DNA from: Bacteroidales bacterium
GTDB taxonomy: Bacteria; Bacteroidota; Bacteroidia; Bacteroidales; JAADJA01
Direction of reading: 5' to 3'
DNA: 64,000 bases
Assembly (NCBI GenBank): GCA_021740645.1
Contig: JAIOZL010000027.1
Span: 1-64,000 of the forward strand
Shown in pieces: positions 1 to 64,000 of this stretch (position 1 is the stretch's first letter; every line of letters starts with the position of its first letter). Below the pieces are notes generated by a model. The model was not told the DNA's origin and ran no database searches. It saw only the letters and a list, made by a program, of their open reading frames with translations. The position numbers were made by a program, and so were the translations under genes.

Positions 1-2
1 TG

Positions 3-395
3 CAGGTGAGTGAAAATGAAGGTACCCATGAGCTTTACCTTGAGGATAAACTGCTGAACGTGGTAAATCCAATCAGTAAGCAGGCTTATAGCTTTGAATT
101 TGTGCCCGATCAACCTGAACGATTCGTGTTGCATTTTGCACCAGTGGGAATAAATGATCAACAGGAATTTGAAAATCTACAGGTTTTTTCATCTGGAAAA
201 ATACTTTATGTGAAAGGCCAATCAAATGAATCAGACTATGAACTTTTTATACATGATGTGATGGGAAGACAGATTATGATGACAAAAGATGTGAGTCCTG
301 AAATAGAGTTGCCTCATGATTTCCGTACTGGCATATATATGGTAACAATTAGCAGTAGGAATTATATAACAACCCACAAATTATTACTGAAATAG
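3..395 (+). CDS. T9SS type A sorting domain protein, C-terminal part (5' end outside window)
   Basis: The reading frame is open to the left edge, so this is the tail of a larger exported protein. The last ~75 residues have the layout of a type A sorting domain: a beta-rich stretch with YELFIHDVMGRQ, then a FRTGIYMVTISS segment and a short basic end (HKLLLK). The region before it, with PERFVLHFAP, resembles the end of the large cargo protein encoded at 3747-8717 (PERFRLRFTD), so the two proteins probably share their C-terminal architecture. In this system the domain directs export across the outer membrane through the T9SS and is then usually cleaved. The N-terminal function cannot be seen. 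A GTG at 6 is only an internal codon. Confidence 0.85.
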   Translation, partial: QVSENEGTHELYLEDKLLNVVNPISKQAYSFEFVPDQPERFVLHFAPVGINDQQEFENLQVFSSGKILYVKGQSNESDYELFIHDVMGRQIMMTKDVSPEIELPHDFRTGIYMVTISSRNYITTHKLLLK

Positions 396-446
396 ATAGG
401 TTTTATATTTTATTACTTTAAATCATTTATTAAAATAAATCGAACG

Positions 447-677
447 ATGAAAACCATAAGAAAAATTTTAATTGCAGCTTGTTTAATATTGATCACATCC
501 GCTTTATCAGCACAAAACCCACCTCACCCAAATGGAGGCAGCAGCCCGGGTAGCGGAAACACACCCGTAGGAGGCGGGGCACCTGTAAGTGGCGGATTGA
601 TTGTTTTGCTCTCACTAGGACTTGGATACGGGGCGAGAAGAATCTACGATATACGAAGAAATGGTGTTGGTAAGTGA
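447..677 (+). CDS. Small exported Gly/Pro-rich protein with C-terminal membrane anchor
   Basis: The 76-residue product has a signal peptide (residues 1-22, ending SALSAQ), a Pro/Gly/Ser-rich linker, one hydrophobic segment (about 49-63) and a basic tail (RRIYDIRRN). The tripartite end, GG then hydrophobic helix then Arg/Lys-rich tail, resembles the short C-terminal sorting signals of small Bacteroidota proteins (PID-CTERM type), but the Pro-Ile-Asp core is replaced by APVSGG, so this assignment is tentative. It lies 51 nt downstream of a T9SS cargo gene and is followed by a hairpin terminator, so it may be the last gene of that transcript. Function unknown. Confidence 0.7.
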   Translation: MKTIRKILIAACLILITSALSAQNPPHPNGGSSPGSGNTPVGGGAPVSGGLIVLLSLGLGYGARRIYDIRRNGVGK

Positions 678-697
678 TGTAGTTCGATTCATTAGTG

Positions 698-730
698 ATA
701 AGGCAGTTCGGAAGGATTGCCTTATTTTTT
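698..730 (+). terminator. Rho-independent terminator
   Basis: An 8-bp perfect stem (ATAAGGCA, 698-705, with TGCCTTAT, 718-725) and 12-nt loop is followed by a run of T to 730. It lies between the small exported protein and the convergent acetyltransferase gene. Confidence 0.65.
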
Positions 731-1619
731 ATGACAATTCATAGGCCATTTCATATTGGCTTACCGTATACTCAAAGCCCGACTTCATCAAAAAAATATT
801 CAAAGAGGCATCATCGCTCGGAATATTCAGGATTTTTACTTCGTTAGTAACCGGATGCAGGGTGGCCATAAGGTATTCAAGCATAGCTGTGGCAATGCCT
901 TTTCGCCTATAATCCTTTTTTACCGCTAAAGACATGATCCAGTTCAGTGTAGGATAATAAACGATAACTCCCACAACTTGCCCATATGACCTGGCAATGT
1001 AAATATCTTTTTGATCTGAAATCCTTTGAATCGAATCCGGATGATTTTCCCATGATGGTTCATAATCTAAAAATTCTTTAAAATCAGAAATGTCTTTGTG
1101 TTCTGATTTGGTAATAAAAACAACAGATTGTATTTGTTTCGCCTGCGCAAATTGACCTGTTTTTATAACATAGCAATTTAATCCCCTCACTTTTCTGAAA
1201 CCTGTCTTTTCATATGCCTGAATGGCTGGTTTATTTTCCTGTAAGACTTCAAGATAAAATTTACGGACACCTGCATTTTTTACTTCTTTTTCAATGAACT
1301 CAAACATTTTACTTGCTAGTCCTTTTCCTCGGTAATCTTTTACCAGCCCTGTCATAATATCAAAGGCTGAAAGTTCACCCTTGAACATTCCTGTTCCTAC
1401 CACGGTAAAGCCTTTTAACTTGCCATCATCAAACACCCCGGCTGAAAGTGAAGGCCGGAAACCATTTTTAATGAAACGATTGGCCATGACATGAGGCGTC
1501 ATATAGCTCACGTCTACCTGGTAATCAGAAAATGCCGCAACAAAAGTGGCGTGAATGCTTTCTACTGAAGTGTTTTCAAGTGATTTAATGACCAAAGACA
1601 TAGGATTAAATTTATTCAT
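729..1619 (-). CDS. Tandem GNAT-family N-acetyltransferase
   Basis: About 296 residues with two GNAT folds in tandem. The N-terminal half carries the acetyl-CoA loop in VKDYRGKGLASKM followed by YEKTGFRKVRG; the C-terminal half repeats it as VKKDYRRKGIATAML and ends MKSGFEYTVSQYEMAYEL. I chose ATG 1619 rather than the longer open frame to 1736, because the extra residues only translate the end of the signal peptidase gene out of frame. ATG 1601 is an alternative. This start overlaps the upstream lepB-type gene by 8 nt, implying translational coupling. Substrate unknown. Confidence 0.8.
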   Translation of the reverse strand: MNKFNPMSLVIKSLENTSVESIHATFVAAFSDYQVDVSYMTPHVMANRFIKNGFRPSLSAGVFDDGKLKGFTVVGTGMFKGELSAFDIMTGLVKDYRGKGLASKMFEFIEKEVKNAGVRKFYLEVLQENKPAIQAYEKTGFRKVRGLNCYVIKTGQFAQAKQIQSVVFITKSEHKDISDFKEFLDYEPSWENHPDSIQRISDQKDIYIARSYGQVVGVIVYYPTLNWIMSLAVKKDYRRKGIATAMLEYLMATLHPVTNEVKILNIPSDDASLNIFLMKSGFEYTVSQYEMAYELS

Positions 1620-2226
1620 TTTTATAAATGGTAAAAAGGTATTTTCCGAATATATTGTTTCGGGGCACAAGCCCGAGGAAGCGGGAGTCGAGACTATTAC
1701 CCCTGTTATCGCCCAGAACAAAAAAATGATTATCACTAACCACCACGGGTCCGAAATCAGAAATGATATTTCGGGATTCAGTAAACGTGACTAAATGATT
1801 AAATCCCATTCCTGTTTCAAAGGCTACTATATCACCCAGTTCAGATTTAAAGGAATTAGAAAGGTTTTCTTTCACAATAACTTCATACTTCATGGCCTGG
1901 TTATTTATAAATACTTTATTCCTTCTGATCCGTATGGTATCGCCTGGCAGGCCAATGATCCGCTTAAGCCAAAAATCTCCATTATTCTTTTTTTTCAAAT
2001 AACAGAGTATCATATCTCCCCTGTCTGGGTTCCCACACGAAAATATTTTAGCACTTGAGAAGGGAAAAGTCAGGTCATAGGCTGATCGGTTAATAATCAC
2101 TTTATCGCCTTCCGAAAAGGTTGGCAGGTCAGAATTACCCATAACCATATAGGTCCGGAAATTCCCAATGAAAAAAACCAAGAGAAAAAAAAGAAATATA
2201 TAACCGATGTAATTTCGCCTGAACAT
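1612..2226 (-). CDS. lepB: Signal peptidase I (S26 family)
   Basis: A 204-residue inner-membrane peptidase that removes signal peptides from exported proteins. One N-terminal transmembrane helix (about 7-24) precedes box B, here NSDLPTF in place of the usual SxSMxPT, with the nucleophilic Ser retained and Met replaced by Asp-Leu. Box D is WLKRIIGLPGD with the general-base Lys, and box E is GDNRGNSLDSRFLGLV. It is shorter than the usual Bacteroidota LepB (300 residues or more), so it may be a secondary signal peptidase. The stop overlaps the start of the downstream acetyltransferase gene. Confidence 0.88.
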   Translation of the reverse strand: MFRRNYIGYIFLFFLLVFFIGNFRTYMVMGNSDLPTFSEGDKVIINRSAYDLTFPFSSAKIFSCGNPDRGDMILCYLKKKNNGDFWLKRIIGLPGDTIRIRRNKVFINNQAMKYEVIVKENLSNSFKSELGDIVAFETGMGFNHLVTFTESRNIISDFGPVVVSDNHFFVLGDNRGNSLDSRFLGLVPRNNIFGKYLFTIYKNE

Positions 2227-2374
2227 AAAATATTTTCTACATAGGTTCTAATTCTGTACCGATTTTTAGAAAGAATTAATTTTCAGATTATTATTGAGAT
2301 ATATACCTTTGGTATTTGTTAAAAAAATGTTCACATAAACACCTTTTGTTCGGAAGCGAACAAACATATGTACG

Positions 2375-2797
2375 ATGAAAAATACTTTTTATTTTAAAGA
2401 TACCGAATTGCCCGATGAATCCAAATTGTTTTCATTGTTTTTAACCACTGGATGGAATGAAAGCTATAAACTGGAAAAATCAGAAATGTTTACAGCCGTG
2501 AAAAATAGCTGGTATTATGTGTCGGCCTGTGATAAGGAAAAGCTAATTGGTTTCGGTCGCATCCTTTGTGATGGGATAGTCCATGCCCTCATTCTCGACC
2601 TGATCGTTCATCCCGATTACCAAAACCAGGGTATTGGTAAAACCATCTTGAATAAACTCGTTGACAAATGCAGGCAGCACCGAATCAGGGATATCCAACT
2701 TTATAGTGTAAAAGGGAAAGATGGGTTTTATCGCAAGATGGGATTTAAAGAAAGGCCGGAAGGGGAACCGGGAATGGAGATTAAATTATTTCAATAA
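2375..2797 (+). CDS. GNAT-family N-acetyltransferase
   Basis: A 140-residue single-domain acetyltransferase. The acetyl-CoA binding signature is DLIVHPDYQNQGIGKTIL (about 73-90), followed by YSVKGKDGFYRKMGFKER near the end, typical of small-molecule GNATs. A TACCTTTG box (2304-2311) about 60 nt upstream fits the Bacteroidota -7 promoter consensus. The stop codon is embedded in the palindrome that follows. Substrate unknown. Confidence 0.82.
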   Translation: MKNTFYFKDTELPDESKLFSLFLTTGWNESYKLEKSEMFTAVKNSWYYVSACDKEKLIGFGRILCDGIVHALILDLIVHPDYQNQGIGKTILNKLVDKCRQHRIRDIQLYSVKGKDGFYRKMGFKERPEGEPGMEIKLFQ

Positions 2798-2831
2798 GAC
2801 CTGACAGGTTTTATAAACCTGTCAGGTCTTA
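2795..2831 (+). terminator. 17-bp perfect palindrome, terminator
   Basis: TAAGACCTGACAGGTTT (2795-2811) is the exact reverse complement of 2815-2831, with a 3-nt loop, followed by a T-rich tail. It begins inside the stop codon of the acetyltransferase gene. The same GACCTGAC core appears imperfectly in the recQ terminator at 20530. Confidence 0.7.
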
Positions 2832-2883
2832 TATTTATTTCTTTTCTACTTTTATCCTCCAATAATAGAAATACCTGGTTAAG

Positions 2884-3312
2884 ATGAAAAAAACGGTCAA
2901 TAAAAGCATATCCTATTTCGATTCCGGCTACGGCTGCGCCGAAGCGGTATTAATGGCCGCAGCAGAATACAAAAACATTCGTTCTGAACTGATCCCCAGA
3001 ATTGCCACAGGGCTGTGCGGAGGTATGGGAAAAACCAATGGCATGTGTGGTGCGGTATCAGGGGCAGTTTTGGCTATTAGCATGATCCATGGAAGGAACA
3101 AAGCTGAAGATTCGCGAGAAGCCCTAAATGCAAGGGTACAGACTTTTGTCCATGCTTTCCAGGATAAGTTTGGATCCATAGGGTGCACCGGTTTAACACA
3201 TTGCGATTTAAGTACAGATGATGGCCAAAAAAAATTTGAAGCCTTAAATATGCATGAAAAATGTTCCGGATTTGTGGGTGAAGCAACCAGGTTAGTAATA
3301 AAATTACTCTGA
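2884..3312 (+). CDS. C_GCAxxG_C_C family redox-type protein
   Basis: A 142-residue soluble protein of the C_GCAxxG_C_C family, recognised by its spaced cysteines: GYGCAEAVL near residue 19, TGLCGGMGKTNGMCGAVSGA (about 43-62), GCTGLTHCDLS (about 100-110) and a final KCSGFV. The family is thought to bind a metal or act in redox chemistry, but its reaction is not established. It ends in UGA as a normal stop. The downstream gene starts 7 nt later, so the two are probably cotranscribed. Confidence 0.85.
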   Translation: MKKTVNKSISYFDSGYGCAEAVLMAAAEYKNIRSELIPRIATGLCGGMGKTNGMCGAVSGAVLAISMIHGRNKAEDSREALNARVQTFVHAFQDKFGSIGCTGLTHCDLSTDDGQKKFEALNMHEKCSGFVGEATRLVIKLL

Positions 3313-3319
3313 AAGGTAT

Positions 3320-3709
3320 ATGTCACTATTACTGTTCTATACGCTTTCCTGGTTTGGCCTTATGGCCATTGCCATCTTAAACGGTATGTTTCGGGTAATG
3401 ACCTATGGCCGGTTTATGCCTGAGATCAGGGGTCATCAGCTCTCCACCTTGACAGGAATTGCCCTGACAGGATTTTTTGTTTGGAAATTCAATTTGTATT
3501 ATCCGATTACCTCCATCAGAGAATCATGGCTAATAGGACTTATCTGGCTGGTGATGACCATCCTCTTTGAATTTGGCTTTGGACATTACGTTATGCACCG
3601 AAGCTGGGAATTCCTCCTTCGGGACTACCGTCTGGATAAGGGCAGGATTTGGAGTATATTTTTAATTTGGATACTACTTGCTCCCTACATTATTCACCAC
3701 TATTTCTGA
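3320..3709 (+). CDS. Hypothetical four-helix membrane protein
   Basis: A 129-residue integral membrane protein with about four transmembrane helices (roughly residues 4-22, 43-60, 70-90 and 110-127). A conserved-looking FGFGHYVMHRSWEFLLRDY stretch sits between helices 3 and 4 and has two His residues that could face the membrane surface. I do not recognise the family. It is 7 nt downstream of the C_GCAxxG_C_C gene and shares its strand, suggesting a two-gene operon. Confidence 0.7.
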   Translation: MSLLLFYTLSWFGLMAIAILNGMFRVMTYGRFMPEIRGHQLSTLTGIALTGFFVWKFNLYYPITSIRESWLIGLIWLVMTILFEFGFGHYVMHRSWEFLLRDYRLDKGRIWSIFLIWILLAPYIIHHYF

Positions 3710-3727
3710 TCATTTCTTAAGAAATAG
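3700..3727. terminator. Possible bidirectional terminator between convergent genes
   Basis: CTATTTCT (3700-3707) pairs with AGAAATAG (3720-3727), with an inner ATTTCTTAAGAAAT palindrome. It is AT-rich and lies between two convergent stop codons. Weak evidence. Confidence 0.4.
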
Positions 3728-3746
3728 TTTCTAGCTCTGAATTACT

Positions 3747-6700
3747 TTATCGGATCAAAACCTTCCTGGTGGTAACCATTCCTGGAGATTTAACTTCAGC
3801 AAGATAAAAACCTGTTCCATGGCTGATTTCAATTTTATTGAGTGTTTGTTTCTCTAAATTAAAATAACCGACTTTTTGTCCCAATATAGAATATACAGTA
3901 AGATTATAATCGGTTTGGTCATCAGGAATATTCACATAAATAAAATTAGCATAAGCATAAATTTGAACTTGATCCATAATGTAGGTCCCTAAACCAGTAA
4001 TTTCATCTGTAAACCTCAGCCTGAATCGTTCGGGATCATCAGAAGGTGAAGCTTCAAACGAATAGACCGGATCCTCTTTCAAATTAACTGCATATCCTGT
4101 CAGCAAGTCTTCCAGCAATACCATTTCAAATTCATCAAAATTCTCAATTTGTGCAGCAGTGATGGAATATGAGTTTGCCACCCCAGCCTTAAATCCAACA
4201 GGAATTATTGTATTGATATTTATTTCAGGAATTACATCAACACTTAATTCATTCATGGCTGTGATAATATAAATTTGAGGAGATTCTTCAATACCATAAA
4301 GTTTGTAGGCATCATATTCTGAATCAAAGTTAAAGCTTGAATTTTCATTCACCTCAATTATCATTTCATCCGAATCTCCATTTCCGTCTGCTTTAAGGCT
4401 TATGTACTGAACCTCACTTTTCGTTTTCAAATTAGGACTGGAAGAGTGAACCCTGGCAGCATTGGGAATAGTAAGTACCGGACTGGTATTATTGGCTTTA
4501 ATGAAAAACGATTGCATGGATTGAATGTATTGTGACCCCCCATTGGTACCCAATCCGGCACCTCCAAGCAAACTCGGGTTGTAGGTTGCGTATTGTGTTC
4601 CTGTCCATATGTAAATTGAATTATCCAGATTCGTTCTTACATACCCCAAAACAGGATTATTTATTGTTCCCCAGTCAATAGCAGAAGGATAGGGATTGCC
4701 AACGAGGTTCCAACCTTCATTTGTCCCAATTCCTCCTCCGTTTATATCAGTAGCTGTAAGTGTTGGCGAGATATCACCAACATTTAATGCGCCCCCTGAA
4801 TAATTTACAATTGGATTCCCAATGGTCGACCAAATTTCAAATCCTTTACCGGGAGTCAGGGCCTGAGTTGTGGAAGTTACATAATTCCATACATAGTTAG
4901 CTTCATCCCATTCCTTTAAGTATATACCAAGGAATGTGCTTGATAACGCATTAGCCATGGGTGATGAAATAAAATGCCAACGTCCGTCGGTATAATAACT
5001 CTGCATGGTACTGCCACCTGATACACTAAAAGAACCTTTATCAATGAACGAGGCTTTACCCGTTGCATCACCCTCCAAAGTCATGTTGCCTAAAACGTTA
5101 ATACTATTTCCTGAAGCATTGGTAAAAAAGGCCCCTGGTGCCACTGTAAGGTCATTATTTACAGTTAGGATACCATCTGTTGTAACTGTTGCATTTGTTT
5201 TATTAATATCAAGATCATAAAATGATAATGGATTTGAAGTTACATAGGAATAGTAAACGGTACCGTTGAATGTATATCCATTCCAACTGCCATTTCCAGG
5301 GATAACATTCGAGGCCATATCTCCTGTGTTAATTGTTAAGTCTGCATTTCCATAAGAATTTGATCCTCCAGTAAACCACATATATCCATTGGAACCTGAA
5401 TAGCAATTAATATAAAAACCATAAGTTGATCCTGATGGTATTGTTATAGATGCACCCGGATTTATGATTGTCGGTGTCCATGCTCCCTGACCGGTGATTG
5501 TTTGGGTAGTCCCAAGTTGTGTCCAGGCCCCGGAACTGGAAGTAAAACCAATATAACTTCCCGATTTATACCATACTTCAACATTAACAGTACCTGTGGT
5601 ATTACAATGAAAATCACAACTATTTATAGTTACACTTTTCCCTCCGGAAGCCACCACATCAAAGTATGCACCCGGATATACCCAACCCGATCCTACAAAT
5701 GCCGTAGTTGCCTGACTGCTGGTATTGGTTTGATTTCCACTTATGGAAGCATTGGTATTTCCATCCATTAAAACCACCGAATTCCCTGGAGTAAAAGTTC
5801 CATAATTGATAAAATCACCAGCAACTTTCAGTTTTACATTTGAGTTGCAGCTTACCATTTTACCAGCTGGTATTGTAAAATTACCTAAAACGTTAAATTC
5901 GGCATTGCCATTCAGAAGTAAGGTGCCGCAATCAGTTCCCACATTAAAGTTTCCGGTATATACGGGCCAGTTCATCGAACCGGGATTTATGGTGACGCCT
6001 GTTATACTGGTTGGAACTAAATGATTGTGCCAGTTGGTTCCCGTTGACCAGCTACCATCGGTGGTTCCTGTCCACAAACCGGGCGTACCCATGTGAATAT
6101 ACGCTGACTTTACGTGTGAATCAACTCCAAAAGCATTGCTAGTGGATAGGGTTACTGTATAGGCTCCGGGATTGTTAAATACTACCAGCGGATTTTGAGA
6201 AAAGGAATTTGTACCCCCTACAAAGGTAACTGTTGCAGGACTAAAACTCCACGACCAACCAATTGGGCTGTTGGTAGAAAGGTCTGTAAAGCCAACTGTG
6301 GTCATTGAATTGGAAGGCATCGTATTGTTTGCAGTAAAATCAACTAACGGTAGAGAGGATTCCCATAACCCTCTTCCAAAGGTGCCAACCCTTAACCGGC
6401 TGTTTGAAGGTGTATTGCTATCATAGTAAATATCCATTTCGGTACACATTACATTGGGTAATCCGGTTTTAAATGCGATCCAGTTGGCTGCACCATATTT
6501 AACCCATACGCCTTGTGTCATGGCAACATAGAGTTCATCCTTACTTGAATTGAGCTTGTTTTGTACAATTGACATGGCAGGCAACTGTGGCAATCCGCTT
6601 GAAATGTTTGTCCAGGTTGTTCCTCCATTTGTTGTTTGGTAAACCGCATCTGTATTAAACCCGCCAATAGTGACCCATACTGTATTTGGGTCATTATTTT

Positions 6701-8717
6701 TAACTGTTACATAAGTTATGTTTCCGTTTGATACAGGCAACCCACTGGTAATATCTGACCATAAAGTTCCACCATTAGTTGTTTTAAAAATAGCAGTTAG
6801 TGTAGCTGCATAAATATAGCTTGAGTTCGAAGGTGCAACTGCAATGGACCTAATGGTTGACCCTGCCCAGGTCGTTAGTTTGGTCCAGCTGTTACCCTGA
6901 TCCGTTGATTTAAATACGTCCTGATAACCAACGTAAATGGTATTGCTGTTGTTAGGGTCCAAAATAAATGGTGTAACCCATGTGCCACTTCCCGTAAGAC
7001 CTGTTGTAATATCAGAGTTAGAGGCCCATTGGTTAGTAGTTCTTCGGATGGCTCCATTTGGATACTCACCATATTGGGTGTTTATATCTGAAGGATCGAT
7101 CAAACACTCCATACCGTCACCACCCAAAACGCCATCCATCACCCAGGAACCTGCTGAATAAAAGTGCGTGCCATTATCCTGCAATCCAATAATAATATCA
7201 TTAGCAGATTGTGCGGCCTGTCCAATTCGGTAAATTTGGTTGATGGTTAATGTGTTAGAAAGGTCTGTCCAGTTTGATCCATAATCGGTAGATTTATATA
7301 TCCCACCATCATTTCCCAGGAAAATGTTTGATGTTCCAGGCTGAAACTCACAACAATGCTGATCGGCATGAACTATATTTACGTTTCCTCCGCAGGTTGT
7401 TGACCAATGTGATTTAATGGTTGGTGTATAGGGTGAGGATCCTGAAAAGTCGATTCGCCAAACATTGATACCTCCTACATATACATCATTGGCATTTGAA
7501 GGATTGGCAGTAATAAACACATCATAGGTACCCTGGCCTGTAGTAGTACTTGGGGTACAATTATAGCCCAACAGGTTGTTTCCCGCCACACTGCCATCAA
7601 TTACTTTTGTGTAGCTAACGCCTGAGTTGGTCGACCTGTAAATAGCTTCTAATCCTCCACCTCCATTTACGGTAAGAGCATAAACATAGCTTGAGTTATT
7701 TGCTGATACAGCCAATTCCGTTCTACTGCTCGCACTTCCAACCAGGGTATACGTTGACCATGACCAGGTACCAGATTTTGTGAAGGTAAGGATGTATTTC
7801 CCATTTATAAATGCACCATAAAATACTGTTGTACTTCCCGGACGATACTCAAGGTCGGTGCAGACATTGGTAGTGATCTGTGTCCATGAAGACCCTGCAT
7901 TTGTGGTTTCATAAATTCCGTTTCCTGTTGCTGCAATTAAATTGTTGTCGTTGGTTGGATTGATCAGCAGATCGTAAACAACAATTTTCTGGCTGGGTGT
8001 AAATGAGAGGCTACTGGTCCATGTTGCTCCGCCATCAGTCGATTTCAGGACTCCGACTCCTTCATTGTCATGTGTGTTTCCTCCCCCCAATGACCAGGCG
8101 CTTCCCCCGTCGCGGTCACCGGTTCCAATATAAATCGTGTTGGAGGTGGTATAATTGGAGGTAACAGCTATGGCACTTATACCAAGCTCAGAATTGTTAT
8201 CTGTTAGCACCGTCCAGTTTACACCTCCATCTGCAGATTTCCATAATCCTCCTGAAGGGGCTCCAAGCCAAAAGGTATTCGTGTTTGAAGGATGAAAGGC
8301 AATACAATTTACACGGCCGATACCCTGGTAGCCACCATTAGTTGCATTGTACCCTATATTGGTCCAATTACCCGAAATGGATTTACCTGCATCCGGATAG
8401 TTTTTGTAATAAATATCCATTTGTTCAACAGTTGAAGTTGAAGGAAAATTTCCATCTCCATCAATGCGGGTTTCTGCAAGCCACTCCCATCGCTTAAATT
8501 GCTTCCATCCCGGAGCTTTGATGGCCTCTCCATTCACCTCGTAATACCCATTCTTCACATCAAAGGGTTCCCAGTAGTCGTAAAATGCTTTTTGGTAATC
8601 ATTAAATTTTAACTCATTATTTTGGAGTTTTTGTTTATCCAAATTATCCGTCCAGTTTTGTGCTTTAACAATGAATGCTGCAGATACTAATAATAAGGAA
8701 AGTACCAGTTTTTTCAT
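3747..8717 (-). CDS. Very large T9SS cargo with BNR/sortilin-like repeats and PKD domain
   Basis: About 1,656 residues from ATG 8717 (signal peptide MKKLVLSLLLVSAAFIVKAQ). The open frame to 8783 adds residues ahead of the signal peptide and was not used. Residues ~110-800 contain many BNR/VPS10-like beta-propeller blades recognisable as STDGGATWT, TTNGGTTWTN and KSTDQGNSWTKL. A PKD-like domain follows (TVGFTDLSTNSPIGWSWSF, about 815-880), then a GxWstgtNWhn module, a long beta-rich region and a C-terminal type A sorting domain (TVYSILGQKVGYF, GTGFYLAEVKSPG). Beta-propellers of this sort are found in surface glycan-binding or adhesive proteins; the ligand is unknown. Predicted to be cell-surface or secreted. 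Confidence 0.85.
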   Translation of the reverse strand: MKKLVLSLLLVSAAFIVKAQNWTDNLDKQKLQNNELKFNDYQKAFYDYWEPFDVKNGYYEVNGEAIKAPGWKQFKRWEWLAETRIDGDGNFPSTSTVEQMDIYYKNYPDAGKSISGNWTNIGYNATNGGYQGIGRVNCIAFHPSNTNTFWLGAPSGGLWKSADGGVNWTVLTDNNSELGISAIAVTSNYTTSNTIYIGTGDRDGGSAWSLGGGNTHDNEGVGVLKSTDGGATWTSSLSFTPSQKIVVYDLLINPTNDNNLIAATGNGIYETTNAGSSWTQITTNVCTDLEYRPGSTTVFYGAFINGKYILTFTKSGTWSWSTYTLVGSASSRTELAVSANNSSYVYALTVNGGGGLEAIYRSTNSGVSYTKVIDGSVAGNNLLGYNCTPSTTTGQGTYDVFITANPSNANDVYVGGINVWRIDFSGSSPYTPTIKSHWSTTCGGNVNIVHADQHCCEFQPGTSNIFLGNDGGIYKSTDYGSNWTDLSNTLTINQIYRIGQAAQSANDIIIGLQDNGTHFYSAGSWVMDGVLGGDGMECLIDPSDINTQYGEYPNGAIRRTTNQWASNSDITTGLTGSGTWVTPFILDPNNSNTIYVGYQDVFKSTDQGNSWTKLTTWAGSTIRSIAVAPSNSSYIYAATLTAIFKTTNGGTLWSDITSGLPVSNGNITYVTVKNNDPNTVWVTIGGFNTDAVYQTTNGGTTWTNISSGLPQLPAMSIVQNKLNSSKDELYVAMTQGVWVKYGAANWIAFKTGLPNVMCTEMDIYYDSNTPSNSRLRVGTFGRGLWESSLPLVDFTANNTMPSNSMTTVGFTDLSTNSPIGWSWSFSPATVTFVGGTNSFSQNPLVVFNNPGAYTVTLSTSNAFGVDSHVKSAYIHMGTPGLWTGTTDGSWSTGTNWHNHLVPTSITGVTINPGSMNWPVYTGNFNVGTDCGTLLLNGNAEFNVLGNFTIPAGKMVSCNSNVKLKVAGDFINYGTFTPGNSVVLMDGNTNASISGNQTNTSSQATTAFVGSGWVYPGAYFDVVASGGKSVTINSCDFHCNTTGTVNVEVWYKSGSYIGFTSSSGAWTQLGTTQTITGQGAWTPTIINPGASITIPSGSTYGFYINCYSGSNGYMWFTGGSNSYGNADLTINTGDMASNVIPGNGSWNGYTFNGTVYYSYVTSNPLSFYDLDINKTNATVTTDGILTVNNDLTVAPGAFFTNASGNSINVLGNMTLEGDATGKASFIDKGSFSVSGGSTMQSYYTDGRWHFISSPMANALSSTFLGIYLKEWDEANYVWNYVTSTTQALTPGKGFEIWSTIGNPIVNYSGGALNVGDISPTLTATDINGGGIGTNEGWNLVGNPYPSAIDWGTINNPVLGYVRTNLDNSIYIWTGTQYATYNPSLLGGAGLGTNGGSQYIQSMQSFFIKANNTSPVLTIPNAARVHSSSPNLKTKSEVQYISLKADGNGDSDEMIIEVNENSSFNFDSEYDAYKLYGIEESPQIYIITAMNELSVDVIPEININTIIPVGFKAGVANSYSITAAQIENFDEFEMVLLEDLLTGYAVNLKEDPVYSFEASPSDDPERFRLRFTDEITGLGTYIMDQVQIYAYANFIYVNIPDDQTDYNLTVYSILGQKVGYFNLEKQTLNKIEISHGTGFYLAEVKSPGMVTTRKVLIR

Positions 8718-9010
8718 GATATTGGCTTTATTTAATACTTTATGTGATTTTAATTTCAAGGTGATTTTTTTCGATTGGAGCAAGATCAGTATTTCTTGAT
8801 ATACTTTGTTAATTTAATAACAAACTTACAAAAATATTATTTGCTTTTAAAAAAAAATATGAGATTAATTATTGATAATTCTGAAAAATACAGATTAAAT
8901 TATCTATCAATTAGAAGCACTCTAAAGAGAAGAATTAGCCTTCATAGATTCGATTTTTGCAACGACTATAATTATAAATTGTCATTGAAGGTTACACAAC
9001 AATTATCAAT

Positions 9011-11386
9011 ATGCGTCAAATACGTTTGTTAAAATGCATTTATTTTTCCCTGGTATTAAGTTTTATTTCCGGGAATTTTGTTTCACTTTCAGCTCAGGAA
9101 CTAACGCAGACCATCAAAGGAAAAATTACTGATATAGATCTGCAATTTCCACTGCCTGGGGCAACTATTATGATAATTGGATCAAATCCGATTATTGGTA
9201 GTTCAACGGATGTGGATGGTTATTTCAAGCTGGAAAATGTGCCGATTGGCCGTTACACCATTCAAATTAGTTATGTGGGTTATGCCCCTGCACTTGTGCG
9301 AGAGTTAGAAGTGGGTTCCGGGAAAGAAGTTGTTATTAATGTGGGATTAAAAGAGTCGCTGGTTAAATTAGACGAGGTGGTAGTAAAAGCTTCAAGGGAT
9401 AAAAAACAGCCCCTGAATTCAATGGCCATCATCAGCTCACGACAAATAAACATGGAAGAAGCCCGCAGATATGCCGGTGGATTTGATGATCCTGCAAGAC
9501 TTGCCACATCCTATGCAGGTGTTGCTGCCGGGAATATGAACAGTAATGGAATTGTTGTGAGAGGCAATGCTCCTAAGGGAGTACTCTGGCGACTGGAAGG
9601 ACTGGAAATAGCAAACCCAAGCCACTTTGCCAATCTTACTACATTTGGCGGAGGTGGCATCAGTTCACTTAGCGCACAAATGATTGACAATTCCGACTTT
9701 TATACTGCTGCCTTCCCTGCCGAATTTGGCAATGCCCTTTCAGGTGTTTTCGACCTGAAGCTGCGGTCGGGTAACCGGGATAACAGGGAACATACCTTTC
9801 AGGCTGGGTTAACCGGAATTGACCTTTCCTCTGAAGGTCCATATAAAAAAGGTAAAAACGCTACTTATCTATTCAATTACAGGTATTCAATGTTTGGGTT
9901 AATAAAACCCTTATTACCGGATAATGCCGGATTGATAACTTATCAGGATTTTTCATTTAAAACTGATTTCCCTACAAAAAAGGCGGGCATTTTCAGTTTT
10001 TGGGGTTTGGGATCCTCTGACAATTCAGGATCGGAAGTAAGCCTGGAACCAGAGGAATGGGAATTTGAGGAGGATCGGCTACAAGAAGATGCCAAAACAT
10101 CCATGAGCGCTGTTGGTTTATCCCATAAATTAATTTTAGGTGAAAAAAGTCTCCTCAATACTTCACTGGCATTTTCTGGTAGTGGGTTAAAAAATGAAGT
10201 TTCTAAAATGGATTTGGATAAAATTTTATACAAAACTGAAAACATCCATAATACCCTTTGGAATTATAACCTTTCTTCATACATAAATCATAAGTTAAAT
10301 GCTAATCATACAAACCGCACAGGGTTCTCGCTTAACATGCTAAATTACAATTTGTTTATACAAAATGCTCCCGATTTTAAAAATGAACTTCTAAGCATTT
10401 CAGATGAAACTGGAAAGAGTGAATTGGTTCAGGCCTTTACCCAATCACGATTCGACCTCAACAAAAAATGGTCACTCAATGCCGGATTTCATATTCAATA
10501 TTTTACCCTTAACAACAATTATTCAATTGAACCCCGACTGGGTGTTCGTTATTCCATTGGTAAAGGCCAGACCATTAGTTTAGGGTATGGCCTGCATAGC
10601 CGGCTCGAAATGCTTTTTGTTTATCTCGGACAGCAAGAAACTGAAAATGGTATTACAAGGCCAAATCAGGATCTAGACTTTACAAAAACTCATCATTTTG
10701 TAGCAGGATACGATAAGGCCATAGGGCAGGATATGAATATCAGGCTGGAGGCCTATTACCAACATTTGTTCAATATTCCGGTAGAGCCCGGCACTTCTTT
10801 CTCGATGATTAATGTAGACCAGAATTGGTTCATAAACCAAACCCTTAGTAATGAAGGAACAGGTGAAAATTATGGGATTGATTTTACCCTCGAGCGATTT
10901 ATGAGTATGGGATATTATTATATGTTCACCGCCTCACTATTTCATTCAGAATACAAAGGTGGAGACGGAATTACGAGGGATTCACGATTTAATAAGAATT
11001 TTGTTTTTAATGTTTTAGGAGGGAAAGAGTGGAAGGTAGGGCATGGAAATAAAAATAATTCCATTGGGGTCAATGGAAAATTCAGTATCAATGGCGGTGA
11101 CCGGCAGACTCCTGTAGATGAAGAAGCAACTTATTCCATTCGTGAGGTGGTTTATGATCAAACCCGAGCTTTTGAGGTACAAAAACCTACAGTTTTTTAT
11201 CTTCATTTAACTGTTAACTATAGGAAAAATAAACCCAACCATGCAAGTATCTGGAGCTTCCAAATTTTAAATGCATTAGGGGCCCCTGAATATTTTGGTT
11301 ATCGCTATAATTACATGGATGATAGTATCCAGCGTGATGAGCAAACCCTGGTCATTCCAAACATTAGTTATAAAATAGTATTTTAG
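9011..11386 (+). CDS. TonB-dependent outer-membrane receptor with carboxypeptidase-like regulatory domain
   Basis: 791 residues. A signal peptide (1-29, ending SLSAQ) precedes a carboxypeptidase-D-like regulatory domain (about 33-120: GKITDIDLQFPLPGATI, DVDGYFKLENVPIGRYTI), a plug domain (about 130-240, including GIVVRGNAPKGVLWRLEGLE) and a beta-barrel to the end (RLEAYYQHLFNIPVEPGTSF). This is the SusC/CirA-type architecture of energised importers, but no SusD partner is adjacent, so the substrate cannot be inferred. The 293-nt divergent upstream region (8718-9010) is very AT-rich and must carry promoters for this gene and the BNR cargo. I saw no other feature there. Confidence 0.88.
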   Translation: MRQIRLLKCIYFSLVLSFISGNFVSLSAQELTQTIKGKITDIDLQFPLPGATIMIIGSNPIIGSSTDVDGYFKLENVPIGRYTIQISYVGYAPALVRELEVGSGKEVVINVGLKESLVKLDEVVVKASRDKKQPLNSMAIISSRQINMEEARRYAGGFDDPARLATSYAGVAAGNMNSNGIVVRGNAPKGVLWRLEGLEIANPSHFANLTTFGGGGISSLSAQMIDNSDFYTAAFPAEFGNALSGVFDLKLRSGNRDNREHTFQAGLTGIDLSSEGPYKKGKNATYLFNYRYSMFGLIKPLLPDNAGLITYQDFSFKTDFPTKKAGIFSFWGLGSSDNSGSEVSLEPEEWEFEEDRLQEDAKTSMSAVGLSHKLILGEKSLLNTSLAFSGSGLKNEVSKMDLDKILYKTENIHNTLWNYNLSSYINHKLNANHTNRTGFSLNMLNYNLFIQNAPDFKNELLSISDETGKSELVQAFTQSRFDLNKKWSLNAGFHIQYFTLNNNYSIEPRLGVRYSIGKGQTISLGYGLHSRLEMLFVYLGQQETENGITRPNQDLDFTKTHHFVAGYDKAIGQDMNIRLEAYYQHLFNIPVEPGTSFSMINVDQNWFINQTLSNEGTGENYGIDFTLERFMSMGYYYMFTASLFHSEYKGGDGITRDSRFNKNFVFNVLGGKEWKVGHGNKNNSIGVNGKFSINGGDRQTPVDEEATYSIREVVYDQTRAFEVQKPTVFYLHLTVNYRKNKPNHASIWSFQILNALGAPEYFGYRYNYMDDSIQRDEQTLVIPNISYKIVF

Positions 11387-11515
11387 AAATCGGGTGCATC
11401 CCTTTTTTATCCATAGGAAAATAACTATTAATGGAGTATAAATTCTGATTATAATATTCCATAATATGGTTTTATCACTTACTTTTATTTTTTAAAGTAA
11501 AACGATAAAACAATC

Positions 11516-12931
11516 ATGCTTAACAATAGTGAATTTCGCAAACAAGCCCATCAGTTTGTGGATTGGATGGCTGACTTCCTTGAAAATATTGAAGAATTGC
11601 CTGTTAAGTCGCAGGTTATGCCAGGGGAAATCATTGATCAATTGCCGATTTCCCCACCTCTGGAACCCGAATCGATGGATACCATTTTTCATGATTTTCA
11701 GAAAATCATACTTCCGGGAATTACCCATTGGCAAAGCCCTAACTTTTTTGCCTATTTCCCGGCTAATTCAAGCTATCCTTCTTTATTAGCTGAAATGCTA
11801 ACTGCCACATTGGGCGCGCAGTGTATGGTTTGGGAAACTTCTCCAGCTGCCGCTGAACTGGAAGAATTAGTGCTCAACTGGATAAAAAAAATGATTGGGA
11901 TCCCTGAGAATTTTCATGGTGTGATTCAGGATACTGCTTCTACTGCGACGCTAACGGCATTGCTTACGGCTCGTGAAAAAATTTCTTCATATCGGATCAA
12001 TGAAAAAGGATTTGATGATAAAAAGTTTCGGGTTTATTGTTCTTCTGAGACTCACTCCTCCATAGAAAAAGGGGTTAAAATTGCCGGATTGGGGAAAGAA
12101 AACCTGGTAAAAATAGAAGTGGATGAAAACTTTGCCATCCAGACTGAGAAACTCGAAAAAGCCATTATTGAGGATATTCAAAATGGTTATATTCCGGTTT
12201 GTATTATAGCTTCCATTGGCACCACAGGATCAACTGCCATTGATCCCCTAAAACCACTTGGCGAAATAGCTGCCAAATATAAAATATGGTTGCATGTGGA
12301 TGCCGCCTTTGCAGGAACAGCCTTAATATTGGATGAATATAAGTGGATGATAGAGGGTATCGAACAAGCCGATAGTTTCGTTTTTAACCCACATAAGTGG
12401 ATGTTTACCAACTTTGATTGCTCGGCTTATTATGTAAAAGACAAAGATGCACTACTAAATACCTTTAGCATAAATCCTGAATATTTAAGAACTAAAACAG
12501 CAGGCCAGGTAAACGATTACCGAGACTGGGGAATACAATTGGGCCGCAGGTTCAGGGCTTTGAAACTCTGGTTTGTCATCAGGAATTATGGGATTAATGG
12601 ATTACAGGAAAAAATAAGGGAACATATTTCCCTTGCAAAAGAATTTGAACTCTGGGTAGATGAAAATGAGGATTTTGAATTGATAACTCCCCGCACGCTT
12701 AGCCTGGTTTGTTTCCGGTATAATCCTTCCGGAATTAAAAATGAAGAAGCGATAAACCAAATGAATGAAAAGCTGTTACATAGTATAAACAGTCAGGGTA
12801 AAATGTTTCTATCCCATACCAGGTTAAATGGGAAATATACTTTGCGGATGGTATTTGGCCAAACAAATGTAGAACGCAAGCATGTTAGCAGGGCAATAAA
12901 AATAATCGGGCAAACTTCAAAAATGATTTGA
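11516..12931 (+). CDS. PLP-dependent group II amino acid decarboxylase (aromatic-L-amino-acid decarboxylase-like)
   Basis: A 471-residue fold-type I PLP enzyme. The Schiff-base Lys is in FNPHKWMF (Lys294), the Asp that pairs with the pyridine nitrogen is in HVDAAFAG (Asp262), and the cofactor-stacking His is in SETHSS (His180). TSPAAAELEELVLNW and LGRRFRALKLWFVIRNYG are typical of the aromatic amino acid / DOPA / tryptophan decarboxylase branch rather than of glutamate decarboxylase. It would produce an aromatic amine and CO2. Transcribed alone, with 129 nt of AT-rich upstream DNA. Substrate specificity cannot be read from sequence. Confidence 0.88.
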   Translation: MLNNSEFRKQAHQFVDWMADFLENIEELPVKSQVMPGEIIDQLPISPPLEPESMDTIFHDFQKIILPGITHWQSPNFFAYFPANSSYPSLLAEMLTATLGAQCMVWETSPAAAELEELVLNWIKKMIGIPENFHGVIQDTASTATLTALLTAREKISSYRINEKGFDDKKFRVYCSSETHSSIEKGVKIAGLGKENLVKIEVDENFAIQTEKLEKAIIEDIQNGYIPVCIIASIGTTGSTAIDPLKPLGEIAAKYKIWLHVDAAFAGTALILDEYKWMIEGIEQADSFVFNPHKWMFTNFDCSAYYVKDKDALLNTFSINPEYLRTKTAGQVNDYRDWGIQLGRRFRALKLWFVIRNYGINGLQEKIREHISLAKEFELWVDENEDFELITPRTLSLVCFRYNPSGIKNEEAINQMNEKLLHSINSQGKMFLSHTRLNGKYTLRMVFGQTNVERKHVSRAIKIIGQTSKMI

Positions 12932-13002
12932 TTTAGATTATTCGGCCTGTAACGAAAACCTGTATTAAAGCGTCTGACAAATAATTAATGTGATTGAGAT
13001 TT

Positions 13003-13425
13003 ATGCGGTATTTATTCACCAGTTTTCTAATGATCTTATGTTTTGGAGCCTTCACAGCCCAAACAAATGTGAGTGACTACCTTTCGGTTGCCATTCGTTT
13101 TACAGAAACGGGTCAGTACGAGGCTGCCATAAAAGTTTTGAATAAACTGGAACAAATGGATAATAAAAATCCTGATGTATTTTATCTCCGCGGGATTAAC
13201 TTTTACCTAATAAAAGATTATAGTACAGCTATCAAAGATTTTGATAAAGTCCTTGAGCTCGACCCCCAGCATGCTGACGTCTATCTCTATCGGGCCAAAG
13301 CTAAAAAAGCGAATAATAACCTGATGGGCGCCCTGAGTGATTATAATAAAGCCAGGAATGGGAACTTCTCCCAAACAATTACTTCTCTTGCCGGAGATGT
13401 GATAAAATCAATTTTTACGAAATAA
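13003..13425 (+). CDS. Exported tetratricopeptide repeat protein
   Basis: 140 residues from ATG 13003; a TTG at 12994 is possible but less likely. A signal peptide (MRYLFTSFLMILCFGAFTAQ) is followed by about three TPR units, including AAIKVLNKLEQMDNKNPDVFY, YLRGINFYLIKDYSTAIKDF and LDPQHADVYLYRAKAKKANN. Likely a periplasmic scaffold protein. An inverted repeat CTGCAA/TTGCAG follows the stop. Convergent with lptB. No partner is evident from context. Confidence 0.78.
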   Translation: MRYLFTSFLMILCFGAFTAQTNVSDYLSVAIRFTETGQYEAAIKVLNKLEQMDNKNPDVFYLRGINFYLIKDYSTAIKDFDKVLELDPQHADVYLYRAKAKKANNNLMGALSDYNKARNGNFSQTITSLAGDVIKSIFTK

Positions 13426-13503
13426 GGCTGCAAAAGAATTCATTGCAGAGGTTTGGCAAAAAGGATAATTCAGATACCCAGTCATACCATTAATTTCCAA
13501 ACT

Positions 13504-13524
13504 ATAAAACCCCGACGGCCGGGT
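13504..13524 (-). terminator. Short GC hairpin terminator for lptB
   Basis: On the minus strand CCCG (13523-13520) pairs with CGGG (13514-13511) around a 5-nt loop, followed by GTTTTAT. The stem is short, and it lies immediately after the lptB stop. Confidence 0.4.
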
Positions 13525-13525
13525 A

Positions 13526-14269
13526 TTAAGGATTCTTCAACTCAGGTCTCCTAAGTTCGAAGTTTTTCCCAAGATAAACCCGCCGGACATGTTCATCAGC
13601 TGCCAGTTCTTCAGCAGTCCCCTGTTTTAAAATAGACCCTTCAAACAATAAATAAGCACGGTCTGTAATGGATAGCGTCTCATGAACGTTATGATCAGTG
13701 ATCAGTACTCCAATATTTTTTTCCTTTAGTTTGGCAACAATTGCTTGAATATCCTCAACAGCAATAGGATCAACGCCGGCAAATGGTTCATCCAATAAAA
13801 TGAATTTTGGATCCACAGCTAGTGCCCTTGCAATTTCAGTTCTCCGTCTTTCACCTCCGGAAAGTTGTATCCCCTGGCTTTTACGGACATGGGTCAGGCC
13901 AAACTCATCTATCAGATTTTCAAGCCGATCTTTTTGTTGCTCTTTTGTTAAATCTGTAAATTCCAGCACTGCCTTAATGTTATCCTCCACACTAAGGTTC
14001 CTGAACACTGAAGCTTCCTGAGGTAAGTACCCGATTCCTCGTTGGGAACGCTTGTACATTGGCTCTTCAGTAATTTCAATATCTTCCAGGTAAATTTTCC
14101 CTTCAAGGGGCTTTATTAATCCCACGATCATATAAAAAGTGGTTGTTTTACCTGCACCATTTGGACCTAATAACCCTACAATTTCACCATTCTTTAGCTC
14201 AACAGTTACTTTTTTTACAACCGTACGCTTGCCATATTTTTTAACCAGATTATCTGTCCTTAAGATCAT
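13526..14269 (-). CDS. lptB: LPS export ABC transporter ATP-binding protein
   Basis: About 247 residues from ATG 14269 ([13 protein letters not shown]); the open frame to 14290 adds seven unlikely residues. Walker A is GPNGAGKTT, the Q-loop region [18 protein letters not shown] is diagnostic of LptB, the signature is LSGGERRR and Walker B is [13 protein letters not shown], with the switch His in ITDHNVHET. As a dimer with LptFG it powers lipopolysaccharide extraction from the inner membrane. It follows kdsD and a DUF5686 gene on the same strand, so two envelope-LPS functions lie together (kdsD makes the KDO precursor). Confidence 0.95.
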
Positions 14270-14287
14270 AACGTTGGAAATAAGTGT

Positions 14288-14295
14288 CAAAGATA
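14288..14295 (-). promoter_or_regulatory. Candidate -7 promoter element for lptB
   Basis: TATCTTTG on the minus strand matches the Bacteroidota -7 consensus TAnnTTTG and lies 18 nt before the lptB ATG. No clear -33 element was found. Confidence 0.45.
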
Positions 14296-14355
14296 AATAT
14301 TTTGCAGCATCAGGTTGAGAATTCCTCCGCTTAAAATTAGCAACACCTTAAATCC

Positions 14356-16830
14356 CTAAAAAGTAAAATATAAAGAAAGAAATAAAGCGAATTTATTGGA
14401 ATTATTGTTGTCAAGGTGTGAAAGGCGCCAGATCCCATCAATCCGAACAACCTTAAAAATATTTTCAATGCCTACCCCTGCTTCAATATAGGGTTTCTCA
14501 AGAGTATGAGTTATATCGGGTAACTCATTGTAATTTTTATTTGCATCACTTAAAGTACCTATCACTCCTTTCAAAAAACCGACTTCACGCCATTTGAGTT
14601 TGCGCATAAGCGGAATATGGTTGAGGAAAAACCCATCAAAATGGTGTGTATAATACATACTAACATATTCATCGCTCACGAACTCAAAAAAGTTCATCAG
14701 GTTAAATGCGTACTCATCGAAAAGGAATGTTTCATTGCCCGGATGAAGTTCAAGAAGAGGAAAGGGTAAAGTTCCCCAAATCTTACCAGCTTCGAGGTTA
14801 TATTTCGACCAGCCGATATTCAAAATATTAAACCAGTGCCTGATACCAATAGCTGCCCTGTGATATTCATACTGGCTGCCAAAAGCATTGGGAATGCCAT
14901 AGGAATATTTAAATCCTATAATAGGGTATTTGGTACCTACACTTACCCGCTCAAAATCACTCATTAAAAACTTTTCGTTATAAGCAAACCGGCCTTCAAA
15001 ACCTACTTCAGTAGTTGTGATCTTATCTAAGATATAAGCGTCTCCCAGGCTATTATTAACCTCCACTTTTGCATTTCCGATCGGAATAATATCTTTATGC
15101 ATAAAGTTGATTTTATTGATAAACCCACTAAACCATTCATGCTCATAATAAAACTTATATTCATTGGTTAAAGATAGTTTGTCGGCAGGATTTCGCCGGA
15201 ATAAGGCCGCAAAGAAAAAATCTTCACGGAATGCATTTGGGCTGTTTCCTAATTGTTCAATATCGTAGCGATAATTTGCGCCAAAAGCTCTTCGTGGATT
15301 ATTATTAGGTAAATATAAAAAACCAATTCCATATTTAAAGCGGTCATCTTTTTCACCGTAGGCTATATGTCCACTTAAACGGAATTGCTCATTAAATTTG
15401 GAAGTGGTTCTCCCACCCACCCTGATCCTGGCCCCTTCAATTGCATTAAAACTCAGCAGGGAAGCGTAGGGCCCGAATTCAAACTTGTTTCTTTCGTAAT
15501 AGCCCGTTACTATTGTCTCTACAATATCCACCCAGGTTTTAAATGCCGGGAGGTTCTGAAGGGTATCAATCATCTGATAAATTGTCTTTTCATCTTTTGT
15601 TAAAACTTCGTGGCGATGCTCCTCCCAAAAGCTTTCTTCCTGCTTGTATGCTTTATCCTGAACAACTACATCTGTAGGGGTGGAATAAAATTTCTTTTCC
15701 AGTAACTGGTTAAATTTAAAATTGCGGTATGTGGTCGATTTTTTTCCAAAAAAACCAAGAAGTGTATAATTATCCTCTAACACATTAAAATCGCCAATAC
15801 CCATATCTTTGACTACCATCCAGTATTTATCCTCTATATATTCGAACTCCTGTATCATAACAAGGTCGTTGATATAGTTAATATTGGCGTCTTCAGCGAT
15901 TTTAAGCTCGAAAGATTTTATGGCATAAGTAGTATCATGGACCCAAAAATGGCCGGTAAAAGTGAGTTCCTGTTTTCTCCGGGGTTTAAACATAATTTTA
16001 TAGCACCACTTATCCGCAAAATAATTACTATCGACCAGGTAATATTTGTAGGAATTAATCCCAAAATCAGCAATGGGGCTCACAAAATTCTTTTGAAATA
16101 TGGTGATGTAGTTATCATAAATATTATATTGTTGGAACATATTTCCTAAAAACTGAAGCGCACTTTCATTTTCAATCCCAGAAATTTTCGCAGCTTTTAT
16201 CACTTCCTTTTCTGAACGGGGATCTTTTCTAAAATAGAAGTCGGATAATGATTCTGACAAAAAAATTGGGAGGTAGGTTTTACCATTCACTGCTGAGGTA
16301 TCTACATAATCGAAAATGAATTTGAAAGGTTTTAGGATTTTCCGGTTTTTGAATTTTTCAGAAATATTATTGGCATCAATTTCAATTTTATTATACGTTT
16401 CGTATTGATATGCATCAAACTCTTTTTTCGTGTTTTTATCTTTATTGGCAATTATTTTCCGGAGCAAAATTTCAGCAGGATTTTCCCCCGCCAGTATAAC
16501 TACTTCCGGAAGATTAAAATTCTTCTCCTCTAATTCAAAATTTATCGTTTGAAATATTCCCTTGCGAACAATTGTAGATTTTTTATAATAACCCATGACA
16601 GAGGCAACCAGCGTATCCGTTGGGGTTTTCGTATCAATTGAAAAATTACCATCAAAATCTGAAGTCACCCCAATAGTTGTTCCCTGAAAATAAATATTGG
16701 CAAATGGGATAGGCTCATGAGTAACTTTATCTGAAACAATACCCATGATTTTGGTTTCCTGGCCAAAACCAGCAGACACAAAAATAATCAGCGTAACAAA
16801 AAGGAAATATATTGTGTTTTTATTCAGCAT
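14356..16830 (-). CDS. DUF5686 family outer-membrane protein with carboxypeptidase-like regulatory domain
   Basis: About 824 residues from ATG 16830 (MLNKNTIYFLFVTLIIF). The signal peptide ends near SAGFGQ, then a carboxypeptidase-D-like domain (IMGIVSDKVTHEPIPFANIY, DFDGNFSIDT, about 28-110), then the long DUF5686 region beginning at AEILLRKIIANKDKN, which contains periplasmic and outer-membrane beta-barrel-like segments up to the C-terminus (FALFLSLYFTF, ending in Phe as barrel proteins do). Family function is unknown; it is widespread in Bacteroidota. It sits between kdsD and lptB on one strand, but gaps of 86 and 159 nt leave cotranscription uncertain. Confidence 0.85.
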   Translation of the reverse strand: MLNKNTIYFLFVTLIIFVSAGFGQETKIMGIVSDKVTHEPIPFANIYFQGTTIGVTSDFDGNFSIDTKTPTDTLVASVMGYYKKSTIVRKGIFQTINFELEEKNFNLPEVVILAGENPAEILLRKIIANKDKNTKKEFDAYQYETYNKIEIDANNISEKFKNRKILKPFKFIFDYVDTSAVNGKTYLPIFLSESLSDFYFRKDPRSEKEVIKAAKISGIENESALQFLGNMFQQYNIYDNYITIFQKNFVSPIADFGINSYKYYLVDSNYFADKWCYKIMFKPRRKQELTFTGHFWVHDTTYAIKSFELKIAEDANINYINDLVMIQEFEYIEDKYWMVVKDMGIGDFNVLEDNYTLLGFFGKKSTTYRNFKFNQLLEKKFYSTPTDVVVQDKAYKQEESFWEEHRHEVLTKDEKTIYQMIDTLQNLPAFKTWVDIVETIVTGYYERNKFEFGPYASLLSFNAIEGARIRVGGRTTSKFNEQFRLSGHIAYGEKDDRFKYGIGFLYLPNNNPRRAFGANYRYDIEQLGNSPNAFREDFFFAALFRRNPADKLSLTNEYKFYYEHEWFSGFINKINFMHKDIIPIGNAKVEVNNSLGDAYILDKITTTEVGFEGRFAYNEKFLMSDFERVSVGTKYPIIGFKYSYGIPNAFGSQYEYHRAAIGIRHWFNILNIGWSKYNLEAGKIWGTLPFPLLELHPGNETFLFDEYAFNLMNFFEFVSDEYVSMYYTHHFDGFFLNHIPLMRKLKWREVGFLKGVIGTLSDANKNYNELPDITHTLEKPYIEAGVGIENIFKVVRIDGIWRLSHLDNNNSNKFALFLSLYFTF

Positions 16831-16989
16831 ATATAACAGCAAGTTTACACTCGTAATTAAAACTAAAAAATCAGAATAGAACGTATCCTATTCCGTAGAA
16901 ATTTATCAAATTGATATACCTACCACTCAAAAAAGAAAAACAATAATAGAATTTTGCGTTAAAGTAAGCCATTACAAATCAAAATGGTA

Positions 16990-17955
16990 CTACAAAATAC
17001 CTTCATTTAGGATATCATGCAGGTGAATAACCCCTACATATTTAGTGCCATCCATAACCAGCAACTGGGTAATATTGTGGTTTCTCATAATGCTTAAAGC
17101 ATCCACCACCAGTGTATTTATATCTAAAGTTTTAGGGTTTGAGGTCATTATATCGGAAGCGCTGATATTTTCTATTGAATCATTCTTCTCAAGCATTCGC
17201 CGAATATCGCCATCTGTAATCATCCCTACAAGTTTTCCATTATCCATAACTGCTGTAGCACCCAATCGTTTACCGGAAATTTCAATAATGGCTGTTTTTA
17301 CATTGTCTGAAATGCTAACCTTAGGTGTTTCATTCTTTCCTGATAAATCACCTACCTTCAAATATAGTTTTTTCCCTAAAGCTCCACCCGGGTGAAGTTT
17401 AGCAAAGTCAGACACACTAAAACCTCTGCATTCTAATAAAGCCACAGCAAGGGCATCACCCATAACCAATTGAGCGGTGGTACTTGAAGTAGGCGCCAAA
17501 TTATTAGGGCATGCTTCCTTATCAACTGTTGTATTAATGATAAAATCAGCTTGTTGGGCCAGGAAAGAATCCAAATTGCCGGTAAAAGCCACCAGTTTAT
17601 TTCCTCTGCTTTTTAATAAAGGAACCAGCACTTTTATTTCGGGGGTGTTTCCACTATTGGATAAACAAATAATGATATCCTCCTTACGAATGGCACCCAG
17701 GTCGCCATGAATAGCATCCGCAGCATGCATAAAAACGGATGGTGTTCCTGTAGAATTTAAGGTGGATACAATCTTGTTGGCAATATTTGCACTCTTACCT
17801 ATTCCCGTTATTACTACTCTTCCGGTTGAATTAAGAATTTCTTCAACCGTATGTGCAAAATTTATATCTACCTGGTTTTTCAAAGCCTCAATAGCTCTAA
17901 GTTCCTTTTCAATGGTTGAAATCCCAATATTTACTATTTCAGATTGTGTTTTCAA
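16990..17955 (-). CDS. kdsD: Arabinose-5-phosphate isomerase (KpsF/GutQ family)
   Basis: 321 residues with the standard order: SIS domain (about 35-170; GRVVITGIGKSANIANKI, ICLSNSGNTPEI, and APTSSTTAQLVMGDALAVALL), then two CBS domains (about 205-320; KLVGMITDGDIRRML and YVGVIHLHDILNEGIL). It interconverts ribulose-5-phosphate and arabinose-5-phosphate for KDO synthesis. The frame opens at TTG 17955; the next in-frame ATG would remove part of the first helix. Divergent from recQ. Confidence 0.94.
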   Translation of the reverse strand: MKTQSEIVNIGISTIEKELRAIEALKNQVDINFAHTVEEILNSTGRVVITGIGKSANIANKIVSTLNSTGTPSVFMHAADAIHGDLGAIRKEDIIICLSNSGNTPEIKVLVPLLKSRGNKLVAFTGNLDSFLAQQADFIINTTVDKEACPNNLAPTSSTTAQLVMGDALAVALLECRGFSVSDFAKLHPGGALGKKLYLKVGDLSGKNETPKVSISDNVKTAIIEISGKRLGATAVMDNGKLVGMITDGDIRRMLEKNDSIENISASDIMTSNPKTLDINTLVVDALSIMRNHNITQLLVMDGTKYVGVIHLHDILNEGIL

Positions 17956-18295
17956 TGATTACAAAAATTTGTCGAGGTAAAGATACAAACATTAAAAAAA
18001 ACAGATATCTTAATAAAAACTTCACAATAGAATGTTGGCTGGTGTTTCATAACACTTTATACTTGCAAACTTTTTTTCAAAAAAAATGGAAGAAAATTTA
18101 ATATTTGGCGAATGTTGAAAAAAGTATTCTTATCTTTATAAGAATATTAAAGTGAGAATCCTTTTGAAAATGATTATTTTGATTTGTTTATCAAAAAATA
18201 TTTTCCATAAATTTGTATAAGGCATCGCATTTATCAGGATTTTTCATTACTGGAAATTTCCTAGCTTATAATTGATTTTTTTAGATTGCATAGAA
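17956..18295. other. Divergent AT-rich intergenic region, kdsD/recQ
   Basis: A 340-nt region with no open frame I would support. It should contain outward promoters for kdsD and recQ. A box matching the -7 consensus is listed for recQ; on the kdsD side the nearest match is TATCTTTA, one base off. No structured RNA was recognised. Confidence 0.6.
18208..18215 (+). promoter_or_regulatory. Candidate recQ promoter (-7 box)
   Basis: TAAATTTG fits TAnnTTTG, and a TTTG at 18183-18186 lies 21 nt upstream, near the expected -33 position. This implies a 5' leader of about 75 nt. Confidence 0.5.
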
Positions 18296-20497
18296 ATGGC
18301 TGAAAAGGACGAGTACCATTTACATAAGTTATTAAAACAGATTTTTGGGTTTGATAGTTTTAAAGGCAACCAGGAAGCAATAATCCGAAGTGTACTTGAG
18401 GGCCAAAATACATTTGTGATTATGCCAACAGGTGGGGGTAAATCCATGTGTTATCAATTGCCTGCTATCATGAATGGAGGTACAGCAATTATTATATCTC
18501 CACTTATTGCATTAATGAAAAACCAGGTAGATGCCATCAGGAATTTTGGCGCTGAGCAGGGAATAGCCCATTTCCTAAACTCCAGTTTATCGAAAGCTGA
18601 AATTACCCAGGTTAAAGATGACCTGACTTCAAAGAAAACCAAGCTACTTTACGTAGCACCCGAATCACTTACGAAAGAAGAAAATGTTGAATTTCTTAAA
18701 AATATAGAAATTTCATTTTATGCTGTAGATGAGGCCCATTGCATATCTGAGTGGGGACATGACTTCAGGCCTGAATACAGAAGAATCCGGCCCATTATTG
18801 AATCTATCGGACAGGATGTGCCTGTGATGGCACTCACAGCAACGGCTACGTTAAAGGTACAACAGGATATTCAGAAGAACCTGAACATCCAAAATGCAGA
18901 AGTCTATAAATCTTCTTTTGACCGTGCCAATCTATATTATGAAGTAAGGCCAAAAACCAAAAATGTTATAAAGGACATTATCAAATACATCAAACAGCAT
19001 AATGGCAAATCGGGAATAGTATATTGCCTGAGCCGGAAAAAGGTTGAAGAACTGGCAGAGACTTTCGTGGTAAACGGAATCAAAGCCCTACCCTACCATG
19101 CTGGTCTCGATGCCCAAACCCGACGGGACAACCAGGACAAGTTTTTAATGGAAGAAGCTGATGTAATAGTGGCCACTATTGCTTTTGGTATGGGTATTGA
19201 TAAGCCGGATATCCGTTTTGTAATTCATCATGATATCCCCAAAAGTATTGAAGGTTATTACCAGGAAACTGGTAGAGGAGGTCGTGATGACGGGGAAGGA
19301 AATTGTATTGCCTTTTACAGTTACGACGACATTGTTAAGCTGGAAAAATTCATGAAGGGAAAGCCTGTGGCTGAGCAGGAAATTGCCAAGCAGCTCCTTC
19401 AAGAAACTGTTGCCTATGCAGAATCGGCTGTTTGTCGGCACAAACAACTGTTGCATTATTTTGGAGAAGAATATCCAAGGGAAAATTGCGGATCCTGTGA
19501 TAACTGCCTTCACCCAAAAGAAAAATTTGAAGGAAAAGATGATATTAAAATTGCATTGGAAGCTGTGATAGAAGTGAAACAGCTTTTCAAATCAAATCAT
19601 CTGGTAAATATTATAGTAGGGAAAAATTCAGCTACTATAAAATCATTCAAGCATAATAAGATAAAGGCTTTTGGTAGAGGAATGGATAAAGATGAGAAGT
19701 ATTGGAATGCCATTTTCAGACAGGCCTTGATTAAAAAGCTCCTTACAAAAGATATTGAGAATTATGGCCTGTTGAAAATTACAGAAGATGGACTGGAATT
19801 TCTTAAACATCCTTACTCCATTATGTTGGCTAAGGACCATGATTACGATAATCCTGACGATGAGGATGATTTTTTTGGGGGTGGAGGAATAAAAACTGCG
19901 ACTGCAGACCAAACCTTGTTTTCACTGCTAAAAGATTTGAGAAAAGATATCTCAAGAAAAGAAAACCTCCCTCCATTTGTTATTTTCCAGGATCCTTCAC
20001 TGGAAGATATGGCCATTCAATACCCAATTAAAGAAGAAGAATTACTTCAGATTACAGGAGTGGGAGCTGGCAAAGCTAAAAAATACGGGGAGCCTTTTCT
20101 TGAATTAATTCATCAATATGTGGAGGAAAATGAAATCATGCGACCAAATGATATGGTTGTTAAGTCGGTGGTGAATAAATCCGGGCTTAAGGTATACATT
20201 ATCCAAAGCATTGATCGGAAGCTGGCTCTTGGTGATATAGCCTTTACAAAAAATTTAACCGTCCCTGAATTACTTTCTGAGATTGAACGCATAGTTGAGT
20301 CAGGAACAAAAATTGATATCAATTATTATATTAGCGAATATGTAGACGAATACCATCAGGAAGATATTTACGATTATTTTAATGAAGCTGAAACCGATTC
20401 AGTTGAAGATGCTCTTACCGAATTAGGAGAAGATGAATATAGTGAAGAAGAAATCAGGTTAATGCGCATCAAATTTTTATCAGAAGTTGGAAACTAA
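18296..20497 (+). CDS. recQ: ATP-dependent DNA helicase RecQ
   Basis: 733 residues from ATG 18296 (MAEKDEYHLHK); an in-frame TTG at 18272 is less likely. Motif I is MPTGGGKSMCYQLP, motif II VDEAHCISEWGHDFRP, motif III ALTATAT, and motif VI QETGRGGRDD. The zinc-binding part is visible (CRHKQLLHYFGE, then CGSCDNC), followed by the RQC winged helix and an HRDC domain (RKENLPPFVIFQDPSLEDMA, about 560-640). A C-terminal extension of roughly 100 acidic residues follows the HRDC, as in other Bacteroidota RecQ. It unwinds DNA in recombination and fork repair. Confidence 0.96.
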   Translation: MAEKDEYHLHKLLKQIFGFDSFKGNQEAIIRSVLEGQNTFVIMPTGGGKSMCYQLPAIMNGGTAIIISPLIALMKNQVDAIRNFGAEQGIAHFLNSSLSKAEITQVKDDLTSKKTKLLYVAPESLTKEENVEFLKNIEISFYAVDEAHCISEWGHDFRPEYRRIRPIIESIGQDVPVMALTATATLKVQQDIQKNLNIQNAEVYKSSFDRANLYYEVRPKTKNVIKDIIKYIKQHNGKSGIVYCLSRKKVEELAETFVVNGIKALPYHAGLDAQTRRDNQDKFLMEEADVIVATIAFGMGIDKPDIRFVIHHDIPKSIEGYYQETGRGGRDDGEGNCIAFYSYDDIVKLEKFMKGKPVAEQEIAKQLLQETVAYAESAVCRHKQLLHYFGEEYPRENCGSCDNCLHPKEKFEGKDDIKIALEAVIEVKQLFKSNHLVNIIVGKNSATIKSFKHNKIKAFGRGMDKDEKYWNAIFRQALIKKLLTKDIENYGLLKITEDGLEFLKHPYSIMLAKDHDYDNPDDEDDFFGGGGIKTATADQTLFSLLKDLRKDISRKENLPPFVIFQDPSLEDMAIQYPIKEEELLQITGVGAGKAKKYGEPFLELIHQYVEENEIMRPNDMVVKSVVNKSGLKVYIIQSIDRKLALGDIAFTKNLTVPELLSEIERIVESGTKIDINYYISEYVDEYHQEDIYDYFNEAETDSVEDALTELGEDEYSEEEIRLMRIKFLSEVGN

Positions 20498-20529
20498 TAA
20501 TTAATAATTATCCATATTTATTCATCGAT

Positions 20530-20562
20530 AAAGACCGACCTATTAAGTCAGGTCTTTTATTA
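20530..20562 (+). terminator. recQ terminator
   Basis: AAAGACCGAC (20530-20539) pairs with GTC-A-GGTCTTT (20547-20557) with one bulged A and a 7-nt loop, followed by TTATTATT. Confidence 0.65.
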
Positions 20563-20576
20563 TTAAAAACAGAAAA

Positions 20577-21230
20577 ATGACAGAAAACGGAAATCAAAAT
20601 CAGTTAAAATTAAATATTTCAATTGCACTATCTATCCTAGCTATTATTGGTCTGGTTGCATTATATGGTTTATATTTCACTCAAAACAGAACTAATAAGG
20701 ATACAGCCAGGCAGCTCCCTACTGAAAAAATAGAAAATTTTGCAACAGGAAGCATGGGGACCATCGCATTTGTAAATACTGATGAAATTTTAGCAAAATA
20801 TGAGTTGGTAAAAAAGCTATCGAAACAGCTGGAAAAAGAGCGGGATATTAAAGATAATGATCTTCAGCAGCGCCAGAAAGAATATGAAACCGAAGCCAGC
20901 TATTTCCAGGAATCGGTTCAAAACCAAAGCATTTCGGAACAAAGCGCTCAAAAAATATATGAACAGCTAATGGCAAAACAACAAGATATTTATCAGCTTC
21001 AGGAACAATATGCTGCTGAACTTGGCCAAAAAGAATATGAAATTAATATTGTATTGCTTGATAGCATTAAAAACTATCTGGACAGAATGAACATTGACAA
21101 TAGGTTTGATTATATTTTAAACTATAATCTTACTGGTAATATCCTGCATGCAAAAGATACTTTCGATATTACATGGCCAGTTATCTCAGGGTTAAATAAA
21201 GAATACACAGCCAAATACACCCCTAAATAA
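20577..21230 (+). CDS. OmpH/Skp-family periplasmic chaperone-like protein, membrane-anchored
   Basis: 217 residues. An N-terminal transmembrane segment (about 12-33) is followed by an OmpH-like domain: GTIAFVNTDEILAKYELVKKL, then a long charged coiled coil (about 80-150) rich in Gln, Glu and Lys, and the returning strand near NRFDYILNYNLTGNILHAKD. Skp-like proteins hold unfolded outer-membrane proteins. Unlike Skp, this one keeps an uncleaved-looking anchor. Its stop overlaps the next start (TAATG), so the DUF4296 lipoprotein is translationally coupled. Confidence 0.82.
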   Translation: MTENGNQNQLKLNISIALSILAIIGLVALYGLYFTQNRTNKDTARQLPTEKIENFATGSMGTIAFVNTDEILAKYELVKKLSKQLEKERDIKDNDLQQRQKEYETEASYFQESVQNQSISEQSAQKIYEQLMAKQQDIYQLQEQYAAELGQKEYEINIVLLDSIKNYLDRMNIDNRFDYILNYNLTGNILHAKDTFDITWPVISGLNKEYTAKYTPK

Positions 21231-21598
21231 TGTATCGAAATCTATTTTTCATATATATAATACCTCTTCTGATTTTTATTGGGTGCACAAATAAAGTTGA
21301 ACACACAATTGAACCTCCTGAAGATTTAATCGCCAGGGATACTATGGTTGATATTCTTGTTGATATAAGATTGTTTGAAGCCAGTCTTGTATTCGATCAA
21401 AAAAAAGGGGTAAAAGATTTTAACGAAAGGAAGTATTATTTATATAATTCGATAATGAATAAATACAACATTTCAAGGGAGCAATTTGAAAGCAGTTTTA
21501 CTTATTATCAATCTGATTTAGAAGTAATGGACAAAATATATGCTGATGCCATTACAAAGTTAAGTTTAGTGAAAAGCAAGCTTGAGCTCGAAGATTGA
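21230..21598 (+). CDS. DUF4296 domain lipoprotein
   Basis: 122 residues with a lipoprotein signal (lipobox LIFIGC, Cys about 19). The remainder fits DUF4296: PEDLIARDTMVDILVDIRLFEA, then NERKYYLYNSIMNKYNISREQFESSFTYYQ. Helical, predicted periplasmic and lipid-anchored; function unknown. It is coupled to the OmpH-like gene by a one-base stop/start overlap, which suggests a joint envelope role. Confidence 0.82.
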   Translation: MYRNLFFIYIIPLLIFIGCTNKVEHTIEPPEDLIARDTMVDILVDIRLFEASLVFDQKKGVKDFNERKYYLYNSIMNKYNISREQFESSFTYYQSDLEVMDKIYADAITKLSLVKSKLELED

Positions 21599-22006
21599 TT
21601 ACTGCCTGGTATATTCTGCTGTACAGGAGTAAAGATCGGCCCCATCATTTACCGTATACGACCATGAAATGACCTGTTTGTTCAAATCCCCATCTCCCTT
21701 TACATCAAAAGTTCCATTGCATATATACTGGGATGGCAAATAAATAGAATTCCCGGCAATGATAGCATACGGAGGATTTTCACAATTTGTGATATGCCAG
21801 AAATTGGAAATAATCACCTGGGCACTATTCGATGGATCTTTAGTGATTTGTACAGTATAAGCGTCCTTTGAGCAGGACTCCTGAACATTCCATGTTCCAA
21901 TAAACTGCTCACGGTCATCAGTTAGATCAGCCAAATCACCTTCATCCGTGCAGGAAAAAAAGAAAGGAATAATAATAAGCCCAAGAAAAAAAATACTGTT
22001 TTTCAT
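21599..22006 (-). CDS. Small lipoprotein, lipocalin-like fold possible
   Basis: 135 residues from ATG 22006; the longer frame to 22126 places 40 residues before the signal peptide and was rejected. The lipobox is PFFFSC. The mature part contains FIGTWNVQESCSKDAYTVQI, reminiscent of lipocalin-like Bacteroidota lipoproteins that begin with a GTW motif, and four or five Cys that could pair. The last strand is DLYSCTAEYTRQ. Convergent and directly abutting the DUF4296 gene (stops adjacent). Ligand unknown. Confidence 0.68.
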   Translation of the reverse strand: MKNSIFFLGLIIIPFFFSCTDEGDLADLTDDREQFIGTWNVQESCSKDAYTVQITKDPSNSAQVIISNFWHITNCENPPYAIIAGNSIYLPSQYICNGTFDVKGDGDLNKQVISWSYTVNDGADLYSCTAEYTRQ

Positions 22007-22126
22007 ATATAGAGTTTTTGATTTTATTGAAATAATTGTGCCGAAAAAAGAGTTTTTATGATAATTAAATAATTTACCGGTAAATATCTCAAACTCTTTT
22101 AATTTTTCTTGTTGTCTTTTATTCAC

Positions 22127-22134
22127 TATATTTG
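22127..22134 (+). promoter_or_regulatory. Candidate -7 promoter element
   Basis: TATATTTG followed by CAA matches TAnnTTTG, about 60 nt before the lipoprotein gene at 22194. TTG triplets lie 12-18 nt upstream, closer than ideal for a -33 box. Confidence 0.45.
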
Positions 22135-22193
22135 CAATAGAAGGTTATCCTGTAAAATAAAATTTATAAATTTCACAATTACGAAGGTAACAA

Positions 22194-22652
22194 ATGAATT
22201 CAACTCCCCGATCAGTAATAGTAAAATTGCTATTGATTTCTGTGCTTTTTTTTTCATGTGATAAAAAAGAAGATGAGGGCAATGGATGGGAAAGCTGCCT
22301 CGATTGTACAGTCCAATCATGGTTGGGCAATTTTAGTGGGCTGGGAGAATATAAACACCTTAACAGCGGGAACGTTGTATCCGGGGTGCAAGTGAGTGTT
22401 GAAATTGTAGAAATCTCTGAGAATTATATACAGGTAAAAATTCAGTCGCCAAATTATTACAGTGCCACAATATATGGCAACTTTGTAGGGAGTTATTCGA
22501 TTTCCATTGCCAGCTCAACAAAATCCTTTTCAGGGAGTTTACAAAAAAAAGAAAACACCCTTAAACTTATTGGTGAAGCAAAGGAATATGTGGAAAAAGT
22601 AAATGGTATAGAGGTTGTAAAAAGAATTGTTTTTGAAGCCTCCAAAGATTAA
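22194..22652 (+). CDS. Hypothetical lipoprotein
   Basis: 152 residues with a lipobox (SVLFFSC, Cys about 22) followed by an acidic linker and a beta-rich domain. ESCLDCTVQSW has a CxxC-like pair (CLDC). The protein ends with a Lys/Glu/Val-rich strand region. I do not recognise the family. The following TPR gene begins 12 nt after its stop, so they are probably cotranscribed. Confidence 0.68.
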   Translation: MNSTPRSVIVKLLLISVLFFSCDKKEDEGNGWESCLDCTVQSWLGNFSGLGEYKHLNSGNVVSGVQVSVEIVEISENYIQVKIQSPNYYSATIYGNFVGSYSISIASSTKSFSGSLQKKENTLKLIGEAKEYVEKVNGIEVVKRIVFEASKD

Positions 22653-22664
22653 TTTATTTTAAGA

Positions 22665-24893
22665 ATGGATAAAAAAAGTGTAGAGAGAAATTATCAGCGT
22701 ATTGAAAATTACGTACTGAATAAAAAATTAAAGGATGCACTTGATCTTTTAAAAGATCTTGTTATTGACTCACGTCGTGGTGAGTACGTTTCGCAGTACG
22801 AATCACTTGACATTACTTATGAAAATCTGCTTAAATATTCTGTGCAAGGGGTCAAAGATCCTGAACGGGATAATATTTACCGCAAATTACAGGTCTCTGT
22901 ACTTGAACTGGCAGATGTTGCCTTACAAACAGCCTACTCTAATTACAGTGATCAATATATTTACAGGCTCAAGAAAAAAATCGAATATGAGTCGAAACAA
23001 ATCAAAGAAGATGCGATCAATAAAATTGACAAGCTGGTATTTGATGACGAGCTTTCAAATGTGCTGGAAAGCAGCATTGAAAATTTAAAAAACGAAAAGG
23101 ATGTTTATAATAAACATCAGGACATCATGCGAAACATTTTTAATCTGATTTGGCTTACGGATAAGTTTATTGATTCGGATGAAAAAATGATCAGCCAGAT
23201 ACTGGGGAACGAGCATTTTCAATGGCACGAAAAATCTATTATAATAAGTGCTGTAACATTGAGTGCTATTCGATGCTTTGATGTCAGAAAGATCAATATG
23301 CTGCTGGACTATTTATCCTATGAAAATGACCAGGTAGCACACAGGGCTTTAGTGGGTTTATTTATCATTTTGTTTTTGTATGATAAACGCCTTGATCTCT
23401 ATCCAAATTTGATTGAAAGGTTGCAAATTTTATCGGATGATAAAAACATACAGAAAAACATTGAATTAGTTGCTATTCAATTCCTAAAGTCAAAAGAAAC
23501 AGAGAAAATAACAAAAAAATTACAGGAAGAAATCTTACCTGAAATGGTTAAGTTTCAACCCAAATTGCGGGATAAACTCGACCTCGACAATATTCTTTCA
23601 GAGGACTTTACAGAAGATAAAAATCCTGACTGGGAATACGTTTTTGAAGAAGCACCCGACTTATTGGACAAGCTTCAGGAAATTTCCAAACTACAAATGG
23701 AAGGGGCAGATGTATTTATGAGCACTTTTTCACGCTTAAAGCATTTTGGATTTTTCAATGATATAATAAATTGGTTCCGGCCTTTTTATAAGGAAAATTA
23801 CGAAATAAATAAAGCCCTTGATTCTGAGAACCCAAACTTTAATAAAGAGATGTTGCTTGATGGTTTATCCCAATCATTTTTTATGTGCAATTCGGATAAA
23901 TACTCGTTTTGTTTGAACATTCCCCAGATGCCTGATATCCAAAAATCAATGATGCTGGAAATGTTCAATGCAGAAATCGAAAGCATTAAAGAACTTCAAA
24001 GTGAGGAGCAAATTCTTAACCAGTCATCCCATATCAACAGCATTTATTCTCAATACATACATGACTTGTACAGGTTTTATAAATTGCACCCTTTACGTCA
24101 TGAATTCCCGGATATTTTTAGCCTGAAATTTGATTTTAATAACAGCAGATTTATTGGGATTCTAATTCAGGATGATCATATTCTGAGAAATATTGCGGAG
24201 TTCTTTTTTGAAAAAGAATACTACGACCTGGCAGCTGAAGCTTATATACAATTTAATGAAAGAGGAGATAACAGCCTCGAAATTTTTGAAAAAATAGGGT
24301 ATTGTTTTCAAAAACAAAAGAAGTATTCTGAAGCTCTTTCTTATTACAAAAAAGCGGAGCTATACGATTCAAATCGTGCCTGGAATCTTAAAAAAATTGC
24401 CCATTGTTACCGCCAATTGCGACAATATGAAGAATCCCTGAGCTATTACCTCGAAGTGGAAAAAATCGAAACAGATAACCTTTACGTACAAACTTATATT
24501 GGCCATTCATATCTCGACCTTAAGGAGCATGAAAAGGCCCTTGATTATTATTTTAAAGTGGAATTTCTTGCTGAGGAAAATAAAAAGGTTCTCCGTCCCA
24601 TCGCCTGGTGTTTATTTGTTACAGGCAAAATAGAATTGGCCAAAACCTACTTCGACCGATTAATTAAAGAGGATGCCAACAAGTATGATTTTATGAATAT
24701 GGGGCATGTGGAATGGTGCCTTGGTAACCCTGAAGCGGCAATAAAAAATTACAAATTATCCATTAACAGAAGTGATAATAACATTAAATTGTTTATGACA
24801 GGTTTTGAAGAAGATCATAAACACCTTGTAAAAAATGGAGTAGATCCTGAAGAAATCCCACTTATCATAGATTACCTGAAATACAACTTATAG
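22665..24893 (+). CDS. Large tetratricopeptide repeat protein, cytoplasmic
   Basis: 742 residues, no signal peptide. The N-terminal ~500 residues are predominantly helical, with HEAT-like segments in the middle (YLSYENDQVAHRALVGLFI). The C-terminal ~230 residues hold regularly spaced TPRs: AYIQFNERGDNSLEIFEKIG, YYKKAELYDSNRAWNLKKIA, YYLEVEKIETDNLYVQTYIG and YYFKVEFLAEENKKVLRPIA. It resembles Bacteroidota TPR proteins of unknown role; no catalytic motif was seen. It may act with the lipoprotein encoded 12 nt upstream. Confidence 0.75.
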   Translation: MDKKSVERNYQRIENYVLNKKLKDALDLLKDLVIDSRRGEYVSQYESLDITYENLLKYSVQGVKDPERDNIYRKLQVSVLELADVALQTAYSNYSDQYIYRLKKKIEYESKQIKEDAINKIDKLVFDDELSNVLESSIENLKNEKDVYNKHQDIMRNIFNLIWLTDKFIDSDEKMISQILGNEHFQWHEKSIIISAVTLSAIRCFDVRKINMLLDYLSYENDQVAHRALVGLFIILFLYDKRLDLYPNLIERLQILSDDKNIQKNIELVAIQFLKSKETEKITKKLQEEILPEMVKFQPKLRDKLDLDNILSEDFTEDKNPDWEYVFEEAPDLLDKLQEISKLQMEGADVFMSTFSRLKHFGFFNDIINWFRPFYKENYEINKALDSENPNFNKEMLLDGLSQSFFMCNSDKYSFCLNIPQMPDIQKSMMLEMFNAEIESIKELQSEEQILNQSSHINSIYSQYIHDLYRFYKLHPLRHEFPDIFSLKFDFNNSRFIGILIQDDHILRNIAEFFFEKEYYDLAAEAYIQFNERGDNSLEIFEKIGYCFQKQKKYSEALSYYKKAELYDSNRAWNLKKIAHCYRQLRQYEESLSYYLEVEKIETDNLYVQTYIGHSYLDLKEHEKALDYYFKVEFLAEENKKVLRPIAWCLFVTGKIELAKTYFDRLIKEDANKYDFMNMGHVEWCLGNPEAAIKNYKLSINRSDNNIKLFMTGFEEDHKHLVKNGVDPEEIPLIIDYLKYNL

Positions 24894-24905
24894 TTCCGGC
24901 AGAAA

Positions 24906-25694
24906 TTAGTTTGAAATAATAAATTTTTGCTGCTTCAAAATATTACCATTTTTGCTTATCACCAGAAAATGCAAGCCGGGAGGAAGACTTTTTACCTCAA
25001 TAATTGACTGCATTCCACCTATGAATCCATTCTGCTCTAAGTATCCATTGAAAAAATAAATTGAATAGCTCAAATCATTTAGGTCAATGGTTTTAAAATC
25101 AATGGTAATAAATTCTTTAACGGGATTTGGATAAACCTCAATCTGTAGGTTATCTCCTGGTTTTTCCTGAACTGAAGTTATGACAGGAGTAACGCCATGT
25201 TCAATTAACATGCTATCGATAGCCTGGCTGTTAGGAATATAGGTGGGCAAGTATATCTGGCTTACAATATTTTTATCAGGGGCAATTAAAACCAATGTAG
25301 GGAAAGATTGTATCCCATATTGAAGGTGCACATTATAACCACCACCCTCCGTTCCGCTAACATTTGGATATCCTATTCCATAAATCGAATCCCATTCTTC
25401 TATCAATGCATTGTTGGCTGTGTAGCTAATTCCCATGAAAAATACTTCATTTTGGTTTTCACCAAATGTGATATAACTTTGTTGAACATCGGGAGCAAAT
25501 ACCTGGCAGGGTCCGCAATTAACAGCAAAAAAATCGATAAACACAAACTGGCCATTATCCAGTATTTCATACAAATCCAGCGTAGCTCCATCTGTAGCTT
25601 TAATTGAAAAATTCTCAGCAACAGTAAGAGGGGTCTGAGCATTTATTGTAATTGAAAAGCCTAGAATTAAGATAAGGATGAAAATCTTTTGCAT
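24906..25694 (-). CDS. Thioredoxin-fold T9SS cargo, CxxC (Cys) paralogue
   Basis: 262 residues. Signal peptide (1-20, ending ITINAQ), a TlpA/AhpC-type thioredoxin domain (about 22-165) with redox motif NCGPC (Cys60 and Cys63) and a cis-Pro motif SFPT, then a type A sorting domain (VYPNPVKEFI to the end). Predicted to be exported and displayed or released by the T9SS, acting on extracellular or surface thiols. It is the second gene of a tandem pair: it starts 4 nt after the stop of the neighbouring paralogue, with which it aligns without gaps through the active site. The neighbour has UGA at the position of Cys60. Confidence 0.88.
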   Translation of the reverse strand: MQKIFILILILGFSITINAQTPLTVAENFSIKATDGATLDLYEILDNGQFVFIDFFAVNCGPCQVFAPDVQQSYITFGENQNEVFFMGISYTANNALIEEWDSIYGIGYPNVSGTEGGGYNVHLQYGIQSFPTLVLIAPDKNIVSQIYLPTYIPNSQAIDSMLIEHGVTPVITSVQEKPGDNLQIEVYPNPVKEFITIDFKTIDLNDLSYSIYFFNGYLEQNGFIGGMQSIIEVKSLPPGLHFLVISKNGNILKQQKFIISN

Positions 25695-25698
25695 AGGA

Positions 25699-26496
25699 TT
25701 AATTTGTCCGTATTATTTTTTGCGTAGTTAAAATAATATTATTTTCAATAAGCTGAAGAAAGTACAATCCCTGAGGCAGCTTGGAAAAGTCCATTTGAAT
25801 TGTATGTATACCTTCCTTAAAAAATTCCGGAGGAAGAACAACAACCTCTCTTCCGGTCAAACTAATAAGCCTGATTTTCAAATTTATGTCCGACTTCAGG
25901 TTTAATCTTAACTGGGCTTCATGCCTTACAGGGTTTGGGCTTATTACAAGCATTTCTTCAGAATACTTTTTCGAGATACTTGTTAAGCAAGCTTGTTGAA
26001 CTCCTCCAGCAGTAGTCACACTATCCACAACATTTGATGTACTTGGTGGGTAAATTTGTTGAACAGCGATGGATTTATCAGGGTTAATCACAACAATGGT
26101 AGGTGTGGCCTGTATTTCATACAGAAAATGAATGGCATTTCCTCCCCCATTCTGGCCACTCACCCCTGGGTATTGAATACCGTAAGTCGAATCATAGGCA
26201 ATCACATCTTCGTTGGTATTTCCTTTATCAATCGACATAAAGAAAACATTACTGTTATTGCATCCAAACGTTTCGTACGACACCTGCATATCTGGTGCAT
26301 ACGCCTGACAAGTACCTCAGGCAGTGGAGAAAAAATCGATTACTACGATTTTCCCCTGGTTTAAAATATCAAATAATTCAATGTTATTTCCGTAAGTATC
26401 CTTAACGGTAAAATTTTGAGCAGTGTCTAATGTGGTTTGTGCATAAACTCCGAAACCAAAAAGTACAAATGCCACAATGGGTAAAACTTTTTTCAT
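25699..26496 (-). CDS. Predicted T9SS-exported thioredoxin-like selenoprotein (in-frame UGA at codon 60)
   Basis: Read from ATG 26496, codons 1-59 give a signal peptide (MKKVLPIVAFVLFGFGVYAQ) and the start of a thioredoxin domain ending VVIDFFSTA. Codon 60 is UGA (26319-26317); codons 61 onward continue GTCQAYAPD and run in frame to a TAA at 25699, 265 residues in all if UGA is read. The adjacent paralogue has FFAVNCGPCQ with Cys60 at the same residue number, so the motif here is U-G-T-C. The cis-Pro motif (ATPT) and C-terminal type A sorting domain (ISPNPVRHEA to IIRTN) are intact. A SECIS-like hairpin begins 13 nt after the UGA. Inference: selenocysteine insertion. The alternatives are a nonsense mutation or base error. 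A conventional caller would start at ATG 26289 and lose the signal peptide and active site. Confidence 0.8.
26274..26303 (-). promoter_or_regulatory. Candidate bacterial SECIS element
   Basis: In the mRNA, starting 13 nt after the UGA: CGUAUG pairs with CGUACG (six pairs, one U-G wobble), CACC pairs with GGUG (four pairs), one U is bulged between the two helices on the 3' side, and the apical loop is AGAUAUGCA. The loop starts 23 nt after the UGA and has a G at position 2, as required in bacterial SECIS models. No such stem exists at the same place in the Cys paralogue. Confidence 0.72.
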
Positions 26497-26698
26497 CTGA
26501 AAAGTATAAATAAGTTGTAAGTATTATATGACTTCAATCTATAATAAGATACAGTAAAGATAACAAGCAGACCAACTAATCTGTTCACCCGATGCCTTTG
26601 TATTTCTTTACTGATAAAATATTTTTCAATTAATGTTCTATCTTTATAGTCGCTATTTTTTAATAAAACTAACAATAAATTTCAATAAATCAGAATTT

Positions 26699-27649
26699 AT
26701 GGAAAACGTGAAGACAGGGCGGACACCTTTGGTGGAATTCCCACCTGATGAAATGAAAAAACTCATTCAAAGTTTTTCATTGGAAAAACTAGCCTCTTTC
26801 CTTGACGTTACCGATCTGAACGCGGACACGCAGGCACCTAAAATGAAAAAGATGGTGGATTGGGCCAGGACCTATGGCTGTGCTTCTGTATGTGTTAATC
26901 CAGTGGAAGGAGCCGATATTCTTCCGGAATTATGCAAAGGTTCTGGAATTAAAGAGTGCTACGTAATCGATTTTCCTCTTGGCAAGGTAGATATTGAATT
27001 AAAAGCTGAAATGACATCACATACGGTAAATAAAAGCCGGGCAATAAGAAACGAAGGAAAGGGAAACATAGAACTGGACATGGTTATTAATGTGGGAAGG
27101 TTTAAAAAAGATCATGCCTATACCCTCGAGGAGATCAATGCGGTATGCGATGCTGCCGACGGAGAGCATGTTAAAGTGATCGTCCGCTCTTCTGAACTTA
27201 CCGAAAAAGAAATTTATGAGGTTTCAGAAATTGTGGCTTCGTCCAGGGCTGATTTTATAAAAAACTCCACAGGGATGGATGCATATGGTGCTACGCCTGA
27301 GCATATTCATATCATGCGGGAAGTGGTTGGCAATGAAATGGGTGTAAAAGCTGCAGGTGGCATTTCGGATGTAATGACAGCCATGAGATTATTTTATGCA
27401 GGGGCTAGGGAGGAAAAACTGCAAACCCCGGAATTGTTCCGGCTTGGCACAAGTAAACCCCTCAATATCCTGTCTTCCTTTGGATGGTTAATCCATTCTA
27501 CAGAGGATTGGATAAATGCAGGAATTATTCCCTGTACCATTTGCCCATATAATTTTACCAGCAAATTACGCGTAGAACTCAGAGAAGAAAGTAACGCAAA
27601 ATGCCGCTCCTGCAAGTTTAAAGAATACCGTAAACACAAAGAATTTTAA
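26699..27649 (+). CDS. deoC: Deoxyribose-phosphate aldolase with Cys-rich C-terminal extension
   Basis: 316 residues from ATG 26699; the open frame upstream to 26633 precedes the family start. Schiff-base Lys188 is in DFIKNSTGMD, the second active-site Lys217 in VKAAGGISD and the catalytic Asp127 in ELDMVINVGRF. It cleaves 2-deoxyribose-5-phosphate to acetaldehyde and glyceraldehyde-3-phosphate. The last ~40 residues carry CTICPYN (Cys279, Cys282) and CRSCKF (Cys302, Cys305), a possible metal-binding knuckle beyond the aldolase fold. It is 15 nt upstream of an aldehyde oxidoreductase gene, probably one transcript. Confidence 0.92.
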   Translation: MENVKTGRTPLVEFPPDEMKKLIQSFSLEKLASFLDVTDLNADTQAPKMKKMVDWARTYGCASVCVNPVEGADILPELCKGSGIKECYVIDFPLGKVDIELKAEMTSHTVNKSRAIRNEGKGNIELDMVINVGRFKKDHAYTLEEINAVCDAADGEHVKVIVRSSELTEKEIYEVSEIVASSRADFIKNSTGMDAYGATPEHIHIMREVVGNEMGVKAAGGISDVMTAMRLFYAGAREEKLQTPELFRLGTSKPLNILSSFGWLIHSTEDWINAGIIPCTICPYNFTSKLRVELREESNAKCRSCKFKEYRKHKEF

Positions 27650-27664
27650 TCAAAGATAGTGACT

Positions 27665-29512
27665 ATGAAAAGGATAACAGGTGGATATTTTGGCAAACTA
27701 TTAAGAGTAAATTTAACAAACCATACATATAAAAGTGAGGACCTTCCTGAGCAAATTTTGATAGATTATATTGGTGGACGTGGATTGGGCTCTAAAATTT
27801 TATACGATGAAGTACCACCCAAATCAGATGCTTTAGGGCCGCATAACATCCTCCTTTTTTTAACTGGCCCTCTTACCGGTATTCCGGCTCCTACGACCAG
27901 CCGGTTTTCGGTGGTTTCAAAATCACCTCTTACGGGCACTGTTGGGGGGAGTTCTTCTGGGGGTCATTTTGGGATTAACCTGAAATCGACTGGCTACGAT
28001 GTTTTATTAGTAGAAGGAATTTCGGATAATCCATGTTACTTAAATATCACTGATCAAAAAGTCGAAATTAAGGATGCTTCACATTTATGGGGCAAAAACA
28101 CCGATGAAACTACTGAGCTTATCCTTATTGAGACCAGCCCAACTGCCGGGGTAGCAAGTATTGGCCCGGCAGGTGAAAACCAAAGTCTCATCGCCTCTAT
28201 AATGAATGAAAAGAATCATGCAGCCGGCCGGGGTGGGTTGGGTGCTGTAATGGGTTCAAAAAAATTAAAAGCAGTGGTGGTTAATGGTGCTCAAAAAACA
28301 CCTTTTGAAAATAAAGAAGTGGTTGATGATGCCATTAAACAATGGAGGACTTTTGTTGGAGAAGCCCCACTTACTAAAGATGTTTTAAAAGAATACGGTA
28401 CCCCTGCCCTAGTTAAAGTGATCAATCATTATGGTGCTTTTCCAACCAACAACTTCCAGGAAGGTGTTTTTAACGATGCTGACTCCATTTCAGGAGAAAC
28501 CTTTAAAGAGCTTTATTTTGTTAAACGGAAGCCCTGCTCAGGTTGCCCGATAGGCTGTGCCCGTGTTACTGCCACTCCAGAGATGGATGGCAAAGGGCCC
28601 GAATTTGAAACCATTTGGGCCTATGGTGCATTATGTGGGGTAAACGACCTGGAGCAAATTATTCATGCAAATTATAATTCCAATAAATACGGGTTTGATA
28701 CTATTTCTGCCGGAAATGCCATTGCCTGTGCTATGGAACTTTATGAAAAGGATTTCCTTCCAAAAGAAACCAAATTTCAAATAAAAAATAACCTGGGCAG
28801 AGACCTTGCATTCGGCGACAAGGAAGCCATTGTTTTGTTTACAGAACTAATTGGGAAAAATGAAGGTTTTGGGAAGGACCTGGCTTTAGGCAGCAAAAGA
28901 CTGGCAGAAAAATATGGCCATCCTGAGCTTGCAATGCACGTAAAAGGGTTAGAACTTCCAGCTTACGATCCCAGAGGATTTCATGGTATGGCCATTTCTC
29001 TGGCGACTAATAACAGGGGCGGTTGCCATCTGCGTTCCTACCTCGTAAGCACTGAAGCGCTGGCCACTCCATTTGCCATCAACCGTTTTGAAGCTAAAGG
29101 AAAGCCCGGCCTTACAAAATTATACCAGGACCTGACCTCCACAGTGGATTCTATGGTGGCCTGTGTATTTACTTCTTTTGCGCTAAACCCTGACCTCTAT
29201 GCACAACTGCTGGGATCCGTCACTGGTATTGAACAAGATGGCAGGGCCCTGCTAAAAACAGGTGAACGGATATACAATTTAGAGCGATTGTTTAACCTAA
29301 GGGAAGGGTTATCAAGGGATGATGATACCCTGCCGCAACGTTTATTGAACGAACCCTTTAAATCGGGTTTATCAAAGGGATATAAAATACAGTTAGAAGC
29401 TTTACTCGACGAATATTATACCTTACGTGGATGGAGCCGGGATGGCATTCCCTCAAAAGCAAAACTTGTGGAATTGAATTTATTGGCTGAGAACTCAGAG
29501 CTAAGTGCATAG
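27665..29512 (+). CDS. Aldehyde:ferredoxin oxidoreductase (tungsten-pterin family)
   Basis: 615 residues from ATG 27665 (MKRITGGYFGKLLRVNL); an in-frame GTG lies at 27659. The [4Fe-4S] ligands are CSGCPIGC (Cys291, 294, 298) with the fourth in DSMVACVF (Cys500), a layout close to the archaeal enzyme. SIGPAGENQSLIASI and HAAGRGGLGAVMGSK are pterin-binding signatures. It oxidises aldehydes to acids with ferredoxin as acceptor and needs tungsten bis-pyranopterin. Following deoC, the acetaldehyde made by the aldolase is an obvious candidate substrate (inference). Confidence 0.92.
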   Translation: MKRITGGYFGKLLRVNLTNHTYKSEDLPEQILIDYIGGRGLGSKILYDEVPPKSDALGPHNILLFLTGPLTGIPAPTTSRFSVVSKSPLTGTVGGSSSGGHFGINLKSTGYDVLLVEGISDNPCYLNITDQKVEIKDASHLWGKNTDETTELILIETSPTAGVASIGPAGENQSLIASIMNEKNHAAGRGGLGAVMGSKKLKAVVVNGAQKTPFENKEVVDDAIKQWRTFVGEAPLTKDVLKEYGTPALVKVINHYGAFPTNNFQEGVFNDADSISGETFKELYFVKRKPCSGCPIGCARVTATPEMDGKGPEFETIWAYGALCGVNDLEQIIHANYNSNKYGFDTISAGNAIACAMELYEKDFLPKETKFQIKNNLGRDLAFGDKEAIVLFTELIGKNEGFGKDLALGSKRLAEKYGHPELAMHVKGLELPAYDPRGFHGMAISLATNNRGGCHLRSYLVSTEALATPFAINRFEAKGKPGLTKLYQDLTSTVDSMVACVFTSFALNPDLYAQLLGSVTGIEQDGRALLKTGERIYNLERLFNLREGLSRDDDTLPQRLLNEPFKSGLSKGYKIQLEALLDEYYTLRGWSRDGIPSKAKLVELNLLAENSELSA

Positions 29513-29609
29513 AGCTATAATAGGAGTCTGTTTTAGGATTTGATTTATAAATTTTATAAACTCGAAGTTTTGGAGTTTTCTAAAAATAATAATCGTATTG
29601 GAATATTGC

Positions 29610-31112
29610 TTATCCGCAATGGAAAAACTTAGTTACTAACTTCAGAAGTACCTCAGGCTTGTCCTTGATTTCTTCCCGTAGGTTTTGATCGTTGTAGGTT
29701 TTATGGTAGGCTATGATCCCATCCAGCGTGCCTTCAGTGATAATGCCATTTTCCATATAAATGGATTTTTGCTTTTCAAGTGCATGTGCGGATTCCCAAC
29801 ATGAGGAGGGTAGGTGATTTAACTCAGCCAATCGTTTTTTATTCTCATCATTGAAAATATTTACATCCACATAGGTCTTCTCTGCAAAACTCAGTGCATT
29901 TTTCATTTCGAGGCCATGACGAGCAGCAATAGTTATCGCAGCCAAAAGGGTATACACATCAGCTGAGCCATCAGGACTTCTCAATTCCACTGTTTGCCTG
30001 TCAAGAGGTTCAGTCTTTATATTCCTTTGAAGGGGGTTTGCATCTTCCGCCATATCTAATTTTCCTGTCCAGCCCAAAGGCACACGTACAAGGACAGATC
30101 GGTTGCGGTCACCCCAACAGATATTGGTTGGTGCTTCCTGGTGAGGTACGAGCCTGAAATACGACATCGGGTTAAGATTGCCAAATGCCGTAATAGAGGG
30201 GGCCAGATCCAGGAATCCGGCAATGGCTTTTTTAGCCACCTCCGACAATTGCCCATTCTCAACCATCTGGCTTTTCCCATCCTTCATCAGGCGACAATGA
30301 ATATGTAATCCACTTCCTGCTTTACCAGTTGTAATTTTGGGGGCAAATGTTACTGTTACACCGTATTGGTATGCCAGTGTCCGTAATATCCATTTGGCAA
30401 TAATCAATTGGTCAGCGGCATCTTCAATAGCAGTTGGTGCAAATTCAATCTCATTTTGTTCATATTCCAGATTTCCCACAATAAAATTACCCACTTCGGA
30501 ATGGCCATATTTTATTAATCCCCCTGCCTGGGCAATGGCTAGCATAGCTTCTTTTCTAAAGTCTCCCCATTTAGAGAATGGTTCGGCTTCGTGATATCCT
30601 TTCTGGTCGGTTGCCTGAAAAAGCTCTTCCTTTTCGCTGATAATGTAGTACTCGAGTTCGCCCATAGCCTCAAGTTGGTACCCGGTTTTTTCAATTAACA
30701 CTTCATGAGCCCGTCGAAGTATATATTCGGGAGAGCTGGCAAGAGGTTCCCCGTCCATGTTATAATACGAGCATAAAATATCAAGCTGGGGCTGTTCACT
30801 AAAAGGATTTAAAAAAGCTGTTTTATACCGAGGGATCACATAAAGGTCGCTTGATCCCGCTTCGATGAATGAAAACAAACTTGAACCATCCACCCGTTCT
30901 CCATAGGATAAAATGCTATCGAGATGCTGTTTGCTGTTGACCACAAAATTGAGGGTTTTCAACCTGCCATCCCAGCCACAATACCTGAAGTTGACCATCG
31001 AGATATCATGATCCTCCACATACCGGATGATGTCTTCTTTGGTAAATTCAACGGATGGTTTGTTTAAATATTGAACCAAAGGGTTCGGGTTCATTTCTGT
31101 ATATTGATTCAT
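29610..31112 (-). CDS. Glutamine synthetase family protein
   Basis: 500 residues from ATG 31112; the longer frame to 31166 was not used. The beta-grasp N-terminal part (about 15-120; VNFRYCGWDGRLKTLNF, YGERVDGSSLF) and catalytic domain are recognisable: the Glu ligands in AMGELEYYI, a nucleotide-binding region with KITTGKAGSGLHIHCRL, and the Arg-rich NRSVLVRVP with VELRSPDGSADVYTLLAA. The substitution pattern resembles the GlnA-type enzymes common in Bacteroidota in addition to GSIII. It should ligate ammonia to glutamate, but gamma-glutamyl-amine ligases of this superfamily cannot be excluded. Transcribed alone. Confidence 0.85.
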   Translation of the reverse strand: MNQYTEMNPNPLVQYLNKPSVEFTKEDIIRYVEDHDISMVNFRYCGWDGRLKTLNFVVNSKQHLDSILSYGERVDGSSLFSFIEAGSSDLYVIPRYKTAFLNPFSEQPQLDILCSYYNMDGEPLASSPEYILRRAHEVLIEKTGYQLEAMGELEYYIISEKEELFQATDQKGYHEAEPFSKWGDFRKEAMLAIAQAGGLIKYGHSEVGNFIVGNLEYEQNEIEFAPTAIEDAADQLIIAKWILRTLAYQYGVTVTFAPKITTGKAGSGLHIHCRLMKDGKSQMVENGQLSEVAKKAIAGFLDLAPSITAFGNLNPMSYFRLVPHQEAPTNICWGDRNRSVLVRVPLGWTGKLDMAEDANPLQRNIKTEPLDRQTVELRSPDGSADVYTLLAAITIAARHGLEMKNALSFAEKTYVDVNIFNDENKKRLAELNHLPSSCWESAHALEKQKSIYMENGIITEGTLDGIIAYHKTYNDQNLREEIKDKPEVLLKLVTKFFHCG

Positions 31113-31339
31113 TGCTATTGTTTTAAAAAAAGCTGTCAAACTTAAATAAATAATTCCGTTCGGCATTGCTTTATTGTGAATTTATAAACAGTCTAATTTT
31201 ATTAGGATAGAAAATAGCCCTATTCTTATTGAAAATTCTATTTTTTCGTACTAGGGTTAAAAAATATAATTTTTATAATCAAAACAATAGTGCAGAATTT
31301 AAGTTATTTCGGAATACGTGTTCGCAATCATAGAATCGT

Positions 31340-31347
31340 TAATTTTG
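31340..31347 (+). promoter_or_regulatory. Candidate -7 element directly before the TerC start codon
   Basis: TAATTTTG followed by CAGT and then ATG 31352. If the usual +1 spacing applies, transcription would begin at or beside the start codon (leaderless). No convincing -33 box. Confidence 0.4.
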
Positions 31348-31351
31348 CAGT

Positions 31352-32419
31352 ATGTTGGTTTCTCCCGAAATAGTATTCTTTAGTGTTTTCCTCGTGGTAA
31401 TATTTGTAATATTACTCCTTGACCTGGGTGTTTTTACGAAGTCATATCACAAAGTAGGCTTCAGGGAGGCGGTTATTTGGTCTATTGCATGGGTCACTAT
31501 TTCTATAGGCTTTTATTTTTTTCTGATTCACTTTGGCTACCTGGTGCATGGAATTGAAAACCTGGGAGAAATAGAGTACCGGATTTCAAAGTTTGATCAT
31601 CCTATCACGATCCAGGGACTTGATTTTGCAGCAGCCCTTAAAGTTTATGAAAACAACCTTGCCCTTGAATACATCACTGGTTATGTGATAGAAAAATCAC
31701 TTTCGGTAGATAATATTTTTGTTATTATCCTGATATTTTATGCTTTTGGTGTTGATGAAAAATATTACAAAAGGGTTTTGCTTTGGGGAATTATCGGAGC
31801 TGTAATCATGCGGTTTATTTTCATATTTGTGGGGGCAGCACTGGTTCGTGAGTTTCAATGGATATTGTATGTTTTTGGATTATTCCTGATATTTACAGCA
31901 GTAAAATTATTTATCGACAGAAATAAAACCAATAGGATTGAACCTGAGCGGCATCCGGTAGTAAAATTTACGAGTAAATATTTCAGGGTACATAAATCCT
32001 TTGAGGGCCATCGGTTTTTTATTAAAAAGGAAGGCAAATTACTGGTCACCCCACTTTTTATTGTTTTGCTGGTTATTGAGTTTTCGGATGTGATTTTTGC
32101 GGTAGATTCCATCCCTGCAATATTTGCAGTTTCAAAAGACCCTTACATTATCTTTTTTTCCAATATTTTTGCTATCCTTGGATTACGGGCACTTTTCTTT
32201 TTATTGGCTAATATTCTGAATAAGTTCCATTATATAAAAATTGGCCTGGCAATATTATTGGGATTTATCGGACTTAAAATGCTGGCACATCATTACCTTG
32301 AACAATTTGGTTTTAAAACCATACATTCATTATACATTATTCTTGGGATACTTTCAATAAGCATCCTGGCATCGATTTTTTTCCCACCTGCTCCTAAAAA
32401 ACACACTGAAAAAATTTAA
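31352..32419 (+). CDS. TerC/Alx family integral membrane protein
   Basis: 355 residues with seven to nine transmembrane helices. It has the family signatures ALEYITGYVIEKSLSVDNIFV and VIEFSDVIFAVDSIPAIFAV, each with membrane-embedded acidic residues, separated by a polar loop (about 190-225). TerC/Alx proteins export or handle metal ions, with manganese homeostasis established for some members and tellurite resistance for others. A ~45-residue insertion after helix 2 (IENLGEIEYRISKFDHPI) is longer than in most relatives. The stop overlaps the convergent meaB stop by 4 nt. Confidence 0.9.
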   Translation: MLVSPEIVFFSVFLVVIFVILLLDLGVFTKSYHKVGFREAVIWSIAWVTISIGFYFFLIHFGYLVHGIENLGEIEYRISKFDHPITIQGLDFAAALKVYENNLALEYITGYVIEKSLSVDNIFVIILIFYAFGVDEKYYKRVLLWGIIGAVIMRFIFIFVGAALVREFQWILYVFGLFLIFTAVKLFIDRNKTNRIEPERHPVVKFTSKYFRVHKSFEGHRFFIKKEGKLLVTPLFIVLLVIEFSDVIFAVDSIPAIFAVSKDPYIIFFSNIFAILGLRALFFLLANILNKFHYIKIGLAILLGFIGLKMLAHHYLEQFGFKTIHSLYIILGILSISILASIFFPPAPKKHTEKI

Positions 32420-33522
32420 TCCTTCTTATTTAGATCTAGATAATATTGATCAAGCAATAATTTCCCAGCCTGGTAGGAACTGATCTTCCCTGAAAGTATT
32501 TTTTTATGGATTGACTCAAACTGGTTTTTTATATTTTTATTCGAATAAAAATTTTCTTTCAACTTTTCATTGATCGTTTCAAAAAATATATTCAGCTCCT
32601 GTTCTTTTCTTCGTTTATGAAAGTAGCCATTTGATAGACATGATTTATGGTAGGTTTCTATTGTTTCCCATGCTTCTTCAATCCCCTTATTATGAAGAGA
32701 AGAGCACGTACTTACCGTTGGAGTCCATCCGGATTCTGAAGAAGGGAAAAGGTGCAGGGCATTAAGGTATTCTCTCCTGGCCCGTTCTGTATTTTTAATG
32801 TTATCCCCGTCTGCTTTATTTATGATAATGGCATCTGCCATTTCCATTATTCCGCGTTTGATTCCCTGAAGTTCATCACCAGCCCCTGCCAGCATAAGCA
32901 ACAAGAAAAAATCAACCATTGAATGAACCGCAGTTTCAGATTGGCCCACGCCCACAGTTTCGACAATAATTATATCAAAGCCAGCAGCTTCACATAATAC
33001 AATTGTCTCTTTTGTTTTACGGGCAACACCTCCCAATGAGCCAGCTGAAGGGGAAGGCCTGATAAAAGCATTTTGATCTACTGCCAGTTTTTCCATGCGG
33101 GTTTTATCGCCAAGAATACTTCCTTTGGTACGCTGACTACTTGGGTCAATTGCCAGCACAGCAAGTTTTTTGTTTTGTTTGCTCAGGTAAAGTCCCAATG
33201 ATTCGATAAAAGTACTTTTCCCTACACCAGGAACACCAGTTATCCCAATCCTTATTGAATTTGCTGTATATGGGAGGCACAGTTCAACGATCTGCTGAGC
33301 AATGGACTGATGGGTAGAAAGAGAACTTTCTACCAGGGTAATGGCCTTACTAAGGATGGTGCGATTACCACTACGAATTCCAGTTACATATTCTTCTGCA
33401 CTTAATAATTCCTTTTTCATCTTTTGAAATTGATCAGCCGCATTCGGATTAAAAGATGCTGGTTGTTCAATTCCTTTTTGAACTTTTAAAGCAGAATTTT
33501 TATTTTTATGAGGATCAGACAA
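32416..33522 (-). CDS. meaB: MeaB/ArgK-type GTPase (methylmalonyl-CoA mutase chaperone)
   Basis: 368 residues. The P-loop is GVPGVGKSTFIE, with LAVLAIDPSSQRTKGSILGDKTRM, FIRPSPSAGSLGGVARKT, and the G3/G4 motifs VETVGVGQSE and IINKADGDN, all diagnostic of the MeaB family. It guards B12-dependent methylmalonyl-CoA mutase against inactivation and gates cofactor loading. No mutase gene is adjacent. The N-terminal ~60 residues are variable; the frame starts with TTG 33522, with no ATG before the first family helix. The C-terminal dimerisation arm is present. Confidence 0.92.
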   Translation of the reverse strand: MSDPHKNKNSALKVQKGIEQPASFNPNAADQFQKMKKELLSAEEYVTGIRSGNRTILSKAITLVESSLSTHQSIAQQIVELCLPYTANSIRIGITGVPGVGKSTFIESLGLYLSKQNKKLAVLAIDPSSQRTKGSILGDKTRMEKLAVDQNAFIRPSPSAGSLGGVARKTKETIVLCEAAGFDIIIVETVGVGQSETAVHSMVDFFLLLMLAGAGDELQGIKRGIMEMADAIIINKADGDNIKNTERARREYLNALHLFPSSESGWTPTVSTCSSLHNKGIEEAWETIETYHKSCLSNGYFHKRRKEQELNIFFETINEKLKENFYSNKNIKNQFESIHKKILSGKISSYQAGKLLLDQYYLDLNKKD

Positions 33523-33605
33523 TAGAATTACTTTTTTACAAAGATAAGTAAGAATGAATAAAAGCTATACCTACTAGGTCACTGGATGACTTCGGTAAAA
33601 AAAGA

Positions 33606-33628
33606 AAGTCCCGCATAAAGCGGGACTT
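33606..33628 (-). terminator. Terminator of the C25 peptidase gene
   Basis: A 9-bp perfect stem, AAGTCCCGC (33606-33614) and GCGGGACTT (33620-33628), with loop ATAAA. On the minus strand it is followed by CTTTTTTT. It lies 33 nt beyond the C25 stop. Confidence 0.75.
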
Positions 33629-33661
33629 CTAACCAAAAACCAATTTAAACCATGAAAACTA

Positions 33662-36600
33662 CTAACGAATAATGATTCGATTTACAGTACTTCCCTGGTA
33701 GTTTTCAATTACAAGGAAGTACATACCTTTATTAAGATCGCTCAAATCCATCTTCTTAGTAAACGTACCTTCTGTTGTGATATTATCTTCAACAAAAACA
33801 AGGTTACCGATGGTGTTGAACACTTTTAGTGTCACATTATCTTTAAGAACGTTATCAAAACTAAGCGTAAAGATACCATTATTTGGATTAGGATGTATAC
33901 ATATTTTTTCAATATTTACATCATTTATACCCGTACAAACATTTACAACGATGTAATCCTCCATGGTTACTGAATGTGTTTCATTGCCATCAGATACAGT
34001 GAGAGTAACGTCGTAAGTACCCGACACCGCATACATTACCATTGGATTCTGGAAAGTTGATGTGGAAGGTGATCCTCCTTCAAATGTCCATTCCCAGGAA
34101 ATTACATTTCCGTTTGACATATCAGAAAATTCCACAATTTCATTTTCACAAATTTCAGTTGTATTCGAAACAAACATTGCTTGTAGTGAATTATCAAATC
34201 CAAAAAATTCAAGATAAGCCATCATTAACTCTTCTTTGGTGGATGGTGAGGTTCCATCATCAAGCCCCCCAAATTCGTGTGAAGAAGCAATGGTTTTATA
34301 TGAACCTGCGTCATTAGCAACAGCGGTACCATAACCCGGAGACTGGTTTTCAAATATCATAACTGCAGAACCTGCGGGTTCTATATGGTCAATCCAACTG
34401 TTATCTCCTGAATAATTAAACGACATCCCTTCAGTAAATGTGCCTGTTAAACCCATTACTGTTCCCAGGTCGGAACTTCCATCACTGGTCGGGTTTACAC
34501 TAAACATACTATGTACAGCTGTTTGTGAATCATAATACCATGTGTCACCACCTTCCATATAAAGGTTACCGCCACTATTGAGGAAGTCAGCTAAATCCTG
34601 GCCTTCATCTGTAGATAATACATGATTATCTGAATAGATTCCCAGGCAAACAAATAATGTAGAATATAATCCAAGATCTTCAGGGAAAGAAGTCATATAT
34701 TCTGCGGTAATTTCTGCTGTTGCAATTGCATCCTGCATAACACTGGCTGAATTTGCATTTCCATCAAGGTCAATTATCAACACCGGAATCTGTCCGATTA
34801 CTTCTTCAAATGATCCTGTGGCACTTAAGCTCATGTCACCGGTTAAAATTAGGTCAAAAGTTACAGCATAACCTGCCGGAGTAGTTGCATCTGCAGAAAT
34901 TGAAAATGTTTGCACAGATGTACTTCCAGAAGTCACATTCCCATATGATTGACTTCCGTTTACAATAGTTATAAATGGATCAACACAGCTAAGATCTCCC
35001 ATGATATTATAGGCATCTGATGAACCACTGTTCATGATTTCAATGGAAATATCTACTGTTTCTCCCGGATCAATTTTACCGTTATTATTCCCGGTCGGAT
35101 CCATTATCGTATAAGTATCAATTCCTATAACGGCTGCATGGAATGTTACAGTAGTAGTACTAACCCAACTTGCATCACTATCATCAGTAAATTCAATTTC
35201 AAATAAAGCCATATAGTTATCAGGAGTGTCTTCAGAAACCAAAATTTCAAATGCGCCATTACCTGCTACTACTGCACCTGCTGCAATAGTTCCATAATTA
35301 TGATTATCATCCAAAATAGTAACAAAGGGGTCAGTAGAGGTTAGGATTGCGTCCACACCTGTTGCATCATCTGTACCTACATTTTCAACAGCTATATCAA
35401 GTAAAACAGTTTCCCCGTAATCAGCTTGTCCATTATTGTTCCCGTTTGAATCATCTACCTCGCATGTATTTACAACTACATAAGCTCCTCCGGGAGGTAC
35501 CACCGTAACTTCATCATATATTGTTTCCATATTAAAAGCTGTAACAACCAGAGTGGCTGTGCCTGGTGCAAGAGTATGGTCGAAAGAGACAGCTCCCGAA
35601 GCATCTGTAATAGCTGAAAAATATTCCCCATTCTGTGATAGGCAAAGCATTGCACCTTCAACCGGTCCATTTGGCCCGGTTACTGTTGTAGAAAACGGAG
35701 CACCCACAAGAACAACATAGCTGGATAGATTAAGATCGCCGGGAGTATCAGTTCTAACCTGCAAAGAAGGGTCTCCAAAATAAATCCAGGTCTTAGCAGT
35801 TTCCCAATCTGAATTACTTCCTGACTCAGTTGTCATTAAAACCAGGCCATTAAAAATGATGGAACCCAAGGTAGTCCTTCCTTCTGTTGAACTAATCCCG
35901 TTTTGCCCCGGATGAGCACTGTAATCATAACCCCCTATAAGCAGGTCAGCAAAATAATCCTGACCCCGCATTGGTGGCGTCCATGGTTGGCTGATTGAGC
36001 CTCCAAGGAACATAATAGCGCCGCCATTAGCTTTTCGGGTCCAGGCCTCACCAAAGCATGTTCCGTTATGCATGTCGCCATTGTTACATGCTACAGAAAT
36101 TATAAAAGGCAACATATTACCGTTTGTTAATCCAGCTACCTGGGAATTGCTAAAACCAGAAGTACTCCAACCTTGCATATAACCATGGCCACAGTAGTTA
36201 ATAGCACTTACTCCGGATGTCACAGCATTTGAAACTTGTTGAGATGATGCTCCGGGATCGTAAGCTGTATAATAATCATCAAAAGTAAATGGGTCATATT
36301 TGTCATCATAAATTACTTGTATATGGTCCTTGTCCATTTCTCCGTCATCCCCGATCCCTGAACCTTCACTCGATCCAACTCCAAGGGCACCCTTGTACCA
36401 TGTTCCTGTCATATCAGGATTTTTCTCGTAATTAATCACCTTATCAACCATAACTGTTACATCTGCTGCTGAGTTTGCTGAAAATCTACCGATGCAAATG
36501 TCAGGTTGGTCGTCACTGCCTACTACACAGCCAAGCTGAGGATCAGTTGGGGCACTGTTGTTGCTTATTATATCGCTCTTAATATCTGCCCAATCGCCCA

Positions 36601-37462
36601 CTAGCTGCACATATAACAGGTTATTGTTTGAAGCATATGCATTTTGTACAATGGTTTTTACATTTGTACCAGTAGCTACAGTTTGCGTTTCAACATTGAA
36701 ACCTTTATCCATTTTCCACTCAACATAAGGAACAATAGCATCCTCATCCCTGCTTGTGCATAACACAAGAATATCGCCGTAACCACCAATGGTTAAATCT
36801 TTAGAGGCCTCAGCATAATTTATAAACAAAGTTTGGTAAATAGAGTGCATTTCCCTTAAAACAGCCTCCGGCTCTTTTGGAAGGGGATTTATTGCCTGAG
36901 TTTCATTTTCAACCAACTGAACTGTCACTGAATTATACACCCTTAATACATTTTGTACAGCATTATACCTGAAAGGATAAACATATATTGTTGTACCTCT
37001 TAAATCTTTAATTATAAAAGGTTGAGTGTTTTGTGCCAGGTTTTGAGGATACCAATCATCACGTAATGAGCTTTCTGCTATTTCGTATGGTATAGTTGAC
37101 GGGTCCTGGTCACGATAAATAACTCCCCTTGAAGGTAACATTGGGTTATTTAGTGAAATATCTTCATAAGATTCTGCTACAACCTTGAGGCTGACATTTT
37201 TATTTCCCGTTAGTTGCACAGATGCATTAATAAAGGGAAGTTCTGCATAGCCACTAAGTTGGGTGAAAACACTACCCTCAAAAGCTATTTTAGAGAAAGT
37301 AACACCTTCATGAGTAATTGTGTTTAGATCATAGTTTCCCAAATCAAAGTTTAGTTCATACACCCCTGGTTGGGGTTGGCTATAATTTACATCATAACCA
37401 TTTGATGCAAAAAGCCCTGAAAAGGAAAGGGCTAAAACGATAATTAATAAATAATGCTTCAT
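33662..37462 (-). CDS. Gingipain-like C25 cysteine peptidase, T9SS cargo (copy A)
   Basis: 1,266 residues. Signal peptide (1-19), propeptide (about 20-215), then a Peptidase_C25 domain (about 225-575) with catalytic His426 in YCGHGY and nucleophile Cys459 in SVACNNGD. Next come two related beta-sandwich modules, each opening with a calcium-type NNGxxDxGE motif (DSNGNNNGQADYGE; PTGNNNGKIDPGE), a Rossmann-like segment near 900-1085 (VLIIDLDGN), a PKD domain (about 1105-1175, SWEWTFEGGSPS) and a type A sorting domain (HPNPNNGIFTL). It should be a secreted or surface endopeptidase. It lies 70 nt downstream of a second C25 gene in the same direction. Confidence 0.92.
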   Translation of the reverse strand: MKHYLLIIVLALSFSGLFASNGYDVNYSQPQPGVYELNFDLGNYDLNTITHEGVTFSKIAFEGSVFTQLSGYAELPFINASVQLTGNKNVSLKVVAESYEDISLNNPMLPSRGVIYRDQDPSTIPYEIAESSLRDDWYPQNLAQNTQPFIIKDLRGTTIYVYPFRYNAVQNVLRVYNSVTVQLVENETQAINPLPKEPEAVLREMHSIYQTLFINYAEASKDLTIGGYGDILVLCTSRDEDAIVPYVEWKMDKGFNVETQTVATGTNVKTIVQNAYASNNNLLYVQLVGDWADIKSDIISNNSAPTDPQLGCVVGSDDQPDICIGRFSANSAADVTVMVDKVINYEKNPDMTGTWYKGALGVGSSEGSGIGDDGEMDKDHIQVIYDDKYDPFTFDDYYTAYDPGASSQQVSNAVTSGVSAINYCGHGYMQGWSTSGFSNSQVAGLTNGNMLPFIISVACNNGDMHNGTCFGEAWTRKANGGAIMFLGGSISQPWTPPMRGQDYFADLLIGGYDYSAHPGQNGISSTEGRTTLGSIIFNGLVLMTTESGSNSDWETAKTWIYFGDPSLQVRTDTPGDLNLSSYVVLVGAPFSTTVTGPNGPVEGAMLCLSQNGEYFSAITDASGAVSFDHTLAPGTATLVVTAFNMETIYDEVTVVPPGGAYVVVNTCEVDDSNGNNNGQADYGETVLLDIAVENVGTDDATGVDAILTSTDPFVTILDDNHNYGTIAAGAVVAGNGAFEILVSEDTPDNYMALFEIEFTDDSDASWVSTTTVTFHAAVIGIDTYTIMDPTGNNNGKIDPGETVDISIEIMNSGSSDAYNIMGDLSCVDPFITIVNGSQSYGNVTSGSTSVQTFSISADATTPAGYAVTFDLILTGDMSLSATGSFEEVIGQIPVLIIDLDGNANSASVMQDAIATAEITAEYMTSFPEDLGLYSTLFVCLGIYSDNHVLSTDEGQDLADFLNSGGNLYMEGGDTWYYDSQTAVHSMFSVNPTSDGSSDLGTVMGLTGTFTEGMSFNYSGDNSWIDHIEPAGSAVMIFENQSPGYGTAVANDAGSYKTIASSHEFGGLDDGTSPSTKEELMMAYLEFFGFDNSLQAMFVSNTTEICENEIVEFSDMSNGNVISWEWTFEGGSPSTSTFQNPMVMYAVSGTYDVTLTVSDGNETHSVTMEDYIVVNVCTGINDVNIEKICIHPNPNNGIFTLSFDNVLKDNVTLKVFNTIGNLVFVEDNITTEGTFTKKMDLSDLNKGMYFLVIENYQGSTVNRIIIR

Positions 37463-37532
37463 GTTTAAGTTTTTATTTGAAAAGAGTCTTTCAGCTTATT
37501 CTGAAAGACTCTGTAAAAAGTTACAATAATTT

Positions 37533-40500
37533 TTATCTTGAAAGGACTATTCGTCTAATCACTGAATAATCTGTACTTTCAAACTTAAGGTAGTATACAC
37601 CCGGCTCAAAATGGCTGGTATTAAAGCGCAGCCTGTGATTCCCTGTTAATTTGGCCTCTCCGTTGTCAATAACAGTCAGGAGCTGGCCAACAGTATTATA
37701 AATACTTATTTTAACTTTAGAAACAGAAGTTAATGAATAATCAAGTGTAATTTGATTATTAAAAGGATTCGGATAAATATTAATTTTTTGTCCTTCCGCC
37801 AACTCAATCAATCCTGTATATACGAAATAATAATTATCGGAAGGTTCAGAAACGCAACCGGCAGCATTTGTTACAATCACATAATAATCATCTGTAGCTG
37901 TTGGGGAATAACTTTGTGAAGTCGCTCCATTTATCATACCGTCAGTATTGTACCATTGATTTCCTGAAACTGCACTTGAAATTAATGTGCTTCCAGCCTG
38001 GGTAATCACTGGTTGGTCCGGAACGGGATTCACAGTGACAGTTACATCGCCGGTAACCGTAGCATCGCCATCATCAATAACCACATAATAGGTTGTAGTG
38101 GATGTTGGGGTTGCCACAGGATTAGCAATAGTAGGATCACTCAGAGAAGTTGCAGGCATCCAGTCGTACGTATAAGTACCACTTCCACCCATTGCAAATG
38201 CATTTAATTGGGCAGTTTCACCTAAACATATCTCCGAAGGATTACCTGATACAACTACTGCAAGAGGGGCAGAGCCGGCGAATGCTGGAAATTCGATATA
38301 ATCGATCCATGCGCAATCGCTTCCTGAAGAAACTGAATAATCTTTTGAAAATTCCCATTTCAGGGTATGAGTTCCTGCCGTAATATCATAAGAAGCATTT
38401 GTCCAGGCAACCTCGCCTGACCATTCGTCCATCATGGAGTTGTCGATATAAAATTTCAGGTAATCATAATTACTTTCAGATGAAACTTTATAGAAGAAGG
38501 AAATTTCATCATCGTTTGCCACCTCCACTGAAAGGGTGAGTGCCGATGTTTGATTATCATTTATATCTCCTGATTTCGCAGCATATTGGCCTTCATAAGG
38601 ATTAGTTTCCTCAATTACCCAGTCTGCATTGCCTTCAAATTCCCATTCATAGGCACTGAAGTCGCCTGTTTCAAAATCTTCCACAATTAGTCCAATAGCG
38701 AAAGCCAATGTGCTGTTGGCTGAATAGGGGGTTGATTCTATCATATAGCTGGCATTTACAACCTCCCCTATTTGTGCTGCAGCATCCACTGTAATATTGA
38801 ATACGGCATTTTTGGTTTCACCCGGCATTAAAGTTTCGAGATCGTAAGATGCATTATTTATTGTTAACAAAGGATTGGAAGATACCATCGTTGCTAAAGT
38901 ATTAAGTGCCTCACAACCTCCATCATTCATATTGGCCACGAGAATATTAGCTGTTTCGCCCGGATCAAGTCTTCCATTGTTATTTCCGGCAGCATCATCA
39001 ATGGAATAGCTTCCAATAGACAGTACAGGTGAGTTAAATGTCACGTTAAAGGACGAAGTCCATGTATCTGTTCCATCAGTAATTTCTATATCAAAATTAG
39101 CTACATGCTGATCAGGGACCATGTCTTCAACTGTGAAAGCAAAAGCCGCAGTTTGTGTGGAGGTAGTTCCAGCTCCTATGTCAGGCCAGTCATTCTCATC
39201 ATCATCCAGGGTTAAATACATATCCGTTGTCGTAATTGTAGCCGTTAAATTTGAAGCTGTGGCACTTCCAAGATTTTCAAGTGTAACATTAAGCATAATG
39301 TATTCGCCAAAATCGGCCATCCCATTATCATTGCCGTTGCTGTCATCAATTTCAATTTCATCAAGCAGGACATAAGCCCCGGTAGGGGAGGCCACTGTTA
39401 CCGTACCGATATAGGGTTTTAAATTTTGACCAGTAATTACCACATCAGCTTCGCCCGGAACAACAATCGGTTCGAACATCGTAACTTCAGCAAGGCCTGT
39501 ACCATCTGCTATACTCACACCATGTAATACCCCATCTTTTGAAATAGCTACATATGCATAGGGATCAGTATTTACCGTAAAGGTACTTGATGCCAGTGGC
39601 ATGAGTCCCTGATAATTTGCTGTAGCTTCAGGTGCTTGAGTAAAATAAATCATGAGGGATGGGTCACCCATCAAGTGATAAATTTCCCAGTAATAGGTCT
39701 GCATGCTTGATCCGGCTTGAGAAACAGCATAGTTACCGGCAGGAATCATTTGTCCCTGGGTCACATACCATTCTTCCAAAGGTTCACCCTGATCATGAAA
39801 AGTTCTGTCGTATGCACCCAGGTTTTCAGAGTTGTATGGAGGATTCAAGGCTATGGCTTCAAATCCAACGCCAAACCAATAATCTTCATCCCAGTATGTA
39901 CTGTTTGATCCACCGATATATCCAACGGCACCTTTATTGGCTGCCCTTAATATTTCTTCCCCAAAACAGGTAGTTTCAAATTTTACAGATAAGCAACAGT
40001 TACCTATAAGCAATGGATATTTACTTTGATTGGTTAATTGTGCAATATGTCCAATGTTAAAAGCAGGGTCGGCCCAGCCCATATTACTACAATGGGCAGT
40101 ATAGTTTCCAAAGGAAACACCGTTACTAATGTCATTTCTGATTTCCTGTGAATAGTTTCCACCTCCTGGTTCGGGTTGCAGGTAGGTATGGGATGTAATA
40201 CCATGTGCCGCATTAAAATAATGATTGGTTCCATAATTGATCTGACCATTCGACCAGGTAATATGTCCGCCGTCGGCACCTGCTACCATCACTACTTCAT
40301 CAAGGAAGCTGGGATCCGGAAACAGGTATTGTTCGTATTCAAGCGTCTTGTCAATCTGAGGTTGTAACTCATTCAGGTTATTGGCAGAAAACCTACCATA
40401 ATAACATTCAGGAAATAAATCACCTGTATATTCGTGATAATATAAGTCGGATACATGGCTTCCTGAAGTACCGTTATATGTAGGAACCTGTGCAACATCA

Positions 40501-41459
40501 CCAACGATCAAGACAAAACTTTGTGAATTATATCCGGCTGGGGGATTATTATAAAAGTCCTGTAAATAAGATTTTATCGAAGAAGTAGTAGTTCCTACAT
40601 TGGGGTTATTTGTATATGCTTCTACCACTTGAAACCCTTTTTTGGTTTTCCATTCAATGAAGGGTTGAAGGGCCGTTTCGAACGCAACATCAGAAACAAT
40701 GATATAGGTAACAGGCTCATCCATTATCAGCTCTTTACCTTCAATGTGCTTATAATTAATTACCTGACGGTAAATGCCTTCAAAATAAGGTGAAAATTTA
40801 TTTTCTTTCTGATCAATAGTAGCACTCACATCCCCTCCTATAAAATTAATTTTGACTTTAAGGTTATGATATACTTTGATTTGTTGTAAAACTGGATTAT
40901 AAATTATCGGAGCAATTTCCAGCCTGGCTAGTCGAACACCACGGCTTATTCCAAGGTTTTCAACTTTAACCCTGTCAGGTCCAATAAAATCATTGGTATA
41001 ATAAGAAGCCTGATTAAAGATAAACTCTACATCTTCAGGGTTATCTATGTTTTTCGACAAAGGTGGTTGTGCAGGCAAAATAAAGTCTGAAATCCCATAA
41101 TCAGCAAGATTGACAAGGGTATAATCTTCCTCAATTATTTCAACTTCACATATTGCATTTAATGGAACTTCAATAAGTTTTTTAATTACGGGTAATCCCG
41201 GATCACCGGCCACCACACTTTGGCCATAATCTTTAATACTGAGCAAAGTAAAGTTGCCGGAATTAGTTTTCACCAACATATGCTCAATATCCGATACATT
41301 ATTTGTAATGCTGAGCACAGTATATGAGCTTTCAGTCACTTTAAGCTTGGTAGCTCCGTTATCAATTACACTAATATTGCCAGCAAATAAGGTAGTTGTA
41401 AAAAATAGCACTACCATTTGAACGACAATTAACTTGCAGAAAAGTAGAGTCTTCTTCAT
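37533..41459 (-). CDS. Gingipain-like C25 cysteine peptidase, T9SS cargo (copy B)
   Basis: 1,308 residues. Signal peptide (1-26), propeptide, C25 domain (about 250-615) with catalytic His456 (NYTAHCSN) and nucleophile Cys489 (IGNCCLSV). Two beta-sandwich modules again open with NGxxDxGE motifs (SNGNDNGMADFGE; AAGNNNGRLDPGE), followed by a jelly-roll-like domain (about 930-1065, VIEETNPYEGQYAAKSG), an Ig/PKD-like repeat (LNAFAMGGSGTYTYDWMPA) and a type A sorting domain (IYPNPFNNQITL). First gene of the two-peptidase unit. The accessory domains differ from copy A, so the two probably attack different substrates or bind different surfaces. Confidence 0.92.
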   Translation of the reverse strand: MKKTLLFCKLIVVQMVVLFFTTTLFAGNISVIDNGATKLKVTESSYTVLSITNNVSDIEHMLVKTNSGNFTLLSIKDYGQSVVAGDPGLPVIKKLIEVPLNAICEVEIIEEDYTLVNLADYGISDFILPAQPPLSKNIDNPEDVEFIFNQASYYTNDFIGPDRVKVENLGISRGVRLARLEIAPIIYNPVLQQIKVYHNLKVKINFIGGDVSATIDQKENKFSPYFEGIYRQVINYKHIEGKELIMDEPVTYIIVSDVAFETALQPFIEWKTKKGFQVVEAYTNNPNVGTTTSSIKSYLQDFYNNPPAGYNSQSFVLIVGDVAQVPTYNGTSGSHVSDLYYHEYTGDLFPECYYGRFSANNLNELQPQIDKTLEYEQYLFPDPSFLDEVVMVAGADGGHITWSNGQINYGTNHYFNAAHGITSHTYLQPEPGGGNYSQEIRNDISNGVSFGNYTAHCSNMGWADPAFNIGHIAQLTNQSKYPLLIGNCCLSVKFETTCFGEEILRAANKGAVGYIGGSNSTYWDEDYWFGVGFEAIALNPPYNSENLGAYDRTFHDQGEPLEEWYVTQGQMIPAGNYAVSQAGSSMQTYYWEIYHLMGDPSLMIYFTQAPEATANYQGLMPLASSTFTVNTDPYAYVAISKDGVLHGVSIADGTGLAEVTMFEPIVVPGEADVVITGQNLKPYIGTVTVASPTGAYVLLDEIEIDDSNGNDNGMADFGEYIMLNVTLENLGSATASNLTATITTTDMYLTLDDDENDWPDIGAGTTSTQTAAFAFTVEDMVPDQHVANFDIEITDGTDTWTSSFNVTFNSPVLSIGSYSIDDAAGNNNGRLDPGETANILVANMNDGGCEALNTLATMVSSNPLLTINNASYDLETLMPGETKNAVFNITVDAAAQIGEVVNASYMIESTPYSANSTLAFAIGLIVEDFETGDFSAYEWEFEGNADWVIEETNPYEGQYAAKSGDINDNQTSALTLSVEVANDDEISFFYKVSSESNYDYLKFYIDNSMMDEWSGEVAWTNASYDITAGTHTLKWEFSKDYSVSSGSDCAWIDYIEFPAFAGSAPLAVVVSGNPSEICLGETAQLNAFAMGGSGTYTYDWMPATSLSDPTIANPVATPTSTTTYYVVIDDGDATVTGDVTVTVNPVPDQPVITQAGSTLISSAVSGNQWYNTDGMINGATSQSYSPTATDDYYVIVTNAAGCVSEPSDNYYFVYTGLIELAEGQKINIYPNPFNNQITLDYSLTSVSKVKISIYNTVGQLLTVIDNGEAKLTGNHRLRFNTSHFEPGVYYLKFESTDYSVIRRIVLSR

Positions 41460-41602
41460 TGTATTAATATAAGTTTTCTTAAGATAAATGTTTGATTTTA
41501 TTCCTCTTGCCAGGATACAAAATTAAAAAATTAAATTGGTATTTCCTAACCGTGTTTTACAGACAAGCTGGAGGGTGAAAAGGTTGTCCAAAAAGTATAG
41601 TT

Positions 41603-42853
41603 TTATTGGGTTTTCGTAAATTCGGTGATACGGTTTCCAAGATACTTTTTGGCAATTTGTTTTACGGGATAAGCTGCCGATAGAAATCCAATTATAAAAA
41701 CTGTTGCAAAAACCAATAAAAAATCGAAGAATTTCATTTGAACGGGATAATAGGGAACAAGGAATGCATTGGCTTCACCCAGTTTGACAATGCCAAATTC
41801 CATTTGTGCCCAGCAAACAACGAAACCCATCACCAGGCCAATAACAGCGCCTGCTGAGGATACAAGCAGGCCTTCAGTCATAAAGATCCTTTTGATCAAT
41901 CTTTTGGATGCTCCCATGCTGTATAAAACACCTATATCTTTCCTTTTATCCAGTATTAGCATCGAAAGGGATCCTACCACATTAAATGCTGCAATAATTA
42001 AGATAAATGTTAAAATCAGGAAGATTGCCCACTTTTCCGACTTCATAATTTTGTATAATAATTCCTGCTGCTGATATTTATTCTTAACAGAATAATCGGG
42101 GCCTAAAGTTTTCTGAAGGTTCTTTTGAAAATCTTCGAGATCCACTTCTGGTGCTAAACGAAGTTCAATTGCAGTCACCTCATTTTCTCCATATTCCAAA
42201 AGGTTTTGGGCAAAATCAATCGGAACAATAATATATTTGGAATCAATTTCCTGCTGAATAGAGAAAACCGCTGAAGGAACCAAAGTGCCGGTATTAAATG
42301 ACTGATCAAAAGACGTTATGGCTTTTTTTGTTCTTCTTGGAACATAGGCAATAAGAGGGTTTGTTCCGTCATATATTCTAATTCCTAAATGATATGCAAC
42401 CAGGTAACCCATTATAGCAAAATCATTTTTATTGTACTCTAAAACAAAATCTCCATCAACCAACATCGCTTGCATAGGATTGTTTTCAAGAAATCCTTCG
42501 CTTACCCCTTTCATGGTAACAATATTTTGCTCGCTTCGGTATTTCAAAAGGGCATTCTCCTCCACAACTTCGGTATAGTTTAAAACATCCTTCATGATTG
42601 CGAGCTGGTCCGATTTAAGATCAAGTGTTGAAAAAGATTTGCCCTCCACAGCAGTAATCTTAATGTCAGGATCAAAAGCACTGTAAAGGGATTTAACCAA
42701 ATCCTCAAATCCATTAAAAACACTTAATACTACAATTAGTGCAAATGTTCCTACAGCCACTCCCAATACTGAAATGGCTGAAATAATATTAATCACATTG
42801 TGTGATTTCTTTGAGAACAGATAACGTTTTGCTATGTAATATGAAAAGGTCAT
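41603..42853 (-). CDS. LolC/LolE-type ABC transporter permease (FtsX-like)
   Basis: 416 residues. An N-terminal transmembrane helix (about 20-45, ISVLGVAVGTFALIVVLSVFNGFEDL) precedes a MacB-type periplasmic domain (about 50-260), and three C-terminal helices follow (about 275-400) with the FtsX-like signature DKRKDIGVLYSMGASKRLIKRIF. The LolC/E family extracts lipoproteins from the inner membrane. The ATPase partner LolD is not in the window. Its ATG overlaps the TAA of the methyltransferase gene by one base, so the two are coupled. Confidence 0.88.
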   Translation of the reverse strand: MTFSYYIAKRYLFSKKSHNVINIISAISVLGVAVGTFALIVVLSVFNGFEDLVKSLYSAFDPDIKITAVEGKSFSTLDLKSDQLAIMKDVLNYTEVVEENALLKYRSEQNIVTMKGVSEGFLENNPMQAMLVDGDFVLEYNKNDFAIMGYLVAYHLGIRIYDGTNPLIAYVPRRTKKAITSFDQSFNTGTLVPSAVFSIQQEIDSKYIIVPIDFAQNLLEYGENEVTAIELRLAPEVDLEDFQKNLQKTLGPDYSVKNKYQQQELLYKIMKSEKWAIFLILTFILIIAAFNVVGSLSMLILDKRKDIGVLYSMGASKRLIKRIFMTEGLLVSSAGAVIGLVMGFVVCWAQMEFGIVKLGEANAFLVPYYPVQMKFFDFLLVFATVFIIGFLSAAYPVKQIAKKYLGNRITEFTKTQ

Positions 42854-43659
42854 TATTTCCAGGCCTTTACTACCAGGCCGGTCCCTGTTTTATGTGTCGT
42901 GTTCACATCGAAATAATTTAAAATTAATGAAATGGGAAAGGTAAGCAGGTAATAAAAAGGAAGAATGATAAAAAACAGCTTTGAAACATTCAACATCAAT
43001 ATAGGATATTTCATCGAAAGTTTCCATGAAATTTTTCCCGGGCTTCCATAATTATAACGAGCTTCAGTCTCTGTAAAACCCGCCGACTTTAACTTTTCCT
43101 GGATTTCGTCAATATTATATCCATCCCTCACATGTTCATCAATAAACGAATCGTGATCATGGTCGTGGACATCTGATCCGCCCTGATCGGATGGAGTAGA
43201 AATTAACAACATGCCCCCTTTCTTCATCGAAAGGTTCAGGTTTTTAAATACCTCAACATCCTCTAATATATGCTCCATTACATCTACTGAAAGTACCAGG
43301 TCATAGGTATTGGCTTGGTTAAATTGAGTTAGGTCAGCGACCTCAAATTTTACGTTGGGCTTATTAATTTTCCTGAAAAAATTATTGCAGTCTTCTACCT
43401 GTTCTTCCTTCACATCCACACCCAATACCTGCCAGTTTTTGTTTTTCCTGCTAAGAAAATAAGTGTATTGTCCAAATCCTGATCCGGCATCCAGTACTTT
43501 TATTTCATCTCCTTTTCCCATGGCCCACAACCTGATTTCTTTTTTTATATGCCATGTTCGCAGAAGTAATAGGTCGAGCAGCCTGTAAAACATTTTTCGT
43601 AAAAAAGGATGTTTGTTAAATATATTGCCAAGGCTGCGTTTTATCGGATCGTATTGCAT
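42853..43659 (-). CDS. Class I SAM-dependent methyltransferase
   Basis: 268 residues. SAM-binding motif I is VLDAGSGFGQYTYFLS, motif II follows with VLGVDVKEEQVEDC, and DLVLSVDVMEHILEDVEVFKNL covers motifs III/IV. A hydrophobic C-terminal segment (about 220-250, LFFIILPFYYLLTFPISLIL) suggests membrane association. The acidic HDHDHDSFIDEH loop could bind metal. Substrate unknown. It lies between rbfA and the LolC/E permease, and its stop overlaps the permease start. Confidence 0.85.
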   Translation of the reverse strand: MQYDPIKRSLGNIFNKHPFLRKMFYRLLDLLLLRTWHIKKEIRLWAMGKGDEIKVLDAGSGFGQYTYFLSRKNKNWQVLGVDVKEEQVEDCNNFFRKINKPNVKFEVADLTQFNQANTYDLVLSVDVMEHILEDVEVFKNLNLSMKKGGMLLISTPSDQGGSDVHDHDHDSFIDEHVRDGYNIDEIQEKLKSAGFTETEARYNYGSPGKISWKLSMKYPILMLNVSKLFFIILPFYYLLTFPISLILNYFDVNTTHKTGTGLVVKAWK

Positions 43660-43724
43660 TGAAAAGGTGTTTCGCTTAAAGTTATTTCTTACCTGGTTTT
43701 AATTTACACGGGAATTCTCAATTC

Positions 43725-44066
43725 CTATTTATCATCGAGGAGTTTTTCAATATTTTCGATATAGTCGAGAGAGTCGTCACGGAAAAACTGTAATTCAGGG
43801 ATCGCACGTACTTGTTTGCCTATCCGTTTTCCTAATTTATACCTGATTTCTTTACCATGTTTTATGATATCCTGAAGCAAAGCCTCTTTGTCTGTGGTTG
43901 CAAACAAACTCAGGTAGACTTTCGCTAATGAAAGGTCACTGGTGACATATACTTTTGTTACCGTGATCATTGCCCCCTTAAAGGAATTTTTAAATTCGAT
44001 CTGAAAAATTTCCCCTAAATCTTTCTGGAGTAATCTTGAAATTTTATTTTGTCGTGTCGATTCCAT
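43725..44066 (-). CDS. rbfA: 30S ribosome-binding factor
   Basis: 113 residues, standard length for the family, with a KH-type fold: RQNKISRLLQKDLGEIFQ at the start, then MITVTKVYVTSDLSLAKVYLSLF, and RIGKQVRAIPELQFFRDDSLDY near the end. It helps mature the 16S rRNA 5' end in 30S assembly. First gene of the rbfA, methyltransferase, permease series on the minus strand. A -7-like box sits four bases before the ATG. Confidence 0.93.
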   Translation of the reverse strand: MESTRQNKISRLLQKDLGEIFQIEFKNSFKGAMITVTKVYVTSDLSLAKVYLSLFATTDKEALLQDIIKHGKEIRYKLGKRIGKQVRAIPELQFFRDDSLDYIENIEKLLDDK

Positions 44067-44070
44067 TTTG

Positions 44071-44078
44071 CAAAAATA
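44071..44078 (-). promoter_or_regulatory. Candidate -7 element directly before rbfA
   Basis: TATTTTTG (minus strand) followed by CAAA and then the rbfA ATG, the same TAnnTTTG-N4-ATG geometry as terC. A leaderless transcript is possible. No -33 match. Confidence 0.42.
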
Positions 44079-44645
44079 ATCGAAAGAGTTGAATTAGGAA
44101 GTATCTTGATTTTTAAGGAGGGATTATCACAAAAAGTGGGAAAGAAGTGAAATATATTTCCAGCCCAAAGTCATGATAAAAACAAGCATATTAAAATTAT
44201 TTCTTAATTTTTTCGTCAACTGGGGTTCCTTTTTCCCTTCTCATTGGATATTAGTATATCAAAACAGTTTTTTCAAGAGATTTCTGATTTTGAAGGCAAC
44301 AAGAAAATACAACCTAATTAAAATCCCATGGTGCAGGGTAAAAAATAATTTCCTCCATCTGTTGGTTTTTGTAAATCAAGGCTTTACCCCCCCCATATTG
44401 ATTTTCAATGCTTTAGTAAAAGGTACAGCTCGTTTATATCAGCAAGTTTACTTAGGCTCATCGAGAAGTTTAAATTGTCAATTAAAAATAGTAATAAAGG
44501 GGTATTACAAATACACCCCCCAACTGATCCACTTCAAATTTTTCGATTTTATCTTTTCTGACCAAAAAACAAGAAAACTTAAAAACCCAAATCTGTCGAA
44601 GCTAATTATGATGACATAAATTATTAATTTTATAAAATAGAAAAC
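44079..44645. other. AT-rich intergenic region without a supported gene
   Basis: About 570 nt between rbfA and the lipoprotein gene. One open frame spans 44173-44619 (plus), but its translation is a low-complexity mix of Lys, Phe, Asn and Ile without domain, signal or codon pattern, and I do not call it. An imperfect hairpin GGGGTATT/AATACACCCC occurs near 44499-44519. It probably contains the promoter for the lipoprotein gene and may hold decayed sequence. Confidence 0.5.
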
Positions 44646-45713
44646 ATGAAAAATAAAAGGTTAATCAGTTTTTTTAGCTTAGGGATTATTTCTCTGGTCC
44701 TAATAGTTTTTGCTTGTTCAAAGGAAAAAAACATTAGTGAGGATAATCAACAACCGGATCAAACCCATTTCGAGCAACAGGTATTTATCAAAGCCATTAA
44801 GGATTTCAAACAAAAGGTAGCAAATTATGAGGATAATGCAATGTACAAAAGTGGTGAAACAGTCGATGCCGAATCTGCAATGTTATTGCTCGAAGGAACC
44901 ATAAACTATTCACATGCTTTTATAACAGATCTATATGACGAAACACTGGTGGAAGATTTAACGCTGGTGGTTCCAAAAGACGGAAACGGAGAAGTGGATA
45001 TGGATGTTCTGATACAAAAGTACCTTGACATGAAAGCCGATATTACCGCAGTTTATTATGCCAGCAATTTTGAAAACAAAGGGCTGGTGGTAGTAGATCT
45101 TACAGAAACCGAACAAAGTGAGGATGAGATAACCCTAAATGTTGGAGTAGTAACCGGGGAACGCGGTGTTGACCCGCCACCCAACCCTGGAGTTGACGGA
45201 CCATTCGAAGCTGGGGATAACTGGTGGTATGGTGAAGATGAAGAGAAGTGCTATGATACAATTTCTGTTTCTGACGCTGCGGAGGAATTGGAAGATGCCA
45301 TGTCAGATTATATGTATGATTATAACCAATCGCACGGGATCTATTTTATTGCCCCTTTTCAAATGCATAAATTCCAGGGAGGGGATGGGTACCTAAGACG
45401 GGCTGGTGATACCGAGGATAATCACCTGGATTATTATATGTACTTTGCAGATGATGCAATTGGCATCTCAGACGACACCCTTTGTGTGGAATGGCCTGAA
45501 ATGAATATCTATTTCACATATCTCAAATACTGGTTGTACAATAAAATGACGGATTCACTAAATGAAGAAAATAATTGGAATTATCATCCAGTATCTGTAA
45601 TTGATATGGAAGGAGATTATAATGACGATTATGAATGGTACTACCATAGAGGTTATTATCTATTTGGTCATCCATGGTATTATGAAGAAGGAGATGGGCC
45701 AGAGGAATTGTAA
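44646..45713 (+). CDS. Lipoprotein of unknown function with Tyr/Trp-rich C-terminus
   Basis: 355 residues; lipobox VIVFAC (Cys about 24), then a Gln/Glu-rich linker. Two helical segments (about 42-130) are followed by a Pro-rich hinge (GVDPPPNPGVDGP) and an acidic aromatic region ending YYHRGYYLFGHPWYYEEG. I do not recognise the family. It is followed by a strong terminator and a T9SS cargo gene. A 24-codon relic of a second copy of this gene's 3' end lies at 47254-47328, showing that the lipoprotein plus cargo unit was once duplicated. Confidence 0.78.
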   Translation: MKNKRLISFFSLGIISLVLIVFACSKEKNISEDNQQPDQTHFEQQVFIKAIKDFKQKVANYEDNAMYKSGETVDAESAMLLLEGTINYSHAFITDLYDETLVEDLTLVVPKDGNGEVDMDVLIQKYLDMKADITAVYYASNFENKGLVVVDLTETEQSEDEITLNVGVVTGERGVDPPPNPGVDGPFEAGDNWWYGEDEEKCYDTISVSDAAEELEDAMSDYMYDYNQSHGIYFIAPFQMHKFQGGDGYLRRAGDTEDNHLDYYMYFADDAIGISDDTLCVEWPEMNIYFTYLKYWLYNKMTDSLNEENNWNYHPVSVIDMEGDYNDDYEWYYHRGYYLFGHPWYYEEGDGPEEL

Positions 45714-45722
45714 ATAAATATA

Positions 45723-45745
45723 ACAGGGCGCAAACTGCGCCCTGT
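45723..45745 (+). terminator. Terminator, 10-bp perfect stem
   Basis: ACAGGGCGCA (45723-45732) pairs with TGCGCCCTGT (45736-45745), loop AAC, then CTTTAAATTT. It lies between the lipoprotein and the T9SS cargo gene and has a diverged counterpart at 47337-47358. Confidence 0.75.
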
Positions 45746-45761
45746 CTTTAAATTTAACATT

Positions 45762-47240
45762 ATGACAAAACTTATAATTTTAAGCATCCTTCTTTTTGTA
45801 GGCCAGGCACTTACCTCCCAGTCTTCTTACGAATTAGAATACGGTGGAAGTGGGGAAGAAAAGCTATTTTATACTTTTGAGACAAGTTCAGGCAGTTTCA
45901 TTTCAACAGGAATTATTCAGGAATATCAAGGCTCTTTTCCAAGATCGCCATTGATCTTAGAATTTTACAATTCAGGAGAAATCATCAATGAGTTGATTTA
46001 TGCCAAACCCGATACAAGTTTTTATCTCCAATACGGGTATGAAAAAGCCAACGGAAATTATTTCCTGGTGGGGACACTGTCCGATTCGTTACCCACATCA
46101 AACCATATAAAAAATTATATTACTTATGTGTGCGAAATAACACCTGATCTTAACCTTGTTTGGGAAAAGGTTTATCCAATACCCGAACCGTACAACCGTC
46201 ACCAGCTTGCCAATTTTATCCTGGATGCAGATAGTAACCTGTATGTACATGCAAGTGCGGATTCATCAATGGTAGGCAGTAACAGAATACTTTTAACCAT
46301 GAAGTTTGATAAATATGGAAATCAACTTGATCTGAATGTTTACGGTGAATGGCATAGTGATAGTCCGTACAATGAAATGATATTCAATAGCGATAGTACG
46401 GCAATTTACTTTTTATGCGACTTTAGTAAGTATAATAGTTTGTATTATGACTTCATCGAAATGGATATAGACCTGAATATTACAGGTTCTATCGATGTAA
46501 TAGATTGGGAACATTTATGCGCAGGTCCGGCTTCAGTGAAGTTACTACCTAATTCCACTTTCATTCAGGCCAATAAGGCATTTATGGAACCGGGTGTAAA
46601 TCAGGATTTATATGTTAAGATCATGGATGAGGATTTCAATACGATACGGGACACCCTGATATTATATCCGGAAAATAATTATATGCCATCCTATGAAGGG
46701 ATGGGCTTTATTGACCCGGATCAAATATGGATAGCTACATTTCAACCAGCTTTTAACTCCTCCCCTGGCACTGAAATTTTTAGGTTCCATATCTTTGATT
46801 CAAATCTAAACCTTACGGGGATGAAAGTTTATGGGGGCGACCGGCGTTATTGGTTCAATAATCTGATGGTAACTTCAGACGGTGGTTGCCTGATGACCGG
46901 AAGTATTCCAGACTATAATGGTTCTTACAACGACAATGGGTATATCATCAAAGTGATGCCTGAGGATATCATCACCCATGCAGAAGAAACTGCTTTTGAA
47001 TTTGACAGGGATGTTATGGTTTATCCGAATCCTTTTGGTAATGAAATCCGGTTTCAGACTGTTAGAAAGAACTTAACTTTTGATTTGTACGATCTAACAG
47101 GAAAAAAAATACTTTCGGGAGACATTAAGGATCATACTGAATCAAGGATTAGCACAGGCAATGTAAGTGCCGGTATTTATTTCTATACTATTCAGGATGA
47201 CAGCAATATTATTCAAAATGGAAAGATGATAAAAAAATGA
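45762..47240 (+). CDS. T9SS cargo protein of unknown function
   Basis: 492 residues. Signal peptide (1-19, ending ALTSQ), a long beta-rich domain (about 22-400) built of repeats such as DGGCLMTGSIPDYNGSYND and NFILDADSNLYVHASADSS, which suggests a beta-propeller, then a type A sorting domain (VYPNPFGNEIRF, FDLYDLTGKKIL, SAGIYFYTIQDD). Predicted surface-exposed or secreted. The head of a second copy lies at 47376 downstream. It ends in UGA. The stop is followed within ~13 nt by the lipoprotein relic. Confidence 0.85.
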   Translation: MTKLIILSILLFVGQALTSQSSYELEYGGSGEEKLFYTFETSSGSFISTGIIQEYQGSFPRSPLILEFYNSGEIINELIYAKPDTSFYLQYGYEKANGNYFLVGTLSDSLPTSNHIKNYITYVCEITPDLNLVWEKVYPIPEPYNRHQLANFILDADSNLYVHASADSSMVGSNRILLTMKFDKYGNQLDLNVYGEWHSDSPYNEMIFNSDSTAIYFLCDFSKYNSLYYDFIEMDIDLNITGSIDVIDWEHLCAGPASVKLLPNSTFIQANKAFMEPGVNQDLYVKIMDEDFNTIRDTLILYPENNYMPSYEGMGFIDPDQIWIATFQPAFNSSPGTEIFRFHIFDSNLNLTGMKVYGGDRRYWFNNLMVTSDGGCLMTGSIPDYNGSYNDNGYIIKVMPEDIITHAEETAFEFDRDVMVYPNPFGNEIRFQTVRKNLTFDLYDLTGKKILSGDIKDHTESRISTGNVSAGIYFYTIQDDSNIIQNGKMIKK

Positions 47241-47253
47241 AAAATTTGGTTCG

Positions 47254-47328
47254 TATTATCATAGAGGCTATTATCTTTTTGGCCATCCTTTTTATTATGA
47301 TGAGGGAGAGGGACCTGAAGAGCTTTAA
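47254..47328 (+). pseudogene. Relic of a second copy of the lipoprotein gene (3' end only)
   Basis: Read in frame from 47254, the codons give YYHRGYYLFGHPFYYDEG, then EGPEEL and TAA at 47326-47328. The intact gene at 44646-45713 ends YYHRGYYLFGHPWYYEEG, DGPEEL, TAA. Homology stops abruptly near 47250, just after the stop of the T9SS cargo gene. This is the tail of a deleted paralogue. Confidence 0.88.
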
Positions 47329-47336
47329 ATTAATTT

Positions 47337-47358
47337 AGCAGGGCCAGTTGGCCCTGCT
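47337..47358 (+). terminator. Terminator palindrome of the relic copy
   Basis: AGCAGGGCCA (47337-47346) pairs perfectly with TGGCCCTGCT (47349-47358). It occupies the same position after the relic as the terminator at 45723 occupies after the intact gene. Both arms have changed together, so pairing was kept while the sequence diverged. Confidence 0.7.
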
Positions 47359-47375
47359 ATTGATATTGATTTATT

Positions 47376-47511
47376 ATGGTAAAAATTCATACAACTATCC
47401 TTGTTTTGATGATTTGCAGGTTTATAACTGCCCAAAATTCATTTGAAGTGAACTATACCGGAATTGACGATGAATTCCTGGTATATACTTTAGAGTCAAC
47501 CTCAGGTTGTT
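47376..47511 (+). pseudogene. Truncated second copy of the T9SS cargo gene (5' end only)
   Basis: ATG 47376 opens a signal peptide and mature start (ITAQNSFEVNYTGIDDEFLVYTLESTSG) that aligns without gaps to residues 1-45 of the intact cargo at 45762 (LTSQSSYELEYGGSGEEKLFYTFETSSG). Homology ends at the transposon-like element beginning about 47518; the frame runs on to a stop at 47576 but encodes only element sequence. No continuation of the cargo gene is visible after 48203, so the rest was deleted. Confidence 0.82.
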
Positions 47512-47517
47512 TTCCCC

Positions 47518-47562
47518 ACTGGCGCGAGTCTGAAGCCATGCCCTGTGGGAGGAGACTCGTGC
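47518..47562. repeat. Left-end REP-type hairpin
   Basis: GCGCGAGTC (47522-47530) folds onto GACTCGTGC (47554-47562) with one G-T wobble and a 23-nt loop. It is the inverse of the right-end hairpin. Confidence 0.75.
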
Positions 47563-47601
47563 TTTTGAAAAACTAATCATCAAATTGTTTAACTTTGTGT
47601 T

Positions 47602-48153
47602 ATGAGCCTAAAACACAAATTCAAAAATCCTGATGGGATGTATTTTGTAACTTTTGCTGTTGTTGACTGGGTTGATGTATTTACCAGGGATGTTTACCGA
47701 TGGACTTTTGTTGACAGCCTTAACTGGAGTATAAAAAACAAATCCTTGATTGTTTTCGGTTGGGTATTGATGACCAATCATGTCCATTTAATCGTAGCGA
47801 GAAAAGGGAAATATAAGCTTGAAGAAATATTTAGGGATATTAAAAAGTTTACATCAGTTAAGATTATTAACGAAATACAAACGAACTCAATTGAGAGCAG
47901 AAAAGATTGGATGATAAGAATTTTTATAGATAGAGGTCAATCTAATACTCAAAATGAAAAATTTCAGTTTTGGCAACATGGAAATCATCCAATAGAATTG
48001 GACAACAATAAGATCATAGAACAAAAGCTTGACTACCTGCATAATAATCCGGTTTTACATGGTTTTGCTAATAAACCGGAAGCTTATAACTGGAGTAGTG
48101 CACTGGATTATTCTGGGATGAAAGGATATGTTGATATAGAATTATTGGATTAA
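47602..48153 (+). CDS. REP-associated tyrosine (Y1/HUH) transposase
   Basis: 183 residues. The HUH metal-binding motif is NHVHLIV (about 53-59) in the typical WVLMTNHVHLI context, and the catalytic Tyr is in LDYLHNNPVLHGF (about 147-159), the signature of the RAYT/TnpA_REP branch of the IS200/IS605 superfamily. YNWSSALDY near the C-terminus is also typical. It nicks and joins single-stranded DNA at hairpin ends, and such hairpins flank the gene here. Full length and apparently intact. Confidence 0.92.
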   Translation: MSLKHKFKNPDGMYFVTFAVVDWVDVFTRDVYRWTFVDSLNWSIKNKSLIVFGWVLMTNHVHLIVARKGKYKLEEIFRDIKKFTSVKIINEIQTNSIESRKDWMIRIFIDRGQSNTQNEKFQFWQHGNHPIELDNNKIIEQKLDYLHNNPVLHGFANKPEAYNWSSALDYSGMKGYVDIELLD

Positions 48154-48158
48154 TCAAG

Positions 48159-48203
48159 GCACGAGTCCCTACCCTTAAGCTTGTGCTTCAGACTCGCGCC
48201 AGT
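48159..48203. repeat. Right-end REP-type hairpin
   Basis: GGCACGAGTC (48158-48167) folds onto GACTCGCGCC (48191-48200) with one mismatch/wobble. It begins 6 nt after the transposase stop. Confidence 0.75.
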
Positions 48204-48269
48204 TGTCAATCAATCATTTAATTTATCCGTATTGTTTATCATCCATTTCCCATGCAAATTCTAAATTAG

Positions 48270-48277
48270 TATTTTTG
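48270..48277 (+). promoter_or_regulatory. Candidate -7 element for the LOG operon
   Basis: TATTTTTG followed by CTC, 18 nt before the ATG at 48296; fits TAnnTTTG. It lies downstream of the transposase element. Confidence 0.45.
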
Positions 48278-48295
48278 CTCTTTAAGAAAATATGT

Positions 48296-48892
48296 ATGAA
48301 GCGAATTTGTGTTTTTTGCGGATCGAGTATGGGATCAAATGAAGTTTATAAAAATGCAGCAGCCATGCTTGGTAAGATTCTTGCCAACCATGACATAGAG
48401 CTGGTATATGGCGGGGGGAATGTAGGCTTAATGGGCATTATGGCTGATGCAGCATTGGAAAATGGAGGAAAAGTAACAGGAGTTATTCCGCAAAGTATAG
48501 CCGATCTTGAAATTGCCCATAACGGTCTTACAAAGCTTCATGTGGTAAAAACCATGGGTGAGAGAAAAGACCTTATGGGTGAACTCGCTGATGCTTTTAT
48601 TGCCATGCCGGGTGGCTTTGGAACCCTGGACGAATTATCAGAGGTACTTACATATAACCAATTACGCATTTACGATAAACCCATAGGGTTGTTAAATATC
48701 AACGCTTACTTTGATGGTTTACTGGAGTTTTTTGATCATGCAGTAACAGAAAACTTTGTACGGGCTGAGCACCGGCAAAACATTCTTGTTTCAGATGTCC
48801 CTTCCGAACTTTTGGAAAAGTTGGAGAAATTTGAACCCGTGACCATTCAAAAGTGGATTGATGAGATCAAAGATGAAAGGACTCTAAACTAA
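48296..48892 (+). CDS. LOG family protein (nucleoside-5'-monophosphate phosphoribohydrolase)
   Basis: 198 residues from ATG 48296; the frame upstream to 48203 codes for residues absent from the family. It starts MKRICVFCGSSMGSN and carries the nucleotide-binding GGGNVGLMGIMADAAL and the catalytic PGGFGTLDELSEVLTYNQL, which mark the LOG/YvdD family. These enzymes hydrolyse nucleoside monophosphates to base plus ribose-5-phosphate and in some organisms release active cytokinins. First gene of a tight four-gene run with a nucleotide-related kinase and dCMP deaminase. Confidence 0.92.
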   Translation: MKRICVFCGSSMGSNEVYKNAAAMLGKILANHDIELVYGGGNVGLMGIMADAALENGGKVTGVIPQSIADLEIAHNGLTKLHVVKTMGERKDLMGELADAFIAMPGGFGTLDELSEVLTYNQLRIYDKPIGLLNINAYFDGLLEFFDHAVTENFVRAEHRQNILVSDVPSELLEKLEKFEPVTIQKWIDEIKDERTLN

Positions 48893-48894
48893 AT

Positions 48895-49452
48895 ATGATG
48901 GTTATTATTGGCATTACCGGGACACTTGGGGCGGGGAAAGGAACCATCGTTGAATATCTTTTAAGAAAGGGATTTGACCATTATTCCGTTCGTGGGTTTC
49001 TGTTGGAGGAGATAAGGAAAAGAGGCCTGCCCGAAAACCGTGACAGCATGGTAATCGTTGCCAATGATTTAAGAAAACAAAACAGTCCATCTTATATTAC
49101 CGATCAACTATTTGAGAGGGCTAAAGCGAAAGGTAAAAATGCAGTAATTGAAAGCATCAGAACACCAGGGGAAGTGGCCTCTTTAAGATCAAAAGGTAAT
49201 TTTTATCTGTGGGCTGTGAATGCAGATCCAAAACTTAGGTACGGGCGAATCAGCTTACGAAAAAGTGAGACCGATCAGGTGGACTTTGAAACCTTTATTA
49301 AAAACGAAGAAAGGGAAATGACCTCACGGGACCCCAACAAACAAAATCTGAAAAAGTGTTTTGAAATGGCTGATTTTCAATTCAGGAATAATGGGTCAGT
49401 TTTAGCTTTGAACCAAAATATTGATAAAGTTTTAGAAAAAATATTGAAATAA
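48895..49452 (+). CDS. P-loop nucleotide kinase-like protein
   Basis: 185 residues. Walker A GTLGAGKGTIVEYLL (about 8-22) is followed by VRGFLLEEIRKRGLPENRDSM and an NMP-kinase-like core with a SLRSKGNFYLWAVNADP strand and RYGRISLRKSETDQVDFETF. It resembles archaeal-type dephospho-CoA/adenylate kinase-like P-loop proteins. Its position 2 nt after LOG and 9 nt before dCMP deaminase suggests a (deoxy)nucleotide substrate (inference). Start at 48895 or the adjacent ATG 48898. Confidence 0.78.
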   Translation: MMVIIGITGTLGAGKGTIVEYLLRKGFDHYSVRGFLLEEIRKRGLPENRDSMVIVANDLRKQNSPSYITDQLFERAKAKGKNAVIESIRTPGEVASLRSKGNFYLWAVNADPKLRYGRISLRKSETDQVDFETFIKNEEREMTSRDPNKQNLKKCFEMADFQFRNNGSVLALNQNIDKVLEKILK

Positions 49453-49461
49453 AAAAATAAA

Positions 49462-49965
49462 ATGGCAGCACAGGAAGTCAAATATACACGTCCGCCATGG
49501 GATGAATACTTCATGGACCTGGCACATTCGGTTTCGAAAAGGGCAACCTGCGACAGGGGTCGTTCGGGTTGTGTAATTGTTAGGGATAAACAAATTCTGG
49601 TTACGGGATATGTAGGCTCACCAAGGGGCCTGAGCCATTGCGATGATGTGGGCCACTTTTTCAAAAAAGTGATCCATGAGGACGGGTCCGTTACCCAGCA
49701 TTGTGTACGAACCGTTCATGCCGAACAAAATGCCATTACCCAGGCCGCCAGGCGTGGAATCGGCCTTGATAAAGCCACTTTATACTGCCGGATGACACCC
49801 TGTCGCACCTGCGCCATGCTTATTATCAATTGCGGGATAGAAAGGGTGGTATGTGAAAAGAAATACCACGCTGCTAATGAATCCGAAGAAATGTTTAAGG
49901 AAGCAGGGGTTCAACTTAATTACTTTTCGGAAGACATATTAAAGTACGACAACCAAAAACTTTAA
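49462..49965 (+). CDS. Deoxycytidylate (dCMP) deaminase
   Basis: 167 residues of the cytidine/dCMP deaminase superfamily. The zinc site is HAEQNAI (His, with catalytic Glu) and PCRTCAMLIINCGI (two Cys). The long insertion with GSPRGLSHCDDVGHF and the TVHAE context match ComEB-type dCMP deaminases. It converts dCMP to dUMP for thymidylate synthesis. Third gene of the LOG/kinase/deaminase run, with short spacers on both sides. Confidence 0.93.
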   Translation: MAAQEVKYTRPPWDEYFMDLAHSVSKRATCDRGRSGCVIVRDKQILVTGYVGSPRGLSHCDDVGHFFKKVIHEDGSVTQHCVRTVHAEQNAITQAARRGIGLDKATLYCRMTPCRTCAMLIINCGIERVVCEKKYHAANESEEMFKEAGVQLNYFSEDILKYDNQKL

Positions 49966-49976
49966 AGAAGTCAGGC

Positions 49977-52511
49977 TTGAAAAAGACACCTACTTTTAAT
50001 AAGAATTCAATCCTCCTATACCTGATCCTTTTTTTATCAGGATTTACTTTTTTAATGTATGAAGTAAGCTGGAACCGTATGCTGGCTTTTATATTGGGTG
50101 CTACGGTTACGGCTTCTACGGCAGTGCTGGTAGCGTTTATGGGGGGCCTGGCAATTGGGGCGGTTTATTTCGGGAAAAAGGCAACTAAAGCAAAAAACAG
50201 CCAAAAACTGTTATCCATCATTTTGTTTGGCATAGGCATTTCAGGATTGATCAATTATATTTTGTTCAGTGGAAGCCTATTTAACCTTTACCATGTTTTG
50301 TATGGGCTGAACTTTTTAATGTTTTTTAATGAGGCGATAATATTTATTGTTTGCACTTTATTATTAGTGATCCAAACATTTTTTATGGGTGGCCTTTTGC
50401 CCATTGTAAGTAAAATTTTAATCCGCTCTGAAAATTCCATTTCATCCGGCCTCGGTAAAATCTATGCCCTCGAAACCCTGGGAAGCACATTGGGTGGAAT
50501 ACTGGCAGGATTTTTATTTTTAGGGCAGTTGGGACAGCAAAATACAATCTTTTTGGCTATAGCTATTAATTTTATTGCTTCCGTTTATTTGCTTCTATCC
50601 AGTAAGTCAGCATCAACGGAACAAGAAAACTTTGAGACTGCTGGCGATATAAAAAGTATTCCCAAAGGATCAAAATCAAAAAACTCGAAAAGAAGAATTG
50701 CCTATCGGGCCACTTTCGTTTTTGGTTTTGCAATGATCGCTCTGCAACTGATCTGGATCAGGATTTTTAAAATTTACCTTACCAACACAAGCTATACCTT
50801 CGCCCTTATATCCTCTTTGATCATCCTTGGTTTGTTTGCCGGCAGTTGGTTGTTTTCCGGCACATCCAAAAAAATAAAGAACCATCTGAAAACACTGGTT
50901 TATTCCCTTTTGCTTTTAGGTATTCTTACAGGTATGGGGCTTATCTTGCTGGTTAAAATGCCAGAATTTTTCATGTTCCCGTTTGAAAGTTTACTTTCCG
51001 ATCCAGTAATCAAACTTATCCTTATGCCCCTGGCTGCAGCTCTTTTTATTGTTCTTCCACCGGCCATTATCTCTGGTTTTTCATTCCCCTTGGTTTGTAC
51101 CATGCTAAGTGAAAACAAAAAAGAAATCAGTTTAAATGTAGGAATGGTTTTATCCTATAATTCTTTGGGAAGTGTTCTTGGGCCACTATTTGCTACTTTT
51201 TTTATGATCCCCTTTTTAGGCGTTGGGGTTTCCATATTGCTAATTATTTTGGTTGTGTTAGCAAATGCATTATATATTATTTTCACTTTAAAAAAGGAAA
51301 ATCTACCTCAAGCATTAAAACCGATATTAATCGCCATTACGGGCGGCCTTTTGATCACGATTTTATTTCCACCTGCCATTCAAATCCTTCCGCCTTCATT
51401 TAGCAAAGTTGAAAAAGAGGTTAAGTTTTATAAAGAAACGGTTGAAGCTACACTTGCTGTAAGTATTGAAAAAAATGCACGTTCGGAAATCAAGACCACC
51501 TATGTAAATAATGCAGTGGTCATTGGTTCAACCTACGATGCCATTAAAGCAGTGAAGATGATCGGGCATCTGCCTTTTTTCGCAGGATTAAAATGCGAGG
51601 ATGCGCTGGTTGTTGGATTTGGAATTGGTGTTACTACTTCTACCATTGCTTCTCATTCTGAAGTAAAATCAATTGATTGTATTGAACTGGCAGGCGGATT
51701 AAAAGAAGCTGCAAACTTTTATAACGACATCAACAAAAATGTGATTAACGACAAACGTTTGAACTTCATCCAGGGGGATGGCCGTCATTTTCTGCTAAAA
51801 ACTACCAAAAAATATGACCTGATCTCAAGCGACCCAACACATCCTATTCTTGGATCGGCTAATTTATACAGCAAGGAATATTTTGAACTTTGTAAAAAAC
51901 ATTTAAATCCCGGAGGCATGGTTTCACAATATCTGCCATTACACAAACTGCGGCCTGTCGATTTCCAGGGAATTATTAAAACCTTTTATTCGGTATTTCC
52001 GGGCGCGACAGTTTGGCTGGGCCATACACATGCCATTCTTCTTGGATCGAATGAGGCCATCAAGATCGATTTTTCTGATTGGTCAGATAACATTGAACGG
52101 ATTGGCCGTGACCCGGTTTTTTACAGTAACCCCTATCATTTGGCAGCTACCCTAATGTTTTCAGAAATTCAAATGGCCAGGATTCCGGAGAATATTCCTG
52201 TAAACACCGACAACCGTTCATACCTTGAATTTTTCTCCTATGCCTGTTTCGATCAGGACAACTTAAATAAGAACATCAGCTTTTTAGCTAACACAAGAGG
52301 AAAAATAGATGAAGTATTTACCCACATCCAAGATGAGCGGCTGATGGAAAGGTTTGTTTTAGGAAGTCAGTATTTTATCGAAAGTGCAAAATATTTCCAG
52401 GAAGGCAATAAACAAAAATCACTGGATGAATTGCGCAAAGCAGTCAGGGCCAATCCTGAAAACCAGGAATACCCGTTTTTGATAAAGTTCTACTTTAATG
52501 TAGAGAGGTAA
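49977..52511 (+). CDS. Membrane-embedded spermidine synthase-like protein
   Basis: 844 residues. About 12 transmembrane helices in two blocks (14-215 and 240-455) are followed by a soluble Rossmann methyltransferase-like domain (about 520-760): VVGFGIGVTTSTIASH, DCIELAGGLKEAANFYND, QGDGRHFLLKT and DLISSDPTHPILGSANLYSKEYFE. The C-terminal end has a short TPR-like helical pair. Such fusions are annotated as spermidine synthase-like, but the polyamine-synthase activity of this class is unproven. The start is TTG 49977, needed to keep the first helix; the next Met is inside it. Confidence 0.85.
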   Translation: MKKTPTFNKNSILLYLILFLSGFTFLMYEVSWNRMLAFILGATVTASTAVLVAFMGGLAIGAVYFGKKATKAKNSQKLLSIILFGIGISGLINYILFSGSLFNLYHVLYGLNFLMFFNEAIIFIVCTLLLVIQTFFMGGLLPIVSKILIRSENSISSGLGKIYALETLGSTLGGILAGFLFLGQLGQQNTIFLAIAINFIASVYLLLSSKSASTEQENFETAGDIKSIPKGSKSKNSKRRIAYRATFVFGFAMIALQLIWIRIFKIYLTNTSYTFALISSLIILGLFAGSWLFSGTSKKIKNHLKTLVYSLLLLGILTGMGLILLVKMPEFFMFPFESLLSDPVIKLILMPLAAALFIVLPPAIISGFSFPLVCTMLSENKKEISLNVGMVLSYNSLGSVLGPLFATFFMIPFLGVGVSILLIILVVLANALYIIFTLKKENLPQALKPILIAITGGLLITILFPPAIQILPPSFSKVEKEVKFYKETVEATLAVSIEKNARSEIKTTYVNNAVVIGSTYDAIKAVKMIGHLPFFAGLKCEDALVVGFGIGVTTSTIASHSEVKSIDCIELAGGLKEAANFYNDINKNVINDKRLNFIQGDGRHFLLKTTKKYDLISSDPTHPILGSANLYSKEYFELCKKHLNPGGMVSQYLPLHKLRPVDFQGIIKTFYSVFPGATVWLGHTHAILLGSNEAIKIDFSDWSDNIERIGRDPVFYSNPYHLAATLMFSEIQMARIPENIPVNTDNRSYLEFFSYACFDQDNLNKNISFLANTRGKIDEVFTHIQDERLMERFVLGSQYFIESAKYFQEGNKQKSLDELRKAVRANPENQEYPFLIKFYFNVER

Positions 52512-52523
52512 CCTATTTCAGAC

Positions 52524-53309
52524 TTACTTTTTAATTGAAGCAAAGAAAGAAGTAATATCAACAAAGCCAAAAACATGGGCAGCTGTAAGCAGGATCACCG
52601 CGATGATCACCCAGCGGACAAAACCAGCTCCCTGTTTTACAGCTAACCTAGAAGCTATTAAGGCCCCGACCACGTTTCCAATAGAAAGAATAATTCCATA
52701 CAGGTAGTTGACCTGGTCATTGAGTATAAATACGATCAGGATTACAGGAGACCATACCAGGATAATTAAAACTTTAATGGCATTAGCCTTTACCAGGTCG
52801 TAACCAGCCCCAAGTACGATACCCGCCAATAAAGCATATCCAACTCCCATATGCAAAAAGCCACCGTAAATACCAATGAAAAAGAATAAAACCATTTGCC
52901 ATGGGCCCACTTTTTTTACTTGTAGTTCTTCTTTCCCTTTAAGCCAACGCTGAGGTTTATACAAAATCACAAACATCATGATCAGCATAACCACAGCTAT
53001 GGCCTTTTCAATAATCTCTTCGTTAATGTCAGAGGCAATCCATGCGCCAATAACCGAGCCGATAGTCGCTGGAATAGCCAGCCAAAAGCCTTTTTTATGG
53101 TCAAGTACTTTTTGTTGTTTAAAACTTCCGACTGCTGCAATGTTCTGAATAAAAATAGCGATACGGTTGGTTCCATTGGCTATATTAGCGGGCAGGCCCA
53201 AAAACATTAAAACGGAAAGGGAAATAATGGAACCACCCCCGGCAAGGGTATTTATAAATCCAACTAGAAGGCCGGAAACAATAAGTATCATCACTTCAAG
53301 GTAGGTCAT
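52524..53309 (-). CDS. Sulfite exporter TauE/SafE family permease
   Basis: 261 residues with eight to nine transmembrane helices. It carries the family start SGLLVGFINTLAGGGSIISL and the repeated half IGIYGGFLHMGVGYALLAGI, each with the Gly-rich signature of TauE/SafE. These proteins export sulfite, sulfonates or other organosulfur anions. The ATG overlaps the stop of the NhaC-type gene by 4 nt, so they are translationally coupled. Confidence 0.9.
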   Translation of the reverse strand: MTYLEVMILIVSGLLVGFINTLAGGGSIISLSVLMFLGLPANIANGTNRIAIFIQNIAAVGSFKQQKVLDHKKGFWLAIPATIGSVIGAWIASDINEEIIEKAIAVVMLIMMFVILYKPQRWLKGKEELQVKKVGPWQMVLFFFIGIYGGFLHMGVGYALLAGIVLGAGYDLVKANAIKVLIILVWSPVILIVFILNDQVNYLYGIILSIGNVVGALIASRLAVKQGAGFVRWVIIAVILLTAAHVFGFVDITSFFASIKK

Positions 53310-55216
53310 GCAATTTGAATTTTTTTACCAAGAAAACGAATAATCAAAAATAAAATCAGCACATTCACCGGAAATAATATCATCACCGGGACTCCATAAG
53401 CAGCAGGTAAAGTACCAAACAAAACGGCAACCGATCCAACAGTTAATGCATAAGGCATTTGTGTCCGAACATGCTCAATATGATTACAAGAACTGGCCAG
53501 TGAACTTAATATGGTTGTATCTGATATCGGGGAACAATGATCTCCCAAAACTGACCCTGCCAGAACCGTTGAAACCACATTGTGAAATATGGCCATGCTT
53601 TCGTCATATCCCAGGCCCGACTCTTGTGAAATCAACCAGCATGAAGGCAATATCAGGGGATATAAGATGGCCATTGTGCCCCAGCTCGACCCCGTTGAAA
53701 AAGCGATAAGTGCTGCAAGAATAAAAGTTATGGAAGGAACCAGATACGGAGCTAGGTTTACTTCCAGCAAAACAGAAGAAATATAATCTGCTGTATGCAT
53801 ATTTTTTGTGATCAGTGCAATTGACCAGGCTAAAACAAGAATAAGTACCGCTGTGACCATCGTCTTGAATCCGGAGATCAGACTCTCCATACTCTCCTGA
53901 AGGGTAAGAATACGCTGCGACAGGGTAATAAGAACAGCAACCAGCACTCCCGCCAGGGATGACCATAATAAAGCCCTGTAAGAGTCGGAATGACCAATTA
54001 CATTTGAAAGATTTTGAGCGATCCCCGACTCCTGGTTCCAACCAACCGTATCCAGGCCTGTGCTGACTAATCCAGCAATAATCCCAATGATCAGAACAAG
54101 GACCGGAATAACTGCATTGAACCAAATTTCCTTTTTTGTTTTTTCGTCCTTTAATTCCTTCACATAAGGGTGATAATCCGGAATGGGTTCCTTCTTTATT
54201 TTTCTTTCAGCTTTTAGCATAGGGCCGAATTCCCTTCTGCTGACTATCAGGATCAGGATGAATACCAGCGCAAGCACCGGATAATAAGCGTATTGAAGCG
54301 ACCCGAGAAAAATATCGTAAGGTGTTTCATCCAGTTGCAGGGTGGAAATACCGTCCTGAATATAACTTAGCTCCGCCCCAATCCAGGTGGTAACAAAAGC
54401 TATGGAGGCTACCGGGGCTGCAGTGGAATCAACGATATAGCTTAGTTTTTCCCTTGAAATTTTCAATCGGTCTGTTACCGGCCGCATGGTATTTCCCACC
54501 ACAAGGGTATTCGCGTAATCATCAAAAAAGATAGCCAGGCCCAAAACCCAGGTAACCAACTGCCCCGAACGCGGACTTTTGGCATATCGTGAAAGAATAT
54601 TTACTACCCCCTTCATTCCACCATTATCAGAAATAAGGTTAACCATAGCGCCTATCATCATGGAAAAAACAATAATTGATAAATGAGAAGAATCATTTAG
54701 CGATTGCAAAATATACTGGTCAATCACAGCAAAGAGTCCAAAAAATAAGGCAGCAAAAAAGCTATACCCCTGGTAAAAGGTAATGATAAAAGAACCCAAC
54801 CAAATCCCCATGAATAAAGCCACGAAAACTTCCCTGAATACAAGTGCGATGATAATGGCAATTAAAGGTGGTAAAACCGACATCCACAAAGGAACAGGGG
54901 TAATGGATCTTGAAAAACTGGATTCTTTCGTCGAAATACTTAGGGTTTGCTTTTCAGTAAATTCTTTTTTAAAGGAATAAAAACCGTTCTCCAAAATGAT
55001 TTGTTCCGGATTTCCATTTAAAGCAATGTTTATAGTATCGGAACGTAAATTTTCAGTTTCAGGAAAAAATAGTTGAATTTCAACAGGAATATGCTGAATT
55101 ACAGTAGAGGGAAGATTAACTTCAAAAATTCCCTTCACGGTATTTTCTGAAGCATGCGCAAAGAATGAAAGGCTTAAGAAGAAGAGTAAAGCAAAAATTG
55201 TCCTTATTACCTGCAC
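53306..55216 (-). CDS. NhaC-family Na+/H+ antiporter with an exported N-terminal domain
   Basis: 636 residues, begun with GTG 55216 followed at once by a signal peptide (MQVIRTIFALLFFLSLSFFAHAS). An extra ~90-residue beta-rich periplasmic domain (about 25-110) precedes the NhaC transporter core of about 11 helices, recognised by FFDDYANTLVVGNTMRPVTDR, STGSSWGTMAILYPLILP and VLGDHCSPISDTTILSS. It exchanges sodium for protons. Typical NhaC proteins lack a cleavable signal and this front domain. Cotranscribed with the TauE-type gene. Confidence 0.9.
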   Translation of the reverse strand: MQVIRTIFALLFFLSLSFFAHASENTVKGIFEVNLPSTVIQHIPVEIQLFFPETENLRSDTINIALNGNPEQIILENGFYSFKKEFTEKQTLSISTKESSFSRSITPVPLWMSVLPPLIAIIIALVFREVFVALFMGIWLGSFIITFYQGYSFFAALFFGLFAVIDQYILQSLNDSSHLSIIVFSMMIGAMVNLISDNGGMKGVVNILSRYAKSPRSGQLVTWVLGLAIFFDDYANTLVVGNTMRPVTDRLKISREKLSYIVDSTAAPVASIAFVTTWIGAELSYIQDGISTLQLDETPYDIFLGSLQYAYYPVLALVFILILIVSRREFGPMLKAERKIKKEPIPDYHPYVKELKDEKTKKEIWFNAVIPVLVLIIGIIAGLVSTGLDTVGWNQESGIAQNLSNVIGHSDSYRALLWSSLAGVLVAVLITLSQRILTLQESMESLISGFKTMVTAVLILVLAWSIALITKNMHTADYISSVLLEVNLAPYLVPSITFILAALIAFSTGSSWGTMAILYPLILPSCWLISQESGLGYDESMAIFHNVVSTVLAGSVLGDHCSPISDTTILSSLASSCNHIEHVRTQMPYALTVGSVAVLFGTLPAAYGVPVMILFPVNVLILFLIIRFLGKKIQIA

Positions 55217-55245
55217 AATAATGTTTTCGGTAAAAATAGAAAGAA

Positions 55246-56574
55246 TTATTTATTGAACAGCCGGAAAATATCATTTCCATTAGCAAAAATCAACAAGGCA
55301 AAAAGAAGGACCATACCAGTAATTTGAGCATACTCCATAAACTTGTCGCTTGGCTTTCGCCGTGTAATGATCTCATACATTAAGAACATAACGTGCCCCC
55401 CGTCCAAAGCAGGAATGGGCAGGACATTAAGAATAGCCAACATAATGGAAAGAAAAGCAGTTAAAGTCCAGAAACTTTGCCAGTGCCATTCAGCCGGGAA
55501 AATATTCCCAATGGTAATAAATCCACCCACCGATTCATAAGCTTTAATTTCTGGAGAAAAGATAAGCTTTAGCTGCTTCAAATAGGATCCGATTCCAAAA
55601 TAAGTCCGCTCAATTCCCGCCGGAACTGCTTCAATGATATTGTATTTTCTTTCCCTGATTTCAAAAAAGGCAGAAAGGTCTCCTACCGGGAATACGCCAA
55701 TCAGGCCGGCTTCGGGAACACTGACGTTTAATACCAGGGTATCTGAACCCCTCAATATATGCACCGCAACTTCTTCATTTTTATGTTGCTGGATTTCATT
55801 TCTGAATTCATCGAAATAGGTGGTATAGGTATTGTTTAAACCAATGATCTTATCCCCTTTTTCCATACCGGCATCCCTCGCCGGGGAATCCTTCACAAAA
55901 CGGTCGACGATAAAAGGTATGCGAACATCAATAAAATTAGGTGATCTGTGCTTTACCAACCTCCCTAAAAAACCAGAAGGTACTTCCAGTTCTAATTGGT
56001 CATTATCCCTTAATACCTGAATGGTTTTAGCCTCATCAAGGATAAGTTTTTCAGGGATTTTTCTGAAATTTTCAACCTTTTCATTATCGATACTGATAAT
56101 CTTGTCTCCATTCTGCAAACCTAGTTCAGCACCCAGAGAGTCTACTACAATACCATATTTTACGCTTTCTGTGGGTAAATATTCTTCCCCCCAGATAAAA
56201 AGCATACCTATGTAAATCAATACAGCCAGGACTATGTTCATGGTAACACCCCCGAGCATAATAATTAGTCGTTGCCAGGTGGGTTTGGCTCTGAATTCAA
56301 AATCCTGAGGAGGTTTTTTCATCTGCTCTTTATCCATCGATTCATCAATCATTCCGGATATTTTTACATAACCTCCCAAAGGGAGCCAACCGATCCCATA
56401 TTCCGTTTCGCCACGCTGGAATTTAAATATGGAAAACCATGGATTAAAAAATAAATAAAACTTCTCTACCCTGGTTTTAAAGATTTTGGCTGCCAGAAAA
56501 TGACCAAACTCATGGATGATCACTAGTATAGATAAACTGAGTAAAAATTGAAGGATCTTTATTATAACTTCCAT
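55246..56574 (-). CDS. rseP: Site-2 intramembrane metalloprotease RseP (M50)
   Basis: 442 residues. Zinc motif HEFGH at residues 21-25 in the first helix, with the third ligand in NVLPIPALDGGHV (about 385-397). Two PDZ domains lie between (about 125-210 and 215-300; GLQNGDKIISIDNEKVEN and GMEKGDKIIGLNNTYT). It cleaves transmembrane anti-sigma factors and signal peptide remnants inside the membrane. Directly downstream of dxr on the same strand, the common Bacteroidota order. Confidence 0.95.
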   Translation of the reverse strand: MEVIIKILQFLLSLSILVIIHEFGHFLAAKIFKTRVEKFYLFFNPWFSIFKFQRGETEYGIGWLPLGGYVKISGMIDESMDKEQMKKPPQDFEFRAKPTWQRLIIMLGGVTMNIVLAVLIYIGMLFIWGEEYLPTESVKYGIVVDSLGAELGLQNGDKIISIDNEKVENFRKIPEKLILDEAKTIQVLRDNDQLELEVPSGFLGRLVKHRSPNFIDVRIPFIVDRFVKDSPARDAGMEKGDKIIGLNNTYTTYFDEFRNEIQQHKNEEVAVHILRGSDTLVLNVSVPEAGLIGVFPVGDLSAFFEIRERKYNIIEAVPAGIERTYFGIGSYLKQLKLIFSPEIKAYESVGGFITIGNIFPAEWHWQSFWTLTAFLSIMLAILNVLPIPALDGGHVMFLMYEIITRRKPSDKFMEYAQITGMVLLFALLIFANGNDIFRLFNK

Positions 56575-56633
56575 CGGGTACTTTAATTATTAAAATGTAT
56601 GCAACGTATCAATTTCAAAATTGTTTTGAAAAA

Positions 56634-57782
56634 CTATATCATTTCCTTTGAAATGGCCCTTGCCTCTTTATCAGTTTCCAATAAATCTATAAATGAAGGG
56701 GATTGAATAAATGACACTGATGACAAGCATTTTTCAATGATTTCGGGCATTCTTAAAAAGGAAATTTTCTCTTCCAGAAATGCTTTCACAACCTCTTCAT
56801 TTGCAGCATTTAAAATGCAGGATTTATTTCCTCCTGATTTTAGAGCTTCAAAAGCGAATGCAAGATTACGAAATTTTTTAATATCAGGTTGTTCAAATGT
56901 CAGTGTATTGTATGCTTGAAAATTAAAGCGTTCGAAATTCGATGAAATACGTCGTGGATAAGATAAAGCATACTGTATGGGCAACCTCATATCTGGCAGG
57001 CCCATTTGGGCTTTTATCGACCCATCAACAAACTGAACCATTGAATGGATGATAGACTGAGGGTGAATAACCACCTCAATTTGTTCCGCTGCAATTCCAA
57101 ACAACCATCTTGCCTCAATCACTTCAAGGCCTTTATTCATTAGGGTGGCTGAATCAATGGTGATCTTATCTCCCATATTCCAGTTAGGGTGCTTCAAAGC
57201 AGCCTGCTTATTTACCTTTTTTAATTCACTTAATGAAAAATCCTTAAATGGGCCTCCTGAAGCAGTAAGAATAAGCTTCTCAACACTGGATGGGGCCTCA
57301 CCCGTCAGGCATTGAAAAATGGCGGAATGCTCTGAATCGACAGGGATCAGATCCACATGGTTTTCCATAACCAAATGTGTCAGGATTTCTCCGGCTACTA
57401 CCAGGCACTCTTTGTTTGCAAGGGCAATTTGCTTTTTAGCTTTAATGGCCTCCATTGTTGGTTTAAGGCCCGAAAAACCCACAAGAGCCATGAGAACAAT
57501 ATCGATAGATTCCATACTAACAATTTGCCCGAGTGATTTTTCGCCAGCATATACTTTAATATTCAATGGATTCAGGGCTTCAAATACCTCTTCGTACAAG
57601 GCTTCATTCCCAATTACCACCACATTTGGCTTATGTGTTATAGCCTGACGAATAAGTAGTTTATGATTGTTATTGGCAGTTAATACTTCTGCTTCAAACT
57701 GGTCGGGATGAGCACTGATCACTTCGAGGGCCTGTGTGCCGATTGACCCGGTTGATCCAAGTATAGCAATTCGTTTTTTCAA
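56634..57782 (-). CDS. dxr: 1-deoxy-D-xylulose-5-phosphate reductoisomerase
   Basis: 382 residues. NADPH-binding GSTGSIGTQALEVI at the N-terminus, the metal and substrate region VDSEHSAIFQCL, the flexible loop ASGGPFK, and SATLMNKGLEVIEA are all family signatures. It makes 2-C-methyl-D-erythritol 4-phosphate in the MEP isoprenoid pathway. It begins with TTG 57782 (LKKRIAILGSTG), the position required for the family N-terminus. Followed 59 nt later by rseP. Confidence 0.96.
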   Translation of the reverse strand: MKKRIAILGSTGSIGTQALEVISAHPDQFEAEVLTANNNHKLLIRQAITHKPNVVVIGNEALYEEVFEALNPLNIKVYAGEKSLGQIVSMESIDIVLMALVGFSGLKPTMEAIKAKKQIALANKECLVVAGEILTHLVMENHVDLIPVDSEHSAIFQCLTGEAPSSVEKLILTASGGPFKDFSLSELKKVNKQAALKHPNWNMGDKITIDSATLMNKGLEVIEARWLFGIAAEQIEVVIHPQSIIHSMVQFVDGSIKAQMGLPDMRLPIQYALSYPRRISSNFERFNFQAYNTLTFEQPDIKKFRNLAFAFEALKSGGNKSCILNAANEEVVKAFLEEKISFLRMPEIIEKCLSSVSFIQSPSFIDLLETDKEARAISKEMI

Positions 57783-57807
57783 AATATCCTATTCGGTATT
57801 GTTTACG

Positions 57808-58701
57808 TTAAAATGCGATGTACTCCCTCGGATTTATAGGCGAACCATTATGCCATAATTCAAAATGGAGATGGGCACCTGTTGAAAGTTCACCCGACTC
57901 CCCTACTATTGCAATCGGTTCACCTGCTTTTACCTGTCCGCCTTCTTCTTTTAATAACACCGAGTTATGTTTATACACCGAAATGAAATTGCCTGCATGT
58001 TGTATACTAATGGTATAGCCCGTTGCCACGGTCCAATTGGCAAAAATAACGGTCCCGTCCAGTGTCGCTTTTACAACTTCATTTTTTTTTGAGGCGATAT
58101 CAATTCCATAATGCTGAACAGATATATCAAATTCAGAGGTGATAAATCCTTTCAGGGGGTTAAAAAAGATATGACTACTTGTAGCCTGGTTTTGAAGCCT
58201 GAGTTCGTCGTTTTCATTATAGTAGAGATCATAAGAAGCTTCATTCTCATATTCCTGACGAAGGAGGGAATCTTCTACCGAACGGGTATACACAATATTA
58301 TCATAATCAGAAGAAGATTCAGGGGTACCCATTTTGGTGGAATCATCAATGGTTTCTTTGCCTTCTATAATCCGCTTTATATTTTCGATATACAGGTTCT
58401 TTTGTCTTGAAATAGTTTCTAGCGAATCGGTTTTGCGAAGAAGTGTGTTTACCCTTCTTGACAGGGTTACATCAGTATAGCCCGGAATATACTCCCGAAG
58501 AGGTGTAAAGGCGATTAAAAAAATAGTGAAAACAATTAATATGATGGACGTAATTCCAACAGAAATAAAAACATTTAACCTGGAAAGTCTGAAGGAAAAT
58601 CGTTCTTCATAATTGTCGTCATTGAGGACCACAAACCTGTATTTATTACTTAGTTTTCGCCTGAATTTTCTCCAGTTACTTATTTTATCCTGAGCTGACA
58701 A
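57808..58701 (-). CDS. M23-family metallopeptidase (membrane-anchored)
   Basis: 297 residues. A cytoplasmic basic N-terminus and one transmembrane helix (about 47-70) precede a coiled-coil region (about 85-175) and a LytM/M23 domain (about 185-295). The zinc ligands are in VQHYGIDIAS and GAHLHFELW, with GQVKAGEPIAIVGESG between. It is predicted to cut peptidoglycan cross-bridges in the periplasm or to regulate amidases. Start TTG 58701; a TACCTTTG promoter box lies 22 nt upstream. It precedes dxr on the same strand. Confidence 0.9.
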   Translation of the reverse strand: MSAQDKISNWRKFRRKLSNKYRFVVLNDDNYEERFSFRLSRLNVFISVGITSIILIVFTIFLIAFTPLREYIPGYTDVTLSRRVNTLLRKTDSLETISRQKNLYIENIKRIIEGKETIDDSTKMGTPESSSDYDNIVYTRSVEDSLLRQEYENEASYDLYYNENDELRLQNQATSSHIFFNPLKGFITSEFDISVQHYGIDIASKKNEVVKATLDGTVIFANWTVATGYTISIQHAGNFISVYKHNSVLLKEEGGQVKAGEPIAIVGESGELSTGAHLHFELWHNGSPINPREYIAF

Positions 58702-58723
58702 TGTTTAGTTCTTTTTTAAAAGG

Positions 58724-58731
58724 CAAAGGTA
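58724..58731 (-). promoter_or_regulatory. Candidate -7 element for the M23 peptidase gene
   Basis: TACCTTTG on the minus strand, 22 nt before the TTG start, matches TAnnTTTG. Confidence 0.48.
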
Positions 58732-58848
58732 TTGTATTTTCACTTTAACTGAATTGATAATTCGACGGGAATATTCTTATTTTAAACCAGGTATGCAAAA
58801 AATGCATGGGGTTTATGAAGATATCCCTTATAGTTCAGGAAAATAAAA

Positions 58849-58856
58849 TATTTTTG
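58849..58856 (+). promoter_or_regulatory. Candidate -7 element for the PorW/SprE-like gene
   Basis: TATTTTTG followed by CAA, 18 nt before ATG 58875. It forms the other half of a divergent promoter region with the M23 gene. Confidence 0.48.
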
Positions 58857-58874
58857 CAAAAAATTAGTTACTAG

Positions 58875-61571
58875 ATGATGAGCCTTTACAGGCAAATGTT
58901 AAAGCATGATATTTTGATCCGGTATATTTCTAATAAAAACCATTTTCTTTATTTATTTCTCCTTTTGGTGTCATTAGGGGTATCTTCTTGTTCTACCAAA
59001 AAAAACAGCTTTACCCGAAGGGTTTTCCATAACCTGACCGGTCATTATAATACGTTTTGGAATGGACGTGAAAGTTATAGGGAAGGAGTAATGGAGCTGG
59101 ACAAAAAAGTAAAGGATAATTACAACAAGGTATTACTTATATTTAATTATGGTACCCAGGAGCAGGCCCAGGCGTTAAATCCCTATTTAGATAAAGCCAT
59201 AGAAAAGGCCTCTATTAATATTCAGCGACATTCGATGTATTTTAACCGTAAAGAATATGTTCGTTGGATTGATGATAGTTATATGCTGATTGGATTGAGT
59301 TATTTCTATAAACAAGATTACAATAAAGCCCGCCGTACTTTCGACTATGTAATTAGTGAATACAAGTATAATGATATTAAATACGAAGCTATGCTTTGGT
59401 TGGCAAAATCATATAACCATCTGGAAAAGTATAAGCGGGCTCAATCGGTTCTGGATAACCTGGAAAATGAAATAGGTAAAAACCCAAAGATCAGTAAAAA
59501 AATTCAATATGAATTACCGTTAGTAAAAGCTGAGTCGTATCTTTTACAGGAAAAATATCCTCTTGCTATTGATCATTTATTGGATGCCATCTACTTTCCG
59601 CAAAAAAAGAAGACCCTTTCACGGGCATTGTTTATTCTTGGTCAAATAAATCAGATGGAAGGAGAGTTTTACAGGGCTTCGGATTATTATACCAAAGTTA
59701 TTAAAAAGAATCCACCCTATGAAATGGCATTTAATGCAGCCATAAACCTTGCTACAAGTTATGATACCATTTATGGGGAAGATAGCAGGCCAATCGTTAG
59801 AAAGCTTGAGAAAATGCTAAAGGAAGATAAAAACAAGGATTATAGAGATCAGATCTATTATGCGCTTGCCGACGTTGCTTTTAAAGATGGAAATGATTCT
59901 GCCGCTATTATTAACCTTACTTCCTCAGTGGCCACTTCCAAATCCAATAATTTTCAAAAAGCTACATCTGCACTTAAACTCGGTGATATCTATTTTAAGG
60001 TTCAAAAATATGAGTTATCACAGGCCTATTATGATACAGCCGTGCAAGTATTACCCGAAGATTTTCCAAATAAAAAAGAGATAGAATTACAAACCATGTA
60101 CCTCACAGAACTGGTGGATAATCTAATTATTGTTAAAACAGAAGACAGTTTGCAAAAAGTGGCAAGCATGCCTGAAGAACAACGCATGGCTTTAATTGAT
60201 AAAATTATTGAAGACGTTAAAAAAGAGGAAGAACGACAAAAGGAACTGGAAGAAATTGCAGCCTTAAATGCATCTTCAGGATCAAGCAGTACTACAGGTA
60301 TTAATACCGGACCAGCAGGAAGTGGAGGGTGGTATTTTTATAATCAAACAGCCCTGAGTTTTGGGTTCAATGAATTTAAAAAGAAATGGGGAAACAGGCC
60401 ATTGGAGGATAATTGGCGGCTTTCCAATAAAAAAGCCGCATTTCAACCCGATGATCAACAAATAACTTTGGGTTCAGATAGCACACTAACGGATAGCACG
60501 GGAGCAGCAGTTGCCATAACATCCAACGACCCCCATACACCTGATTACTATTTACAAAACTTACCCTTTACCGAAGACAAGCTAATGGAGTCGAATGGTA
60601 AAATTGAAGTCGCCCTTTTTAATCTGGGTTATATTTACAAAGACAAATTAAATGATAATCCAAAGGCTGTAGAGTCTTTTGAGTCTCTGGTTAATCGTTA
60701 CCCTGAAACTGAAAACAGGCTTGAATCCTATTATCAATTATACAGATTGTTTACCATGGCTGAAAACTTTGATCGAGCTGAATATTATAAAAATCTGATC
60801 ATTGATAATTTCCCTGATACGGATTATGCCAAACTTCTGCTCGATCCTAACTATTTCAAAGAACTGGAGGCTGTTAAAAACAGGGCATTGACCTTGTACA
60901 GTGAAACCTATGCCCATTATGAGTCAGGACATTATTATACCGTGTATAGCAATAGTACCCGAGCACTTAAAGAATTTTCTGAACCGGAAGACATTCTTGC
61001 CAGATTTGAATACTTAAGGGCCTTATCCCTTGGTAAAATTGAGGTAGTGGACTCAATGCAAATTTCTCTTGACAGTCTTCTCGTAAAATATCCGGGCAGC
61101 GCTGTGGCCCCTTTTGCACAGAATATACTTAATTATTTAAAAGGGCCAGTAGATACTACCGGGACAGTGATAAAAGAAGAGGAGAAATTCGATGTTACTA
61201 TTTATAAATTTAATCCTCAAAGTAAACATTTGTTCTCGATGGTAGTAAAATCACCAGTAAATATAAATGCTTTAAAAGTGCGTATTTCTGATTTTAATAT
61301 GAAGTTTTATAGCATTGAAAATATTTCTGTAACGAATATACTACTTGATAAAGAAACCCATTTTGTTATGGTGGGAAACTTTGATACAATAGATGATGCA
61401 ATGGGATACTATCATGCGATAATGACTGACGATTATGTGTTTGCTAACCTCGAGCCTGATCAGTTTGACGGGTTTGTGATTGCGCAGGAAAATTATCCTG
61501 TTTTTTATAAGGATAAGGATTTAAACAAATACCTTGCATTTTTCAAGCAAAACTACCTGCAACGTCAGTAA
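58875..61571 (+). CDS. porW: T9SS periplasmic lipoprotein, PorW/SprE-like
   Basis: 898 residues. Lipoprotein signal with Cys39 (LGVSSC), the signature start FTRRVFHNLTGHYNTFWNGRES, then many TPR units (for example YMLIGLSYFYKQDYNKARRTF and YELSQAYYDTAVQVLPED) to about residue 380, a central Gly/Ser-rich WYFYNQTALSFGFNEFKKKW block (about 485-505), more TPRs and a SPOR-like end. PorW/SprE is an outer-membrane-linked component required for T9SS function and gliding. It is the only T9SS machinery gene here, amid at least six cargo genes. ATG 58896 is an alternative start. Confidence 0.9.
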   Translation: MMSLYRQMLKHDILIRYISNKNHFLYLFLLLVSLGVSSCSTKKNSFTRRVFHNLTGHYNTFWNGRESYREGVMELDKKVKDNYNKVLLIFNYGTQEQAQALNPYLDKAIEKASINIQRHSMYFNRKEYVRWIDDSYMLIGLSYFYKQDYNKARRTFDYVISEYKYNDIKYEAMLWLAKSYNHLEKYKRAQSVLDNLENEIGKNPKISKKIQYELPLVKAESYLLQEKYPLAIDHLLDAIYFPQKKKTLSRALFILGQINQMEGEFYRASDYYTKVIKKNPPYEMAFNAAINLATSYDTIYGEDSRPIVRKLEKMLKEDKNKDYRDQIYYALADVAFKDGNDSAAIINLTSSVATSKSNNFQKATSALKLGDIYFKVQKYELSQAYYDTAVQVLPEDFPNKKEIELQTMYLTELVDNLIIVKTEDSLQKVASMPEEQRMALIDKIIEDVKKEEERQKELEEIAALNASSGSSSTTGINTGPAGSGGWYFYNQTALSFGFNEFKKKWGNRPLEDNWRLSNKKAAFQPDDQQITLGSDSTLTDSTGAAVAITSNDPHTPDYYLQNLPFTEDKLMESNGKIEVALFNLGYIYKDKLNDNPKAVESFESLVNRYPETENRLESYYQLYRLFTMAENFDRAEYYKNLIIDNFPDTDYAKLLLDPNYFKELEAVKNRALTLYSETYAHYESGHYYTVYSNSTRALKEFSEPEDILARFEYLRALSLGKIEVVDSMQISLDSLLVKYPGSAVAPFAQNILNYLKGPVDTTGTVIKEEEKFDVTIYKFNPQSKHLFSMVVKSPVNINALKVRISDFNMKFYSIENISVTNILLDKETHFVMVGNFDTIDDAMGYYHAIMTDDYVFANLEPDQFDGFVIAQENYPVFYKDKDLNKYLAFFKQNYLQRQ

Positions 61572-61601
61572 TTTCTTTATTTTTATACTTTCTAAAAAAA
61601 C

Positions 61602-62018
61602 ATGAACAATATGGCAAAGAACAATTACATTGAAGCTAAACCCAATTCGATTGTAGCAGGAACAACCATTAAAGGAGAAATTTCAGCTAATGGTGATTTT
61701 AGGATTGACGGACAATTGACAGGATCTATTAAGTGTAAAGGGAAAATTGTGGTGGGGCAGTCTGGTAGTATTGAAGGGGAGATTGAGTGCCAAAATGCAG
61801 ATATTTCAGGTTCCATTAAAGCCAAAGTGATCGTTGAGCAGCTGCTTTCCTTAAAAGCTACTTCCAAAGTTCATGGTGATGTTATTACGAATAAACTTTC
61901 GATTGAACCAGGGGCTGTATTTTCAGGCACCTGCGACATGGATGGAAGCAGGGCAAATAACCCGGCTTCAAACAATAAAAAAATTGAGCAAAGACAAGAA
62001 GAAAAAGTACTTGGATAA
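61602..62018 (+). CDS. Bactofilin (polymer-forming cytoskeletal protein)
   Basis: 138 residues with the bactofilin core (about 15-110): NSIVAGTTIKGEISANGDFR, IDGQLTGSIKCKGKIVVGQS and the repeating glycine turns of the right-handed beta-helix. Low-complexity ends with Asn/Lys/Gln. It polymerises without nucleotide and positions envelope-remodelling enzymes. ATG 61602 or 61611. It overlaps the next gene by about 35 nt. Confidence 0.93.
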   Translation: MNNMAKNNYIEAKPNSIVAGTTIKGEISANGDFRIDGQLTGSIKCKGKIVVGQSGSIEGEIECQNADISGSIKAKVIVEQLLSLKATSKVHGDVITNKLSIEPGAVFSGTCDMDGSRANNPASNNKKIEQRQEEKVLG

Positions 62019-62196
62019 CTATGCAAAGTATTCGTCCATTGCCTTCCAAATGATAGCTATTATATTACTTGGGGTTTTGGGCGGAGTAAAACTTGATGAA
62101 TGGCTGCACTTAAAATTTCCTGTTTTTACAGTTATCTTTTCAATGCTTTCAGTAGTTCTTGCCATTTATTATGTAGTTAAAGACCTTTTAAAATAA
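61984..62196 (+). CDS. AtpZ/AtpI-type small membrane protein
   Basis: About 70 residues from TTG 61984 (LSKDKKKKYLDNYAKYSS); the longer open frame to 61873 only reads bactofilin out of frame. Two transmembrane helices (about 18-36 and 44-64) with the AtpZ-like arrangement GVLGGVKLDEWLHLKFPVFTVIFS. AtpZ/I proteins assist c-ring and magnesium handling of F-type ATP synthase. It overlaps the bactofilin 3' end and is followed 15 nt later by another small membrane protein, as in Bacteroidota atp leaders, but no atpB follows. Confidence 0.78.
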   Translation: MSKDKKKKYLDNYAKYSSIAFQMIAIILLGVLGGVKLDEWLHLKFPVFTVIFSMLSVVLAIYYVVKDLLK

Positions 62197-62211
62197 ATTC
62201 TTGCTTTGAAA

Positions 62212-62616
62212 ATGAAATTAGCATATTTATCCTTTTTGAAAAAACTAATTGTTTTTACAATTATTTGTGTATTGGGAGTATATGGTATTGTTTATTTTAT
62301 TCCCGGTAAATACGTTACACCTACCCTGCCTTTCCTTTTGGTGTTTTTCTTTGCAGTAACTATACTCATCCACTTTATTTTATTAAAGGTTTCAACAAAA
62401 AAAGCGATTAATTTTATTAATGTTTTTATGTTGTTAACCCTTGGTAAATTAATGTTGTTTTTAAGTATAATTCTGGCATATGTATTCATTAATCGTGAGG
62501 ATGCGGTTAATTTTGTGATGAGCTTTTTTATTCTTTATGTATTATTCACAGTATTCGAAGTGAGCCAAAGCCTTGGGCTTAATAAATTAAGGCTTAAAAA
62601 AGATACTAAGCCCTGA
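62212..62616 (+). CDS. Four-helix membrane protein, AtpI-like position
   Basis: 134 residues from ATG 62212. Four transmembrane helices (about 10-28, 36-57, 70-90, 98-118) and a basic tail. This type of protein usually stands between AtpZ and AtpB in Bacteroidota ATP synthase clusters. Here the 3' end overlaps the convergent gene by 11 nt instead, so the leader genes are detached from the structural operon. No catalytic motif. Confidence 0.72.
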   Translation: MKLAYLSFLKKLIVFTIICVLGVYGIVYFIPGKYVTPTLPFLLVFFFAVTILIHFILLKVSTKKAINFINVFMLLTLGKLMLFLSIILAYVFINREDAVNFVMSFFILYVLFTVFEVSQSLGLNKLRLKKDTKP

Positions 62617-63067
62617 TATGATCAAGCATATGCAGTTCCAGATCGGATAAAAAATTCCTAAAGTTTTTAAGTTTACTGAGATTAGGTTCAAAAGCAGTTA
62701 AAACCCCATTTATTTGTCTTATACTTTTTATCAAATCTGTTTTCCTTTCCATACCAATTATCCCCTGGACCAGTAAAAAAAAATCTGTGGCGCCCTGCGA
62801 AGGAAATAGCTTTCCATCAGGATTAAAATTAGAGATAAGAAAAAAGTCAATCTGCTGGTCATTATTTTCGTTAAAGAACAGGGGATAATATAAGATTTCA
62901 TTGTGTAGTTCACTAAAATACGGAAGGTCCTTTATTCTTCTAAAGTCTGAATTAAAAACATGATTCAACTGGAAAGCCAGCCAATAATCCTTTTTGTGGC
63001 ATGAAATCGCTATTAAAAGGTTATTTTGCCCAAAATCAATGTCCAGTTTTAATTTTTTGGCAACCAT
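62606..63067 (-). CDS. IPExxxVDY family protein
   Basis: 153 residues, cytoplasmic. The layout fits the small IPExxxVDY family that in Bacteroidota lies beside rnc and fabF: KLKLDIDFGQNNLLIAISCHKKDYWLAFQLN at the start, RRIKDLPYFSELHNEILYYPLFF in the middle, and a C-terminal helical end. The motif itself is only loosely matched, so I rely partly on the genomic position (79 nt from rnc, same strand). Function unknown. Confidence 0.72.
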   Translation of the reverse strand: MVAKKLKLDIDFGQNNLLIAISCHKKDYWLAFQLNHVFNSDFRRIKDLPYFSELHNEILYYPLFFNENNDQQIDFFLISNFNPDGKLFPSQGATDFFLLVQGIIGMERKTDLIKSIRQINGVLTAFEPNLSKLKNFRNFLSDLELHMLDHIRA

Positions 63068-63146
63068 TCTCTCAGATAAATATCATCAAAATTAGGTAAA
63101 AACCAGTTAGAAACTAATAATTGAAAAATGTTCCTTCGGGTAGAAA

Positions 63147-63878
63147 TTATAGTCTGCTTTCTGCCTCAATCCTGGTAATGGCCTTCCCGGCTGCAAGTTG
63201 TTCTGCCCCTTTTATTGAATAATCACGTCCGGAAGCATAAACTTTGTCCTCTACTTTAAGCTCTACTACATATTGTTTTCCGTAACCATTACCAATTTCA
63301 TCAACAACACAAAATTCAATTGGAATTTTCTCCTTTTGCGACCATTCTATTAATTGACTTTTAAAATTATTGTCAACCTTAACAAGCCGCTCCATATCAA
63401 AATGCACCTCAATAACCCGCTTAAGGATTACTTTCTTCGCAAATGTATACCCCTTATCTAAATACAATGCACCAACAAATGCCTCGAAAGCATCGCCATA
63501 AAGCGATTTACTGTGACTGTTACAAAAAGCTTCAGATTTGATTAGCTTATCAATAGCTAATTTTTTGGATAATTTATTAAGTTGTGACCGGGAAACTATT
63601 TTAGACCGCATTTCAGTTAAGAATCCTTCTTCTTTGTAAGGGAATTTTTTGAAAAGGTAATCTGCAACAATGGAACTAAGCACAGCATCACCAAGGTATT
63701 CCAATCGTTCATTACTTAATTTTAATCCGTTTACAAAATCTTTTGAAGCAGATTTATGCCTGAAGGCCAGCTGGTATAAATAGATATTCCCGGCATAAAA
63801 ACCAAAAATATTTCTAATTGCTAAATGCAAAGATTTATCAGCAGTAAAGAAAACCGAAAAGGGTGTAACTAATCTCAA
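63147..63878 (-). CDS. rnc: Ribonuclease III
   Basis: 243 residues. RNase III domain with NERLEYLGDAVLSSIVADYL and GDAFEAFVGALYLDKGY, which supply the catalytic Glu and Asp residues, then a double-stranded RNA-binding domain (about 170-240; LIEWSQKEKIPIEFCV, AAGKAITRIEAES). It cuts double-stranded RNA, including rRNA precursors. It starts at TTG 63878, 15 nt after the fabF stop; no ATG is available before the first helix. Confidence 0.94.
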   Translation of the reverse strand: MRLVTPFSVFFTADKSLHLAIRNIFGFYAGNIYLYQLAFRHKSASKDFVNGLKLSNERLEYLGDAVLSSIVADYLFKKFPYKEEGFLTEMRSKIVSRSQLNKLSKKLAIDKLIKSEAFCNSHSKSLYGDAFEAFVGALYLDKGYTFAKKVILKRVIEVHFDMERLVKVDNNFKSQLIEWSQKEKIPIEFCVVDEIGNGYGKQYVVELKVEDKVYASGRDYSIKGAEQLAAGKAITRIEAESRL

Positions 63879-63893
63879 ATCTAAAAAATGTCC

Positions 63894-64000
63894 TTAATAC
63901 TTTTTAAATAGTAAAGTCGCATTATGTCCGCCAAATCCGAAAGTATTGCTTAACGCGTATTTTACGTCTCTTTCCTTTCCTACGTTAAAGGTAAAATCAA
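63894..64000 (-). CDS. fabF: 3-oxoacyl-ACP synthase II (FabF), C-terminal fragment
   Basis: Only the last 34 codons are in the window. Read on the minus strand they end [21 protein letters not shown] with stop TAA at 63894-63896. FGFGGHNA is the invariant C-terminal motif of the beta-ketoacyl-ACP synthase II family. The gene continues beyond 64000. It is upstream of rnc on the same strand, the usual Bacteroidota order. Confidence 0.92.

Follow-up and report, generated by a model that had tools for sequence, protein, structure and literature searches.

A predicted UxxC thioredoxin-fold selenoprotein with a type IX secretion sorting domain in a genus of Bacteroidales

Selenocysteine (Sec) is a costly and reactive residue. 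Among the predicted selenoproteins, ExtKL, the GSU2204 family, and a TonB-dependent receptor are proteins located in or outside the outer membrane, and the hosts of the first two are relatives of Geobacter. The TonB-dependent receptor selenoprotein comes from Desulfosarcina, according to the available part of the corresponding article (PMC12013277). Selenoproteins with a thioredoxin fold and a UxxC motif are well known, as stated in the available part of a 2026 review (PMC13188914), and the main text of that review contains no occurrence of "T9SS," "secret," or "bacteroid." The distribution of the Sec trait was surveyed in 2006 (PMC1794560); in the available part of that survey, every Sec organism had FdhA or SelD as a selenoprotein, all Sec organisms without FdhA had a Sec-type SelD, and the trait was not detected in Bacteroidetes.

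We analyzed a stretch of 64,000 nucleotides from a Bacteroidales bacterium, referred to as the window, which belongs to a 5.06-Mb genome assembly of 83 contigs (G000; completeness, 95.81; contamination, 5.95). The minus strand at 25699..26496 contains a gene for a predicted thioredoxin-fold selenoprotein tagged for the type IX secretion system (T9SS), which encodes 265 residues plus TAA when UGA is read as Sec. The only internal stop of this frame is the UGA at codon 60 (26317..26319, minus strand), which lies in the context FFSTA-U-GTC-QAYAP; the predicted Sec is the first residue of a UGTC motif, and Cys63 (26308..26310, minus strand) is the predicted resolving cysteine. Four bases past the stop of this gene starts a tandem paralog (24906..25694, minus strand; 40 to 41% identity), which has CGPC at the same place as UGTC and likewise carries a sorting domain. 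An earlier inspection of the letters alone, here termed the sequence-only reading, had claimed that the frame is intact apart from one UGA and that this UGA matches the first Cys of the CGPC motif of the paralog; both claims held on translation. Elsewhere in the window, the open reading frame (ORF) at 27659-29512, judged by eye to be aldehyde:ferredoxin oxidoreductase-like and located beside a deoC-like ORF (26633-27649), suggests an anaerobic life. With respect to the UGA gene, comparison of sequences indicates that it very probably encodes a selenoprotein with Sec at codon 60. Our main reading, to which we assign a probability of about 0.82, is that Sec is inserted by means of SelB and a hairpin that follows the UGA, that the product is exported by the T9SS, and that it works outside the cell as a thioredoxin-fold oxidoreductase.

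Profile searches, in which the UGA was read as Sec, returned several thioredoxin-type families above their cut-offs, namely, AhpC-TSA (50.3 bits, cut-off 26, residues 24 to 144), Redoxin (32.2 bits, cut-off 26.6), Thioredoxin_8 (32 bits, cut-off 27), and Thioredoxin (28.3 bits, cut-off 23.5). The resulting AhpC-TSA/Redoxin/ResA-like thioredoxin-fold domain covers residues 24 to 152 (26041..26427, minus strand). A profile score above the gathering score, the UxxC motif, and a conserved proline together place the protein in the AhpC-TSA/redoxin superfamily. The top solved match of the family profile is ResA (2h1b, E value of 3e-12), and the profile alignment places the first redox Cys of ResA on residue 60 and the conserved Pro of ResA, which we take to be the cis-Pro, on Pro132 (26101..26103, minus strand). 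The protein lies outside ResA proper (NF002854), with 48.3 bits versus an NCBIfam cut-off of 170. Residues 185 to 262 (25711..25944, minus strand) form a T9SS type A C-terminal sorting domain (PF18962, 36.2 bits, cut-off 27; TIGR04183, 36.2 bits, cut-off 23), and over residues 183 to 263 the family profile matches chains 8glk_D and 8qb1_A, which are presumably T9SS tails. The N terminus has a predicted signal peptide (MKKVLPIVAFVLFGFGVYA-Q; 26437..26496, minus strand). From the set of domains announced by the sequence-only reading, the thioredoxin and sorting domains are thus confirmed by profile scores, the proposed cis-Pro aligns with the conserved Pro of ResA, and the signal peptide stays a judgment by eye. 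Two further cysteines, C79 and C170, are found in all 10 Sec forms of the genus and are both missing from the orthologs of G004, G007, G010, and G015 and from the paralog in the window; since they are present or absent together, they may form a structural disulfide.

As to export, the window encodes at 33662-37462 a large protein with a C25-type peptidase-like domain and a T9SS tail, both recognized by eye, which adds to the signs that this genome uses the T9SS. The genome also encodes a SprA homolog (C50:22092-29192, L145; 2572 bits), in which one in-frame TAG splits the gene into 1450 and 1014 codons. This TAG is an assembly error, a polymorphism, or real damage, and it weakens the case for export in this particular assembly. 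It also lends some weight, as does the fact that ResA is the closest solved relative, to an alternative in which the product is a true selenoprotein that ends up in the periplasm as a ResA/TlpA-like reductase, either because the C-terminal domain is inefficient or because the T9SS is broken in this strain. Against such a periplasmic destination, the scores of the sorting domain exceed the curated cut-offs, as does the TIGR04183 score in 6 of 6 tested proteins from the other UGA families (families 2 and 3 and a gene of G047, see below), whereas neither a lipobox nor a membrane anchor is evident by eye. We consider this alternative unlikely and retain export across the outer membrane as the preferred reading.

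The genome contains the machinery needed for Sec. Its tRNA-Sec (61.5 bits; anticodon TCA by ARAGORN) clusters on contig C41 with selA (528.9 bits), selB (328.1 bits), and selD (361.0 bits), all above cut-off, and contig C57 carries a second selD above cut-off (390.9 bits). The combination of selA, selB, selD, and tRNA-Sec that is expected of a bacterium with selenoproteins is hence complete in G000, and the search for these four genes that the sequence-only reading had suggested found all of them in the same assembly. By gene content, the organism should thus be able to make Sec. Tetranucleotide correlations between the C41 stretch and pieces of the window were 0.952 to 0.976, similar to those among the window pieces themselves (0.939 to 0.974); since a stretch of the genus member G005 is about as close to C41 (0.965), this match does not separate members of the genus. 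Contamination of the bin (5.95%) was considered as an explanation and ruled out by the occurrence of selA in 13 and of the UGA in 10 of the 17 genus members.

The UGA count stems from a homolog search of 60 genomes, including that of the window, in which the best matches were aligned; the genus is represented by 17 genomes (G000 to G016). The ortholog has UGA at the exact column in 10 of them (G000, G001, G002, G005, G008, G009, G011, G012, G013, and G016) and Cys in 6, as CGPC in G003 and G014, CGTC in G006 and G015, and CSGC in G004 and G010; the ortholog of G007 is truncated by a contig end ahead of this site. All 16 readable genes thus have either UGA or Cys at codon 60, and no further stops were found in the aligned part of the orthologs from the 17 genomes. 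Both observations bear on the sequence-only reading, which had looked to homologs with UGA or Cys at this position for support and had named scattered additional stops in relatives as evidence to the contrary. A conserved redox position with in-frame UGA in some genes and Cys in their homologs (10 UGA and 6 Cys) is what characterizes a selenoprotein gene.

As to the machinery, a selA gene above cut-off was present in 13 of the 17 genomes, namely, the 10 with UGA as well as G004, G010, and G015, and these 13 also have a tRNA-Sec (57 to 65 bits); selB exceeded its cut-off in 12 genomes of the 17, and in G010 a contig end truncates it. The readable genomes that lack selA, G003, G006, and G014, all have Cys at codon 60. 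The chance of such a split is 20/560, or ~0.04, as calculated by hand with kinship ignored, G003 and G014 being near copies. Sec forms therefore occur only alongside the machinery and Cys forms with or without it, and because the selA-positive genomes G004, G010, and G015 carry Cys, Sec is not essential. The two closest pairs gave dN/dS values of 0.08 and 0.18 from codon 78 onward, which indicates that the region after the UGA is under protein-level constraint; over the 45 pairs of UGA genes, the mean pN was 0.35 versus a mean pS of 0.71, with dS saturated in many pairs. A tree of 20 proteins, built without G007, G042, G047, and G049 and with the paralog of the window added, requires three changes between Sec and Cys, and with 10 of 17 inner branches open it does not fix the direction of change. 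We also surveyed the phylum with the UGA protein, using 395 evenly drawn genomes and scoring at most six candidates per listed genome. Matches with an E value of ≤1e-10 were obtained in 33 of the 395 genomes; since none of the matches listed outside the genome of the window has a TGA, the UGA family looks narrow.

UGA readthrough is known to occur, and the codon might be decoded in another way, either through genome-wide reassignment or through readthrough with Trp or Cys. However, TGA terminates 3 of the 32 mechanically called ORFs of at least 200 amino acids in the window and is therefore an ordinary stop here, as the sequence-only reading had stated. Moreover, when at least 50 codons starting with ATG are required ahead of the TGA and at least 150 behind it, the UGA gene is the only TGA-joined pair of frames in the window, both strands included, and in all 24 TGA-bearing relatives among the matches listed the TGA occupies the first position, i.e., the first redox residue, of UxxC, at which homologs have Cys. 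Such alternative decoding is very improbable. We attach equally little credence to a regulatory role, in which low selenium would stop translation at codon 60 and this termination would switch the downstream CxxC paralog according to the selenium supply. The start of the CGPC paralog only 4 bases after the stop makes translational coupling possible, but the tandem was seen in 3 of the 17 genus genomes (G000, G002, and G006) within the flanks covered, some of which a contig end truncates, and in G006 the tandem occurs without the UGA.

Further support for Sec insertion, the preferred reading of codon 60, is provided by the nucleotides that follow it. The alignment of the 57 bases from the UGA onward is free of gaps across the 10 UGA genes, and comparison of these bases reveals a hairpin within the coding sequence (26274..26303, minus strand) whose 10-bp stem contains one bulged base and whose 9-base loop is AGAUAUGCA, the loop being AGAU(U/A)UGCA across the 10 genes. 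It is separated from the UGA by a spacer of 13 bases to the stem and 23 bases to the loop. The stem pairs in 96 of 100 cells across the 10 genes, with changes on both sides in two pairs, and sliding the partner strand lowers pairing to 14 to 45%. There are only two compensatory cells, and further pair types (5, versus 5.2 in shuffles) show no excess. Synonymous-codon identity among the UGA genes is 0.822 at codons 61 to 76 (590 comparisons) versus 0.446 elsewhere (5567 comparisons); for the six Cys genes, a set that includes two near-identical pairs, the values are 0.692 and 0.535. Compared with synonymous recodings, the observed 9 to 10 of 10 pairs exceed the means of 6.0 to 6.7 and were reached in 0 to 23 of 1000 recodings, whereas the folding energy is low in seven sequences (1 to 28 of 1000) and ordinary in three (105 to 119 of 1000). 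Folding of the single sequence over 50 bases from the UGA was not significant (z of -1.14), and an Rfam scan of the gene region gave four subthreshold matches to unrelated families, none of them SECIS-like.

A covariance model, with which 20 genomes were scanned at 150 candidates each, scored 79.9 to 87.1 bits at the 10 UGA genes, which are the same sequences that built it. The other matches were the six Cys orthologs (31.5 to 58 bits), the family 2 UGA of G004 (26.2 bits), and one chance-level match. The second base of the loop is G in all 10 UGA genes, and a conserved loop G of the bacterial SECIS is named in figure legends of two articles, as far as these are available (PMC1794560 and PMC2398784). 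We thus predict that the hairpin is a bacterial SECIS and a putative binding site of SelB. The highest-scoring Cys ortholog, that of the selA-positive G015 (G015:C152:19886-19942, L137; 58 bits), keeps 8 of the 10 pairs and is possibly the remnant of a SECIS after a change from Sec to Cys. Although TGA is one base away from TGT and TGC and the contigs come from draft assemblies, the reading of the gene as a Cys gene hit by a nonsense mutation, pseudogenization, or sequencing error is hardly credible, given the TGA at the same codon in 10 assemblies, a recurrence that excludes a chance origin, the absence of other stops, the preserved hairpin, the purifying selection past the UGA, and the presence of the decoding machinery in the genome. 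Taken together, the machinery, the UGA/Cys column, the hairpin, and the selection past the UGA bear out the interpretation as a selenoprotein put forward from the letters alone.

The genus contains two more families with an in-frame UGA. Family 2 comprises UxxC thioredoxins of 363 to 450 codons with thioredoxin, PKD, and T9SS domains, as determined for two members, and is represented in G000 by L102:2455-3726 (G000:C80). In 10 genomes of the genus, all of them selA positive, the UGA of this family encodes the first position of UxxC, and the codon is TGC in the two selA-negative genomes examined, G003 and G006. Family 3 genes are about 600 codons long, and their products have tails of the FlgD and T9SS types, a weak CARDB match, no thioredoxin match, and a middle domain without a confident Pfam match; its member in G000 is L103:1304-3178 (G000:C41:45303-47177), and others are L109, L110, L118-L120, and L191-L197. 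These proteins share the motif TMG-C-[FY]-C-x-[DS]-U-G-x-TPPG (CxCxxU) with one UGA, Asn replacing the first Cys in G011. In all 13 selA-positive genus genomes, the family 3 gene has the UGA and adjoins tRNA-Sec/selA upstream on the same strand. Family 2 has no peak of synonymous conservation past the UGA (0.46, versus 0.50 upstream and 0.43 downstream), and the rise in six family 3 sequences (0.64 versus 0.43) is exceeded at +33 to +48 (0.72); the hairpin argument is therefore strong for family 1, that of the gene in the window, only. UxxC relatives with UGA also exist in other families of the order, namely, in G047, in which the gene adjoins selA and has a T9SS domain on testing, in G043, and, with two genes (L116 and L117), in G049. 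In the 95% complete assembly of G049, selA and tRNA-Sec were not found, so that either the machinery is missing from the assembly or these UGA genes are decaying. Taken as a group, these predicted exported selenoproteins merit more attention than the gene in the window does by itself.

A related issue is which proteins the Sec machinery serves. No TGA was found in formate dehydrogenase-like (FdhA) matches of the 13 selA-positive genus drafts, 12 of which had matches and several of which are only 65 to 87% complete; the single FdhA match above cut-off, in G005, has no stop. The active-site residue of the operon SelD is Cys in the 6 of 13 that were read (G000, G004, G005, G012, G013, and G015), and the operon SelD of G043 and the second SelD of G000, on C57, are likewise of the Cys type. 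As far as FdhA and SelD alone are compared, the genus appears to differ from the pattern of the 2006 survey. The lack of a TGA-containing FdhA in the 13 drafts and the Cys-type SelD in the 6 read suggest that the machinery may serve mainly exported proteins. We see an even chance that the genus maintains its Sec system largely or exclusively for the sake of exported T9SS proteins, namely, the two UxxC thioredoxin families and the new CxCxxU family. If so, this would amount to a surface selenoproteome in a phylum in which the early survey did not detect the Sec trait, and it would break with the proposal that the trait requires a Sec-type FdhA or a Sec-type SelD. Annotation that reads every UGA as a stop would truncate all of these genes.

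For the gene in the window, the following course of events can be proposed. Insertion of Sec at codon 60 by tRNA-Sec and SelB, helped by the hairpin just 3' of the UGA, is strongly supported by the sequence comparisons. Judging from its domains, the product would cross the inner membrane by means of its signal peptide, and its C-terminal type A domain would then direct it through the T9SS across the outer membrane. The UxxC motif and the ResA-like fold suggest that the selenolate of Sec60 would attack a disulfide, peroxide, or polysulfide and that Cys63 would resolve the resulting selenylsulfide; the odds that its job is thiol-disulfide or peroxide reduction are about balanced. Our guesses for the extracellular electron donor are ambient sulfide or the CxxC partner. 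A Sec center sent across two membranes raises the questions of the external reductant, of how the selenol survives export, and of why Cys orthologs suffice in sister genomes.

The locus can be compared with four described groups of proteins. (i) It resembles ResA (PDB 2h1b and 1st9) in that the redox Cys and the conserved Pro align, and it differs in that ResA has Cys instead of the predicted Sec and, to our knowledge, no sorting domain. (ii) Like T9SS type A cargo (TIGR04183/PF18962), it has a sorting domain above cut-off and a signal sequence recognized by eye, and unlike any such cargo found in print, it has a UGA/Sec redox center. The statement of the sequence-only reading that no T9SS selenoprotein has been described is consistent with our literature search, which had subscription papers mostly outside its scope and yielded neither a T9SS selenoprotein nor an exported Bacteroidota selenoprotein. 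(iii) With the predicted outer-surface selenoproteins, namely, the multiheme cytochrome ExtKL, the MtrB/PioB-type beta-barrel family of GSU2204, and the TonB-dependent receptor (available parts of PMC13188914 and PMC12013277), it shares the predicted location, whereas its fold and export route differ. (iv) It is closest in kind to the UxxC selenoproteins described as Prx-like thiol:disulfide oxidoreductase, Redoxin, or thiol-disulfide isomerase-like (PF00578, PF08534, and cd02966), with which it shares the AhpC-TSA/redoxin-type thioredoxin fold and a Sec that substitutes for the first redox Cys, and it is set apart from them by its fusion to a sorting domain, none being seen in theirs in the available part of the review (PMC13188914). 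The genus furthermore carries the Sec trait, in contrast to its nondetection in Bacteroidetes in the available part of the 2006 survey (PMC1794560). What stands is that the gene represents a known kind, the UxxC thioredoxin-fold selenoprotein, and that its predicted destination via the T9SS is new.
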